A stretch of 64,000 bases of DNA from Spiroplasma alleghenense (lineage in GTDB: Bacteria; Bacillota_I; Bacilli_A; Mycoplasmatales; Mycoplasmataceae). The position numbers and the translations under genes are program-made. Each line of letters begins with the position of its first letter. Positions within the stretch are counted from its first letter, which is position 1. The notes under the pieces are model-generated. The model worked only from the letters and a program-made list of their open reading frames with translations. It did not search any database and had not been told where the DNA came from. Shown here piece by piece: positions 1-64,000 of this stretch. Where the stretch lies: the NCBI RefSeq assembly GCF_003363775.1, contig NZ_CP031376.1, positions 744,001 to 808,000 on the forward strand, in the 5' to 3' direction.

Positions 1-591
1 GGCGATACAAAATTTTAAGTCTAAGGAGCGAAGAATATCTCCATTAACAATATTGTTGTATTCAGTTACATAAGCTCCCATACTTGTGCCCATAATTCCA
101 AAAGTTTCAATGTCATTGTGATTACTTCTAAGTCATCCAAGGACCGCAAGAAAATCACGGTGTTCTGTGGCTCCCATTGTTGCTGGGGCGTCACCACTAT
201 TGCCATGATTTCTAAAATCATAAGCCAAAATATTATAACCAGCTTTAGTTAAAACTAAGGCGTGATAAAGAGCTCAGTACTTATGACCACCAAATCAATG
301 CGAAGCAATAATTCATTTCTTAGAATCTGGATTAGGTGTATATGTAAGCAATTCAATTTCAACATCATCAATCGACATTGTTTTAAATATTTCTAGATTT
401 TGTGTATCTTCAATTCTTAAAAATTTATTTTTATAAAAAACTTCCATCAAGCGATTTAATCTTTCGATCTCTGGAAAATCACTTTTTTTATTTCTTTTAA
501 ATCTTCAACTTACGGTTTTTTCTAAATTTAAGTACAATTTATTGCAAAAGCGTTGTACTCTGTCTATTGTTGTAATTTTTCTTTTTCTCAT
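1..591 (-). CDS. alpha/beta hydrolase, 3' end outside window
   Basis: The first 197 residues are visible; the C-terminus lies beyond the window edge. A basic N-terminal stretch is followed by an alpha/beta-hydrolase core. There is a WFGG segment near residue 100 where the oxyanion loop is expected, a DFRNHG strand, and a proper nucleophile elbow GTSMGA near residue 170, so the serine is present. The acid and histidine would lie in the missing part. The ATG at 591 is only 4 bases beyond the stop of gapN, so the two are probably co-transcribed. The substrate cannot be read from sequence; lipid or ester hydrolysis is the usual role in mollicutes. The family call is firm, the function is not. Confidence 0.8.
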
Positions 592-595
592 AACA

Positions 596-2011
596 TTAAT
601 TGTAATTTAATACGATCCCCTTATATCTTGTCATGCTTAATAGCGCCTCACGAACACCTTGAACTCCCATTCCTGAATCTTTAATTCCTGAAAAAGGAAA
701 ACTATCTGGTCCTCTTTGTGATTTACCATTAATATTAACAGTACCACATTTTAATCTTTTAGCAATTTTAATTGCAGAATTAATATCTTTTGTAAAAATT
801 GAAGCCTGTAATCCAAAATCACTTTCATTAGCTACCTTAATAATTTCTTCATTGTTTTTTAAACGAATTATTGGTAAAACTGGTCCAAACGGTTCTTCTC
901 AAGCCAGCCTCATTGAAGTTGAAACATTATCAACCAGAGTTGGTTCCAAACGATTTTTAACCAAATTTCCCCCGTGCAAAATTAAAGCCTTTTTATCAAC
1001 TGCATCATCGATTAATCCCTTAACAAATAAGGCTGCTTTTTCATCGATCATTGGAGTAATATTAGGATTATCTTTTGGTTCCCCCACACTCAAATTTTCA
1101 ACTTTTTTTAGTAAAAAAGGGATTAGCTGATCGGCCACTTTGTCTGTTGTTAAAACTCGTTTAATGGCTGTACATCTTTGACCAGAGTAACCAAACGCAC
1201 CAGTAATAATTTCGTTGGCATAAAATTCAATATTTTCATCATCTAAAATAATGGCAGGATCTTTTCCACCAAGTTCTAGTACCATGTCTTTTGTGCTAGC
1301 AATTTCTTTTAAGTGATTTCCAACCCCAACACTTCCTGTAAATGAGATAAAATCAATTTCTTTATTGGTTGAAATTAAGTCTCCAATTTCTCTTCCTCGA
1401 CCGGTTACAACATTAAAAATTCCATTTGGTAATTTAGCTTCAATACTTAGTTCTCCAAGAAAAGCCCCTACTAAACTACCAGCAGTCGCAGGTTTGAAGA
1501 CAACACTGTTTCCAGAAACCAAAGCTGGAAATATTTTAGCAAGTGCGAGATTCACAGGATAATTAAACGGTGAAATAGCCAAGACCACTCCCTTAGCAAC
1601 TCTACTAAAGATACCAATTTTATTTTCAGCTCCAAGTTCTTCTCCAGTTAACGCTAAAGGGTTTAGTCTTTTTGACTCTTCGAAAGTATAGTCGATTAGT
1701 TCCAATGTTCTTATAACCTCAGTTTTACTTTCATTAAATCCCTTCGCAATTTCTAGCATCATAATTTCTGCAATTTTATCGCTATTTTTTTCAATTAAAT
1801 TACGGAATTTTCTTAAAATTTCTATACGATCTAATAATTTGGTGTTTTCTCACTTCTCTTGAGAGTTACGAGCCGCTTTAAAGGCTTCTTCAATATTTTG
1901 CGCATCAAGAGCTGTCACCCTTCCTGCTACTTGTAAGCTTGTTGGATTAATTATTTCCAACCATTGTTTATTATCGATTTTCTTTCCATTAATAACTGAT
2001 TTAAATTCCAT
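596..2011 (-). CDS. gapN: NADP-dependent glyceraldehyde-3-phosphate dehydrogenase, non-phosphorylating
   Basis: This 471-residue aldehyde dehydrogenase has the usual length for GapN, which oxidises glyceraldehyde-3-phosphate directly to 3-phosphoglycerate and yields NADPH without ATP. The catalytic general base is in LELGGKDPA and the nucleophilic cysteine in SGQRCTA; the phrase around the cysteine is typical of GapN rather than of general ALDHs. FTGSVGVG is the cofactor-binding turn. An in-frame TGA (Trp) precedes EEPFGP near the C-terminus. The start is the ATG behind AAGGGG. A TATAAT box lies 20 bases upstream, right after the terminator of the previous operon, so transcription probably starts there. 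In mollicutes GapN is a likely main NADPH source. Confidence 0.9.
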
Positions 2012-2031
2012 TTTCAAAACCCCTTTTTCAT

Positions 2032-2037
2032 ATTATA
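2032..2037 (-). promoter_or_regulatory. -10 box of gapN promoter
   Basis: TATAAT on the minus strand lies 20 bases upstream of the gapN ATG. No convincing -35 is visible because the expected place is occupied by the preceding terminator hairpin. Confidence 0.45.
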
Positions 2038-2042
2038 ACGAC

Positions 2043-2066
2043 AAAAAGCGAACACCTTTCGCTTTT
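2043..2066 (-). terminator. intrinsic terminator after TrmH-type gene
   Basis: A 9-bp stem AAAAGCGAA/TTCGCTTTT with a 5-base loop ends in a short U-run when read on the minus strand. It closes the dut-to-methyltransferase operon and separates it from gapN. Confidence 0.75.
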
Positions 2067-2088
2067 TTTAAAAAATATTATTTATTTT

Positions 2089-2838
2089 TTATTGATTTAA
2101 AAGATTCATAATTATTGCTCCTGCAACACCAACATTAAGTGATTCCACTTGTGGATTAATTTTAATAATAAAATTTTTTTCAATTAAGTCAGAAACTTCA
2201 TCGCTCAAACCGCTACCTTCATTTCCAAGTAGTAACAATTTTAAACTAGGATTTTTAAGTACTTCTAAATCCACAGAAGGTTTTCTCAAATTTGTTCCCA
2301 CAACCTCGTAGTTTTTTTCACCAACTTGTTTAATAACGTCAGCAATTTCTAAATTTAATAAATTTAAATCAAACAGATTCCCTTGTGTTGCTCTTACTAC
2401 CTTGGGATTATAATAACTAACACTGTTATTGGTTGAGATTATTGTTTTGAAATTAAATGCCGCAGCCGAACGAATTAAACTACCCATATTGCCAGGATCT
2501 TGAATATTTTCTAGAACTAAAATGTTACTAGTAAAATCAATTTTTGAATCTAAAATATGACAAATCCCAATAATATTTGGAGCATTTTTCAAATCACTTA
2601 TTTTTTTCATAACCTCTTTAGTAACCAAGGTTTGTGGAATCTGTTTGCGGAATTGTTGGTTTTCTTTATTAACAACAATAACCGATTCCAAACAGTTGTG
2701 TTTTAAAGCCTCGAAAACTAAGTGTTCCCCCTCTACAAGAAATTTTTTTTCTTCTCTTTGGACTTGAGTCAACTTTAATTCTAAAATTTTTTTAACCCAT
2801 GAATTAGTTAGGCTAGTAATGATTTTTTGATTATCCAT
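2089..2838 (-). CDS. TrmH/SpoU-family RNA 2'-O-methyltransferase
   Basis: This 249-residue SPOUT-fold enzyme transfers methyl from SAM to a ribose 2'-OH in RNA. The N-terminal ~95 residues form the substrate-binding domain of the RlmB/TsnR type. All three SpoU motifs are present: ENIQDPGNMGSLIRSA near 130, LLLGNEGSGLS near 205, and INPQVESLNVGVAGAI at the C-terminus. It overlaps the unknown upstream gene by 8 bases. Which rRNA or tRNA position is modified cannot be told from the sequence. The terminator at 2043-2066 closes the operon. Confidence 0.85.
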   Translation of the reverse strand: MDNQKIITSLTNSWVKKILELKLTQVQREEKKFLVEGEHLVFEALKHNCLESVIVVNKENQQFRKQIPQTLVTKEVMKKISDLKNAPNIIGICHILDSKIDFTSNILVLENIQDPGNMGSLIRSAAAFNFKTIISTNNSVSYYNPKVVRATQGNLFDLNLLNLEIADVIKQVGEKNYEVVGTNLRKPSVDLEVLKNPSLKLLLLGNEGSGLSDEVSDLIEKNFIIKINPQVESLNVGVAGAIIMNLLNQ

Positions 2839-3850
2839 TAAATAAAAATCCTATCTTGTATAGTTTGTTTTCTGGATTAGTATAATCCTTGCCGCGATAT
2901 TTTGGATTCGCACAAGGGATGGTTATCATGAATTTACATCTTCTTGGAGGTAGCAGCATTTTAGACTGAATCGCTTGAAATGCTGTAGTTTTGATTTTTT
3001 GACTAAACTGATTTTTTATTTCATCATTTAAGTCTTCTAAATCTTTTTGACCTGCGGTTTTAATCATAATATTAATTTTATTTTTAAAGTACCACTTTTC
3101 AATTTTGCAATATTCCTCATATGTAAAAAGTTTAAAATCTTTGGTGCTGCTAACGAAGCGATTACGTTCAAAATTAACATCAACAACATAATCTTTAAAA
3201 AGGTTTACTCCCGTTTTACCACGAACCATTAGTTCATTTGTCTTTTCAATACATTCTTCAAAAGTTTTGAACCCATAGCCAATAAAAGAATTTCCTTGTC
3301 AGACATGATTAAATTTGGGGCTTTTAAGATTAATCGGCTCTTGAAATTCTAGAGCATTAACTCAATAGCGATTATCAACTCCATTGATGAATATTTCATA
3401 ACCAAATTTGCGGTCCTTTAAGATTACGCATTTATCTGATAATGATAAAAGTTTTTCTTTAAAGTTATTGGTTATTACTTGTAATTGTTTATTTGATAAT
3501 TTTATATTTGGTTTTGGTTGGTTAACCATTAATATTTTGCTTTTTTTATTTGAAAATTCAGATTTAGCAACTCTTAAAGATTCCAAAGCTCAACCCTTTT
3601 TATAAACATTTAATTCATTATTTGGGTCAGGTAAAACAGTGTTCTCAAAATCTTGGGTATTCATTGAATTTTCTGAAATACCGCTTTGATTTAAACTAGT
3701 AGTAGAATTTGAACTTTCAGACTCATAAATATTATCAAAATCTAAATTCAATACTTGGGTGAATTCAACGGTACTATCCAAAGTTAGAGTCGGGCGCTTA
3801 CTTTCGTCAATCAGAATTTCTTCGCTCAGTTTTCTTTTTTTATAACTCAT
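2831..3850 (-). CDS. hypothetical protein, 339 aa
   Basis: I do not recognise a family. Residues 1-85 are rich in Ser, Thr, Asn and acidic residues and look disordered. The remaining ~250 residues look folded, with many aromatic and basic residues. There is no signal peptide or membrane segment. At least three in-frame TGA codons must be read as Trp to obtain this frame, and it stays open throughout, which supports a real gene. The ATG follows AGAAAGGAAC, which overlaps the stop of the dUTPase gene. It sits between dut and an RNA methyltransferase gene in one operon. A cytoplasmic nucleic-acid-related role is possible from context only. Confidence 0.75.
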
Positions 3851-3865
3851 GGTTTTAGTTCCTTT

Positions 3866-4372
3866 CTAGTAGTTGTCATTTTGACGATTAAAATTTATTT
3901 CATTTTTTTTAAAATACGTTTCTAGTAATTCTTTTTCTGTAAAGCTAAATCATGTTCCAATCAATAAAAAACTTGTAATCAATTTTTCATAATTTTTTAA
4001 TGATTTTTTCTGAGCATAATTACTAAAGTTTTTAATTAATTCTAAATAATCAAGTTCAAGATTTTCAAGTTTTACAGGCAAGTTTAGACTAAAACCACAA
4101 AAATCAAAATTAATTTCAATACCTATGCTTAAAATAAAGTGCATTCCATCAATATATTCTTCAAGCAAAATATTTCTTGGACTAGCGGTTTTTTGTGACC
4201 AAAATTTAAAACTTCTTTCCTCATTGATAAATTCACCCAGTTCGACAAAAAATGCTATCAACTTCTTGTTACTAATTTCCTCATTAAATTTTATTTGTCT
4301 TTTTTCGTAGATATAATCATCTAATTTCTTTTGACGATTCGCCAAATCAATAAGAGTTTCTTTTGTAATCAT
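3866..4372 (-). CDS. dimeric (all-alpha) dUTP diphosphatase
   Basis: This 168-residue protein matches the type-2, all-helical dUTPase/dUTP-pyrophosphatase family, which hydrolyses dUTP to dUMP and keeps uracil out of DNA. Visible motifs are ELGEFINEERSFKFW (metal-binding acidic residues followed by the KFW-type segment) and the later EEYIDGMHFILSIGI helix. The start is the ATG behind AAGGAG; an upstream in-frame ATG would place that RBS inside the gene. It is the first gene of a three-gene operon, with a TATAAT box about 20 bases upstream. The C-terminal ~27 residues lie beyond an in-frame TGA (Trp). Confidence 0.88.
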
Positions 4373-4390
4373 ATTTATCTCCTTGCTAAA

Positions 4391-4396
4391 ATTATA
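4391..4396 (-). promoter_or_regulatory. -10 box of dut operon promoter
   Basis: TATAAT on the minus strand, preceded by TTG, lies between the pgi terminator and the dut RBS. The -35 region is weak. Confidence 0.5.
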
Positions 4397-4435
4397 CAAT
4401 AAAAGCCATTCAATAACTTATTTTTCATAAAACTC

Positions 4436-4462
4436 AAAAAAACAACCCAAAGGTTGTTTTTT
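4436..4462 (-). terminator. terminator after pgi
   Basis: A perfect 11-bp stem AAAAAACAACC/GGTTGTTTTTT with a 4-base loop, T-rich on the minus strand side, lies 34 bases after the pgi stop. Confidence 0.85.
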
Positions 4463-4495
4463 AAAAATTTGAGTAAGACTGATTGTCTGATTTGC

Positions 4496-5773
4496 TTATT
4501 TCTTTCCTAATAATTTAAACATATTTTTTTTATAAACCTCAACCCCGGGCTGATCGAAAGGATTAACTCCCAATAAATAAGCACTCATGGCACAAGCTTT
4601 CATAAATCAGTATGCTAAATATCCAAAAGATTTTGCATTCATTTCTTCTATCTCTAAAATGATGTTAGGGATATTCCCTTCATTCGCATGAGCTTCAATA
4701 ACTCCTTGCAGAGCGATTGTATTTACTTCATGAAATGATTTATTGTGTAGATAATTTAACCCATCCAAGTTAACTTCGTCAGCTGGAATAGATAAATTTA
4801 AAAGAGGATTTTTAATTTTTAAAATAGTTTCAAATAGTAGTCCTTTTGTTCCGTCTTGAATAAATTGTCCTAGTGAGTGTAAATCAGTTGAGAAAACCAC
4901 GCTTGTTGGCAATAAACCTTTACCGTCTTTACCCTCCGATTCACCGAATAGTTGTTTTCATCATTCAGTAAACATTTGCATTTGTAATTCATATGATACC
5001 AAGGTTTCAACTTTATAACCTTTTTTTGTATGTAATACATAACGAGCAGCAGCATACTGATAAGCACTATTGCTTAAGTCATCAGCTTTTGTATCTTTCA
5101 TAGCTTGTTTTGCGCCTTCAAACATTGCATCAGTATCAACACCAGCTACAAGTAGCGGGAAAATACCAACTGGTGTTAGAACACTAAATCTACCACCAAT
5201 GTCATCAGGAATTGTGAAAGTTGTATAACCTTTCGCATCAGCCATTGTTTTCAAAGCTCCACGACTTTTATCAGTAACAGCTACAATTAGCTCACTAGCT
5301 TTTGAACCTTCTTTTTTGATTAAAAGATTCTCAAATACCCTAAAAGCTATTCCTGGTTCTGTTGTTGTTCCAGATTTTGAAATATTAACTATTCCAAATT
5401 TCTTTGTTTCAACATAATCTAGTACCTGCTTTGTATAAGTTGAAGAAATTGTATTTCCAACATAGATGATTTCGCATCCATTTTTTGGATACAACCCACG
5501 GATCATTTCATCAGCAGCTCTTGCTCCAAGATAACTGCCTCCAATTCCAACTACTATTAGTACTTCAATTTTTTCCTTCAGTTGCTTAGCAACTTCTTGC
5601 ATTTTTTTATACTCGGTTTTATCGAATTTTTCTGGCCAATCTAATCAACCTAAAAAATCTGAACCAGCTCCACTTTTTTCAAAAATTTTCTTACTTGTTT
5701 CTTTAATTAATTTACTTTCAATTATTTTTTCAATATTTTCTAATTTTGAATTATCTAAATTTACTTTTATCAT
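4496..5773 (-). CDS. pgi: glucose-6-phosphate isomerase
   Basis: This 425-residue enzyme interconverts glucose-6-phosphate and fructose-6-phosphate in the cytoplasm. The sugar-phosphate-binding segments [13 protein letters not shown] and [14 protein letters not shown] are intact, as is [14 protein letters not shown]. Length fits the bacterial short-form enzymes. The start is the ATG behind TTTGGAG. Several TGA codons (for example before the final [13 protein letters not shown] helix) read as Trp. It lies 27 bases after the S1-domain gene and is probably co-transcribed with it; a strong hairpin follows. Confidence 0.95.
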
Positions 5774-5800
5774 TTTATTTCTCCAAAAATTGCCAATCGA

Positions 5801-6145
5801 TTAATCGTTGTTCATTGAATCGTCAATACTGTCTTCTAGTTTTGAAAAACCATTTCCAGTTTCTTGAATTTTGTTTTCAGAACTTTTTAATAGTTCTGGG
5901 TGTAATGCTTTATAACTTAATTTTACTTGCTTTTTAGCTCCATCGTATTCAAGTACTTGTACTTCAATAACATCACCAATTGCAAAAAAACTATTTATAT
6001 CTCTTACGAAAAAATCCGAAAGTTCACTAATGTGAATTAATCCTTTTGCGATTAATTCACCATCTTCTGAATGAACTTCTGAAAAAACTCCATAGTTTAC
6101 AATACTAGTAACTTTAGCATTAATAATTTGTCCTTTGTTTAACAT
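5801..6145 (-). CDS. S1 RNA-binding domain protein (general stress protein 13-like)
   Basis: A single S1 domain (residues 1-75, with NYGVFSEV, GLIHISELSD and VKLSYK strands) is followed by a ~40-residue acidic tail. The total of 114 residues fits the YugI/GSP13 type of small ribosome- or RNA-associated S1 proteins. The ATG follows a GGAGG at ideal spacing. An ATG 15 bases earlier overlaps the RBS and is less likely. It heads a small operon with pgi. The RNA target is unknown. Confidence 0.82.
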   Translation of the reverse strand: MLNKGQIINAKVTSIVNYGVFSEVHSEDGELIAKGLIHISELSDFFVRDINSFFAIGDVIEVQVLEYDGAKKQVKLSYKALHPELLKSSENKIQETGNGFSKLEDSIDDSMNND

Positions 6146-6164
6146 ATTAATTTCCTCCATTTCT

Positions 6165-6170
6165 ATTATA
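6165..6170 (-). promoter_or_regulatory. -10 box upstream of S1-domain gene
   Basis: TATAAT on the minus strand is 19 bases upstream of the ATG. It would give a very short leader that still keeps the GGAGG. Confidence 0.4.
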
Positions 6171-6243
6171 AACCTAATTACCGAAAAAACTCTAATTTTC
6201 GGTAAAATAAATTATAATTATTTATATAAATGGAGATTTAAAA

Positions 6244-6477
6244 ATGAATGAAATTGCTAAGAAAATAGAAGATAAAATCAACGAACTAAAATTTTTTGTT
6301 CAACAAGATGGCGGTGATATGGAGTTTGTAGCCTATAAAAACCGAATTGTTTACCTGAGGTTAATGGGTAATTGTGTCGGTTGTGGTCTGGTTGATGTCA
6401 CTTTTCGCGAAGGAATTGAGATGATTATGCTTGAAGAATTTCCAAATGACGTTGATGGAATTGACATTATAATGTAA
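6244..6477 (+). CDS. NifU C-terminal-domain (Nfu-type) Fe-S carrier
   Basis: This 77-residue protein is a stand-alone NifU C-terminal domain. The Fe-S binding CxxC is seen as GNCVGCGLVDVT, and FVQQDGGDMEFV is the typical N-terminal strand of the family. Such proteins carry a 4Fe-4S cluster from the scaffold to apo-proteins. It lies tail-to-tail with the suf operon and overlaps its last gene by 11 bases, so context agrees with Fe-S trafficking. The ATG follows TGGAG. Confidence 0.88.
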   Translation: MNEIAKKIEDKINELKFFVQQDGGDMEFVAYKNRIVYLRLMGNCVGCGLVDVTFREGIEMIMLEEFPNDVDGIDIIM

Positions 6478-7027
6478 ATTTACCAGTAACAATAAAATCT
6501 AACGGAACATCATTTTCTTCAATTGGTAGAACTTCTTGATGTTTTTGACAGCTAAATGCCAAACCAATTTTAATAGTATTGCTCAACTTAACTAAAGTTC
6601 GATCATAATATCCCTTACCGCGACCCAGGCGGTTTTTTTTATCATCAAAACCAAGTATAGGCACTATTATAATTTGTAAATCATTTAAATCTACTTTACT
6701 GGTTAATTCTTTTGGCTCTTTAATATTATAAGGATTGTTTTGTTCCCAATTACTATTTTCAAAAATTTGATAAAATTCTAAAGAATAATATGGACACATT
6801 TTTGGAACAAAAACTTCAATTGCATTATTTAAGCAAAAATCCACTATTTTAATAGTGGAAACCTCATTTGGCATGGAATTATAAATTCCAATTTTTGTTA
6901 AATTATTTTTTTTAAGGTAATTAATCACTCAATCAGTAATAACTTGATTTTCATTATTTTTTTGTGATTCACTAAACTCTGATACTAAAACTTTAAATTT
7001 TTGTCTTAATTTAGCTTTTAAACTCAT
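6467..7027 (-). CDS. 5-formyltetrahydrofolate cyclo-ligase
   Basis: This 186-residue protein converts 5-formyl-THF to 5,10-methenyl-THF with ATP. The hallmark GRGKGYYDR is near residue 135, followed by GLAFSCQ and the C-terminal PLDFIVT segment. The ATG overlaps the sufB stop as TAATG, so it is translationally coupled as the last gene of the suf operon. An early TGA reads as Trp (ITDWVINYL). The link of a folate enzyme to an Fe-S operon is positional only. Its 3' end overlaps the convergent Nfu gene by 11 bases, and no hairpin terminator is visible between them. Confidence 0.9.
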
Positions 7028-8439
7028 TACCCCACCGAGCCTTCCATGTCCATTCTAATTAATTGATTTAATTCAACTGCATATTCTAGTGGCAATTCTT
7101 TGGTAAAGGGCTCAATAAATCCCATGACAATTATTTCTAAAGCCTCTAGTTCAGTTAAACCACGACTCATTAGATAAAATAATTGTTCTTCACTGACTTT
7201 TGAAACTGTTGCTTCGTGTTCAATTTGACTACGATTATTTTCAACTTTATTTTTAGGGATTGTATCTGAATGAGATTGATTATCTAAAATCAACGTATCA
7301 CATTCAACTCTTGCCTTAGAATCAACAGCATTTGGACCAATGTAAACCAAACCCCGATAGTTAGCAGTTCCTCCTTGGAAAGTAATGGATTTAGAGATAA
7401 TTTTTGATTTAGTTTCTTTTCCTAAATGAATCATCTTTCCTCCGGCATCTTGATAAACTCCGGTTTTAGCAACTGCTATTGAAATCGTATCTCCTTGGGC
7501 ACGATCACCTTTTAAAATACATGAAGGATATTTCATATTTACTTTTGAACCGATATTACCATCAACTCATTCCATACGACCATCTTCTTCGACTAAACTT
7601 CTTTTGGTAACTAAATTTAAAACATTATCACTTCAATTTTGTACTGTGGTATATCTTAAATTACTTCTCTTACCAACAAATAACTCCACATTAGCTGCAT
7701 GTAAATTATTTTTTGAATAGATTGGTGCTGTACAACCCTCAATATAGTGCAAACTGGCATCATCATCAACAATAATTAATGTACGTTCAAATTGACCAGC
7801 AGCTTGATAATTTATTCGAAAATAAGCTTGTAAAGGTCGCTCGAGTTTAACCCCTTTTGGAATATAGATAAAAGTTCCTGCTGATCAAACCGCTCCATTT
7901 AAAGCTGCATATTTATTATCATTATTTGGAATAAGGGTTCCAAAGTATTTCTTGAACAATTCTGGATGTTCTCTTAGGGCTGTATCACAATCTGTAAAAA
8001 TAACACCTTGATCTTTAACTTCATCCAACATTTTAGAATAAATTGGAGTTGCATCTCATTGAGCGTTAATTCCCATTAAAAAATCCTTTTCAGCCTTTGG
8101 TATTCCTAAACGATCAAAGGTATTTTTGATATTATCAGGAATTTCATCTCAACTGGTTGCTGTTTTTTCAGTTGCTTGATTAAAATAACAATACTCTTGA
8201 AAGTCAATAAAATTTAAGTCCGGTCCAAAACCAGGTTGAGGCATTTTGGCAAAATTACGATAACTTTCTAAGCGATAGTCCAACATTCATTGAGGTTCAT
8301 TTTTATGCTTAGAAATTTGCGTGACAATTTCTTCGTTTATCCCCATTTTAGTTTGATAGACTGAGCTTTCACCTTCGTTAAAACCGTACTTATATTTACT
8401 AATTTCATTAATAGTTTTAGTTTGTTTTAGTGGTTTCAT
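7027..8439 (-). CDS. sufB: Fe-S cluster assembly scaffold subunit SufB
   Basis: This 470-residue SufB is the usual length. SufB forms the SufBC2D scaffold on which Fe-S clusters are built. The beta-helix core is recognisable ([32 protein letters not shown]), and the C-terminal helical segment contains the [21 protein letters not shown] motif. The cysteine in YIEGCTAP is at the expected place. The ATG follows GGAGG. Its start lies inside the end of sufU (23-base overlap) and its stop overlaps the next ATG. Confidence 0.95.
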
Positions 8440-8881
8440 TATTTTCCTCCATTTTCTTAACTATCATATTTTTAAAACCATTGGCTCCCAGAAGCGCACA
8501 AGGAATTCGATTACCTTGTTGAGCAACATTTATAAAGGCAATTAGTTCACCTAATTGTTCTTCATCATATTTTTCGTTTTTAATTAAGTTATGAAAATTT
8601 GTTAAGATTTCTAAACCTTCTTGATAGGTTTTATTTTCTAGTTGATCTGCTAATATATCGGTTGAAGCTGAAGAAATTGCACAACTAGAACCATCTCATT
8701 TGGCAAATTTGATTCTGTCATTTTCAAAATACATCTCAATAGTAATCTCATCACTACAACTTTGACTTTTTTGTAGCTCTCTAATTGAATTAAGGTTATC
8801 TGATAAACCCTTGTTATTTGCTTCCACAAAATGTTGCATAATAATTTGTCTCAACATGAATTTATCATTTTTATCTAGCAT
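8417..8881 (-). CDS. sufU: SufU-type Fe-S assembly / sulfur acceptor protein
   Basis: This 154-residue IscU-like protein has three cysteines at the conserved positions: QSCSDEI, GSSCAISSAS and RIPCALLGANGF. SufU accepts sulfur from SufS in Gram-positive-type SUF systems. The aspartate usually after the first cysteine is here a CSDE arrangement. The gene ends with an acidic-to-Thr-rich tail and overlaps sufB by 23 bases. The ATG follows AAGGAG, 14 bases after the sufS stop. Confidence 0.9.
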
Positions 8882-8895
8882 AAATTTACTCCTTT

Positions 8896-10119
8896 TTATA
8901 AAATTGCTTCAAGGAAATTATCACTATTTTTAATAGCCTCAAATAATTTATCAATTTCTTCTTTTGTATTAAAAAAAGAAAAACTTGCTCTGACTGTAAT
9001 TGGGGGAATGTTTTGATTTTTAACAATTCTGGCACAGTGACTTCCTGAACGAACTTGAATTCCATATTTTACTCAAAAAAATGTGGCAATATCTTGAGGA
9101 TTATAATCTCTGATATTGAAAGTTAAGATCGGACTATTGTTATCTAAATTATAGAAAGTTGCCAAATCGTGAGGTATTTGCTTAGCTTTTTGGATTGCAT
9201 ATTCTTTTAATTCGTTTTCTTTAGCAACAATGTTTTCAAAACCAATCGCTTCAATAAAATCTAAAGCCTTTGAAAAACCATAGATACCACTAATATTTGG
9301 AGTTCCCCCTTCCAGACGAGCTGGTAATTCTTGTAATTCAAAACTTGATAAGTCGCCCTCTACTTGGCCACTCATTCCTCCACCATAAAATATTGGTACT
9401 AATTTTTCTAGAATTTTGGTTTTGCCTCATAAAACTCCGACTCCAAATGGACCAAAAACTTTATGAGCTGAGAATGCCACTAAATCAGCATCTCATTTTT
9501 TTAAATCAGTTACTTCATGAGCAATCGATTGGGCTGCATCAATAACTACAATTATCTCTGGGTTAACTTTTCTAATGGCTTTAACTATTTTTTCAACGTC
9601 GTTAAACCCACCTAAAACATTAGTTGAACTAGCAAATGCAACTAATTTAGTTTTTTTTGTAATCTGGTTTGCGATTTCATCCATTTGAATCCTACCATCA
9701 TTTTGTAATGGCAACAGTTTTATTAAAGCTTTATTTCTTCGCGAAACTTCTAAAAAAGGCAACAAAGTTGAGGAATGTTCTAATGTTGTTGTCAGAATTT
9801 CATCCCCAGGTTCAATCATATTTTGTAATCCAAAAGCTACTTGATTTAAGCTATGAGTAGTTCCAGAAGTAAAAATAACCTGACTATTATCAGGGGATTT
9901 CAAAAACTGTAAAGCTTTATTTCTAGTAATATCTAAGACTTCTCATGCCCTGAAAGCATTTCCATAATCTAGAGTATGAGGATTTGCGGCAATTTTTTCT
10001 AAGTACTCTTTTTCTGCATCAATAACAATTTGTGGTTTTAAGCTTGTGGCTGCATTATCAAAGTAAACCACATTAGGATTCTCCCTTAAATAGGGAAATG
10101 AACTTGTAAATTCTTTCAT
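8896..10119 (-). CDS. sufS: cysteine desulfurase SufS
   Basis: This 407-residue class-V aminotransferase-fold enzyme removes sulfur from cysteine. The PLP lysine is in AFSAHKVFGPFG, the PLP-ring contact in TLEHSS, and the active-site cysteine in the short RSGSHCA loop typical of SufS rather than IscS. YFDNAATS is near the N-terminus. Three TGA codons read as Trp. The ATG overlaps the sufD stop as TAATG, indicating translational coupling. Confidence 0.95.
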
Positions 10120-10922
10120 TATTTAATCTTCTCCTTTAGTAATTCAATTAAATATTCCATTAACGGCTCATTGTGCTGAGCAATTGTTTCAAGAACCGGT
10201 TTAAAGTAACCCAAAATTAGTACTTCTTGAGCCTGAGAATTATTTAAACCTCGAGAATTTAAATAAAATATTTGTTCTTGATCTAACATTCCAATTGCAT
10301 TTGCATGGCTAGCAACAATATCGTTTTCATCAATTAATAAAATCGGATCGGAATGAGCTCGCGCTGTTGTATCCAAAATTAGTAATCTTAACTCTTGATG
10401 TGCCTCTGAGCTAGTTGATCCGTTACGTATATCACTTGCACACTTCACAAAACCTAAAGCCGAGTCTTTTATAACCGTATAGCTACAAATTTCACTAGCA
10501 GTATTTCTTGCTAAGTGAATTGGATTTATAAATGAACGTTTTTCCAGATTTTCAAACGCCATTGTGGCGCTATAGTAATCCGCCTTAGCTCCTGGTTCTT
10601 TTAAATTAATAATTATTTCTTCGTTAATGCTTTGGTTTGAAAGATTTGCCAACTTAATATTTAGTGAGCTGTTTTCGCTTAAATTAAAAGTTACTTTCAA
10701 ATCAATGCCTTTTTTCATGACATCTTCACAGTAATTAAGCATTATAAGTTCTAATTCTGTGTTTGGTTGGACATTAATTGTTAAGTCTGTTGATTTTGCT
10801 CCAATAATAATAAAACTAGTTTGTGACTTTGAGTAAGATATTTCTTTTAATGGATTATTTGTTAAATCATATTGATTTAACAAATTTAAATCTTTTAAGA
10901 ATTTTGTTTTGTTTTGGCTCAT
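10119..10922 (-). CDS. sufD: Fe-S cluster assembly subunit SufD, short form
   Basis: The protein matches the SufB/SufD family: the C-terminal YLNSRGLNNSQAQEVLILGYFKPV helix pair is diagnostic, and SEAHQELRLLILD plus HANAIGMLDQEQIFYL precede it. At 267 residues it is much shorter than typical SufD (about 400 or more); the N-terminal helical domain is reduced. It overlaps sufC by 28 bases when TGA is Trp. It probably pairs with SufB and SufC to form the scaffold. Confidence 0.9.
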   Translation of the reverse strand: MSQNKTKFLKDLNLLNQYDLTNNPLKEISYSKSQTSFIIIGAKSTDLTINVQPNTELELIMLNYCEDVMKKGIDLKVTFNLSENSSLNIKLANLSNQSINEEIIINLKEPGAKADYYSATMAFENLEKRSFINPIHLARNTASEICSYTVIKDSALGFVKCASDIRNGSTSSEAHQELRLLILDTTARAHSDPILLIDENDIVASHANAIGMLDQEQIFYLNSRGLNNSQAQEVLILGYFKPVLETIAQHNEPLMEYLIELLKEKIK

Positions 10923-11644
10923 GAGTATCCCTCTTTATTAATTCTTTCAACAATTTTAGAATCCCCAGAAACAACTATTTTACCATCAATAATCACGTGA
11001 GCATGAGTTGGAGGAACTTTATTAAAAAAGCGATCGTAGTGAGAGACAATAATCATTCCCAATTCTGCTTTATTATAAGAATTTAGGTTTTGTGACACAA
11101 TTTCTAAAGCATCAACATCTAATCCAGAATCAATTTCATCAATCAAAGCAAACTTTGGTTTTAAAAGCTTCATTTGCAAAATTTCGTTTTTCTTTTTCTC
11201 TCCCCCAGAAAATCCGTCATTAACTGAGCGTTTCAACATATTAACGTCAAAATTCAATTCCTTAGCAGCTTCTTTAATATCTGCAAAAATCTTTGGTAAT
11301 TTTTGCTTAGTTTCACTATGCGCATTAACAATATATTTTAGAAATTCTAAATTACTTACTCCAGGAATAGTTTGAGGATTTTGTAAGGCTAAAAAAATTC
11401 CCATACGACTTCTCTCGTCAACTGGACTTTCTAAAATTGATTTTCCATCAAATAAAATATCACCTTTAGTAATTTCATACTTTGGATGTCCCATAATAGC
11501 CATTAATAAAGTTGATTTCCCGTTTCCATTTGGACCCATTAAGGCATGAGTTTCTCCTGTCTTAACTATTAAATCAATTCCTTTCAAAATTTCTTTATCT
11601 TCAATCGCAACATGAAGGTTTTTAATTTCTAATTTATGACTCAT
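10895..11644 (-). CDS. sufC: SUF system ATPase SufC
   Basis: This 249-residue ABC-type ATPase powers the SufBCD scaffold. The Walker A is GPNGNGKST, the signature is GFSGGEKKKNEI, and Walker B is FALIDEIDSGLD. The codon at 10919-10921 is TGA; under table 4 it is Trp and the protein continues eight more codons to a TAA at 10895, giving the normal length. The ATG follows AGGGGA. It is first in the operon sufC-D-S-U-B plus the folate gene. Confidence 0.95.
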
Positions 11645-11730
11645 TATCTTTCCCCTTTTCTTATTATTTTTTTCGTTATCTATTTAATAATTATGTACTA
11701 AATTTCGCATTTTTTTGTGAAAAAAAGATA

Positions 11731-11756
11731 TTTAAAAGCAATTTTTAATTTATAAT
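11731..11756 (+). promoter_or_regulatory. candidate promoter of lipoprotein operon
   Basis: TATAAT at 11751-11756 lies 40 bases before the ATG. Upstream, TTTAAAAGCAATT is nearly identical to the stretch before the -10 of the HIT gene (15652-15664). No standard -35 is present. Confidence 0.45.
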
Positions 11757-11796
11757 TAACCTTATATAGTTATTTTTAGAGAAAGAAGGAGAAAAA

Positions 11797-13980
11797 ATGA
11801 AGAGATTATTAAGCATTCTAAGTTCAGTAGCTTTATTGAGTGGGGCCGCTGGAACAGTGGTTGCTTGTACTAGCAAATTTGACAAAAAGAAGGATGGTAA
11901 CTCGATTTTAGCGTACTTAACAATTGATGGAAATAAGGTCTCAATTGATTCAAGTAACGTTTTACTAGAAATGATTAACGAATCAGGTCCAAGTAATCGA
12001 AATAAATTTATTTTGGATATTTTAAAAATCCTAAATACATCGTTTTTTGTAAACGCTGATGCATTTGGAGAAGAAGTAGAGAAAGCCGGTAATTCAACTG
12101 AATACCAAAATCACGACTTAGTTAACCAATTAAAAGAATCTTATAAAGATATTCAATCAGAGGCAGAACGCCAAATTGCTGAGGAAAGAAAAAAATATAA
12201 AGATGATTACGGGAAAAAGGCAACTCAAAAATGATATGAAATGTTGGAATCAAAATTTAAAGGGATTAAAGATCGCGATGAATTAGATGCTAAATACTTA
12301 CAAAGCATTATAATTGGTGGTAACAAAAATACTACTTCTGAGATGTTAAACATTTTGCTAAATAACAACCAATTATCATATACATTCAAAAACCGTATCG
12401 ATATTATTAATCAAGAATTATTGGACTTAAGAGTTTACACAAAGGACAATAAAACTGTGGAAGACTACTACAAAGATACTGCAAAAAAAGATAAAGTTTT
12501 AATTCTTTGAAATGCTAGTGGTCAAACAAAAGATAAGTTTGCTTCAAGTCTAGCTGATTTTAGTGCCGAAGACTTTGCTTCTCATTTTGATTTAAAAAAA
12601 TCAGATAGTGAATTAGTAAAACAGAATGCTCCAATAAGCACTACTAGTTATGCTAAAAACACTACAGCGCGTGGGATGATTTCCAATTCACAAAGATTTT
12701 TCCTTGATAAATACTTTAATTACCAAAAACCAGTTGCTTTAACTGAGATTTCTTTCCCTTTCGAAACTAATCAAAAAATGGATGACGGGATTACCGCCGC
12801 TGATTTTGGATTAGAAACTGGTAAGGAAACCGAGTTAGGTCGTAATATTGAAACTTTTATTACAAAAGATACTAATGCCAGCTTAAAATACTGAGATGAT
12901 GCCTTAGATGCTCAAATCCCAAGTGGAACAGCTAAAAGATTTGAAAGTCTTTTAACTCTTGATGGAGATACAACCACCTTCTCAAATACTTTAAGAAGTT
13001 CAGTTTATGATTATCTACAAACTGCTTCTACTGGTAATGCTCCTGCTTCAGGTAGTGCGTTAGTTGATTCAATCAACCGTACTACAAATGGTAAAGTTTA
13101 CTCAGTTGTTGGTGATGGAGTAATTGCTTTTGTTGAATCAGATGGACTTCACTTTGTTAGAATTGAAGGTTTTAAAGAATTTAAGGCTGCAAACGGATCA
13201 TGAAGTTCAACTGATGGAGATAAAGGACCCGGAACTAGTGATAAAGAATTAGCTCTATTTGATGACTTTTGAAATAATAAAAATGATAGTGAAAGAATTG
13301 CTGCAATGCAAAATACTGAAAGCGAAACTTATAAGGGTTTAAACTCAAAAATTAACAATCAATATTTAAAATACTTAATTAACACTTCTCTAACAAAAGG
13401 AATTACAGGTTCAAAAACAGCTTATGACTTTATGTCTCAAGTTAAAAACTTTATTAAAGTTGAAGAACCTTCATCTGGGGAAGGAACTTATGTATGATGA
13501 ACTGCTATTTTAGAATACTATGAATACATGCTTGGTGCCCCTTCAACTAACTCACCAGAAGAATACAATGAAAAATTCTTAAGTAAATTTATTACTTTTG
13601 GAGAAGAAGGATCAGAAACAGCTCAAAATGAGATTGCCTTAAAAATGCAAAGCTGATTTATTAGTCATATTGGTTCAGCTAAGTCAACTGCTGCTGGTAC
13701 CCCTCTTACAACTCATGCTGAAAATCACAAAGCTTGAGTTAAATCAATTAAAGCTGGAAAAGCTTCAAACACTGGTTATCCTGAAGGATATATCGAAGAA
13801 AATATTCAAAAAATAATTGATATCAAACAATTTGGATTACCTTCAAATATGACAGGTTCAAATGTAGTTGATTCAAGTACGAAAACTATGAGTGCCGCTG
13901 AAGGTTTCTCAAAAGCAAAAGATTTTGATATCTTTTATAACAATAATAGTTATGCAGTAGTATTAGGAGGTAAGAGATAA
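11797..13980 (+). CDS. surface lipoprotein, 727 aa
   Basis: A 24-residue lipoprotein signal (basic start, hydrophobic core, VVAC lipobox with Cys-24) leads into a long secreted part with no further membrane segment. It would be anchored on the outer face of the membrane. The mature N-terminal ~150 residues are helical and charged, loosely reminiscent of SurA/PrsA-like chaperone N-domains, but this is a weak impression. The frame holds many TGA codons (for example a tandem pair giving WW near residue 567), all at plausible Trp positions. The ATG follows AAGGAG. It is coupled through TAATG to a second lipoprotein gene. The function is unknown. Confidence 0.85.
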
Positions 13981-15605
13981 TGAAGAAATTATTAGGAATA
14001 CTTGGTTCTGTAAGTCTCTTAGTTTCAACTAGTGCAACTGTAGTTGCCTGTGATACTAATAAAAGAATTACAGAAGCGACTCTAAACGATGAAATCCTAA
14101 GATCACTTTTAGCTTCAGTGTTTGGAGACAGACATGCTGCAGCAATGGATTTTGGAGATATCTTCAATAGTGGTGACATTCAAACATCATTGATTAATAT
14201 TATTAACCGAATGATTGCTCAAAATAACTACTTTAGAGCGACAAATAACTTATATGATAGTTTAGGTTTAGGTAAGAACAGCGAAGAAGTTGCTTTTAAA
14301 AAATACCAAGATTTAAACAACTCAATTGCAACTGATAAATTATATACTGATTACACAAAAAGTATTTCAGGAGCAGCCACTACTCAAGCTTTAGATTATA
14401 GTATTCGTCGTCAAAGTTATTCACTTAACGCCCAAGATTTAAAATTAGAGGTTGATGGTAAAGAAGAAACTTTCCAAAACGTTGGGGTAAAACTTCCTGA
14501 TGGGAAACTATGATCAATTCGTAATGAATTATCAACAACTGATTATAGCGAATCAATCCCCACTGCTAAAGTTTTAAGTGGTAGCGGATTTTCACTAGTA
14601 GATATTTCAGCTGGAACATCTTCACCAAAAGCGATTGCTGGTTATGATAACCTAACTGGAAAAGAAGCTTTAAAATATCGTTTCAAAGACTGATTTGAAA
14701 ACGAAATTCAAAGTAAAATTATTGAAAACTTATTATCAATTTCACGTCAAATACCTGAAGCCTTCCGTGTTGCTGCAGGAGCAGATAATAAAAAAACTGC
14801 TTACTTTAATAGATATTCAGCAATTGGTAAGTATTCACAAACTTGAAACAACTCAAGTACTCCTTGAACAAGTAATATTAAAATGGTTTGAGAATTCACT
14901 TACAAAAACACAAACTTTGGAACAGTTAAAACTGCTTTAGATAAATTAAAAGTAGACCAAAATTCAGGAGTATTAGCCCCTGGAGAAAGTATTGCCAAAG
15001 AAATTGCAGCCTTCCATTCTGGAGAATTAGAAAGTGCTAATTTATCTGAGGACGGAAATGATCCCTACTTTAGCCAACCTGGTTTCAAAGGATTTATCAG
15101 TATTAAAGATGGTGAAATTTATGGAACAAATAACTTAGCAACAGACTTTACTTATAAAACAAGTTTAGTTAATGCTAGTGAACCTGGAGTATTAAGTGAG
15201 AATGGTCACCTTTACTTCCAAGGTACTAAAAGTGATGAAATTTCAGTAGTATTCGTTTTACCTGTATACTTAATTCAATTATTAGAGGATTATGAAATTA
15301 AACGCGAAGATGATGGAGAAGCAGTTAAATTAAATCTTGGTCCAAGTATCGCAGATCCAAATCAATACGAAGACGTTTGAAATCAAGAACAAAACTTGAA
15401 AAAACATAGTAAAGATATTGAAGATTTAAATGAAAGTTTAAAACAAGATATGATTAATCAATTTCACTACATTGTTTCTCAAAACGAAGATGTATTGAAA
15501 GAATCAAAAACCTCACTTTATTCAATTTACTTAGATGCTGATGATATCCTTTATTCAGGACTTTGAGAATCAATTAGTAAATACATCAAAGATGAAGAAG
15601 ATTAG
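13980..15605 (+). CDS. surface lipoprotein, 541 aa
   Basis: It starts on the A of the upstream stop codon (TAATG) with GGAGG 10 bases before. The signal peptide ends in VVAC (Cys-24), so it is a lipoprotein of the same style as its neighbour. The mature part has no membrane segment; it ends in a helical acidic region. Paired gene order and similar size class suggest that the two act together, but sequence similarity beyond the leader is not obvious by eye. Many TGA codons read as Trp. A clear hairpin follows the stop. Confidence 0.85.
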
Positions 15606-15613
15606 AAAATTTT

Positions 15614-15637
15614 AAAACACCATTGGTGTTTTTTTTA
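15614..15637 (+). terminator. terminator after lipoprotein pair
   Basis: An 8-bp stem AAAACACC/GGTGTTTT with a 3-base loop is followed by a T-run. Confidence 0.85.
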
Positions 15638-15667
15638 TTTATCACTAAATTTTTAAAAGCAATTATT

Positions 15668-15676
15668 TGCTATAAT
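15668..15676 (+). promoter_or_regulatory. extended -10 promoter of HIT gene
   Basis: TGCTATAAT, an extended -10 element, lies 25 bases before the ATG. There is no good -35, as expected for extended -10 promoters. The same nonamer precedes def at 51416. Confidence 0.6.
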
Positions 15677-15700
15677 TATTTAAGAAACCGAGGAGAAAAT

Positions 15701-16108
15701 ATGGAAAATTGCCTTTTTTGTCAAATTATTGACGGGAAAATCCCTAGTAGAAAAGTTTTTGAAAATAACGATGTTTATGCCTTTTTAGACATTATGCCCA
15801 ATTCTGATGGTCATACCCTGATAATACCAAAGAAACATTCAAATGACCTTCAGAGCACCGATTTGGAGGTTTTAAGGGCTATTGGTAGCGCACGTAAGGA
15901 AGTTGTTGATTTACTGACTGCTAAATTAACTAAACCAATCGTTGGTTTTAACTATGTTTCCAATCAGGGTGCTGAAGCATTTCAAATGGTGTTTCATTAC
16001 CACGAACATGTTATTCCAAAGTATAAAAAAGATGAAGGTTTTCTTATTAAGAAAAATGTTCAAAATCTAAGTGATTTGGACGAGGTTCATCAACTTATAA
16101 TAAAATAA
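15701..16108 (+). CDS. HIT-family nucleotide-binding protein
   Basis: This 135-residue protein has the histidine-triad motif HYHEHVIP near residue 105 and the N-terminal CLFCQIIDGKIPS with DVYAFLDIMPNSDGHTLIIPK, typical of Hint-type purine nucleotide phosphoramidases. The ATG follows GAGGAG; a longer upstream frame has no RBS. It is monocistronic, with its own promoter and a bidirectional terminator whose left arm contains the stop codon. Confidence 0.93.
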   Translation: MENCLFCQIIDGKIPSRKVFENNDVYAFLDIMPNSDGHTLIIPKKHSNDLQSTDLEVLRAIGSARKEVVDLLTAKLTKPIVGFNYVSNQGAEAFQMVFHYHEHVIPKYKKDEGFLIKKNVQNLSDLDEVHQLIIK

Positions 16109-16148
16109 AAAATAGACTTTAAATTTTATAATTTAAAGTCTATTTTTT
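16107..16148. terminator. bidirectional terminator between HIT gene and yhaM
   Basis: A perfect 19-bp stem (AAAAAATAGACTTTAAATT and its complement) with a 4-base loop has A/T runs on both sides. It contains the stop codons of both convergent genes. Confidence 0.9.
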
Positions 16149-17132
16149 TGTTGTTTTGGAATTGTAGTGATTTAAGAACATTTTTCCGTCCTCACTTAAA
16201 ATTCGACCACTTCATTCGTTATGTCCAACCTTATTTATCTCATCATTTATTTTATAAATTCTGGCATCTAAGCTATCAAAGGTTGATAAAATAACCGCTT
16301 CTAATAATACCGGCTCCACTGGAGATCCAAACTCATTTTTACCATGACTTGCTAGAACCATATGTTGTAACTTTGTTACCTCACCATTGATTTGCCCATC
16401 TTCATTAGTTAATAAGTTCAGTTCGATTGCAACATTATTTATAAAGGCATTCCCTATTGAAATGTGTCCTAATAGTTTTCCTTCTAAACTGTAATCTGTT
16501 CCTGTAATATCCGCAATTTCCACAACTTTACCAATATCGTGTAAAATTGATCCACATATTACTAAGTCTCAATCAATATTGGCATAGCCATAATTACCCA
16601 TAATAGCTTTTGCATTACGAACCAAGGTATAACTATGTCAAAACAAACCACCAACCACATTATGATGAATCGACATAGCTGCAGGATAGCTAAGAAAATC
16701 CTCTTTAAGACGACTTAAGATAGTTTCAGTAATCTTTTTATAAATTGGATTTTTTACTTCTCCCAATATCTTTGTAAAGGTATTTCAATTTTCTTCGATA
16801 TTTATTGGGGCACTCATATTAAAATCTTGTAAATTTACTCCCAATTTATCAAAATCGGATGGTTGAATAATTTTATAGCTATTTATTTTTAGTTGAATTT
16901 GATTACGATATAAGTTTGCAACTCCCTCCACACTAATTATTTGATTTAATGCAATGCTTTCTTTATCCTCATTTGTGGAATTTCATAAACGAGCCTCAAC
17001 TCTTCCGGTTTTATCAACTAAGTGAATTATTAAATAATTCATTCCGTTGCTACCTGTAGAAGAAATGATTTTTTCAATTCTGGCAATAATATTAATATTT
17101 TTATCAGAACTTTTTATGTCAAAAATTTTCAA
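16140..17132 (-). CDS. yhaM: 3'-5' exoribonuclease YhaM
   Basis: An N-terminal OB-fold (residues ~12-85) is followed by an HD domain, with HSYTLVRNAKAI and GSILHDIGKVVEI carrying the metal-binding His and His-Asp pair. This order and the 330-residue length fit YhaM, which trims RNA 3' ends. The start is TTG: it follows AAGGAGGG at perfect spacing and no ATG serves the frame. It lies 14 bases after the E2-like gene, so the two share an operon. TGA codons read as Trp. Confidence 0.9.
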
Positions 17133-17146
17133 TGTGACCCTCCTTC

Positions 17147-19129
17147 TTAAATTAATAATCCTGGGTTAATTATTAGTTTTGCAAACTCTTGCAATATTTG
17201 ATTTGCCTCTACTAAATTTATAGTTTTATTATTAAAAGTCATTGTAATATTAACCATATTTTTAACAAAGATTGAATTGTTTTCTGAAATCGGTTTTTGG
17301 ATTATGTTACCCACTCCAATTGCGAATAGTTCACCAGGCTTTAACTGTCAATTTCCTCGATTTAAATTTAAACTTCCAAAATCAATAATTGAAATTTGGC
17401 AATTACGATTTTCTGGATAGTCATTTCCAAATTGAAATTCTTGTTTCTGTTCAGTTAACATTTTGGCAATTTCATTAATTTCCTCATTTAAACTTACATT
17501 TATTGTTGGAAGAACCATTTCTTTTTTACTAAAGAGCGAGTATTTAATAACTTTTTCTTCTTCTTTTAAATGCAAACCATTTTTTTGTAAAACTTTATTT
17601 CAAGCTTTCATAACCGCTTTTATAAAAAAGGTCATTAAAGACAACTCTAATCCCTTTTCCATAAAAGGATGAGACATTAAGTCGTATAAATTACTCAAAG
17701 AAGTTAAATCAACCTCTAAATCAATTGTAGAATTTGACAAGTAATTTTGTTGACCAAATGAGGTGTTTGCCTTTGTTTTTTTAATAGGATAACCTTTTTT
17801 TGAAGCATTTGCTGGCACCACTTTTTTAGGAGAATCTTTTGTTAAGAAATTGAATTCTCTAATAGTTAGGTCAATGTTTGATTTTAAATCTTTTTCCTCT
17901 TGTTTTATCTCAACATTTGGAGTTTCGGTTTCAGCTAATTCTTTTGCTAATTCTTTTTTTATCTCAGAAATATTTTTAATTTTTTTTGGATTTAATTCAA
18001 GGTTTGATGAAGTATCTTCTTGCAATAATTCAATTTCTTTTTGATTTTCTGGTTCAATAAAATCTAGTTCTTCTGTTAGAGTCTTGTTCAAACTTTCTTC
18101 TAATAAGTTTTCCTTAAGTTCATCCCATGTTAGAAAATTAATTCCATCTTGGGCGTATAAATTAGTTTCTTGCGTTTCAAAATTTTTATTGTTCAAATCA
18201 TTTTTATCTAATTTTTTATCTATAACTGTTTGCCCTTCGTCTTCAAGTATATCTATCTCAATTAGTTCTGCTGATTCGGCATTTTCCAAAATTTGGGTTT
18301 TCTCATAAAGTAAATCAAAGTCTTGTGTTTCTTCAGCTAGATTTTTTAAATCAGTTTCAATTGAAGAGTCCAAAATCTCATCAGAATTAATCAAAATTTT
18401 ATCAGTTTTATCAAGTGTGGAAATAAAGCTTGACGCAGGAACGTTAAAATTTTCCCCATCAAAAACAGTTGAAGTAGATTCGCCAATTGAGGTATTATCG
18501 AAGTCTTCAAGTCGCTTATCAATTACATTTCCGATTATATCTAATTCTTGAGTTAAATTATCAAAACCAGTTGTAACTTGATCAAATCTAGTACGATCAA
18601 GAACATTTTCTTCGCTTTTAGAAATTTCATCAGTTCAATTATTTGATAATTGTTCTTCTAAAATAATTTCTCTAACTGTTGTTTTTAACGGTGTTGATGG
18701 TTTTGTTTGCATGTTTACAGTTTCCACAATAATTGATTGTCCACTTTCTTCCGCAATTTCCATAGTCATTGTCTGAGCGTTTTCGTAAATATCATGGTCT
18801 CGCGAATCATATTTAGGTTGATTGTAGCGTGGATTTTCGGTGATGACATCCTTTAGTGAACGACCAACGCTTTTAACACTATGGATATTTTTGACTTCTT
18901 GTTCGTTAAAAATATCAAAAATAATATCACCGTTACTTACAATTAAAGATTCTAAGATATTTATGTTTTTTATCACACCATTAACGTGAGCAATAACATC
19001 AAAAGTTTCTAATTGAGTGGAAATTTTAGATATTACTTGACCCTTTTTTACAATATCTCCATCAAGAACGTATACTTTTTCAACAATCCCTTTTAAGTTA
19101 CTACTAGTTTTAAATTTTATTCTATTCAT
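17147..19129 (-). CDS. degenerate lipoyl/E2 acyltransferase-like protein, 660 aa
   Basis: The N-terminal ~75 residues resemble a biotinyl/lipoyl domain (GDIVKKGQVISKI, then HVNGVIKNI and SNGDIIFDI), but the lipoylated Lys position reads STQLETF, so no attachment Lys is present. Residues ~100-430 are acidic, low-complexity and probably disordered. The C-terminal ~200 residues follow the E2 (dihydrolipoamide acyltransferase) catalytic fold: VDLTSLSNLYDLM, then ISIIDFGSLN and FAIGVGNIIQKP, ending in the segment where E2 has DHRxxDG. Here that segment reads NNKTINL, so catalytic His and Asp are lost. It looks like a non-catalytic structural or binding relative. It is in one operon with yhaM. The fold assignment is moderate; the function is unknown. 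Confidence 0.7.
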
Positions 19130-19210
19130 TTTAAAGCCCTTCTTTAAACATCAAATTAATTTTACTACATTTATAGTATTTTTTGTAATAATAAGAATTA
19201 GAAATAATTA

Positions 19211-19240
19211 AAAAGTTATTAAGATTACTTAATAACTTTT
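19211..19240 (-). terminator. terminator after trmFO
   Basis: A perfect 13-bp stem AAAAGTTATTAAG/CTTAATAACTTTT with a 4-base loop ends in a U-run on the minus strand. Confidence 0.85.
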
Positions 19241-19242
19241 GA

Positions 19243-20547
19243 TTAATTGTTTGCTAAATATAATTTTAGCTGTTCAATAGCCCGATGAAAAAAAGCTAAA
19301 TTTTTTTCACTTCTATTCTCAAATACTTTATCCAAAGCTGGCAAAATTCCCAAGTTCGCTTTCATAGGCTTAAGTTTTTTGTGTTGAGAATTTGTAATAT
19401 AGTCAATGAGAGAACCAAGAACAGTTTCTTTAGGTAATGGTTTAAATTTTGACTTATTAATAAACTTGTTTACCGCCATTGCCACAACTACTCCAGAAGC
19501 CGCTGACTCTAAATAGCCCTCAACCCCTGTAATCTGACCGGCAAAAAAGATATTTTTATTACGCATTACCTGGAGTCCTGAATTTAATATTTTAGGTGAA
19601 TTTATGTAATTATTTTTGTGCATTACACCATATCTAACTATTTCAGCATTTTCCAATCCCGGAAGCATTTGGATAATTCGTTTTTGTTCGGGTCATTTTA
19701 AATTGGTTTGAAAGCCGACAATATTATAAAGCGAGTCAATTGCATTATCTTGACGTAATTGCAAGACACTAAAGGGGGTATTATTTGTGCGAGGATTTAT
19801 TAGTTTGTTAGGACTCATCGGTCCATTCAATAAATTCTTTCGACCTTTTTTTCCTAAAACTTCAATCGGTTGGCAACCTTGAAAGAAAATTTCTTTTTCA
19901 AAATCATGAATATCAGTTGTCGAGGCAGTGATTAATTCTTGATATCATTTTTCAAATTGATCTTCTTCCAAGGGGACACAAATATACTCACCATTATTTT
20001 CTCCATGTCTTGAAGCCCAATAAACCTTTTCAAAGTTAATGGAATCTTTTGTTATTATTGGCGCTGAAGCATCTAGGAAAAATAATTTATTTTTGCCAGT
20101 AATCTTAGCAATTTGTTCTTGCAAATTCGGAGTTGTCAACGGTCCTGAGGCAATTATTGTGATTTCGTCTTCTTTAATTTCAACAAACTCTTGGTTGATG
20201 ATTTTAATGTTTGGGTGATTTGTAATTATATTTGTAATTTTTTTTGAAAAATCATCACGATCAACTGCCAGGGCATCATCACTGGGAATTTCAGTTTCAA
20301 AAGCAACTTTAAGAATTAGTGAGTTCATTAATTTTAATTCTTCTTTTAATATTCCTACAGCATTTTTTGTTGATTTACTTCTAAATGTATTGCTACAAAC
20401 TAATTCAGCAAAATTATTAGTTTTTTGAATTGGATTGGGTTTTAAAGTCTTGACCTCATAGATTTCAACCAAATGGCCCAGGCTGGCTAATTGAAAAGCG
20501 GCCTCACAACCCGCAAGACCAGCTCCCACTATTTTAATTAATCCCAT
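19243..20547 (-). CDS. trmFO: folate-dependent tRNA (uracil-5-)-methyltransferase TrmFO
   Basis: This 434-residue flavoprotein makes ribothymidine in tRNA using methylene-THF and reduced FAD. The Rossmann motif [15 protein letters not shown] opens the protein, CSNTFRSKS carries the family cysteine, and [16 protein letters not shown] is the C-terminal FAD contact. Length is typical. The start ATG is 2 bases after the cutC stop. TGA codons occur as Trp, for example before YQELI. It is the last gene of the metK-cutC-trmFO operon; a strong hairpin follows. Confidence 0.95.
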
Positions 20548-20549
20548 AA

Positions 20550-21218
20550 TTAAGCAGGTTTCTTTTGCTTAAATGCATTAATCTTATTGATATCAATGTC
20601 ACTATCTCATGTGTTTGAAATTCTAGCCGCCGTACCAATATGAATTTGATCAGTTGCATTCAAGATAGCTTCAACATTGTTGATTGTTACTCCTCCACCA
20701 GCTAAGACCTTTAAAGTTGTATTGAAATTTACTTCTTGAAGGATATCAATATTTTCATCTATGGGGTTATTACCCCCAGACGTCAAAATGTTAGTTACAT
20801 GAATTGAATCTAAAAATATAGCCGCTTCAATAAAACTCGGAACAAAGTCAAATGCTTTATGAAATGTTACTGTTTTATTTTTAACAGTATTCATTATTTT
20901 TATCATTCGCTGATAATCCACTTCACCATTTTTATCTAGTACCCCAACAACTATTCCTTTTGCTTTTGTCTTATTAACAAATCTGATATCTTCAATTATT
21001 TGATCAAATTCTTTTTCTGTATAAACAAAGTCTCTCGCTGTTGGACGAATAATAACATTAATTGGCAACTTAGACGTCTCAGTTGCTGCTGTGATTAATT
21101 CTCGATCCGGAGTTAACCCACCAACTTCCAAATCTTTGCAAAGTTCAATTCTGTTTGCTTGCGAATTATTAATACGCTTAATATCTTCTAAATTTTTGGC
21201 AATTACTTCTAAAACCAT
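20550..21218 (-). CDS. cutC: CutC-family TIM-barrel protein
   Basis: This 222-residue protein matches Cut[16 protein letters not shown] near the N-terminus, [26 protein letters not shown] and ILTSGGNNP are family segments of the TIM barrel. The classical link to copper homeostasis is uncertain even in well-studied bacteria. The ATG follows AAGGAGG. It is sandwiched between metK and trmFO, which suggests a metabolic rather than metal-resistance role, as an inference. A TGA (Trp) occurs near the C-terminus. Confidence 0.9.
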
Positions 21219-21228
21219 TTTGTCCTCC

Positions 21229-22374
21229 TTATTTTAAATACCTACTTAATTGGTTCACCTTATCAAGTTTTTCTCATGAACAATCTTGAATACCGAAGTG
21301 ACCATATCGACTTGTGTTAAAGAAAACTGGCTTTCTCAATTCTAACTCTTTGATGATTCCTGAAACAGAAAAATCAAAGTTATCTTCAACGGCTTTATAA
21401 ATTTTATCTAAACTTATTTTTTCAGTGCCAAATGTTTCAATAAATATTGAAACGGGTTTTGGAATTCCAATAGCATAACTAAGTTGAATTTCTAGCTTCT
21501 CGGCTAGACCTGCAGCAACCAAATTTTTTGCTGCATAACGAGCCATATAGGCAGCACTTCTGTCAACTTTAGTGCCGTCTTTTCCTGAAAATGCTCCTCC
21601 ACCATGACGAGCATACCCACCATATGTGTCTGCAATTATTTTTCTTCCTGTAAGTCCTGTATCTCCTTGAGGACCTCCTATTACAAATCTTCCTGTTGGA
21701 TTAATTAAAACATTAAAATCTGAATTCAGACCATATTTATTAACAACTATTTTATCCATAATCTCTGATTTCACAAATTTCTTAAATTCTTTTTCATTAA
21801 ATTCTGGGTTATGTTGAATTGACATTAAAATTGTTTCAACACGAGGATTTTTTTCATCAGTGTAATCAATTGTAACTTGTGACTTCATGTCTGGACGAGC
21901 ATTAGCAAAATCTCCGCTTTTACGTAATTTTGTTGCCAAATAAACCAAATCGTGAGCAATTGTAATTGCTAATGGCATAAAATTTGGCGCTTCGTTTGTT
22001 GCATACCCAAACATAATCCCTTGGTCTCCAGCTCCAATTACATCGTTTGCTTGATCGATCCCCATTGCGATATCAATCGATTGTTCTTCAATTTTATTTA
22101 TGATTTCACATGATTTTGAATCAATTCCTCAACTGGCATCATTATAACCAATTTTCCATAATACCTCTCTTGCAACACCCACGTAGTCCACTTTTGCCTT
22201 AGTTGATATTTCTCCACCTATGACAATAAAGTTTGTTGTTGCGAAGCACTCACATGCGACCTTTGAATTAGGGTCTTGGCGTAAGACCTCATCTAGAATA
22301 GCATCAGATATTTGATCGCAAATTTTATCTGGATGTCCTTCTGATACAGATTCACTTGTAAATAATTTTTTCAT
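21229..22374 (-). CDS. metK: S-adenosylmethionine synthetase
   Basis: This 381-residue enzyme makes SAM from methionine and [30 protein letters not shown] and [19 protein letters not shown] are the three signature segments. It supplies the RNA methyltransferases in this window. The ATG follows AAAGGGG. A promoter TTGCAG-17-TAAAAT precedes it. I looked for a SAM riboswitch; the leader is only about 25 bases and holds none. Confidence 0.97.
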
Positions 22375-22399
22375 AATTTTCCCCTTTAAACTACTATCA

Positions 22400-22428
22400 A
22401 TTTTAAACAAATTCTAAATTATCTGCAA
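22400..22428 (-). promoter_or_regulatory. metK operon promoter
   Basis: On the minus strand, TTGCAG (22423-22428) is 17 bases from TAAAAT (22400-22405). The latter is about 25 bases upstream of the ATG. Confidence 0.65.
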
Positions 22429-22435
22429 GTTTTTT

Positions 22436-23821
22436 TTAAATTCAAGTCCCCTTTTTCTTCATTTTTGAAATTAAAATACTTGCATAAATATTAATGATTA
22501 AACCAAAGAAATTTAAGAAAATTAAGTCTATTATGTAGTTCTTTCTTAAGTAAATTGCATAATCTAAATAGTTTGATATTTTTCTGATATTTAAAAATAT
22601 TCAACAGAAACTTAAAATGAATATTGCTAGAATAATAAAACTTCATACCGGACCAATTAAGGTGAAATCTGAATAATCTATTCAACCAATTGCTCAAAAA
22701 ATAAATATTAACTCAAAAAAAGTAAATAATAAGAAAATATTTAACATAATTAAAAAAACTGATATTCGATTTATTCTATACTTGAATGTTTCTAATGGTG
22801 ATTCCTTCACAAAATTAATTTTAAAAATATAAATTGAGCTCGCGAAAAAATAAGGAATATTGAATGTAATTGCATCAAAAATACAGTTTCCTAATGGTAC
22901 TGGGATTAGATTTTCTAAATAATATTTTTTTCTAATAACCGAAAATAAAGTAGACAAATTAATTCATAAAAATACTCATAAGTAGCCGTATTTTAATTCC
23001 TCTCCAATAACTAGCGTGAATCTTAAATAAAATAGAATAATATTAGTAGCTAATGCAAAAATTGTAAATCAAAAAAAAGACCATAAAATTAAACTGACCG
23101 CTTTGTTGAAGCCAGTTTTAACGTTAATTCCTGAATTTTTATTATACTGCATTTTTCATACATCATACATTGGATTTTTAAAAATTGAACGTAGCTGTAA
23201 AATCGAAAAAATTGGATTAAGACAGAATACCGATAGTATTCCAATTGAAACTTTTTTACGCGCCTCAAAATCACTCAAGTAAACTTTTTTTGAATTATTC
23301 ATTACATATATGATTAAAGGCATTAGAAACGGAGTTAAAATAATAGATAAACAACCGCTAATCATTAGGAAAATATGTCACAATAAATTGGATTTATTGC
23401 GATAATTTTCATCAGTGATTATAACGCTAGCTATCGTTTCGCTCTCGTTTTCCAAACTAGTAATCTTCATCAATTGAGGAATAATGAAAAAATTAATTGA
23501 GAAAATTGCCACCAAAATAAGTGCGTCTCGGTTTTTCTTGAGCATTTCAGTTGAGGAAAAAGCGATTATCAATCACGAACTAGCTCAAAAACCAGATAAA
23601 AAAACCATCGGTAGAGTTAGTTTTATGAAAACAAAGTTTCTATGACGTAAATTTTCAATTTCATAATTAGCAAATCACTTTGCAAAAGATGTAATTAGGA
23701 CAACAAAGCAAGTCAAAGAAATCATGAGCATTAACAGACCAATCATAGTAAAAACCTTATCAGAATAAGTGTTTTTAAATATCATGGATTCTCTTTTTTT
23801 CAAAAAATCGTTTCTGACCAT
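22436..23821 (-). CDS. polytopic membrane protein, 461 aa
   Basis: I do not recognise the family. After a basic N-terminus there are about ten hydrophobic segments spread over the whole length, with short charged loops. It ends with a basic tail KMKKKGTW. Many TGA codons read as Trp. The start is the ATG 7 bases behind GAGGAGG; an upstream GTG in frame has no RBS. It follows the membrane-anchored hydrolase gene by 13 bases and is probably in its operon. A transporter or lipid-related membrane role is possible but not shown. Confidence 0.75.
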
Positions 23822-23834
23822 TTTTTGACCTCCT

Positions 23835-24767
23835 CTAAATACTTTCAAATATTGATTCAGCTTGTTTTTCACTTAAAATTAAGTGTCTTGTATTTTGTAA
23901 AATTTTAAAATTTTCTTTATTAAAACCCAAAATTTTTTTAGCAAATATCTTGGGATTAACAAGTTTATCATTATCTCCTTGAATTATTGTTATTTTATCT
24001 TGATTTTCCATAATTGACTTTCAAAACTTATTAGATAAAACCCTAAATTGAAAAAGTTCGCGAACTGAAATAGCCCCAGCAACCTCAAGACAAGCTTGAT
24101 AATTTTTAATTTCTGATTTATTATCTGTTAAATCTGCAGGATTGTAATTTAGATTAATTAATTTTTGAGAACTAAAAATGGTTCCCAAAAATATCTTAAA
24201 ACGCATCGACAAAGTGTAACTATAGATTAATTGTGTACAAATTGCTAGTAATATTATTTTTTCAACTCTTTCATGCTTGATAATACTTTGAATAGTTAGA
24301 GTTCCAAATCCTGATGCCAAGATAATAATTTTTTGACTAGGATACTTATTTGAAATATAATCAACCACTTCTTTAACATCACTTAAATATGCCCCTAAGT
24401 TACGTTGATCATCGTTTTTGTTTTTGCCATAGTTTCTAAGGTCAAAACCAATTACTGAGTTCAAAGGTTTGTTTTTTAGCATATACAGCTCTAAATTATC
24501 AAATTGCTTTGATGAATAGCCCAAATCATGGAGGCACAATATTATTTTTTCACCTTTTGGGTTAATCTCCCCCATCCAGTTAAGCTCGTATTGATCTGAA
24601 TTAATAAAGCACTTTTTTTTAACAAGTTCTGGAATTTGTTTCTTAGAACTTTTGTTTTTTAAACTATTAAAAGTGATTAACTTTATTACTATTGCTAATA
24701 ATGCTACAAAAGCAAAAAAACCAAGAGCGGCGTATAAGAAAATATAAATTGCTTCAATAAATGTCAA
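23835..24767 (-). CDS. membrane-anchored alpha/beta-hydrolase-like protein, nucleophile missing
   Basis: One N-terminal membrane helix (residues ~5-35) anchors an alpha/beta-hydrolase domain of about 270 residues. LCLHDLGYSS fits the oxyanion loop and GFDLRNYGKN the strand after it. At the nucleophile elbow, where GxSxG is expected, the protein reads ILASGFGTL: aligned with GTSMG of the hydrolase at position 1-591, Gly replaces Ser. The acid (IIQGDNDKLV) and histidine (NTRHLIL) positions remain. The start is a TTG behind GGATGGAG. It may be an inactive or altered relative. It is co-oriented with the membrane protein at 22436-23821. Confidence 0.75.
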
Positions 24768-24914
24768 CTTTAAAACTCCATCCTATTTTGATTATTTTTG
24801 TTTTAAATTCCTTTTAAAGGATTAAAGACTTTTTGTTAATAAATTTAATATTACCATTTTTTTAAATTGTTTAAAGTGTGTTATTGTAAATTTTTAGTAA
24901 AGTAATTTTTTAAA

Positions 24915-25685
24915 TTACTCTCTAACAAATACTCTATTTAAAGATGTTACTTGATTTTCATCGTTAATATTTATTATTATTCCACAAAATTGTCCCAGGC
25001 CATTTGCTGGATTAAATCTAGTTGGTAGACCCGTTTTTTCTTTATGAATCACAGCTTCAGGTTCGACCCCAATTATTGAGTTCACCGGACCAGTCATTCC
25101 TAAATCAGTAATGTATCCTGTTCCTTTTGGCAAAATAGTTTCATCCGCGGTTTGAACGTGAGTATGAGTCCCCACTAAGGCTGTTATAATACCATCATAG
25201 TTTCAAGCAAACGCCATTTTTTCAGCGCTAGCTTCACCATGAAAGTCAACTAAATGAATGTCACATTTTTCTTGATTTTTTAGTAATTCATCAAAAGACA
25301 TGTAAGGATTTTCTGCTGGCTCCATAAAACTACGTCCAATTAAATTAGTGATACGAACTTTTTTACCTAAACACTCAAGAACTATACTTCCAGAACCTGG
25401 TGTGTAAGGATTTATGTTAAGTGGTTTTAAAAGTCTTGGAGTATGTTCTATATAATCTAGAACCTCGCTATTTTTAAAGATATGATTTCCAGAAGTAATA
25501 ACATCAATTCCGTTATTTATTAATTCATTGAAATGTTTTTCAGAGATCGATTTTCCGTGTGTAACATTTTCACCATTTCCAATTACTAGGTCAATATTGT
25601 TGCTTTGTTTAAATTTAAATAAATACTTTGCAATCATTTCACGACCTTTAGAAGCGTAAATATCACCAATCATTAAAATTTTCAT
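24915..25685 (-). CDS. ymdB: YmdB-family metallophosphoesterase
   Basis: This 256-residue protein belongs to the YmdB family of calcineurin-like phosphodiesterases, which act on 2',3'-cyclic nucleotides. The metal-ligand motifs are present: IGDIYASKGRE, IGNGENVTHG, TSGNHIF and VGTHTHVQTAD. One TGA is Trp (FAWNYDG). It follows ylxM with one base between and an AAGGAG before the ATG. In Gram-positive bacteria ymdB often neighbours rny; here it sits with ftsY-ylxM instead. Confidence 0.92.
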
Positions 25686-25686
25686 T

Positions 25687-26010
25687 TTATATCTCCTTTT
25701 CGATCTTGTTTATAAGTTCTTTAATCTTATTGTCTGCATCGTCTTTGTATTCTTCTAAAATATTACGAATACTTTGGGTGATTTTTAACAATTTCACCTT
25801 CTCTTCGCACTCTTCTAAAAGTTTAATGGCATTTTTGATACTATCTGAAACTGCCGCTCTTGAAATTTGGTGCTCTTCTGCAATTTCTTGTAAAGAAAAA
25901 TCTTCAAAAAAATAAAACTCAAAATATTGTTTTTGCTTTGTAGTAAGAAAGTTTTTATAAATATCGAACAATTCAATGACATGATCATTTTTCTCAAAAT
26001 TACTAGTCAT
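25687..26010 (-). CDS. ylxM: YlxM-family helix-turn-helix protein
   Basis: This 107-residue protein has a sigma-region-4-like helix-turn-helix (LQEIAEEHQISRAAVSDSIK) and a C-terminal charged helix, as in YlxM/p13, which accompanies the signal-recognition-particle genes. It overlaps the 3' end of ftsY by 8 bases. No membrane segment. Its role in SRP assembly or regulation is from the family, not from this sequence. Confidence 0.88.
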   Translation of the reverse strand: MTSNFEKNDHVIELFDIYKNFLTTKQKQYFEFYFFEDFSLQEIAEEHQISRAAVSDSIKNAIKLLEECEEKVKLLKITQSIRNILEEYKDDADNKIKELINKIEKEI

Positions 26011-26986
26011 TGTTGTTATCCATAAAATCAGCTGCTAAGTAATAGACATAGTCGTCAACATCAAAAGGCTCAATATCATCAATTTGCTCACCAATACCAA
26101 TCATTTTTACTGGAATATTCAATAAATCTTTAATTGCTAAAGCGATTCCACCTTTGCTGGTTCCATCCATTTTGGTCAAGATTATCCCTGTAACATTAGT
26201 TGTTTCTGAAAAGGCTTTTGCCTGAGAAACTCCATTTTGTCCAGTAGTAGCATCAATTACTAATAAACGCTCGTGAGGAGTATTTTTGTACTTTCTTTCA
26301 ATAATATTTTGCATTTTTTCCAATTCACGCATTAAATGTTCTTTGTTTTGTAATCTTCCTGCTGTATCAATTAATAATAAGTCATATTTACCTAATTCAG
26401 CTTTTTCTAAAGCATCAAAAACAACACTAGCGGGGTCTTGGTTAACTTTTTGTCCTCGAACTAAATCTACTCCTGTTAGTCTTTTTTCAACCCACTCTTG
26501 GAGTTGTTCAACAGCTCCCGCTCTAAAAGTATCAGCCGCTGCAATTAAAACTTTATTCCCTTGTTTTGCAAAGTAATTAGCAATTTTAGCTAAACTGGTT
26601 GTTTTACCCGTACCATTAACACCGACCATCATAAAAATATTCAATCGACCCTTTACAAAATTTAGATCAGATTTGAACTTTCCTGAATCAACATAGGCAT
26701 CGTATAATTCTTCAATTAAAATCTCTTTGATTTCATCAAATGTATTTTTGCGTTTTACTTTTTTTTGAACGGCATTAGAAATTTTTACAACCATACCCAT
26801 GCCCATATCTGTGGAAATTAGAATATTCTCTAATTCCTCAAAAAATTCACTATCAGCTTCCTTGTATTTTTTTGAAAGTTTTTTAATATCCTTAGAAAAA
26901 CTTAAGCTCTTTTTTATTTCGCGATGTTTAATTTTTTCTTGTTTTTTTGCATCGCGCTTATCCTTTAAATTTTGTCAAAAACCCAT
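26003..26986 (-). CDS. ftsY: signal recognition particle receptor FtsY
   Basis: This 327-residue SRP GTPase is the membrane-side receptor for Ffh-nascent chain complexes. It has a basic N-terminal helix (residues ~1-50) instead of the long acidic A-domain of E. coli, then the NG domain: P-loop GVNGTGKTTS, AADTFRAGAVEQL, DTAGR and TKMDG. The start is ATG behind GGGAG; the fourth codon is TGA (Trp). First gene of ftsY-ylxM-ymdB. Confidence 0.96.
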
Positions 26987-27048
26987 ATATAATAATACTC
27001 CCTTATCCATTTAATTGTATATTATTTTTCTCTTAGTTAAAATACCAT

Positions 27049-27075
27049 AAAAAAAACTTTAGCGAACTAAAGTTT
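27049..27075 (-). terminator. terminator of pst operon
   Basis: A 9-bp stem AAACTTTAG/CTAAAGTTT with loop CGAA ends in a long U-run on the minus strand and overlaps the phoU stop codon. Confidence 0.85.
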
Positions 27076-27757
27076 ATTGAAAATCAACATCATCGACAAA
27101 AACTTCGTCGAATTTACCAGTTCTAATAAAGTTTAAAATTTCTTCAATATTAACCAGGTGGTCTCCGGCACGTTCCAGGTTTCGTAATTCACGAATTGCG
27201 TTGATAAAAATTATTGATTGTTTTGAAGCTTTCTTTTTTGAACTTTCAATTTCTGAAACTAACAAATCGTTTAATTCTGATAGATTTGTATCCAACATTT
27301 TACGTAAATCTAAAACTTTTTTTCTTTGATCATTTTCATAGTTTTCAAATAAAGTTGAAATAAAATTTAGCATCTGATTTACTAAATCAAATATTTTTGA
27401 AATATAACCAATTTCAATTTCCCCGGGTTGATAGTTAATATAGAACATGCAAACTAATTTGGCATAATCTGCAATTCTCTCAATTTCTCTACTAATAAGA
27501 ATAGACCCAACCGCTAATCGTAAATCTCCTGCAACCATTTGCTGCTTGGCAATTTTTCACAAGGCCATATTGGTAAATTTATTTTGTTGCTGGTCTATTA
27601 ATTTATCCCCAACAATAACTTTATTAGCTAACTCAATATCGCGTTTCTCCATTGCTTCAAAAGCACGAGCATATTGTGACTTTGTTGACTCAACAAGATT
27701 GCTAATATCTTTTTTGATGACGTTAACATCATTATCTAGTATTTTATTGTATGACAT
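27074..27757 (-). CDS. phoU: phosphate transport regulator PhoU
   Basis: This 227-residue all-helical protein has the two PhoU repeats, each with the E/R-rich metal-binding face (REIERIADYAK and RNLERAGDHLVN). PhoU modulates the Pst transporter according to phosphate. The ATG at 27757 was chosen. A TTG at 27772 in the same frame would overlap pstB by 8 bases and is a real alternative. An in-frame TGA reads as Trp (MALWKIAK). Last gene of the pst cluster. Confidence 0.92.
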
Positions 27758-27764
27758 CTGACTT

Positions 27765-28757
27765 TTATCCAAATCTACCTGAAATATAATCTTCAGTTTT
27801 CTTATTTTTTGGGTTAGTAAATATTTTTTTAGTGCGATCGTATTCTACCAATTCTCCCGAAAGGAAAAAGGCTGTATAATCACTAACACGAGTAGCTTGC
27901 GCCATTGAGTGTGTTACTATTACTATTGTATATTCTTTTTTTAATTTTAGAATTAATTCTTCAACTTTTAGTGTTGCAATTGGATCTAAAGCACTAGTTG
28001 GTTCATCCATTAGTAAAATTTTGGGGCGCATTGCAATAGCGCGAGCGATGCAAAGACGTTGTTGTTGTCCTCCTGATAGTCCTAAAGCTGAATCTTTTAA
28101 ATAATCTTTAACGTCTTCTCATAAAGCAGCCTTGCGTAATGAATCTTCAACTAACTGATTTATAACTTGTTTATCACGAATCCCTTGACTGCGAGGACCA
28201 AAAGCAACGTTATCAAAAATTGAAATTGGGAAAGGGTTGGCCTTTTGGAAAACCATTCCAACCTCAGTTCTTAAACGAGCGACGTTAATTCCTGGTTCAT
28301 AAATATTGACACCATTAACCTTAATAGAACCATTTATAACAATATTTTCAACCAAGTCATTCATTCGGTTAATTGACCTTAATAGGGTTGATTTACCACA
28401 ACCACTAGGACCAATAAATGCTGTAACTGTATTCTTTTTAATTTTCATGTTAATTTTTGAAAGCGCTTGTTTATTACCCATTGAATAGTAGAAATCCAAA
28501 TCTTCAACCTCTATTACATTTTCACGATCTTTTAAGGCAACTTTTTTAGGAGCATTAAATAGCTCTTCTTCATTTATTTGCTTGACCTCAATGTTATTTT
28601 TAAACGAATTTTTTTTAGCTTCACTTTCAGCTGCCTTTGCTTGACGGCGCAAATGTTTATTCTCTTTAGCATTTAATTCTTTAGTTGTTAAAACTTCATC
28701 ATAAACATTTGTTGTGTCTGATGTTACTGTGAGATCTTTTTCTTTATTTAATATCAT
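27765..28757 (-). CDS. pstB: phosphate ABC transporter ATP-binding protein PstB, with N-terminal extension
   Basis: Residues ~82-330 form a normal PstB: Walker [19 protein letters not shown], signature [14 protein letters not shown] and Walker [13 protein letters not shown]. The first ~80 residues are extra, highly charged and rich in Lys/Glu, with no family match that I can see. The ATG is supported by GGAGGGG. It overlaps the end of pstCA by 14 bases. It energises phosphate import from the cytoplasmic face. Confidence 0.93.
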
Positions 28758-30900
28758 TTTTCGACTTCCCCTCCTTCAAAATGTTTTTGATGATTTTTTT
28801 GTTTTGCTTATGGTTTGCTATTATTATTTTATTCCTTTTTATGTTAAAAATTAATAGCATTCTTTTAAATCTAACTGAAACTGAGTGTCAGAAATTTTTA
28901 AAGTCATTTTTATAATTATGTTTAAATATTCTTGCAAACATCATTGATCAATAAAGTTTAAATTTAATTGGACGATAACGCGGATCTAGTTTAACTGAAA
29001 TTACCTTACTAATATAATTTAAGAATAAAACTAAGAATAAAGTCACCATTGCTAACTGGTAGGCAACTCCCATAGTTTTGCCTCCCCCACCTTCAGCGGC
29101 CATCATATAGATTTGTGTTGTCATTGTAGCCCCTGATGATAAAAATCCTTCAGTTGGATAACGAACTGCAGTTCCTAAAGTTAGATAAACTGGAGCTGAC
29201 TCACCGATTATTCTTGAAATTGCTAAAATTGAACCAGTTAAAATTCCTTTTAAAGCATTAGGAATAACCACTTTAATTAAAGTCATAGTTTTACTTAATC
29301 CCATTCCAATGGCAGCTTCTCGATAAGATGCTGGAACAGCAATGATAGCATCCTTAAACGAAGAAATAAGTGTTGGTAGAATTACTAATGTCATAGTTAA
29401 ACTGGAAGCAAAAATTGACATCGGCAATCCCATTGTGACAATAAATATCGTTAATCCAAAAACCCCAAAAACAATACTTGGAGTTGAGGCTAAAACATTA
29501 ATTGAGAAATCAATAATTTTAGTAAAACGGCTTTGTGGGCGAGCATATTCTGCTAAATAAATTGCTACAATTAATGCTAATGGGAAAGCAAATAACATAG
29601 TTGATAATACTAAGAATATTGTCACCAGCATAGTTGCAAATATTCCAGCTTTTTGACCTTCAAATTCTAAGAAGTAACTAAACCCAAAACCAATAAACCC
29701 CTTAACAATTACCGTTAAAATAATTCACAAAGTAAAGGAAACTACAATGGCTGTTGCCAAAATCATTAACATTTTTTTTCAAAAACTATAAAAGTTTTTG
29801 TATCCTGTTCTCATAGCTGAAGATCTTACCAAGATTCCTAATTTTAAATCCTCATATTGATAATTACTTGAACCTAAGTTTTTCTCTTTGATTTTATTGT
29901 TCATGTGGGCGTTGCTGCGATTATTACGTTTCTTTGTATTAAAATTAGTAATTACAATAATCGAAAGATTAATAATGATTACTAAAATAAACAAAATTAA
30001 ACCAATAGCATAAAGTGCTGACTCATGAATTGAACCATGGTTTTCTAGCATTTCTAAACCGATTGTTCCTGCAAGTGTTCGAACTGATGAGAAAATGAAT
30101 CCCAAAAACCCATCACTTGTATTTAGACCGATTGTTGAATTTCCAGCAATCAGGATTACAGCCATTGTTTCTCCAATGATTCTAGCCATCCCGGTAATAA
30201 TAGCTCCGATAATTCGTGGACGAGCAGAACGCCTAACAACTTTAAAAGTTGTATATTCTTTTGAAAGTCCAAGACCTAAGGATGCAAAGCGGTAACCATC
30301 AGGAACAGAATCAATTGCATTAATTGATAAAGTTATCATTGTTGGCAATGCCATAAAAGCTAAAGTAAAACCTGCAGTCATTAAGTTTCCCGGAGAAGCT
30401 GCCCCCATTTTAACAAAAATACTTCCAATTTGATCTAAAGCGAATAAACCAAAAACTACTGAGGGAATTCCCGCCAGCAATTGAATGATTGAAATAACTG
30501 TTCTTTTCGACTTACCAGAAAGGTATTCGCAAATAAAGAGCGAAGTATAAATTGTTAAAGGAACTGCAAATAATAATGCAATTCCTAGTATAGCTAAAGT
30601 TGATAAAATAATACTAAATATACCATAACTTGCATCTAAATCGTTATCCGCCCCAGGTCTTCACTTACTTGTAAAAATAAATTTAAAGAATCCAAACTCT
30701 CTAAGGCTAGGAACTGATTTATAAATAATAAAGCTTACCAAAATGATTAAAACTAAAATAACAAGTGATGTTATTGTAATAATCGAAAACTTAGAAGCCA
30801 CATCCAGCTTAGAAGTTTTGACCTTCGGTAGTCCAGATTTTTGTTTTTTTGGTTTAGGATTTAACTCTACATTCGTATCGTTAATCTTTGTTGTCGTCAT
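28744..30900 (-). CDS. fused phosphate permease PstC-PstA with basic C-terminal tail
   Basis: One 718-residue frame carries two permease halves. The PstC-like half (residues ~40-335) has the EAA-type loop DGYRFASLGLGLSKEYT and GMARIIGETMAV. The PstA-like half (residues ~365-650) has SYREAAIGMGLSKTMT and ISRIIGESAPV. About 65 Lys/Arg-rich residues follow the last membrane helix, and the stop lies 14 bases inside pstB. Fused PstCA permeases are known in mycoplasmas. The frame needs several TGA=Trp codons but has no stop. The ATG follows AGGTAGG. It forms the membrane channel of the phosphate importer. Confidence 0.9.
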
Positions 30901-30940
30901 TTAAGTACCTACCTTTAATAAATTAGCTTTCAGTAGCTAA

Positions 30941-32071
30941 CTATTTATTTTGTGGATTAAGAACCACTTTTCTGATTAAACCTTCTTGTTTAAAGATTTC
31001 TTCTAATAGTCCGCTTGTTCGTGACTCCTCAATAATTCAAATTAAAAAATCAGTGATATCATTTATCTTTTTATGGAAGCTATTGAAAATAGCAATAAAT
31101 GGTCTTTGAAATTTATAAATTTGGTCGTGAATTGCTTCTTCGTTAGTTGGCAAGTCTTCACTACCTGGGTTGTTTAAATCAATAATTGGAGCATTCTCTC
31201 AATCGTCACCTGAGTCAACAGGATTAGCTAAACGAACGCCATCAACAGCACTTAATCTGATTCCTGTATCTTTTGTTATCGAAGGAATAAAGGCATAAGA
31301 AATGTATCCAAATCCTCCCGAAGCAACCATTTGAAGCATCATTCCATTTGAGTTAACAACATTGGCTGAGGGCATTTCTTTGACACCAGTTAGGGTTGAG
31401 AAAGCATCTCTAGTTCCTGAACCATCTTCTCTTGTGATTGGTAAGATTCGTGAATTCGGTACCTTATCAACTACGCTTTGATCAATTGGTTGGGAACTAT
31501 TTTGTTTAACAAAATCCGCCAACTCTCTTCATGTACATTTATTATCATAAATTTTTTGTAGCATTGCTTGAGAATTTGATTGATCTTTTTTGGCGAAAAT
31601 AAAATTCAAGTTTTGGGAAAGAATTTCATCTCATCCAGCTGGTGGATTATAAATAATAGCAATTGCATCAACTGCAAATTCTAAACTTAAAGTTTTATCT
31701 AATTCGTCAGTTTTGCTTAAAGCTTGAGCAACACTTGATTGCCCACTTTCATTGATTTCATCAAAAATAGCCGGCGCCTCTGTTCACTCACCTGTGGTTA
31801 AAGTTGATTGAGTAACATCTTTGGAAATAAACCCTATTTCATAACTACCATTTTGAACTCCTACAACCCCAGCTTGGCTTCCAGTAGAGTTATAGACAAA
31901 ATCTTTTTTAGTGTCCTTGTAGTATGAGTTTGTTAATTTTTGCATTAAGGGGTTTACACTTGTACTACCCCCTAAAATATGAGAATTTTTCGGAATAACA
32001 AGAGTTCAAATTCATAAAGCTGCTAGCAATACAAAAATTGTCGATAGTCAGATTGCGATTTTTTTTGTCAT
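30941..32071 (-). CDS. pstS: phosphate-binding protein PstS
   Basis: This 376-residue protein has one N-terminal hydrophobic segment (residues ~5-27), then a periplasmic-binding fold. Phosphate-contact motifs are GGSTSVNPL and TREDGSGTRDAF. There is no lipobox Cys, so it is probably held by an uncleaved membrane anchor; many mollicute substrate-binding proteins are lipoproteins instead. The ATG follows CGGAGG. It is 31 bases after smc with no hairpin between, and 40 bases before pstCA. Confidence 0.92.
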
Positions 32072-32102
32072 ATTACCTCCGAAAATTTAATTTTATATTT
32101 TA

Positions 32103-35057
32103 TTATTCTTGATTAGAAATTAAGTTTTTTGCCTCAACCAGTTTTATTTGAACAATTTTAGTAATTCCTTTTGCCTCCATTGTCGCTCCAAATAGAACTT
32201 CACAATTTTCCATTGTTCCAGTTCTATGAGTTACAACAATAAATTGAGTATTAGCTGTGAATGATTTTAAGTATTTAGCAAATCTTTCAACATTAGCTTG
32301 ATCTAATGGGGCTTCAACCTCATCTAAAATTACCATCGGGATTGGTCTTACTTTCAAAATTGAAAATAGCACCGATAAAGCAACCATTGATTTTTCTCCT
32401 CCTGATAACAAATTAATATTATTAATTTTTTTACCTGGGGGGTTAATTTTAATATCAATTCCTGAATTTAGCAAGTCTTCTGGATCTGTATAAATTAATT
32501 TAGCAGTTCCTCCACCAAATAATGTTGCAAAGGTTTCGGGTAGCGCTAAGTTTACCTCACTAATCACTTTCTTAAATTGAATTACCATTTGATTATCCAT
32601 GTTTAAAATAGCTTCTTCCAAGTTCTTAATACTTGTCTGAACATCATTGGTTTCTTTTAAGTAGAATTCATAGCGATCATTTTCTTCTTCAAAAGAATCA
32701 ATTGCATCTAAGTTTACATGACCTAAATTTTTGATTTCATTTGAAAGATCCATAACTTCTCTTCTAGTGTCTTCTTCATTTGTTATTTCAACTTGAATAT
32801 TTTCGCTTGCTGTATCAAAAGTAATTCCGTAATTTTGCACTAAACGATTTGAAGCTGAATTTAATTTCTCACTAATTAGAGCTGCATCACGTTTCGATTC
32901 AAATTCTTTTTCTTTTAAAGCTGCTAATAATTTTCGTTTTTCATTTGCTGACTCATTTAGTGAATTTTGGCGCTCAAGTGATTTGTCTTTTAAAGAACGT
33001 GAGACATTTAATTTTTGTTGCATTTCTTCTTTAAGATTATCTGCATCAATAATTTCTTGAGTAATTTCTAGAATCTCTTCTTCTAGTGTAGACATTACAC
33101 TATTTTGGTTTTCAATATCCTTACCAGTTATAATGCGATATTCTCTTTTAGCATCTTCAATATCTTGATTTATAATTTCAATATTTTTTCTTGAAGCTCC
33201 AATGTAAGACAACTTCTGAGAAATTTCCTCGCGTAATTTATCAGAACTAGTTTTTAAAACCTTGATTAATTCATTTGTAGTTTTTTGTTCTTCATTAAGA
33301 GTAAATAACTTTTCTTCAACCTCTTTAATCATTGAGGCATTATTAAGTGAAGTAATTTTTATTCTTCTAGAACCCCCAACAATTGCACCATTTGGCAGAA
33401 TTCTTTCTCCATCTAATGTAGAAATGTGCAAACGATAATTGACCAATTTAGCCATTTCACGAGCACAATCAAAATTTGAAACAACGATACTTGTTCCTAA
33501 AATATAGTCAATCGCCTTTTTGAATTTTGCATCAATTTTAACTAAATCACTAGCAAAACCAACAAATCCATTAGCCTTTTGAATAATAAATTTTTGGTCG
33601 TCGGCAATAAAATTTGGTTTTATAGTATCAATTGGTAGGAAAGTTGCGTAACCTGCTTTATTAACTTTAAGGAATCTGATGATTTCTTTTGCAGATTCTC
33701 CTGAATCAATAATAATATTTTGTAATGAAGCTTGAATTAGCGAACCTATAGCTTGTTCGTGAATTTTTTCAACTGAAATTAAATCCTGAACAGTTCCATA
33801 AACCCCTGGTAAATTGTTTTTATTATTTAAAACACTTTTAACCCCATCAAACAAATCTTCGTTTGAGGCTTGTTTTTGTCTAATTGTTTCAAGTGAAGAC
33901 TCTAACTTTGCAATTCCTCGATTGATTTGTCCTAGACTCTCATTCTTAGAATCAAGTTCTTGATTTGTCTTTAATAATTCTTGGTTTAATTGATCATTAT
34001 CCAATGTAAGTTTAGATAGCTTTTGGTTTTCAGAATCAAGATTCAATTTTAGTTTTTTATTTTCACTCAATAATTGATCAGCCTTGAATTCGTCATTGCC
34101 AGTTGAAATGCTTTTTTGTTGATTTTCTAAAGCCAATTTTTGAACTTTTAAATTTCCGATTTTTTCAATAATACTTGTGAACTCGTCGTTTAGTTTGATA
34201 ATTTCGCGTTCACTTTTATAGTTCTGCTTTGAGATTTGATTAAACTCTTCTTCTTCAGCTTGTGTAACTCTTGATAAATCAATAATGTTATTTTTTAACT
34301 CTAATTTTTGTTGATTCAGAGAAACTAATTTTTGTTGATAAATTTCAATATCTTTTACCAAAATTGCAATTTCAATATTTTTTAACTTTTCAAATTTTTC
34401 TTTATAAATTTTGGCTTTTTCTGACTGATTTTTTAAGCTAGGTAATTTTCTTTCAATTTCATTCATGATGTCATTTAGACGATCCAAATTTTCTTGTGTT
34501 CGTGCTAATTTACGAATTGATTCTAATTTACGTTTTTTGTACTTAGCTATCCCTGCGGCCTCATCAAACAATTCTCTTCGCTCATCGGGTTTTGATTCAA
34601 CAAATTTATTAACAGTCCCTTGAGAAATAATTGCTAAACTTGATTTTGTAAGTCCAGTTTCTAGAGCTATATCTTGAACATCTTTTAAACGGACACGGTT
34701 TTTATTGATAAAGAATTCGCTCTCTTTTGAAATTCTAAAGTAACGACGAGTTATCTCGATCTCATTTACATCTAAGCTTGAAAATTTTCTATCAGAATTA
34801 TTAAAAGTTAAAGTAACTTCAGCCATATTTAGTGAAGAACGATTTGCACTTCCAGAAAATACAATATCTTCCATGTTATCACTACGCAGAGATTTTGAAG
34901 ATTGTTCTCCTAAACATCAACGGATAGCATCGTTTATATTTGATTTCCCTGAACCATTTGGACCAACTACTCCTGTCATTTCGTATTCGAAATTTAGTGT
35001 TGTCGGCTCAGCAAACGATTTGAAACCGAAAGCTTCAATTCTTTTTAAAAATAACAT
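32103..35057 (-). CDS. smc: chromosome segregation ATPase SMC
   Basis: This 984-residue SMC has the N-terminal Walker [10 protein letters not shown], a coiled coil, the hinge (residues ~390-510, with [12 protein letters not shown] and [18 protein letters not shown]), a second coil, and the C-terminal LSGGEKSM signature with [11 protein letters not shown]. It compacts and segregates the chromosome. It is shorter than the ~1,190 residues of many bacteria, mainly in the coils. Of three nearby ATGs, the one at 35057 has the best spacing to AAAGGA. ScpA/ScpB are not in the window. Confidence 0.96.
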
Positions 35058-35100
35058 ATTCATCATTCCTTTTGGTAATACCCGTTAATTAACTTTGATA

Positions 35101-35144
35101 ATTATATATTATTTTTTAGCGCTATTAAAAAAATAATATATAAT
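35101..35144. repeat. 17-bp perfect inverted repeat upstream of smc
   Basis: The arms at 35101-35117 and 35128-35144 are perfectly complementary, with a 10-base spacer containing AGCGCT. Each arm end carries TATAAT; the minus-strand copy at 35101-35106 is well placed as the smc -10. Confidence 0.7.
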
Positions 35145-35167
35145 AATTTTTATTTAATATATAAAGT

Positions 35168-35208
35168 AAAAACTATTTAAGAAACAGAAATTTTCTTAAA
35201 TAGTTTTT
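35168..35208 (-). terminator. terminator after rnc
   Basis: A 16-17 bp stem beginning AAAAACTATTTAAGAAA with a 6-7 base loop has A/T runs on both sides, directly after the rnc stop. Confidence 0.85.
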
Positions 35209-35211
35209 TTG

Positions 35212-35895
35212 TTATTTTTTTAATTTTAACAAGCAATCTTTAGCAGACATTTGCTCTGCTTCTTGTTTTGAAAAACCTTCCCCAACACCGTACTTAACAT
35301 CTTCTAAATAAAGCGCTACTTTATAAATTGTACGATTTTGTGAAGTTTGTTTTGAATCTATCACTTTGTAAACTAAATCATGACGATTTTCCGCTTGTAA
35401 AAGTTCTTGTAGTTCAGATTTAAAATCAATATTTTTTTCCATAAAACCTGGTTCAGAAATAAATTTTAACATTGTCTGATTTAATCAGTTATTAAGCACT
35501 TTTTCACCTTGATCTAGATAAATCGCTGCTGTAAATGACTCAAAAACATCAGCCAATATACTATTCTTTTCATAACCTTTAGAGTTAATTTCTCCAATTC
35601 CAAGGCGAATTATTTTTCCTAAATTAATACCTCTAGAAATTTCAGCTAGAGTTTCTTCTCGAACTGAATTACTACGGTATTTGGTTAGAACTCCCTCTTT
35701 TTCCCTTGGAAAGTTTTTAAAAAAATGTAAGCTTACGTACATTTGCAAAATAGCATCCCCAAGAAACTCGAGTCTCTGGTAAGTGTAACCCGCTCTTTTT
35801 TCATTTGCATATGAATTATGAGTGATTGCTTCTTCATATATTTTTATATTGATAGGAATTATGTTAAATTTTTTTAAAAATTCTTTAATTTCCAT
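35212..35895 (-). CDS. rnc: ribonuclease III
   Basis: This 227-residue enzyme cuts double-stranded RNA in rRNA and mRNA maturation. The nuclease signature [11 protein letters not shown] and the second acidic site [13 protein letters not shown] are present. A C-terminal dsRBD (residues ~155-225) ends with [23 protein letters not shown] (Trp) links the domains. The gene starts 3 bases after plsX, with AAAGGAAG as RBS. Confidence 0.96.
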
Positions 35896-35898
35896 TGT

Positions 35899-36918
35899 CT
35901 AACTTCCTTTGAATTCTTTTAAAGATTTTCTTAATTTGTTATCGACGTCATTTTCAATTGCCTCATAAGTCATTCTTAGGGTAGCATGAAACGAACGTAG
36001 ATCACTTGATCCATGCGATTTAAAAGCTATCTTGTTAATACCTAAAAGAATAGCTCCAGCGTGATTTTTATAGTCAAACTTGGATGCAACTTCTTTAAAT
36101 GCTGGCTTCAAACTTAAAGCTGCGATTTTACGAAATGGTCCTTTAGTTACAGCTTTTTTAATTTCAGTCAGCAGTTTTTTACCCATACCTTCGATTGCCT
36201 TTAAAGTAATGTTTCCAGTAAAACCATCTGTAACAATAATATCAACATCTCCTGAAATAATTTCTCGGGGTTCAATATTACCATAAAAATTGATTTTTGG
36301 GTTTTCTGATAGTAGTTTGTATGTTTCGATTTGCAATTCTTTTCCCTTAGATTTTTCTTCACCAATATTTAGTAAACCCACTAAAGGTTTTGCAATACCT
36401 TTTGTTGATTGAGAATAGGCTGTTGCCATTATTGCAAAATCAAGCAGATCTTCTGGATCATTTTCGATGTTTGCCCCCACATCAAGTAATAACACGACTT
36501 TATCTTCTATGACAGTTGGAATTGTTGGCATAAATCCTGGACGTTTTACTCCCTCAAATTCCTTCAAAATAAAATGACAACCAGCGATAAAACTTGCAGT
36601 ACTTCCTCCGGTCACAATTGCGTTTGCATTTCCTTGTTCAACGATTTGAATAGCTTTTGCCATTGATGAGTCCTTTTTACGGCGGATTTCCAAAATTCCA
36701 TCAGTCATTTTAATTACCTCAGTTGTTGGGAATATTTCATAACGATCAACTAATTTACTAGCCAATTTTTGTTTTTTCAGTTCCTCTTCAATTTCAGTTT
36801 TGTTCCCCACTAATGTAATTTTTAAATCCTTTTTTTCATTTAAAATTTTTAAGGCTGCCCCAATTGCTGGAGATAGCCCTAAATCTGAACCCATTACGTC
36901 GAATGCTATTGTTTTCAT
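35899..36918 (-). CDS. plsX: phosphate acyltransferase PlsX
   Basis: This 339-residue enzyme makes acyl-phosphate for phosphatidic acid synthesis. The N-terminal AFDVMGSDLGLSPAI and the segments VTGGSTASFIAGCHF, LLDVGANIE and DGFTGN are typical. The ATG follows GAGGG. A terminator (36992-37028) separates it from fakA, so it may have its own promoter; a TTGAAA box at about 36977 is a weak candidate. It is coupled to rnc. Confidence 0.94.
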   Translation of the reverse strand: MKTIAFDVMGSDLGLSPAIGAALKILNEKKDLKITLVGNKTEIEEELKKQKLASKLVDRYEIFPTTEVIKMTDGILEIRRKKDSSMAKAIQIVEQGNANAIVTGGSTASFIAGCHFILKEFEGVKRPGFMPTIPTVIEDKVVLLLDVGANIENDPEDLLDFAIMATAYSQSTKGIAKPLVGLLNIGEEKSKGKELQIETYKLLSENPKINFYGNIEPREIISGDVDIIVTDGFTGNITLKAIEGMGKKLLTEIKKAVTKGPFRKIAALSLKPAFKEVASKFDYKNHAGAILLGINKIAFKSHGSSDLRSFHATLRMTYEAIENDVDNKLRKSLKEFKGS

Positions 36919-36991
36919 TTTAATTTTCCCTCTCGTAAATTTCTAAATTGTTATTTAATAATTTTACTATTAAACTTTCAAAAATGATATT

Positions 36992-37028
36992 AAAAAATCA
37001 AAAACAAGATTTGATCTTGTTTTTGATT
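36992..37028 (-). terminator. terminator after fakA
   Basis: A perfect 15-bp stem AATCAAAAACAAGAT/ATCTTGTTTTTGATT with a 3-base loop is followed by a U-run. It includes part of the fakA stop codon. Confidence 0.85.
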
Positions 37029-38667
37029 ATTCGATACCTATTATGAAGTCGTAAATTTCTTGTCCACCTTCGACAATTTCGTATTCAACATCAAAGTTCT
37101 CATCTAAGAATTTTCTTAAGTCATTGATATCATTTGCCGAAGCATCTGTTCCTGAAAAAATAGTTAATATTTCAGTTTTATTACTAATATTTTTTGCTAA
37201 AACTTTATCAAAAACTGATTTAATTGTTGGTCCAGAATAAACGATTTTACCATCTATCATACCCATTTTTTGACCGGCTTTAATATTGATATTATCGACC
37301 AGAGAATCTCGGGCTGCAGTTGAAACCGAGAAACTAATAACTTCTTTGATTACTCGATTCAAGTTAGATTCATTCTTTCTTGGAGTTTCTCCAGGATCAT
37401 AATTTAAGAATGACACCATTCCTTGCGGAATTGTTTTGGTTGGTATCACAAAGACTTTTGATTTTTTTTCAAGTTCTTTAGCTTGCTTAGCTGCCATAAT
37501 AACGTTTGAGTTATTTGGAAGGATAAATACTGTTTTTGCATCAACTGCTTCAATCGCCTTCATAAAGTCGGTTGTTGAAGGGTTCATTTTCGAACCACCA
37601 TTAATTACGTAATCAACATTTAACTCATTTTTAAAATACTTATAGATTCCCTCTGATGGTACAACAGCGATTGTTGCAAAATCATTAACAAGATTTCTAG
37701 CATTTTTAATTTGTGAATGCCCTGTTTCCTTAGTACCTTTAACCTGACGGTCTGCTTGAAGACTCATATTTTCAACCTTAATTGAATTAAAGTCTCCAAA
37801 TTGTTGTAAAAATGTCAATACTTGTCCTGGGTTTAGGGCATGCGTATGAATTTTTAAAATATCTTCATCCTTAACAGCCACAATTGAATTGTTACCATAT
37901 TCTGAAAGTTGTTGACGGACGCTGTCCACTTTCATTTTGCTAATTCATTCACTTGTTAACATTACAACCGCTTCAGTACAATAACCAAATTCAGAGTCTT
38001 CAATATCTAATGATAGATTTCCACCATCATTTGTTTCTAATTTTTTCTTACGTGCGATTACTTTTTCTTTTGTAACTACATTTTGCATACCTTCGAAAAA
38101 TTTGACAAGACCATAACCACCACTATCCACAACCCCAACATCTTTTAAAGCTTGTAAAAGATTTGGTGTATTGTTTAAAGAAATTGTGGCAGCTTCAACT
38201 ACTGTATTTCAAAAATCTTTTTCCGATACATTATTATCTAATTTTTGGACTGCATCACTTGTTTCTCTAATTACTGTTAAAATTGTTCCTTCAACAGGCT
38301 TCATAACAGCTGAATAAGCGACTTCTTTTGCAGAAGCAAAACTTTTCTTTCATGTTTCAACATTAAGTTCTTCTGCATCTTCCATCCCCTTATAGAAACC
38401 TTTCATAATTTGAGAAAAGATAACTCCTGAGTTACCTCTAGCCCCCATTATTAGCCCTCTTGAGAATTTCTGCATTAGTTCTTTAAAACTACTAAATTCT
38501 GCCTTATTTATTTCTGAATAAGCGTTTGACACAGTTAAATTCATGTTTGTTCCTGTATCTCCATCTGGAACTGGAAAAACATTCAATTTATCAATGTACG
38601 GGTAGTTATTATACAAATTGTTTGCTCCACTATTTATCATAGTTTTAAGCAGTTTTACATTTTTCAT
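37027..38667 (-). CDS. fakA: fatty acid kinase subunit FakA (DAK domain protein)
   Basis: This 546-residue protein has an N-terminal DhaL/DAK ATP-binding domain (PVPDGDTGTNMNLT and GARGNSGVIFSQ, residues ~30-90), a middle part, and a C-terminal DegV-like half. FakA phosphorylates fatty acids bound to FakB, feeding PlsX-type lipid synthesis. The ATG at 38667 has AAGGTG six bases away; a GTG at 38676 is less likely. It follows the Asp23-family gene, the usual arrangement in Firmicutes. Confidence 0.93.
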
Positions 38668-38732
38668 TCTATTCACCTTATTGTTTCTTTAAATTAAAAA
38701 ATAAATTTCTTCAAACTGAAAATTAAAAGTTG

Positions 38733-39050
38733 TTATTTTGCAAGCGCATCAACAACAACATCAACATAATAACTATTAGTAAAATTAGATAGTTTTTCCA
38801 ATTCGTACTTAACTCGAATTTGTACTTCAGTAGCAACATCTTTAATGTTTACTCCATTCAATAGTATTATGTGAATTTTTAATCTATGTATTTTTTCGGT
38901 GATCGATACTTCAATAGCTTTATCAATTTCCTTAGTGGCCAAGACCAGTCCGCTTTCTTTGTTAACTTCTGCGAAAGACATTAAACCTGGAATTGTAATT
39001 ACCGCTTCATTGATAACTTTCAAAGTACCCTCATTCATCAAATTACTCAT
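38733..39050 (-). CDS. Asp23/YloU-family protein
   Basis: This 105-residue protein matches the Asp23 family: EAVITIPGLMSFAEV, a charged middle and IRVKYELEKLSNF. The gene directly before fakA is nearly always of this family in Gram-positive genomes. Its function is not settled; a link to envelope or lipid metabolism is inferred from the neighbour. The ATG follows GGTGGTGAG. A good promoter lies just upstream. Confidence 0.9.
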   Translation of the reverse strand: MSNLMNEGTLKVINEAVITIPGLMSFAEVNKESGLVLATKEIDKAIEVSITEKIHRLKIHIILLNGVNIKDVATEVQIRVKYELEKLSNFTNSYYVDVVVDALAK

Positions 39051-39063
39051 AAACTCACCACCA

Positions 39064-39091
39064 ATTATATCAAAAAAAATCGAAAATGTAA
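39064..39091 (-). promoter_or_regulatory. promoter of asp23-fakA operon
   Basis: On the minus strand TTACAT (39086-39091) is 16 bases from TATAAT (39064-39069), which is part of an extended -10 TGATATAAT. Confidence 0.65.
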
Positions 39092-39159
39092 TTAATTCAA
39101 ATTTATTTTGATTTATAAATATATATTACTACATTTTTTCAATAAATTATTAAAAAATA

Positions 39160-39188
39160 TTGTAATTATTTCGCATATCTTGTATTAT
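39160..39188 (+). promoter_or_regulatory. rpmB promoter
   Basis: TTGTAA (39160-39165), a 17-base spacer and TATTAT (39183-39188) lie 24 bases before the rpmB ATG. Confidence 0.65.
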
Positions 39189-39211
39189 ATATTAGTCGTG
39201 AGGTGAAAAGA

Positions 39212-39409
39212 ATGGCTAGAAAAGATAGTTTGACAGGAAAAGGTCCACTTTCAGGTAATAAAAGATCGCATGCTTTAAATGCAACAAGAAGAAAGTGAAA
39301 TCTAAACCTTCAAAAAGTTAAGGTTATGGACGAAAATGGAACTATGATTACATTAAAAGTTTCTGCTAGAACCTTGAGAACTTTAAAGAAAAACGAAAAA
39401 TTAGTTTAA
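39212..39409 (+). CDS. rpmB: ribosomal protein bL28
   Basis: This 65-residue protein is bL28: it starts [16 protein letters not shown], continues with [18 protein letters not shown], and ends in [10 protein letters not shown]. One TGA codon in the middle (the W of RRKWN) hides it from a standard-code reading. It is a large-subunit ribosomal protein. The ATG follows GAGGTG. It has its own promoter and terminator and is divergent from the Asp23-family gene. Confidence 0.96.
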
Positions 39410-39417
39410 AATTAATT

Positions 39418-39442
39418 AACCAACAAAAAGTTGGTTTTTTTT
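39418..39442 (+). terminator. rpmB terminator
   Basis: Stem AACCAAC/GTTGGTT, loop AAAAA, then a T-run. Confidence 0.85.
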
Positions 39443-39470
39443 AACTTTAATTTAAAAAACTTGTTATAAT
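39441..39470 (+). promoter_or_regulatory. tRNA-Leu promoter
   Basis: TTAACT (39441-39446), 18 bases, then TATAAT (39465-39470) within the extended -10 TGTTATAAT, 12 bases before the tRNA. Confidence 0.6.
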
Positions 39471-39482
39471 AATTTAGGAATT

Positions 39483-39567
39483 GCCCTCTTGGCGGAATTG
39501 GTAGACGCAGCAGACTCAAAATCTGCCGAGGTAACTTGTATCGGTTCGACTCCGATAGAGGGCACCA
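39483..39567 (+). tRNA. tRNA-Leu(CAA)
   Basis: The 85-base gene has a complete cloverleaf. The acceptor stem pairs GCCCTCT with AGAGGGC. The anticodon stem GCAGA/TCTGC encloses the loop CTCAAAA with anticodon CAA, reading UUG. A long variable arm, as expected for a class II tRNA, precedes the T-arm with GTTCGAC. Discriminator A and CCA are encoded. Confidence 0.97.
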
Positions 39568-39577
39568 TTTAAAAAAT

Positions 39578-39608
39578 AAAATCTTCTTTTAAAGAAGATT
39601 TTTTTTAT
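39578..39608. terminator. bidirectional terminator between tRNA-Leu and thiN
   Basis: An 11-bp stem AAAATCTTCTT/AAGAAGATTTT with a 3-base loop and T-run serves the tRNA. In reverse it covers the thiN stop codon. Confidence 0.85.
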
Positions 39609-40222
39609 TTTGTCATAATCATTGCAATATCTTCATTACATTCTATCATTCCATCTTGGTAAGGAATAAAGCAATTAGAAATAGCTTGTAAACTATAAGG
39701 ATCTATTTGTAAATTTGATGCTTCGTATTTTAAACCTTTAATTGTCAAACTAGATGTTTTATTTGCCACAAAAGAAATATAAGTATAATCTTGGTATTTA
39801 TCAAAAGCAACATTATTCTTACCTTGTTTTAAAATCGTAATTAAACTTTTATCCGATAGTACGTCAACATCATACTTAAAGGCAAAAAATAGATTCGCTA
39901 GGTTCATATCGTGTCTAATATTGGGTTTGGATACATAAATGATTTTCTTAATTCCTAATTTTAAAGCTTCTTGAATTGCAATTTCCCCATCAATATAGTC
40001 TTTTTCAGGGTCTAAAACTGTTGTTTTTAAAGCATTTTGCTTAATCAAAGCCAGTTCAGATTCATCAACATGGTCAAAATCTGATATTGCCAAATCAATT
40101 TTAACCTTCTTTTTAATTAAATCTAAGCAACCCCTTTCAACTCCAATAAAGTAAGCATTTGGAAATTTTTCAAAATTAATATCACTTTCGTAGGTCACAA
40201 CTATTCCAACTTGATTATTCAT
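39605..40222 (-). CDS. thiamine pyrophosphokinase
   Basis: This 205-residue protein matches ThiN-type TPK, which makes thiamine pyrophosphate from thiamine and ATP. VERGCLDLIKKKVKIDLAISDFDHVD and DPEKDYIDGEIAIQEA are the two acidic motifs. The third motif, usually GGRxDHxxAN, reads NIRHDMNLAN, so the Asp is kept but the following His is Met. It overlaps rpe by 8 bases. Order rsgA-rpe-thiN is common in Gram-positive bacteria and supports the call. Confidence 0.87.
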   Translation of the reverse strand: MNNQVGIVVTYESDINFEKFPNAYFIGVERGCLDLIKKKVKIDLAISDFDHVDESELALIKQNALKTTVLDPEKDYIDGEIAIQEALKLGIKKIIYVSKPNIRHDMNLANLFFAFKYDVDVLSDKSLITILKQGKNNVAFDKYQDYTYISFVANKTSSLTIKGLKYEASNLQIDPYSLQAISNCFIPYQDGMIECNEDIAMIMTK

Positions 40223-40889
40223 TTGCTTGTAAAAGCTCCAGTCTTTTTTTAATATCACTTTGACCAAAAAGATAACTTCCAGCAACCATAATATCAATTC
40301 CAGCTTTTTTTACTAAAGAAGCAGTTTCCTCGTTAATTCCACCATCAACTTCAATTGTTAAATTGAGTTTTTGACCGTCGATTATGGTTCTTAGTTGTGA
40401 GATATTTTCTATCGCTCTTGAATCAAATTTTTGACCACCAAAACCAGGAAAAACACTCATAACTAAAACATTATCTAGCTTTGATAAATATCTTTCAATT
40501 TGATTGATTTTTTTATCCGGGTTTATTGCCAAACTAGCCTTAATATTATTTTTGTGACATATTTGAATAAATTCATTGATTTGAGGCTCAGACAAGGATT
40601 CAAAATGCATTGTCATCATTTGTGGTTGACACTTGATAAATGGATTTAAAAAATCAATTAACTGCTTTTGCTTATTTTTTATCATAAAGTGAATATCAAC
40701 ATTCAAATCAATGTTTGCTTTGATATCTTCTAATATTTTGGGTCCAAAAGTTAGATTTGGAACAAAGTCAAAATCCATAACATCATAATGAATTCATGAG
40801 ACTCCCAACTCTTTTATCTGGGTTAAATCTTTTTTTAAATCCCAGAAATTTGCGCTTAAAACGCTAGGTGCAATAATATATTTTTTCAT
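40215..40889 (-). CDS. rpe: ribulose-phosphate 3-epimerase
   Basis: This 224-residue TIM-barrel enzyme interconverts ribulose-5-P and xylulose-5-P. IAPSVLSANFWDL, HYDVMDFDFVPNLTFGP, DIHFMI, SVFPGFGGQKF and EVDGGI carry the metal ligands and phosphate-binding loops. Two TGA codons near the start read as Trp. The ATG overlaps the rsgA stop (TAATG). Confidence 0.95.
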
Positions 40890-41785
40890 TAAAATTTTCT
40901 ACCGCCTTCTATTAACTTGATTTCTTCAAGCATTTTTAAGTAATCTGTATAAATAAATTCGGGGAATTGTTTTTTTTCAACAGCATCTTTAATGAAACAT
41001 CCCGGAGCTGATTTTAAATGTAGGCAATCTCTAAATTTGCACTTTCCTAAATTTATCTTAAAAAAACTATAACTTTGAGCAAGCTCACTACAATTAACTT
41101 CGCTTAATTCAAAAGATGAAAAACCAGGTGTATCTGCAATATAGCCTCCATCAACTGGAAATAATTCATTTTTTGTTGTTGTATGTTTACCTCGGTTTAA
41201 AGCCTTTGAAATTTCTTGGGTTTTCTCCATTAGACCCGGAATTAGATGATTTAGGGTCGTTGATTTACCAGCTCCTGTTTGTCCTGTAAATACTGAAATT
41301 TTATCTTTGAAGATGGTCTTAAACCGCTTTCAATCGCTGTCGCTAGTAATTTTATTATTAATTAAAAATATTTCATAACCAATATTTTTATAGCTGTTTA
41401 TTTCTTTAATTACTGGGTCATTTGAATCTATTAAATCGGTTTTGGTAAACGCTAATACTGGTTTAATTCCAATAATTTCAACAAAAGCCAAATATTTATT
41501 GAGGATGTAGCTGGCAAACTTGGGATTGGCAACAGAGGTAATGATGATAACTTGATCTATATTGGCAATTCTTGGTCGGTGCAACAGATTTTTTCTTGAC
41601 TCAAAACCAGAAATAGAACCTTTAAGATTTATTTCATCTAGAATTTCAAACTCAGCTTTATCACCAACAGTTAATTTCAACTTTTGATGTCTCAAAATTC
41701 CGACAGCTTTGCATTCATAAATTTTTTCATCACTTAAAACATAGCAATATTCACTAACAATTTTTATAACCAAACCTTGTGACAT
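40889..41785 (-). CDS. rsgA: ribosome small-subunit GTPase RsgA
   Basis: This 298-residue circularly permuted GTPase has an N-terminal OB-fold (residues 1-65), then G4 TKTDL, G1 GQTGAGKST, G3 DTPGF, and a C-terminal zinc site CKFRDCLHLKSAPGC. It checks 30S maturation. The ATG follows AGAGGTAAG. A promoter candidate is just upstream, after the kinase terminator. Confidence 0.95.
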
Positions 41786-41803
41786 TCTTACCTCTATTTC
41801 CTT

Positions 41804-41833
41804 ATATTATTATTTTAACTTGATTTCCTTCAA
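41804..41833 (-). promoter_or_regulatory. rsgA operon promoter
   Basis: On the minus strand TTGAAG (41828-41833), 18 bases, then TAATAT (41804-41809), 19 bases before the ATG. Confidence 0.5.
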
Positions 41834-41842
41834 TATTAAAAA

Positions 41843-41875
41843 TAAAAAAAACTAATTTAAAATAAATTAAATTAG
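41843..41875 (-). terminator. terminator overlapping the kinase stop
   Basis: Stem CTAATTT/AAATTAG with a ~10-base AT loop is followed by eight U on the minus strand. Confidence 0.65.
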
Positions 41876-42892
41876 CGCATAAACTATAATAAGTCCAACA
41901 ACCAAAAATAAGGCAACTAAAACATAGAAAGTTAAAAATTGTGGTTTTAAAAACTTAGGCAATTTATCGTAGTTATTACCAATTTTAATCACTTTTTTTG
42001 GCGATTTATTGGTCTTGATAATGACATTTTTATTAGATTTTCAAGGTTTAGCTTTAATATCATTTTCAGTTCCAATCAACATCAATCTGTTTCTAAATTC
42101 TGTAACATTTGCTAAGCGGTCTTCAGGATTTTTTTCAATAGATTGAAGAATCAAATTGTTTAAAGAAACCGGAATATTACTATTAATATTAATTGGAGGT
42201 GTTGGAATCTCTTTTACATGCTTTGCTGCAATTATTTCTGGGGTTTTACCTAAGAATGGGGCTTGTCCAGTTGTAAGCTCATAAAGCATAATTCCTAGCG
42301 AATACATATCACTTAGCGGAGTTGGTTTTTGATGAGCAATTATTTCTGGGGGCATATATTTTGGAGTTCCAATTGCTTTTGAACTTTCTTGACTTTCTTC
42401 ATCCATCATAATAGAAATACCAAAATCTCCAAGTTTTACTTGACCTGACTTAGTTAATAAAACATTATCTGGTTTAATATCTCGATGAATTATCCCTATT
42501 TCGTGTGCCTCAATTAAGGCATTACAAATCTGAGAAAAATTATGTTTTAATTCTGGCAAAGTCATTGGGCCAAAATCCAAAAGACGGTCCTTTAAAGTCC
42601 CTCCGTTGATAAGTTCTAAAACTATAAATCAATCAGCTCCATTTTGAATAACATCATAAAGTTTCACAACATTAGGGTTTTGGCCAAGTTTTGCAAAAGC
42701 TTCTTTTTCAATATCAAAACGCATTTGAGCCGTATCTTTAACAACCATTGCCTCAGCAATGGCTTTTACAGCCACTCTTTCTTTGGTAAAAACATCTTCT
42801 GCTTCAAAAACCGATGCCATTCCACCTTTACCAATTGGTTTGACAACATTATATCGTCCAGCAATTAAGTCACCTTTTTTATACTCCTTCAT
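41867..42892 (-). CDS. Ser/Thr protein kinase (PrkC/PknB type) without PASTA domains
   Basis: A complete Hanks-type kinase domain fills residues 1-270: IGKGGMASVFEA, VAVKAIA with the catalytic Lys, IIHRDIKPDN, GDFGIS, and YMPPEI. A short basic linker leads to one C-terminal membrane helix (about residues 317-340), where the protein ends. PrkC homologues of walled bacteria have extracellular PASTA domains that sense peptidoglycan; none is here, as expected in a wall-less cell. It lies 35 bases after its probable partner phosphatase. TGA codons read as Trp. Confidence 0.92.
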
Positions 42893-42927
42893 AATGCCCT
42901 CCTTAAAATGACAAAAAGTAGATTAAA

Positions 42928-43686
42928 TTACTCTACTTCAATTATTAAAATCGACAGATTATCTGTTGACATGTTATCTTTTGCATCCTCGATTATTAAA
43001 TGAGCTTTTTCCTTCATTTTTTGCTTTGGATTTAATAGCGTACTTACAACAATATCCTCATCCATATAATCATGAACTCCATCAGTTGTTAAAATATAAA
43101 TACCTTTAGGATCTTCGATGAAATAAGTATCTATTCTTAATGTTTTAGCAGGTCCTAAAGCACTTGTAAGAACTTTTCAAAACGTAACTTCAGTCGCTTT
43201 ATCATACATTCCACTCATTTGAATATCTTTTCTTTCAGCTTCTGGAGTTGAATTTCACAGGTTTTGATCTTGAGAAACTTGAAATAAACGATTATCAACA
43301 ACTTTGTATGTTCTTGAATCACCAACATTAATAACATAAGCGCAGTTATTGGCGAAAAGAATTGCTGTCAAAGTGGTACCCATATCTTTTGTAGTTAAAT
43401 CTTGATCCGCATAATCAATCATATCATTTAAAATATCTGTAACAGAGTTTCTCAATCAACGGTTAATTTGATTATTATCTAGACCATCAAAATTTTGTGA
43501 TTCAAATATTTTAGCAAATTTATCAACAGCCATTTTACTGGCAACTTCACCATGGGCATGGCCACCCATTCCGTCACATACGATTCCAAATGCTTCTCCT
43601 CTTGAATTCTCAAAAAAGTCTAAGTTATCTTGATTCATTTTACGATAATTACCAATATCTGTAAGTTTTGCATGTTTGTATTTCAT
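42928..43686 (-). CDS. PP2C-type Ser/Thr protein phosphatase
   Basis: This 252-residue PPM-family phosphatase has the metal-binding motifs NYRKMNQDN, VCDGMGGHAHGEVAS, GTTLTA, VGDSRTYKV and TTDGVHDYM. It would reverse phosphorylation by the adjacent kinase. The gene overlaps rlmN (TAATG). The order rlmN-phosphatase-kinase-rsgA-rpe-thiN matches the conserved cluster of Gram-positive bacteria. Length is typical of PrpC/Stp. Confidence 0.94.
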
Positions 43687-44741
43687 TATTTTAATATCCC
43701 TTCTCTAATTGCTCGCAACTGACCACATGCCGCATCTATATCTGCGCCAAACTCTTTTCTTACTATGCAATTTATTTTTTTTGATTTTAATGCTTTGAAA
43801 AAATTATCTATATTTGTTGATTTTCTAAAAGGATTTTCGTGAACCTCATTATAAGGAATCAAGTTGACATAAGCATTTTTACCCTTAATTAAGGCGGCTA
43901 ATTGATGCGCACTCTCCACCGAGTCATTTACTTTATCAATTAAAATGTATTCAAAAGTAATTCTTCGATTAGTCTTGGCAATATAATAATCAACTGCTTC
44001 CATTAACTTAACCAGCGGAAAGGCCTTGTTAATTGGCATTATTTGATTTCTAATTTCATCATTTGGAGCGTGTAGCGAGATTGCTAGATTTGCTTGTAAT
44101 TGTAAATCTGCAAAAGCCTTTATTTTCGGAACTAATCCACAAGTTGATACTGTGATATGTCGAGCACCAATTCCAAAACCCTTAGGTGAATTTAAAATAT
44201 TAATAAAATTTAAGGTATTTTCATAATTATCTAAGGGTTCACCAATACCCATAACAACAATATGGCTAACTCGGTTTTTACCTGTAGTATCATTTGGGTA
44301 TTTGTTTTTCAAATATCGATTTACGTAGTAAACTTGAGCTACAATTTCATCCACATCTAAATTACGAATTTTTTTGATAATTCCTGAAGCACAGAAAGTA
44401 CAACCCATATTGCACCCAACTTGTGTAGTTACACAAACTGATTGACCATAAGATTGAGGCATTAGAACCGTCTCAATTGATCTGTTATCACAAAGTTTGA
44501 ATAAAAATTTAACCGTTCCGTCATTTGATTCTTGACAAACAAGCTCTTCTAACAATTGTGAATTAAAATTTTCATTTAGAAATTTTCTTAATTCTAAACT
44601 TAGGTTAGTCATTTTTTGAAAATCAAGCTCATTTTTTAAATAAATTCATTCAAAAATTTGATCAGCATTAAACTTCTTAAAATTATTTTCAGCAAGTAAA
44701 TCTTGCAATTGTTTATTAGTGTATTTTAAAATATTATTCAT
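43686..44741 (-). CDS. rlmN: dual-specificity rRNA/tRNA adenine C2 methyltransferase RlmN
   Basis: This 351-residue radical-SAM enzyme methylates A2503 of 23S rRNA and A37 of some tRNAs. CNMGCTFCASG is the CxxxCxxC cluster motif; MGIGEPLDN and the C-terminal CIVRKEFGADIDAACGQL (with the second methyl-carrying Cys) are present. The ATG follows AAGGAG. An extended -10 TGATATAAT lies 21 bases upstream. It needs Fe-S clusters supplied by the suf system. Confidence 0.96.
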
Positions 44742-44761
44742 TGCAAAAAATCTCCTTTTTA

Positions 44762-44770
44762 ATTATATCA
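44762..44770 (-). promoter_or_regulatory. extended -10 promoter of rlmN
   Basis: TGATATAAT on the minus strand, with TATAAT at 44762-44767. Confidence 0.6.
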
Positions 44771-44813
44771 TAGTTGTTAGCTTAAAAAGTTTAAAACAAG
44801 GAGTATCTAAATA

Positions 44814-44836
44814 ATAAAAAATCCCCAAAGGGACTT
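44814..44836 (-). terminator. terminator after surface-protein gene
   Basis: On the minus-strand RNA, AAGUCCC pairs with GGGAUUU (one G-U) around a 4-base loop, followed by a U-run, 10 bases after the stop. Confidence 0.7.
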
Positions 44837-44845
44837 CTAATATAT

Positions 44846-46522
44846 TTAATTTAATCGGTCTCTGGTTACTTCTTTATTATTATGATTTGCTTTTATCATT
44901 TTTTTGATGTATAGAATTGCAGCTCCAAGTACTATTGATCCCAATGTTGAAGAACCGACAATTATCATAATTTCTTTTATTTTTTTTGAATTGCTATCAA
45001 CTACGCTAGTTTTAGCATTTAATAAAATATCTATTTTACTCTCCCCCTTTAACAAATTTGAAATTGGTTTTATTAAAATACTACCTCTATTTACTGGTGA
45101 ATTACTTCTTGACTTTTCAAAAACCCTTTCTAATTTAAAATCTTTATTAATTGTTAGAAACTCAATTTTAGATTCATCTCTTATTAATTTGGTTATTTGT
45201 TCAGTAATAAAATCCCTATTTAAATCTTGCTGCTCTAATTTAATTTCTTTTTGACTAATTAAGCTCAAGTCAAAAGGCTCATTTGTAACTAACGGCTTTG
45301 GTAAAATTACTGATTCAGGTAGCTTAAGTTCATTAGCTACGGGTCTAACACTTGGTTCTATCAAAGGTTTTGTCACAGCCAAGCTTGTTGGTTTGGTCTC
45401 GGCAACTAAATTAGGTTTTATTAGAGGTTTGTTTGTGAAATTATCAATTGTGGTATCTCCTGAAATTTCATTAGTTACGTTGGAATTTTCTGTCTTTTCA
45501 TTTGCATTTTCTTTTAAATGTTTATCGTAATTAATATTTAATTCAACAATAATTTGAGTTTTATTTATTATTTTATTTAAATCTGAGGAAGAAACCTCAA
45601 TGGTAAATTTTAAGACTTTTTGATTGTTTTTTATAGCAGTTTCAATCAAATCATATGGTAAAGTACTTATCAAAAATTCAGTATCTAAGTTAAGCTCTCT
45701 ATTTAAATTTTTATTAACTAGATCTTGAATTTTTCTATTAAGATTTTTTTTATTTTCGATCGAATTCAAATACGATTGAATTTCCAAGGTAATTGTTTGT
45801 TTTTTAACTTTGCTTAAATCAATAAACTCATGTTTCATTTTAGATGCAGCAACATTTATGTATTCAATTCTAAGATCTGAAGCTTCAAAGTCGGCCCTTC
45901 CTTGTTTAAATAAAGTATTTCTTCAGGGATCTTTTCTCATGCTTATACTGTGCTTTAGGTTCACTCTTATTTTTCCTAAATCTAAAAAGTTTTTGTAATT
46001 TATTTCAGCTTTATAAGTAATATTGCTATAAGGGGTACCTTTTATAGCGTGAACAAGATTGTAATACCTTTCTTCCATATCAAAATCAACACTGATGTCA
46101 TTGTGATAACTGTTACTTTCGTATTCTCCATATATATTTATTCTTGAAAAATTTATTAAATAATTAAATCTAAATCTCGCTCTTGAAACATTTTCCATAT
46201 CTCACTTCAAATCTGAGTACTTAATATCAAAGTTATAGTCATCTGAATCTTCTGGATATGCTTTTTCAAAAAAACCAGGAACAGAGTCAACTTTTATAGG
46301 TCTGGCTCAAATAGAACTTTTTAAATTAATTTTTTTTCAATCCATAACAGATTTTCTTGAGGATATAAAATTTTTATTTATAGGCTTCGGTCTGCCAATC
46401 GGTTGTTCTTGCAGGAATTCTTTTGCTCCTTTGTCAATATAATGAAAGTTTGTCATAAATAAAGGGCTTAATAAAAAAAATAGGGTGATAAATTTATACA
46501 ATAGTAAATAACTGGTTCTCAT
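44846..46522 (-). CDS. putative surface protein, 558 aa, tandem paralogue B
   Basis: An N-terminal signal segment (residues ~5-25) and a C-terminal membrane helix (residues ~525-545) followed by a basic tail make this a type I membrane protein with about 500 residues outside. Residues ~75-170 share PGFFEKAYPED with the neighbouring paralogue. The middle is Pro/Thr-rich. The part before the C-terminal helix shares KDFKLE, EQITKLI and LLKGESKIDILL with the paralogue. There is no lipobox. The ATG follows AGGAG within a leader duplicated at the paralogue. No known family recognised; adhesin-like architecture. Confidence 0.8.
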
Positions 46523-46557
46523 TTTTTAAAATCTCCTATAAATAATTCGCAAAAAAA
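46520..46557 (-). repeat. 38-bp direct repeat, copy 1 (leader of paralogue B)
   Basis: These 38 bases (start codon, spacer, AGGAG RBS and GCGAATTATTTA upstream of it) are identical to 48543-48580. Confidence 0.95.
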
Positions 46558-46584
46558 GCAAGAAATCTCAATATTTCTTGCTTT
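46555..46584 (-). terminator. terminator between the two surface-protein genes
   Basis: A perfect 12-bp stem AAAGCAAGAAAT/ATTTCTTGCTTT with a 6-base loop is followed by U's. It ends only about 30 bases before the next ATG. Confidence 0.85.
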
Positions 46585-46598
46585 AATTTTTAATTCAA

Positions 46599-48545
46599 CT
46601 AATCTTCTAAATTTTCTTTTTTGATCGGCTTGGATTTAATCATTCTTGTAATGTACCAAACGGCTGTACCCAAAACTATTAAACCCAAAATTGAAGCTCC
46701 TGCCAGAATCATTATTTGGTTTATTTTTTTCGAATTTGTCTCACTATTATTAGTTTTATCATTTATTAAGATATCTATTTTATTTTCTCCTTTTAGCATT
46801 TTTGAAACTGGAGTTATTAAAATACTGAGATTATTTTCAGATGAACCGCTTTTCAACTGTTCTGTTAATTTTTCCAATTTAAAATCTTTATTAATTGTTA
46901 AGGACTCTATTTTAGATTCATCTTTTATTAATTTGGTTATTTGTTCAATTACAAAATCTTTGTTTAAATCTTTTTGATCTAATTTAATTTCCTTTTGAAT
47001 AAGCAAATTTAAGTCAAAAGAAATATTTTCACCAACTGGTATGTCTTCATCAGTTTCATTAATGACAGGTTTAGGAATCTGAACTAATGAAGTTGGTATT
47101 TTATTTGGTTTGGTTGCCGGTATTGGATTTGAATTAGTAGGATTTGGTGGAATTGTTACCAAATTATTTGAAGCATTCAAAATTTCCATTGAAGGTTCTG
47201 AAGTTTCTATTTTTATGTTATTAAGTACTTCTGGTTTCTGAACTTGTGAATTTTCTGGTTTTTTAATTGGTTTTTCAAATTCAAAAGTATCTTTAATTTC
47301 ATTTTCCTGAACAGTTTCAATTTCTGGCTCAGGAATCGGAAAGAAAATCGATTCTAAAAGTGCATGAACATAAGGTTTTGTAGGTCCATTTTTTATAGGT
47401 TCAGGCTTAGTTATCAGGATTGGAGAAGGAATTCCAACTGGTTTTTTCTCAGGTTCTTGTTTTGACATAGACTGTTCTACATCTTTTTCTGGTTCTTTGG
47501 TTAAAGATTCGCTATCTAATAAACCTTTTTCTTTCAAATACTGATCATATTTAAATTCCAAATTAACTTTTATCTTGGATTTGTTTTTGATTTTTACTGA
47601 ATCAGCTCCCGAAACTTCAATATCAAAGACAATATTTTTTTCTTGATTGTTAATTGCGTTCAAAATTAAATCAACTGGTATTTCGCTTATTGAAAATTTT
47701 AAATTTATTTTTAATTGCTTATTTATAATTTCATTTATCGCACTTTCAATAACTTCCTTGATTTTTTTTCTATTTTCGATTGCTGTAAAATGAGCTTGAA
47801 AATCGATTGAAATTTTTTCAAAATTTATTTTACTTAAATCTAACGTTTCTTGCTCAATTACTTTTTGTTTTTTTGGAACATACTCGATTACAAAATTAGA
47901 AATACTAAAACTCGCTTCTGATTCAATATATAAAGTTTCTCTTCAAGGATTTTTTACCATTTCAGTACTGTGTTTCATTTCTAAACTCACGTATTCAGAA
48001 GTAAAATTATTATCAATACACATTGATGCAAAATACTTAACCTTACTATTAGGATTTCCTTTGGAAGTGTCCGCGACTACCGTCGGATATTCAGCAGAGT
48101 TTTTAACAATCGGGATTGAAAATATTTTATTAAAAAACTTACTTTCTAATTTTCCGTAAGCATTTCTAACAAATCACTTTGCTGAATAGTCCATTTTAAA
48201 ATTGGCAGCAAGATAGTTATTTTTGCTAAATTCTGTATTTTTATAACTAAATGTGAATTTATCAGATTTTTCATCTCTTGGATATGCTTTTTGAAAAAAC
48301 CCGGGATTTGCTTTTATGCTCACTCTTGGAACATTCATAGTTTTATTTCTGTTCAATTCAATCGTTTTATATTCGCTTTTTTTAAATTTACGAGTCGTAT
48401 TCAAATTTAAAGACCTACTCATATTCGGTTCGATAAAATCTTTTCTGTTATCTTTAATTATTAAATTATTGCTAATACCCAATAAGGGACTTGATATTAA
48501 AAAAGGTGTTAATATTTTATAACCTAATAAATAGTTGGCTTTCAT
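46599..48545 (-). CDS. putative surface protein, 648 aa, tandem paralogue A
   Basis: The architecture equals the neighbour: an N-terminal signal segment (MKANYLLGYKILTPFLISS), PGFFQKAYPRD near residue 80, a long Pro/Glu/Lys-rich middle (residues ~320-470), and a C-terminal membrane helix with a basic tail. Two related ~100-residue segments (about 225-330 and 495-595) have a similar strand pattern, so the ectodomain may hold two copies of one domain. Two TGA codons read as Trp. No family recognised. It follows rsmB, after a hairpin. Exposed on the cell surface by prediction. Confidence 0.8.
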
Positions 48546-48580
48546 TTTTTAAAATCTCCTATAAATAATTCGCAAAAAAA
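48543..48580 (-). repeat. 38-bp direct repeat, copy 2 (leader of paralogue A)
   Basis: Identical to 46520-46557, including the RBS and start codon. Confidence 0.95.
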
Positions 48581-48608
48581 AACAAAAAATACCAAAATTT
48601 CTTGTTTT
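48574..48608 (-). terminator. terminator-like hairpin between rsmB and paralogue A
   Basis: On the minus-strand RNA, AAAACAAGAAAU pairs with AUUUUUUGUUUU (one G-U) around a 6-base loop, followed by a U-run. It is the counterpart of the hairpin at 46555-46584. Confidence 0.75.
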
Positions 48609-49875
48609 AATTATTTTTAGTTAACTTACAAATATAAAAGCCGTCAGTATTTTTTTCAAATCCAAAAATTTGAATTTCCTCAAGAACAACCGCTTTTTCA
48701 TTATTTTCTTGTAATAGTTTTATCTGGTTTTGATTCTCATCAAGATTGATAGTGCAAGTAGAGTAGACCATTTCCCCTCCAGGTTTTAATAATTCAAAAG
48801 CTCTTTGTAGTAATTTTTTTTGAGTTTGATAAATATTTTGTAAATGCTCAGTGGTAAATGATTGAAGTTTAATTTCTGGCTTACGCTTTAAGACACCAAA
48901 TCCCGAACAAGGGGCATCCAAAACAATGTAGTCAAATTGGTTTTCACCAACTATTTGGGATGCATCTTGATTAATAATTTTGACATTTTCAACTCCAAGT
49001 CGAGCAATGTTTTGATTGATTAACTTTATTTTTTTTTCACTAATTTCACAACCAGTAATTTGAGCTTGATTATTTGTTAAAGCTGCTAAGTGAGTTAATT
49101 TACCTCCCGGAGCTGAACACATATCCAAAATTTTACTATTTGGTTGAGGATTTAAAACTTGACAAACCAAAGCTGAAGCCTCATCTTGAATAGTAATTTC
49201 CCCATCCTTGAATAAATCTGAGTCAATTACACTACGTTCTGAAATCAATGAATCATGACAGACCTCAGAATATTTAAAGTTATATTCTTCATGATAGCGT
49301 TTAAAAATATCATCAATATTCCCTTTTAAAGAGTTAACTCGAACAGCAATTTTAGCCTTCTGTAAAGAATTTTCTGCCACCTTTAAGGCAACATCTAAAC
49401 TATAATCACGAGATATTTTTTTAAATAATCAGAAAGGAAAACTTAAACTTAGTGGTTTAATATTTTGTTTATTTTTTATATCAACTTTTAGCAGTTCTTT
49501 TTGCTCTGTTAAAAATCTTTTTAACACTCCATTAACCAAACCGGCAAATTTCGGTGTTACTTGCTTGGTTAATTCAACCGCTTCATTAACAATTGCATAA
49601 TCAGGAATATTTTTTAAATGAATCATTTGAAAAACACTCATTCATAAAATAACTTGAATTTTTTTTGGAGTCTTATCGGGATTAATTAATTTATTAACAA
49701 CATACTCAATAAAAATTTTGTGTTTTATTGTTCCATAAACTAGTGTGTAAATGAACTGCTTATCAACTGAGGAAATTTGTTTAGCACTAGAAATTTTACT
49801 CAACAAAACATTAGAATATTGTTTGTTTAAAAAAACTTCAAAAAGAATTTCTAATGCTTGCTTACGACTATTCAT
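48607..49875 (-). CDS. rsmB: 16S rRNA (cytosine-967-C5)-methyltransferase
   Basis: This 422-residue protein has an N-terminal NusB-like domain (residues ~1-140) and a C-terminal Fmu/Sun methyltransferase domain. DMCSAPGGKLTHLA is the SAM site; DAPCSGFGVLKRKPEI and STCTINLDEN carry the catalytic cysteines. Several TGA codons read as Trp. The ATG is 9 bases after gmk, with AGGAGAG as RBS. Confidence 0.95.
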
Positions 49876-49884
49876 AATGCTCTC

Positions 49885-50778
49885 CTAATCTAATTTAGTT
49901 TGTTTCAAACTGAAAAAATCAACTTCTAACATTAATTTTTCAACTTTTTTACTAATAAAATCTTTATCAACCAAACTGTTAACAAACCCGTGGGCTAAAA
50001 CATCCTCATAAATACGATCACTTAAAATTACAGTTAAATGGTTCATGAAATCAAAATCTTCACTTTTAACACGATGATTATCTTCAACTAATTCTAAAAC
50101 ATTTAATTTTCAATTCTCTACAAAGTATAAGTAACGCATTGTAATAACCTCTTTAACAACACCAAATAAGTATCAATAGCGACTTTGACGAGCGTCACTA
50201 CATAGAGCATCTTCTTTTTGCAAAACATCTTTGATTTTATCAACGGCATTAATTAAGTTATCATTTTCAATTACATACTGATAGTTTCATTTCAACGGGA
50301 TTTCTAATAAAGCCTTGTCCATACGTTGTTTGATTATTTCCGAACTTTCAGTTCCTCTTTTTTTAATACGATTTTTTAACTCAGTTAAACTTGGGGGCAT
50401 TAAGAAAATTGATAGAATTTCTTTCTTAGTATCTTGAGCTAAAACTTGCATCGCCCCTTTTACTTCAATTTCTAAAATAACATTTTTACCAGCTTGAATT
50501 TGTTCGTAAACATAAGATTTTGGAGTCCCATAGTAATTACCAATAAATTCTGCACATTCAATAAAGGCATCTTTTTTAATCTGTTCTTCAAAATATTCTC
50601 TGGTAACAAAGAAGTAATTAACCCCGTCAACTTCACCTTCTCGTGGTGCTCTTGTGGTCATTGAAACTGAATAAGTTAAATTCAGATTTTTATCTTTAAA
50701 CAATTCATTATTAACACTTCCTTTACCCACGCCACTTGGTCCAGAGAGAATGATAATCCTACCAGGTTTTTGTTTCAT
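49885..50778 (-). CDS. gmk: guanylate kinase with C-terminal extension
   Basis: Residues 1-205 form a standard guanylate kinase that makes GDP from GMP: P-loop GPSGVGKGS, SMTTRAPREGEVDGVNYFF, EIEVKGAMQV and MPPSLTELKNRI. About 90 further residues (after VLQKEDALCSDA) continue in frame to a TAG at 49885; they are not part of the family and resemble nothing I recognise. The continuation is helical and acidic, with three TGA codons as Trp. The gene abuts rsmD directly. Length is 297 residues compared with the usual ~205. Confidence 0.92.
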
Positions 50779-51339
50779 TTAATTTTCCTCCAATCGAAAT
50801 AAGTAAAAATGTTTATTTTTAAAATCTTTATATTTTAACAAGTTAAGGTTTTTAATTTTATCTAAGTCTAGTTTTTCTGGAGCCTCAGTTAAAATTACAC
50901 CATTAACTGCTAAAATATTTTGCTGACTAATCTTTTCAAAAAATTCATAATAATAATTAATTTGTGGAAATGGTGGATCTAAATAAATCAAATCAACTTG
51001 CTTTTTAGTTTCTCCCAAGTAATCCAAAACTCGTTTGAAATCTCAGTTAAAAATTTTGTAATCCTGTTCAGAAATTGTTCGTAAATTTTTCTTAACTACT
51101 TGTAAGGCGGGGGCATGTCAATCGTTTATATAAGCAAATTTGATTCCGCGACTTAAACCTTCAATTGATAAAGCTCCGCTCCCGGCAAATAAATCCAATG
51201 AAACTTTATTTTCGTAAATGAATCAATTTGATAAGATATTAAACATATCCTCTTTTACTCGCGCACTTGTTGGACGAGTGTTTTGACCCTCAAGTGCAAT
51301 TAATTGACGACCACGATATTTTCCGCTAATAACCTTCAT
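50779..51339 (-). CDS. rsmD: 16S rRNA (guanine-966-N2)-methyltransferase
   Basis: This 186-residue protein has [13 protein letters not shown] at the start, the SAM motif [18 protein letters not shown], and the catalytic YLDPPF, all typical of RsmD. Several Trp are encoded by TGA. The ATG follows TAGGTG. It is first in the rsmD-gmk-rsmB operon and divergent from def. Confidence 0.94.
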
Positions 51340-51415
51340 TTCACACCTACTATTAAATAATTATACTAAAATTCCACCTGTAAGACTATTTTTTATGTGA
51401 TTAAAATAAAATAAT

Positions 51416-51424
51416 TGCTATAAT
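51416..51424 (+). promoter_or_regulatory. extended -10 promoter of def
   Basis: TGCTATAAT, identical to the element before the HIT gene, 24 bases before the ATG. Confidence 0.6.
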
Positions 51425-51447
51425 TATCAAAGTAAGAGGTTAAAACT

Positions 51448-52050
51448 ATGGATATGACTTATAAAGATTTACTACAAAGCGAACGCCCCACTAACAAATG
51501 ATTAGTTAAGGACACAAATCCACAAATCATTCGTGCCACTAGTGAGGATGTTTTAGTTCCCTTGAATGAGGAAAATAATTTGGTAATGCAAAAACTAATT
51601 GATTTTGTGAGATTGAGTCAGTGTAAAACTTTAAATCAAAAAAATAATGGTGACTATTTACGTCCAGCCGTTGGTTTAGCAGCTCCTCAAATTGGTAGCA
51701 ATACCAATATGTTTTTTGCCCGTTTTGAATGAGGTGAAGGTGAGGAACCCGAAGAATTTGCCATTATTAATGGTAAAATAACTGCTTCAAGTCCACAAAT
51801 TGTGGCTCTTGATGGTGGTGAAGGATGCTTAAGTGTGGATAGTGATCACGAAGGCATTGTTCCTCGTAGTTATAAAATTAGTGTCACTGGTATTGATTAT
51901 TTTACTGGTCAACTAGTAGAATATAACCTTAGAGGTTATAAAGCTGTGGTATTTCAACACGAACTTCAACATAATCAAGGACGTTTATACTATGATTTAA
52001 TCAATGAAAAAGACCCCAGTTTTGTTGGGGACGATTGAATCTTATTATAG
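51448..52050 (+). CDS. def: peptide deformylase
   Basis: This 200-residue metalloenzyme removes the formyl group from new proteins. All three motifs are present: GLAAPQIG, EGCLSVD and the metal site HELQH. The start ATG has AAGAGGT 9 bases upstream. Its last six bases overlap the convergent unknown gene at 52045. A TGA (Trp) is the fourth codon from the end. The insert around residue 85 (WGEGEEPEEF) is like other mollicute and Gram-positive type-2 deformylases. Confidence 0.95.
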
Positions 52051-52581
52051 TACTTGCTTAGCAAATAATGCTCAAGCACTGATTTCTAGCATTTTCTTTT
52101 GAATTTGTAACAAATTAGAATCAGAAGTATGAGTTTCACTTTCAAACTGTTCATTATTAATATTTAATTGGTCAAACACGAGTTTTACGGTTTGGCTTTT
52201 TTTATTATCTTCAATCAAGACCTTGCAAGCTAAGTTAATCAAAATCCCGTCAAAAACTTTTATTAAATCAAGGTTTTGTAAATCTAATCTTTTTTCTTGA
52301 ACTTTTTGATCAAATTCAGTTAAAAACACATCAAACTCGTCTTGATTTTTTCTAATAAAAATTGGAGTCAGTGAAGACTTGCTGTTTATAATACTTGTAT
52401 AACTAAAATTCATTTGATCATCTAAAGCAATAATTAAAATTTCAATAATTACTGCTAACTGGTTGTCATAGATTTGTTCAATTTTGCGGGTTTTTAAATC
52501 TAAATACTCATTAATCAAAATAATGAGTTTTTCGTTTAATAAGCTATTAACTTGTTTAAATAAATCGTTTTTTCAAGACAT
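52045..52581 (-). CDS. hypothetical protein, 178 aa
   Basis: No family recognised. The protein looks cytoplasmic and helical, with a hydrophobic stretch around residues 40-52 (AVIIEILIIAL) that is short for a membrane helix. The third codon is TGA (Trp). The gene starts 6 bases after a small membrane protein gene and is probably translated with it. It ends overlapping def by 6 bases. Confidence 0.65.
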
Positions 52582-52587
52582 CTTAAC

Positions 52588-52926
52588 CTACTCCATTCAT
52601 TTTGAATTTTCACCACGACAAAATTTATCAAGTTCTTGAGCTTGGTTAAAAAGTTTTTCATCAATAATGTCATTACCTAATTGAGATTTAATGAAGTGGA
52701 TTTTAGCATAATGTGGATTTTTTAAAGATAATGTTTTTTTTCTTTGATTTCTTTGAGCTTGAAGTTTACGGTCAACATTTTTTGTATGCTTGACACGAGC
52801 CAAAAATCTGGAAGTCAAAAATCACAATATTAAACTTGTAAAAAGACCGCCTAAAAGTCCAGATAGAGTATCTAATCCGAACTGTTGTCATTGCTCTTGG
52901 GTTACTAAAAGTACTAAAAAATCCAT
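52588..52926 (-). CDS. small membrane protein, 112 aa
   Basis: One hydrophobic helix (about residues 17-38, LSGLLGGLFTSLILWFLTSRF) sits after a short N-terminus; the rest is a basic cytoplasmic domain rich in Lys, Arg and Gln. The ATG follows AAGGAG, and the promoter TTGCTT-18-TATAAT precedes it. No family recognised. It is followed closely by another unknown gene and is divergent from RNase J. Confidence 0.7.
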
Positions 52927-52945
52927 GTTAAATTCTCCTTGATTA

Positions 52946-52975
52946 ATTATAAACACTTTTACTAACGCAAAGCAA
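52946..52975 (-). promoter_or_regulatory. promoter of small membrane protein operon
   Basis: On the minus strand TTGCTT (52970-52975), 18 bases, then TATAAT (52946-52951). Confidence 0.55.
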
Positions 52976-53119
52976 TTATTAATAAATAAAAATAATAATT
53001 ATCAAATTAATATTATTATTTTATGATAATATCTTAATAAGTTATGCATACTAACAAACAAAGAGTTTAAATAATAAAAAAGCTTGTAAATTACAATTAA
53101 AAACGGAAGGAAAATAAAA

Positions 53120-54889
53120 ATGAAAGATATTAAAAATAACGAAAAGCCTGTTGAAGGTACTGAAATATCAGATTCTTCAATTGGGGTTATTAAGACAAAT
53201 ACTAGTAAAATGCATTTACGTAATAACAAAATCCCCACTAAAGTTTTTGCTTTAGGAGGACTTGAAGAAATTGGTAAAAATACTTATGTAATTGAACACG
53301 ATGAAGAAATCATTATGATTGATGCTGGAGTTAAATTTCCCGATCCAGGTATGCTTGGTGTAAGTGCGGTAATCCCAGATTATTCTTACTTAAAAGAAAA
53401 TAATAACAAAGTAAAAGCCCTATTTATAACTCACGGTCACGAAGACCACATCGGAGGAATTCCCTACTTGGTCAAACAAGTTAATATTCCAATTATTTAT
53501 GCTCCAGAATTAGCAGCCGCTTTAATTAGAGACCGTCTAAAAGAGCACAAACTCTTAAATAAAACCATTATCAAAGAATATACCGAAGATGATGTTTGAA
53601 AATCAGCAAGTTTTACAGTTTCTTATGCAGCTTTAAATCACTCAATTCCTGATGCTTTTGGAATTTTTGTTGAAACACCAAATGGAAACATCTTTTCAAC
53701 TGGGGACTACAAATTTGACTGAACTCCATTAGGGCATAGCGCCAACGTTAGTCGTTTAGCTGAAATGGGAAATAAAGGTGTTGAAATGCTTTTAGCAGAT
53801 TCAACCAATGCTGAAGTTGAGGGTTATACTCTTGGTGAGAAAAAAGTTATTGAAAACATTGATGGGATTTTCTTAAAATCAAAACAAAGAATTATTATTG
53901 CCAGTTTTGCTAGTAATGTTCACAGGATTCAACATATTGTTGAAACTGCTAACAAATATGGTCGCAAAATCGCAGTTATTGGTCGTAGCTTAGAACGAAT
54001 TATTAAAATTATTCGTCAAATGGGACACTTAAAAATTAGTGAAAAAGCTTTTATTAAAACTCAAGATATTAATAACCATCCAGCAAATCGAGTTATGATT
54101 ATTTGTACTGGTAGTCAAGGTGAGCCAATGGCTGCTTTATCAAGAATGTCTCGTGGAGAGCACCAATCAGTTAATATAATTCCTGGTGATACTGTAATTT
54201 TATCTTCTTCACCAATTCCTGGTAATCGTGCAGATGTTGAAAATGTTGTTAATAAATTAACTCGTTTAGGGGCTTTGGTAATTGAAAACTCACCAGAGAA
54301 CCGCATCCATACTTCAGGACATGCAAGTCAAGAAGAACAAAAACTACTATTTACTCTACTAAAACCCCACTACTTCATGCCAATGCACGGAGATTATCGA
54401 ATGCTTAAGGTTCACGGCCAAACCGCTGTGTCTGTTAACGTGGCAGAAGATAATGTCTTTGTTGTAGCAAACGGTGATCAAATTGAAATGCTCAACGGAA
54501 AAGCCCAAATCGGGAAACGCGTCGCTGCTGAAGCCATTTATGTAGATGGTAAAGATATGACAGGACAGGCAAGCAATATAATCCGTGAACGTGATATTTT
54601 AAGTAAAGATGGTTTAATGGCAGTTGTAGTTTCAATTGATTCTCAACAAAATAAACTATTGTATCAACCAAAAATTATTTCTCGTGGTAGTTTCTATGTA
54701 AGGGAAAGCGGAAATTTAATTAATGAATCAATTAATATTGTTACAAATGCAGTTATGGAGGTCTTGAACTCACCAAAACCAACATTTGGAGCAATTAAGT
54801 CAGCAATTAAACAATCACTTTCACCATATATTTTTAAATTTAAACGAAGAAATCCATTAATTATTCCAGTTATTTTAAATAAAAAATAA
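53120..54889 (+). CDS. ribonuclease J
   Basis: This 589-residue metallo-beta-lactamase/beta-CASP RNase has the zinc site [10 protein letters not shown] near residue 113, STGDYKFDW and the ADSTNAE segment, the beta-CASP insert (residues ~225-400) and MHGDYRML, followed by the C-terminal domain. It acts in mRNA decay and rRNA maturation. About 30 hydrophilic residues precede the conserved core. The ATG follows CGGAAGGA. J1 and J2 types cannot be separated by eye. A terminator follows. Confidence 0.94.
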
Positions 54890-54906
54890 ACTTAATCTGG
54901 AAAACT

Positions 54907-54942
54907 AGCATTTATTATTTTTAAAATAATAATGCTTTTTTA
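54907..54942 (+). terminator. RNase J terminator
   Basis: Stem AGCATT-ATTATTTT/AAAATAATAATGCT with one bulge, then a T-run. Confidence 0.75.
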
Positions 54943-54962
54943 TTAAAAAAATAGGAGGAAAT

Positions 54963-56627
54963 ATGAAAAAAGATACAAGAATGGGTTTACCAACTCTAAT
55001 TTGATTAGGTTTTAGTTTCATTGCTGGTATCACTTTTACAGCCAGTTTTGCTTCTATTGTTGGAAGCAGCGATAATGAGGCTGCTAAAGGTGTTGGAATT
55101 CATATTTTATGAATTTTTGCCATCGAGGGACTTGTTGCCTTTATCTGTGCTTGAGCGTTTGCTCGTTTAATAAAGGTTCACCCAACCGCAAACGGAGGGG
55201 CTAGCCAATATGTTCGAACTGCATTTGGTGATTTTTGAGGTCTATTTATGGGTCTAATTAACTATGCAGTTATCCCCTTGGTTGCTATGGGTTTATTAGT
55301 AACAATGGTGAGAAATAACTTTGGATCAGGTTCTGTGATAGAGTTATTTGGTAAAAACGGAATTTGAGGTTCATGAGGTAAGTTATACCTGGACTTAATT
55401 TCATTAGCAATCTACTCAGTTGCTGCAGCTATTTTATTTTTTGGAATTCGTAAATATAAAATTGTTGCAAATGTAATTGGATATATGACTTGATCTATTA
55501 CTATATTAATTATGATTGTGGGGATTGTTGTTTTCTCTGGCAACGGTTTTAGTGGACTAGAACACTACTCAAATCCTGAAAACATTGATTTAACATTCTT
55601 TAATTTTAATAACGCCTTTGTTTCTTGTTTTTTCGCCTTTTGTGGACTTGAAAGCTTTATAACAGTAGGAAATAATATTAAAAATCGTGGTAAAAATATG
55701 CCTATTGCTATGACAATTATTATGATTGCAACAACAATCTTCTATATTGTCTTCACTTTAATTTTAATGGGAGCTGTAACTTCAGGATTTGATGAAAATC
55801 CAAATATTCAAGTATTTGGTCAGTCAAGTCCCTTCTTAAAGGCATTTGGAGGATGAATTGTAATTTTATGTACAGTTTTAATGAGATTTAACTCAAATCT
55901 GCAAGTTACCCTATTTGGAGGAAGCGCCTTAGAACCAATGGCTTCACAAGGTTTTTTACCAGAAAAAGTATCAATTAAAAATAAAGAAAACGTTCCTGTT
56001 GCTGGAGTAATTACTTCAATCGGAATTGTTGCTATTACATTTATATTATTTATGTTAATTCCTGATATTATCGAAGGTGCCACAGGTAATGCTTCACCAT
56101 TTGATTACGCAACAATAGCTGCCGCTACCTCAATTATGTTGATTTCGGTTTACTTGATGGTTTTAGGAACCGTTTTAATTCAAGGAATGCGTAAAAATAT
56201 TAAAACAACTTGGTATGAAAATACCGGTTGAATTATAGCCTTGGCATTCTTAGTCCTTCAATTCTTTATGTACTTCTTCGATCGTATAAGACAATTAATC
56301 AAGGGAATTGAATCAATGAACGGAATTGGTTCGGGTAATGGTATTTCAGACGTTTTAGGGGCTATTATTCCTATTATTTATTTCTTGGGAGTAATTGCAG
56401 CCATCTTTGGAATTTACTACTTATACTACAAACCAAAAAGAGCTAAATGACTTGCAAACCCAGATGGAGTTTCTAAAATGGAAGAAATTAATCTTAACTT
56501 TAGAATTCTTAACGAAACTGAAATCCAAACAATAATGGAAGAAGAAAAGAAAATTGATGAATACTGACTAGAGATTAAAAATAATCATTTACAGGCAAAA
56601 AAAGCTAAAAAATTACAAAATTCTTAA
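54963..56627 (+). CDS. APC-family amino-acid permease
   Basis: This 554-residue protein has about 12 membrane helices. The APC hallmark is near the N-terminus (GFSFIAGITFTASF and NGGASQYVRTAFG), with the helix-6 region SCFFAFCGLESFITVGNNIKNRGKN. It ends in a ~70-residue charged cytoplasmic tail. The ATG follows TAGGAGG. The substrate is unknown. Many Trp are encoded by TGA. It has its own terminator. Confidence 0.88.
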
Positions 56628-56629
56628 TT

Positions 56630-56661
56630 AAAAATCCTGAACATTTAGTTCAGGATTTTTA
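56630..56661 (+). terminator. terminator after permease
   Basis: A perfect 13-bp stem AAAAATCCTGAAC/GTTCAGGATTTTT with a 5-base loop. Confidence 0.9.
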
Positions 56662-56771
56662 TTTGAAAAAACTCGCTATTTTTCAAATATATGATATATT
56701 TAATTAAACAATTTTAACTATTTTTTTGTTTTAAAATAGATTGATTGTAATAATAATTAATATTAATTTAA

Positions 56772-56801
56772 TTGTAATATTTGTTATTAATGTAGTAAAA
56801 T
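56772..56801 (+). promoter_or_regulatory. promoter of membrane protein gene
   Basis: TTGTAA, 18 bases, TAAAAT, 26 bases before the ATG. Confidence 0.5.
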
Positions 56802-56827
56802 ATCTTTATGAAAAGGAGGAAATTATT

Positions 56828-57742
56828 ATGCAAGCTGTTAGATCAAGGATTATAATATATAACTATATTGGTATGTTCTTCTCAGTATTTTTTCTAGGAC
56901 TTTACATCACAGCACTTTTTGGTAATGTAGAAGGTTTTAGTTTAGCAATGAATGATTTTACACCAGTGGAACAGACTTTATTAGTTATGGTGTTAGCTTT
57001 TTTATTTTATTCATTATGAAAAACAATCTATTTTGGAATGACAATAATAAAATTTGTTAAAACAAAAAGCGATGAAGATATTATTGCCAATCGTTTTATG
57101 TTAGCAGTTTATAGCTTAACTTTAGGAGGTTTTTTAACTCCATGAATGTTAACAAAAATTCCTAATGTAGATTCAAATTCAACTTTGAATCCAAGAAACG
57201 AAATTGCTAAAGTTTACACAAAAAACTATGTTATTGGTGGTTCAATCTTTATTGCAAGTTACTTTGCAATTGCTGCAGCTTTAAAGGTTAATGTATTCGC
57301 AACTCAAGATGCTCAATTAGCAAGTTACATTTTCTTAGGAATTACAGGAGCTGCTATTGCACTAGGATTAGTTGGGGGTATCTTCTTCTGAAAGAAAAAT
57401 TCAGCAGAAGCTTATGAAAAAAGTGGATTCATGAAATTTATTGCAGGAATCTTTATCTTTATCGTAACATTAGAATTAATTCTAAAAATTATTTCAGCAA
57501 TTTTAACTATAATCGATGCAATTGCTGACATTGCAAGATCAAATGACAGAAATTTCTTAATGAAATTCTTAATTTGAATGAACAGCTTAATTACAATTAT
57601 GTACTCAATTTTCCTAATTAAAATTTGTTGAGCAACAATTAAAGGAATTTGAAGCAAAAATGGTGTAACAATGAAAGAATTTGCCGGATTAACCAACGCG
57701 GAAGAAAAACAAGGAAGAACTCCAAGTTGAAAAACTAGCTAA
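56828..57742 (+). CDS. polytopic membrane protein, 304 aa
   Basis: There are about six membrane helices (around residues 12-32, 48-75, 90-105, 133-152, 162-185 and 205-230, plus one near 250-270). A hydrophilic C-terminal tail follows. No family recognised. Four or more TGA codons read as Trp. The ATG follows AAGGAGG. Monocistronic, with a promoter and a bidirectional terminator. Confidence 0.78.
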
Positions 57743-57765
57743 TAATAAAAATCTTTATAAAAAGT

Positions 57766-57795
57766 AAAAACATCGTTTTAAACGATGTTTTTTTA
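57766..57795. terminator. bidirectional terminator between two membrane protein genes
   Basis: A 12-bp stem AAAAACATCGTT/AACGATGTTTTT with a 3-base loop has T-runs on both strands and touches the stop codon of the minus-strand gene. Confidence 0.85.
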
Positions 57796-58506
57796 TAGCC
57801 TAGTAATTAAATATGGATTTTTCATTAAGGGGAAAAACGCGTAAAGATTAACAATCAACTTCAATTTTTTATATTCTTTATCTGGTAAATAATGAATTGC
57901 CATTTCTGTCATTTGTTTTCCCAAAGATTCAAATATAAATGATAATGATATTCAAGAAATTAAAATAAGTCCTAAAGCACAATAATTAACTACCTGTAGT
58001 CAAAAATCAATTCAACCAAGTGTTACATCATCTAATCCATAAGGAGTTGCTGTTACCATTATTATGCTTGTTAAACCTAAAAGTAAAGCCAGGATGTGAA
58101 AACCAGTCATTCATCACAGGCTACGACGGAATTTAGAGTTTCCCTCCCTTGTTTCAATTATTAAAGTATAGTTAAAAAACAAGTTTATTGTTGCTGATAA
58201 ATTTTGCTTTTCTAATTCCCACGGTTTAACATAGTATTCTTTTATAACTGGGCGATAATTTCTAAACGGCATTCTTAAGCCTTTTTTTAATTTAACCATT
58301 TTAATATCACTATATCCGTTATCAGAATTCAGTTCATCAAAAAGTTCTTGATAGGTTTTTTCCGACTTGCCTCTTCAAGCAACAAAATAATTAACTATCA
58401 GACCAATGAATAAGACAAATAGAGAGAATGACAAGAAAAATCAGGTTACAAAAGTTACCCCGACATTTAATTCTGACATTCACTCATATCTTTCGTTATT
58501 AAACAT
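57793..58506 (-). CDS. membrane protein, 237 aa
   Basis: One helix is near the N-terminus (residues ~14-42), then a cytoplasmic basic stretch with MVKLKKGLRMPFRNYRP, then two to three helices (residues ~118-190). It ends in a Lys/Leu-rich tail. No family recognised. The start ATG has AGAGGT upstream. It follows the gene at 58527 by 20 bases and is probably in the same operon. Confidence 0.72.
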
Positions 58507-58526
58507 TTTATTTTACCTCTATTCTA

Positions 58527-59402
58527 TTAATATATAAATCACGGAGCTTGGTAATAGTTTATTTCACCAAAGCGATTAATAAGTGGTTTTCCAATAATTA
58601 ACTCTCGATCAAAAGACTCTAATCGATAAAAGTATTTTCCAACGATTTCCTTGCGCGACTTGGATTCATTTAGAAAACAGCAGTAAGTTTTGCCATTTTC
58701 ATTATCTGACATTAAAAAGGCTTCTTCGCTAAAAACGCTAATTTGTTTTTCAAAGATACTATCATCATAAATTTTTCAATTTTCCAATTGCTTATCAGTA
58801 GTAAAAACCTCAAATTCATCTGTTAAGACGACTAAACCGTCCTTTGATTCTACTATTTTTTTAATTTTATAATTTAATTCTTCACTGGTATTGTTGATAA
58901 AATTATATCTTTTAGTAATTCTGGTTTGATTATCTTTTAAATAAATTATTTCCTTATTTATTAATGTCGAGATGGCAATATGATTTTCAAAACCAACCAT
59001 CTGATACATTAATTCAAATTTACCATTATAACGATTTGTATGGGTAGTTGTTATATCTTTATCTTTGTGAACAAATGTCACAAAGTAACTAAAATCAAAC
59101 ATGAAAATGTTTTGAACGAAATCAGGACTAGCTAAGCAAATTCTTAAATCGGTTTGACTTGCTGAAATAGCATTTAATCTTTTTGGTCTGGGATGAGCTA
59201 AAAAGTAGCGATTTCATGGTTTTTTTATTTTAACTTCTTCTAACAAAACCTTTTTATCAATTTCACATAATAAATTAATTTCATTATCAAAGTTGCTATC
59301 ACTGACGTAGACTTGACCATTTAGTGGAAAAAAATTAGTAATTCAATCGAAGTCATCAAAAACAGCTTTTGACAAATTTTTCATTATCTTTTCATTGCTC
59401 AT
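58527..59402 (-). CDS. hypothetical protein, 291 aa
   Basis: No family recognised. It is soluble, without signal or membrane segment, and rich in aromatic residues and short beta-strand-like repeats (for example KIYDDSIF, KYFYRLESF), so a beta-rich fold is possible. It overlaps no neighbour and is followed by a membrane protein gene. The frame needs several TGA codons as Trp and ends in a TGA-Trp, Phe, Ile, Tyr, stop. Confidence 0.68.
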
Positions 59403-59472
59403 AATGTACCCCCATTAAATATTATTTTATCTTAAAAATAATCTTTTTTTAAGCGATATTAGTGCTAAAAAT

Positions 59473-59517
59473 AAAAATACAACCCAAATGGTTAAAACCG
59501 AAATGAGTTGTATTTTG
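59473..59517 (-). terminator. terminator of fructose PTS operon
   Basis: An outer 10-bp stem AAAATACAAC/GTTGTATTTT encloses a small inner hairpin GGTT/AACC; T-rich on the minus strand. Confidence 0.7.
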
Positions 59518-59528
59518 TATTTAAGTAA

Positions 59529-61661
59529 TTAAGCTGCTACTTTACTAGCTTCTTTAATTTCTTTTACTTTTTTAGTTTTTTTAGTTGCAATTTCTTCAAT
59601 TGCTTTGCTTTCTGATTTAGCTTTGTTTTCATCAGCTAGTTTTCAGAATCCTAAGATTAAAGCCATTGTGAATGTTCCGATTGCAATTGCTAAGATGTAC
59701 AATGCTACTCCCATTCCTACCGCTAATCCTTTATTTCCGCTAAACATTGCTGCTTTTGATTCTAATAATGGGAAAACAAATACCCCTCCGTGAGGAGCTG
59801 CTAAGGTTATTGTAAAGGCTCCTACAATTAATCCAGTTACAAATCCCCCAGCCATCGCTGAAAGTGCCACACGTTTGGGATCTTTAACCATAAATGGAAT
59901 TGCTCCTTCAGAAATGAAACAAGCTCCCATTAATCAGTTAGCTTTAGCAGCATCACGATCCTCCACAGATCAAACTTTTTTAAATAATAAAGTACATACT
60001 GCAATTCCTAATGGAGGAATCATTCCCCCAGCCATTGCAGCTGCCATAATAACAGTTTCAGTCCCTAATCCATTAACTAGAGTCCCTCCAACTGTCATAG
60101 TACCTAGAGTATAGGCAATTTTGTTGATTGGTCCACCCATATCAACACACATCATAAATCCGATAAGCGCACCTACCAGAATTAGTAAGTTAACTCCCCC
60201 AGTTTTACTTGGAGTTGATAGTAAAGTTAATCCTTCTTGGATTCCATACATTACATATCCTAATGGAATATTAATCGCAAACATTGCTGTCCCGATTCCT
60301 AAAAGTGATAAAACAGGAACAAAAACAATATCTCTTACTCCCATTCAACCTTTTGATACTTTACTAAACGCCTTACTTCATCCAAAGACAATTAAGGCTG
60401 CTAAATAAGCACCAACCATGGCTCCGATGAATCCTGAAGAGAATGGCAATCCTTCTGGAAGTACTCTACCTCACAAATTACCTCAACCAGTTTTTTGAGA
60501 ACCATAAACCATACCATCTCCGTTAGCCAGAACTCCGGCAACAAAACCAGGCATTAGTCCTTGAGGGCCAATAATCGAATAAGCAATATAGGCTGCTAGA
60601 ATTGGTACCATGGCTCCCATGGCAACTTTTCCTAACCCAGAGAATCAACCCGCAACTCAGTTAACAGTTCCGTAGTCTCCTCCTGCATCTGCATTTCCTG
60701 CAGCAAAGTCAATTAAAAATCCTATTCCTAGAATAATTCCCCCAGCTACAACAAATGGTAACATTTTTGAAACTCCTCCAAGAAGATTTCCTTTAATATC
60801 GGCAAATTGTTTTAGAGAAAAGTTTCCTCCACTCTCAGATCCACCATTGGCTTCACCTTGAATTTTTGTAACTTTTTCACCCTTTTTGAATCCTTCAATT
60901 AAGGTTTCAGCATTGTAAATAACATCTTTTGTATTTGTTTTAATAACATCAAAACCATTAAAACGTCCCATTCCATCAATTTGTTTATCAATTGCAATGA
61001 TTCGTACTTTAGCATTTTCAATGTCTTCTGCTGTTAATTGGTTTTCAGTTCCACGGCGTCCTTGGGTTTCAACTTTAACAGTTAATCCCATTTTTCCCGC
61101 CACTTCAACTAATTTTTCTGCTGACATATATGTGTGAGCAATTCCAGTTGGACAAGCAGTAATCCCAACAACATCATAGTGTTGTCCGGCTTTTAATTTT
61201 TTTTCTTCTTTTTTTGGTGCACCAAAAACTTTTTCTAAATCAGTAATTTTTTTAGCTTTCATTAAGACTTTTTGGTTTTCTTCTTTCATTAGGTAAGTTG
61301 ATAAATCACCTAAGACTGATAAATGTTCTTCTCCATTTTTACCATTAGTCATAATCATAAATACTAATTTAGTTGGTTTTCCATCCAAACTATCTCAATC
61401 AACTGGATTTTTTAGACTTGCAAATGCTACACAAGTTTGGTTAACAGATTTATCCAAAGCATGTGGAATCGCAATTCCATCTCCAATTCCAGTAGAACCT
61501 TGAGCTTCACGTTTTTTGATGGCAGTTACAAACGCTTTTTGGTTATTAATAATATTTTCTTCAGCTAACTTAGCTGCTAAAAAATCAATAACCTCTTCAC
61601 GAGTTTGTAAATCAACATCAAAGAAACTAGTTTGGGCACTAAATAAATTTTTTAGTTCCAT
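59529..61661 (-). CDS. fruA: fructose-specific PTS EIIABC component
   Basis: This 710-residue fusion has EIIA (residues 1-145, phospho-His in GIAIPHALDK), EIIB (residues ~160-265, phospho-Cys in ITACPTGIAHT) and EIIC (residues ~300-690, about nine helices with GGEN/S-type segments such as DMGGPINK and FISEGAIPF). It imports fructose and yields fructose-1-phosphate. The C-terminus is a Lys-rich tail. The ATG follows AAGGAG and is 13 bases after fruK. Confidence 0.95.
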
Positions 61662-61674
61662 AAATATCTCCTTT

Positions 61675-62607
61675 TTAGATTTTTTTAACTTTGATTTCAT
61701 TAATCAATTTTATAATTTCTGCTTTAGTTGCTAGCCACTCTTTAAAAGCAGTGGCCGCTCCTGAAGCTGCTGCCAATTTTAGACATTCTTGGATATCTAG
61801 GTTTTGGCTGACCCCGTGAGTAAATCCAGCTAACATACTGTCTCCAGCTCCAACTGAATTTACCAATTTTCCTTGGGCAATTCCAGTTTGATAAATATCT
61901 TGATTGCTAGTGAAATAATAACTACCATCACTACCCATACTTAATAAAATATTTTGAGCGCCAAGCTTTTGTAGTTGTAAAATCATTGATTTTATTTCTT
62001 CAAAAGTATATTCCTTGATTGGTAAGTTTAAAATTCCACAAATTTCATCAATATTGGGTTTTATTAAAAATGGTTTTGAACTTAATGCTTTTAACATCAC
62101 AGTTCCTGTAGCATCTAAGATAAACTTAGCTCCTACATTATTGGCAATAACCCCAATTTGAGCGTAAATATCATTAGGAATCCCTTTGGCAATTGAACCC
62201 GCGGCGACAATAATATCGTCTTTGGTAATTTTTGATTTTAAATAATCCAATAAATCTTTTCAAGTTTTGGCTTGAGTGGTAAATCCCAAACCATTTAACT
62301 CAGTTTCTTCTTTAAGACTTAAATTTTTAATTTTGTAATTTGTTCGGGTTTTTCCCGGATTGAAAAAGAAGTGGTTGGGCACTTTAACTTCATCAAACTT
62401 ATCTAAAAAGATTGACTTGTTATCTGCCCCCATCACCCCAGTGGCTTGCACTTGGTTTTCTAGATTATTTAGAATAATCGCCACATTAATTCCTTTACCC
62501 CCAACAACTTGATATTCGTTTTGGTAATAATTGGTTTGTTTAATGGTAAAGTTATCAGACTCGATTATATGATCGATTGCGGGATTCAAAGTAATTGAAT
62601 ATATCAT
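61675..62607 (-). CDS. fruK: 1-phosphofructokinase
   Basis: This 310-residue PfkB-family kinase converts fructose-1-P to fructose-1,6-bisphosphate. NPAIDHII opens it, GGKGINVAIILNNL binds substrate, and VNSVGAGDSMLAGF holds the catalytic Asp. Its position between a DeoR regulator and fruA fixes the substrate. One TGA is Trp. It starts 3 bases after fruR with GAGGA. Confidence 0.95.
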
Positions 62608-62610
62608 TTC

Positions 62611-63312
62611 TTAATCCTCGCTTATTACGGTAACTTGACTTTTAGTTGCAAATTTAATAAATGATTTTGAATTAAATTTAGAACGATCCGCTAATGCAAA
62701 AGCAAAGCGAGATTGCTTGATCGCTTGTTCTTTAACCTGAGCCTCATCATCATCGGTTGTATAGAGATTAAACTCATTATCAACAGCATTGGCACCAATA
62801 AAGGCTAAATCAAATGAATACTGTTGAATTGACTTAATAGCCTCATATCCAATAATGGCTCCTGTTTTAGGTTTAAAACGACCCCCAAGAATGTGAACAA
62901 AGTTGTTACCGTTTTTAGTCAATTCTTGGGCATTAATAATTGAATTGGTTAAGATTCTTAGCTCCAACTCGGGTTTAATAATTTGAGATAAATAATAAGT
63001 ATTTGAACCAGCATCCAAAAATATGGTTTCCCCTTTTTTGATGCAATCCAAAGCTTTAGCAGCGATTTGTTTTTTAGCAATAATATTTTCACTTAGTTTT
63101 TGATCTAACATCTCTTCGGCCACGTTTTTGTCTCTTAATGGCTTCGCTCCCCCATGAACACGGATAATTAGGCCTTGTTCCTCTAGTTCTAGCAAATCCC
63201 GTCGAATCGTGGTAAAAGCGACATTTAAATCTTGAACCATATCTTCTACTATTGATAATTCTTTACCATTAATATAATTAAGTATTAATGACTGTCGCTC
63301 CGCTTTTATCAT
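62611..63312 (-). CDS. fruR: DeoR-family transcriptional regulator of fru operon
   Basis: This 233-residue protein has the N-terminal helix-turn-helix (VEDMVQDLNVAFTTIRRDLLELEEQG followed by IRVHGGAK) and a C-terminal sugar-phosphate sensor domain with ILGGRFKP and TTDDDEAQVK. It likely responds to a fructose phosphate. The ATG follows AGGGGTGAAG; an upstream start would include the promoter. First gene of fruR-fruK-fruA. Confidence 0.94.
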   Translation of the reverse strand: MIKAERQSLILNYINGKELSIVEDMVQDLNVAFTTIRRDLLELEEQGLIIRVHGGAKPLRDKNVAEEMLDQKLSENIIAKKQIAAKALDCIKKGETIFLDAGSNTYYLSQIIKPELELRILTNSIINAQELTKNGNNFVHILGGRFKPKTGAIIGYEAIKSIQQYSFDLAFIGANAVDNEFNLYTTDDDEAQVKEQAIKQSRFAFALADRSKFNSKSFIKFATKSQVTVISED

Positions 63313-63328
63313 TACTTCACCCCTAATA

Positions 63329-63358
63329 ATTATAACAACAAAACAAGAAAAAAACCAA
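63329..63358 (-). promoter_or_regulatory. fruR-fruK-fruA promoter
   Basis: TTGGTT (63353-63358), 18 bases, then TATAAT (63329-63334) in the extended form TGTTATAAT. The -35 is embedded in 10-bp repeats. Confidence 0.6.
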
Positions 63359-63376
63359 AAAAAACCAAAAAAAACC
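63348..63376. repeat. three phased A-tracts, 10-bp period
   Basis: Seven, eight and eight A residues, each followed by CC, repeat at 10-base spacing. The block doubles as the U-tract of the upstream terminator and the region just upstream of the fru -10. Confidence 0.85.
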
Positions 63377-63395
63377 ATTTTATTTAAATGGTTTT
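63367..63395 (-). terminator. terminator after membrane protein
   Basis: Stem AAAACCATTT/AAATGGTTTT with a 5-base loop, followed by the repeated T-runs on the minus strand. It contains the stop codon at 63380. Confidence 0.85.
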
Positions 63396-63976
63396 ATCTC
63401 TAAATTTCCTTCATTTCTAAAGGTTTTTTGAAAGGTAAAATAATAGACTCACCCAAACAAAGGGATCAATAAACAAACATGTCGCATTGAATTATAGTAA
63501 TCCCCGATTCCCTTAACATAAATTATAATTGCCAGAATTAGAGCGATTATATATAAAATGAAAAATAAAAAATTTGCTAAAAGTATGAATGAAAGAATTT
63601 CTAAAATTGCAAAGATACCACTTATGATTGACGCAAATAAAATTGGAGTCCAGAAAATATTGCTCAATGTTAATAATATTCCAGAAGCAACAATAACACT
63701 AATTAGGAAGTACCTTTGGTTAAGTCGAAAATTTCCCACATTTATAAAAAATATTTGGTATAGTCATTCAATTCACTTAGGAACCGAAATTAGAAAATTT
63801 CTCAAAAAATAAAGAACGACTAAAAAGAAAATAACTACAATTGTAACTCCCAGAGAAATGAATGAGGTTTCATTTTGATCATCATTAAATGGCCAAGTAA
63901 TAAAAATTAAAGTTCAGATTAATAACGTAAATAATAATAGCGATATGATAACGCTAGGAATACACTTATTTTTCAC
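63380..63976 (-). CDS. membrane protein, 198 aa
   Basis: About five to seven hydrophobic segments span the protein. No family recognised. The start is GTG behind AGAGG; no ATG in the frame is supported by an RBS. Three TGA codons read as Trp. The stop lies inside the terminator hairpin. The upstream context is outside the window. Confidence 0.7.
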
Positions 63977-64000
63977 AAAAACCTCTTCTTGAACCTTTCT

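Follow-up and report, generated by a model that had tools for sequence, protein, structure and literature searches.

We describe a gene of helical Spiroplasma, here called class C, whose product has the fold of a dihydrolipoyl acyltransferase (E2) and neither of the two features on which lipoylation and acyl transfer depend. This dead E2 is probably kept as an oligomeric scaffold that carries lipoyl-like binding arms. Judged from its distribution and its phylogeny, class C is a conserved, ancient family of single origin and not one decayed gene. If true, a bacterial E2 inactive at either end, which has apparently left PDH and persisted across a whole Spiroplasma radiation, would clearly exemplify a metabolic megacomplex whose core became a scaffold; it offers a testable link to the RNA-processing enzyme YhaM. 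The gene lies in a stretch of 64,000 nucleotides (the window; bases 744001-808000 of a genome consisting of a single contig of 1,336,077 bases), whose genome has genes that open only with TGA read as Trp (code 4). Its layout is given in Table 1.

Table 1. Layout of the class C gene and its downstream neighbour, in window positions
Feature	Positions	Strand	Basis
Pseudo-E2 gene, class C, 660 aa, code 4	17147..19129	-	conserved family
N-terminal lipoyl-like (barrel-sandwich) domain, residues 1-77	18899..19129	-	PF00364 25.4 bits; hhalign against genuine lipoyl domains E 1.7e-16
Lipoyl hairpin STQLETF, residues 37-43, Leu40 in the lipoyl-lysine position	19001..19021	-	column count
Acidic linker of low conservation, residues 78-455, no peripheral subunit-binding domain found	17765..18898	-	charge, dN/dS, no PF02817, pLDDT mostly <50
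E2 (2-oxoacid dehydrogenase acyltransferase) fold, residues 456-660	17150..17764	-	PF00198 50.7 bits; 1b5s E 3.6e-7; model Z 16.6 with 4n72_A
NNKTINL, residues 633-639, at the DHRxxDG position	17213..17233	-	His -> Asn634, Asp -> Asn638
C-terminal NPGLLI, residues 655-660, at the E2 inter-trimer 'knob' position	17150..17167	-	Asn655, Pro656, Gly657 and Leu659 in top 7/183 columns
yhaM-type 3'-5' exoribonuclease (OB + HD), 14 nt downstream of class C	16140..17132	-	Pfam, NCBIfam; adjacency in related genomes

What is left of the E2 architecture? An earlier, sequence-only reading had proposed a lipoyl-like N-domain with STQLETF at the attachment position and an E2-like C-domain with NNKTINL in place of DHRxxDG, and both assignments hold. 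The N-domain matches PF00364 Biotin_lipoyl over residues 14-73 (25.4 bits; Pfam cut-off 22.1), and profile comparison of class C N-domains with genuine lipoyl domains (hhalign; prob 98.7, E 1.7e-16) places Leu40 in the lysine column, since it sets ISTQLETF on VETDKVTA. The C-domain matches PF00198 2-oxoacid_dh over residues 461-659 (50.7 bits, E 2e-13; cut-off 23). A single-sequence query against solved structures (phmmer) matched 1b5s, the E2p core of B. stearothermophilus, at E 3.6e-7, with FNNKTINL paired to FDHRMIDG. Structure prediction, which that reading had put forward as a check, likewise returned an E2 fold: the monomer model of the C-domain (pTM 0.65; mean pLDDT 62, mid-domain <50) aligns with E2 cores at Z 16.6 over 184 residues (4n72_A), and 49 of the 50 structure matches listed for it are E2-type proteins or complexes. 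The fold is less certain in genus g5 and in part of g9, where the E2 domain has strongly diverged. In the full-length model, confidence is low outside both domains and linker pLDDT is mostly <50. The linker had been described as acidic and ~330 residues long; it is acidic (residues 81-455, 22% D+E, net charge -39), but spans ~380 residues. A Pfam search of the class C protein up to E 1 found no peripheral subunit-binding domain (PF02817) in it, whereas the genuine pdhC of the same genome matches that family at 50.3 bits.

Both catalytic features are lost throughout the clade. The lipoyl-lysine column holds Lys in 0/37 class C proteins as compared to 16/16 genuine pdhC, and is filled by Leu, Asn, Ser, Val, Met, Phe, Arg, Gln or Gly. 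We considered a shifted attachment site, as many members of the citri-type genus carry a lysine one place later (QNKV), and rejected it as a conserved site because this residue is Arg in other citri-type members and the lysine is absent in most other genera. Similarly, the catalytic histidine column holds His in none of 36 class C rows but in all 34 pdhC rows, and none of the alignments made for the class C protein restores the His/Asp pair. Within the class C E2 domain, the His and Asp columns rank 117th and 102nd in conservation among 183, whereas the NPGLLI residues N655, P656, G657 and L659 are within the seven best-conserved columns. At the same time, dN/dS of 0.03-0.04 (approximate ratios) indicates strong purifying selection on each domain. 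Between the window's genome and G002, a pair whose dN/dS is approximate because its synonymous divergence is high, the values are 0.027 for the N-domain, 0.043 for the E2 domain and 0.29 for the linker (linker range 0.29-0.40); the E2 domain of a g9 pair (G046-G031) gives 0.042. Thus the active site drifts in domains that are otherwise maintained. With its fold kept, both catalytic features gone and selection purifying, the protein strongly supports its earlier description as a pseudo-acyltransferase; judged by the defining features, which it lacks in our alignments, class C is not a functional E2. The loss of lipoyl lysine and catalytic histidine together makes a scaffold most likely, rather than an enzyme.

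To what extent is class C shared among related bacteria? We surveyed 60 genomes of the window's family with PF00198, the yhaM neighbourhood and a class C profile of our own; PF00198 misses class C in most of g9, where the latter two recover it. Of the 42 MreB-bearing family genomes, 40 have class C: 3/3 of genus g1, one each of g4, g5 and g6, 14 of g8 (one with a broken copy) and 20/20 of g9. Intact copies amount to 39 genomes in six genera. It was not found in the two genomes of g10, nor in the 18 genomes of g2, g3, g7, g11 and g12, on part of which the class C profile was run. Genus g8 is the citri-type genus, with S. poulsonii and S. phoeniceum among its members. Beyond three Spiroplasma loci, a contig scan with A1 retrieved nothing but an ordinary E2 of Psychrobacillus. 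We built a tree of 82 E2 domains by maximum likelihood (36 class C rows, 12 class B rows); in it, class C forms one clade apart from genuine pdhC (support 100/99); branches within it are long, which leaves the inner branching order uncertain. The broken copy belongs to the citri-type genome G027 (L054 5794-6648), where class C is truncated N-terminally and altered C-terminally, and where pdhC was not found either. In the open-licence literature, we found no description of a class C family in Spiroplasma.

The same earlier reading placed class C in an operon with yhaM and not with pdh genes. This is correct for the source genome, which has no pdh genes near class C, and the yhaM link is general: a same-strand yhaM lies downstream of class C in 37/37 loci, 36 times within 380 nt and once behind a 1.28-kb insertion. 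In G030 and G037, ~7-8 kb of other sequence separates the two genes, with yhaM still downstream. The remaining neighbours vary, with trmFO in g1 and g9, coaX- and leuS-like genes in g4, and phosphoglucomutase-like and NADH-oxidase-like genes in g8; outside the window, these names denote sequence resemblance, the Pfam scan having covered the window's own genes only. The separation from pdh, in contrast, does not extend to the citri-type genus, where the gene order is pgm, C, yhaM, nox, lplA, pdhABCD, so that pdhABCD follow a few genes downstream of class C. Among the loci examined outside that genus, we saw no pdh genes adjoining class C. All 60 family genomes encode yhaM, among them the 20 in which the search for class C came up empty, so YhaM can do without class C. 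As of 2020, the particular physiological roles of this enzyme were described as unknown (PMC7196914). The window further holds two adjoining large lipoprotein-like genes on the opposite strand (11797-15605, +; 727 and 541 aa), and comparable tandem lipoprotein-like genes lie near yhaM in g4 and g9 loci. A predicted membrane protein of 478 aa without Pfam or NCBIfam match is encoded between metK and an alpha/beta hydrolase gene (22436-23872, -).

Class C is not the only dead E2 of this genome, which has three E2-type genes: A, the genuine pdhC beside pdhB and lpd; B, of 1005 aa; and C. Class B lies outside the window at ~841.0-844.1 kb (G000:C1; L060 5042-8059, -). It combines a lipoyl-like N-domain, a long linker and an E2 domain that reads DQR at the motif (DQRIIDA in the source genome); the whole protein measures 890-1021 aa in most genera. 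In the source genome its N-domain scores 21.9 bits, just below the Pfam cut-off, and its E2 domain, far better conserved than that of class C, scores 204 bits to PF00198. The lipoyl-lysine column holds no conserved lysine (Lys in 2/11), although the hairpin of the window's genus, VETSKGEF, does have one; the catalytic His is replaced by Gln in 11 of 12 rows. Those 12 rows form a separate clade (100/99) in the same tree, and class B is not linked to yhaM. By score, it occurs in all 42 family genomes with genuine MreB, the DQR being read in fetched copies only. Close to it (L060 2148-4047, -) are genes for a protein of ~380-476 aa and for a short one whose N-terminus is of membrane type, a pair kept together across several genera (L063, L066, L067, L069, L055) and, in the source genome, without Pfam or PHROGs match. 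Outside the family, genus g20 has an intact class B in G078 and G067 and an interrupted one in G088 (L134), while none was found in G073 and G083, and MreB declines in parallel. One genome of this genus retains class B, MreB and pdhC whole and others have them damaged or lack them, which may represent a natural loss series. Neither class appears to be the ribbon protein SPE-1201 (85.8 kDa), judged by size alone: the shorter class C of that genus is ~65 kDa (582 aa) and its class B >100 kDa. A dependence on Fib was also set aside, since published work describes S. sabaudiense as swimming without Fib (PMC9582952, PMC9663586).

Could class C simply be a decaying, functionless duplicate of pdhC? 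The very long branches in the tree and the truncated copy in G027 might be taken that way, but the low dN/dS of both domains contradicts it, as does an intact gene in 39 genomes of six genera within one ancient clade, and we give this explanation next to no credence. Nor do we think it at all likely that class C has rebuilt its active site for a catalytic activity of its own, as yet undetected. The CAT/E2 fold does underlie several acyltransferases; however, the columns of the old active-site motif vary within the class, and the best-conserved positions are mostly hydrophobic or in the C-terminal knob. A weightier alternative, if still an unlikely one, is that class C is a structural subunit of the PDH complex, which would co-assemble with PdhC and only organise or regulate that complex in the manner of E3BP/PDHX. 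The two share a fold, such dead E2-like subunits are known (PMC10156792), and the citri-type class C sits upstream of pdhABCD. Against this, class C has no E3-binding domain, its lipoyl-like arm is dead too, and pdh genes are not seen beside it outside the citri-type genus. An exclusive PDH role is also at odds with G019, G022 and G023, which keep class C intact although pdhC was not found and the pdh cluster is broken up, transposase-like fragments lying close by; there, changes are too few for dN/dS among the pdhC-less strains, and the loss of pdh may be recent.

A further explanation starts from the cell body: class C, perhaps together with class B, might belong to the MreB-based apparatus for cell shape and swimming. 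The 42 family genomes with genuine MreB are precisely those with class B, and 40 of them also have class C; in g20, a reduced or missing MreB goes with a broken or missing class B; and missing Spiroplasma components needed for swimming have been inferred (PMC9663586). Yet families f5 and f10 carry MreB or MreB-like proteins without class B, which makes the cytoskeletal link only a lead, and isolated ribbons gave Fib, MreBs, FtsH and SPE-1201 (85.8 kDa), none annotated as E2 (PMC9582952). The non-helical genera may moreover be a single lineage, so that the correlation with MreB may amount to one event. Taken together, we regard this as improbable. Slightly less so, but still doubtful, is a combination in which classes B and C co-assemble into a non-metabolic E2-type core, a pseudo-PDH whose unmodified lipoyl-like domains would organise machinery such as RNA 3'-end processing by YhaM or the MreB-based cell body.

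We therefore return to the scaffold. In this view, a dihydrolipoyl acyltransferase gave up lipoylation and acyl transfer at an early stage of Spiroplasma, and its descendant was kept for its architecture. Its C-domain probably still trimerises, the NPGLLI knob may link trimers into a multivalent core, and the long, acidic, flexible linkers would extend the lipoyl-like domains outward as cofactor-free protein-binding arms. In canonical E2s, a C-terminal 3-10 helix forms the 'knobs and socket' contact between trimers, and an actinobacterial E2p in which this helix is displaced remains trimeric (PMC10415282); in class C, the knob is present at the level of sequence only. Reuse as a scaffold or binding protein, as first proposed, accounts best for an E2 domain that conserves its assembly motif above all else while the active site drifts, whereas oligomerisation, the binding role of the arms and the identity of the partner are steps that we infer. 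Since yhaM is the sole neighbour gene kept in all six genera, YhaM would be the likeliest client, a tentative assignment to which we give less than even weight; the linkage could instead reflect operon inertia. Such a change of use has a precedent in the same organisms, as Spiroplasma has already turned Fib, a nucleosidase relative, into cytoskeleton.

Dead 2-oxoacid dehydrogenase subunits (E3BP) and dead carrier domains (BADC) were known before. E3BP carries an E3-binding domain and a functional lipoyl domain and operates within PDH; BADC, a dead BCCP relative without an E2 domain, acts in acetyl-CoA carboxylase as a partner of BCCP and biotin carboxylase. Like class C, the mitochondrial E3BP (PDHX, protein X) is an E2 paralogue with an E2-type core devoid of the catalytic histidine, and plays a structural part (PMC10156792). 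Class C differs in that it lacks both the E3-binding domain and a functional lipoyl domain, and in that three pdhC-less genomes retain the class C gene. Plant BADC shares with class C a carrier domain of biotinyl/lipoyl fold without the modified lysine, and serves as an assembly 'glue' of acetyl-CoA carboxylase (PMC11926652); the E2 domain sets class C apart. Judged by the features that define these two groups, class C is a member of neither. Two further likenesses are found within Spiroplasma: genuine PdhC (E2p) has the same succession of lipoyl domain, linker, E2 domain and C-terminal knob, and class B the same dead lipoyl-like and E2 domains around a long linker, but as a separate clade with a better-conserved E2 domain and without the tie to yhaM.
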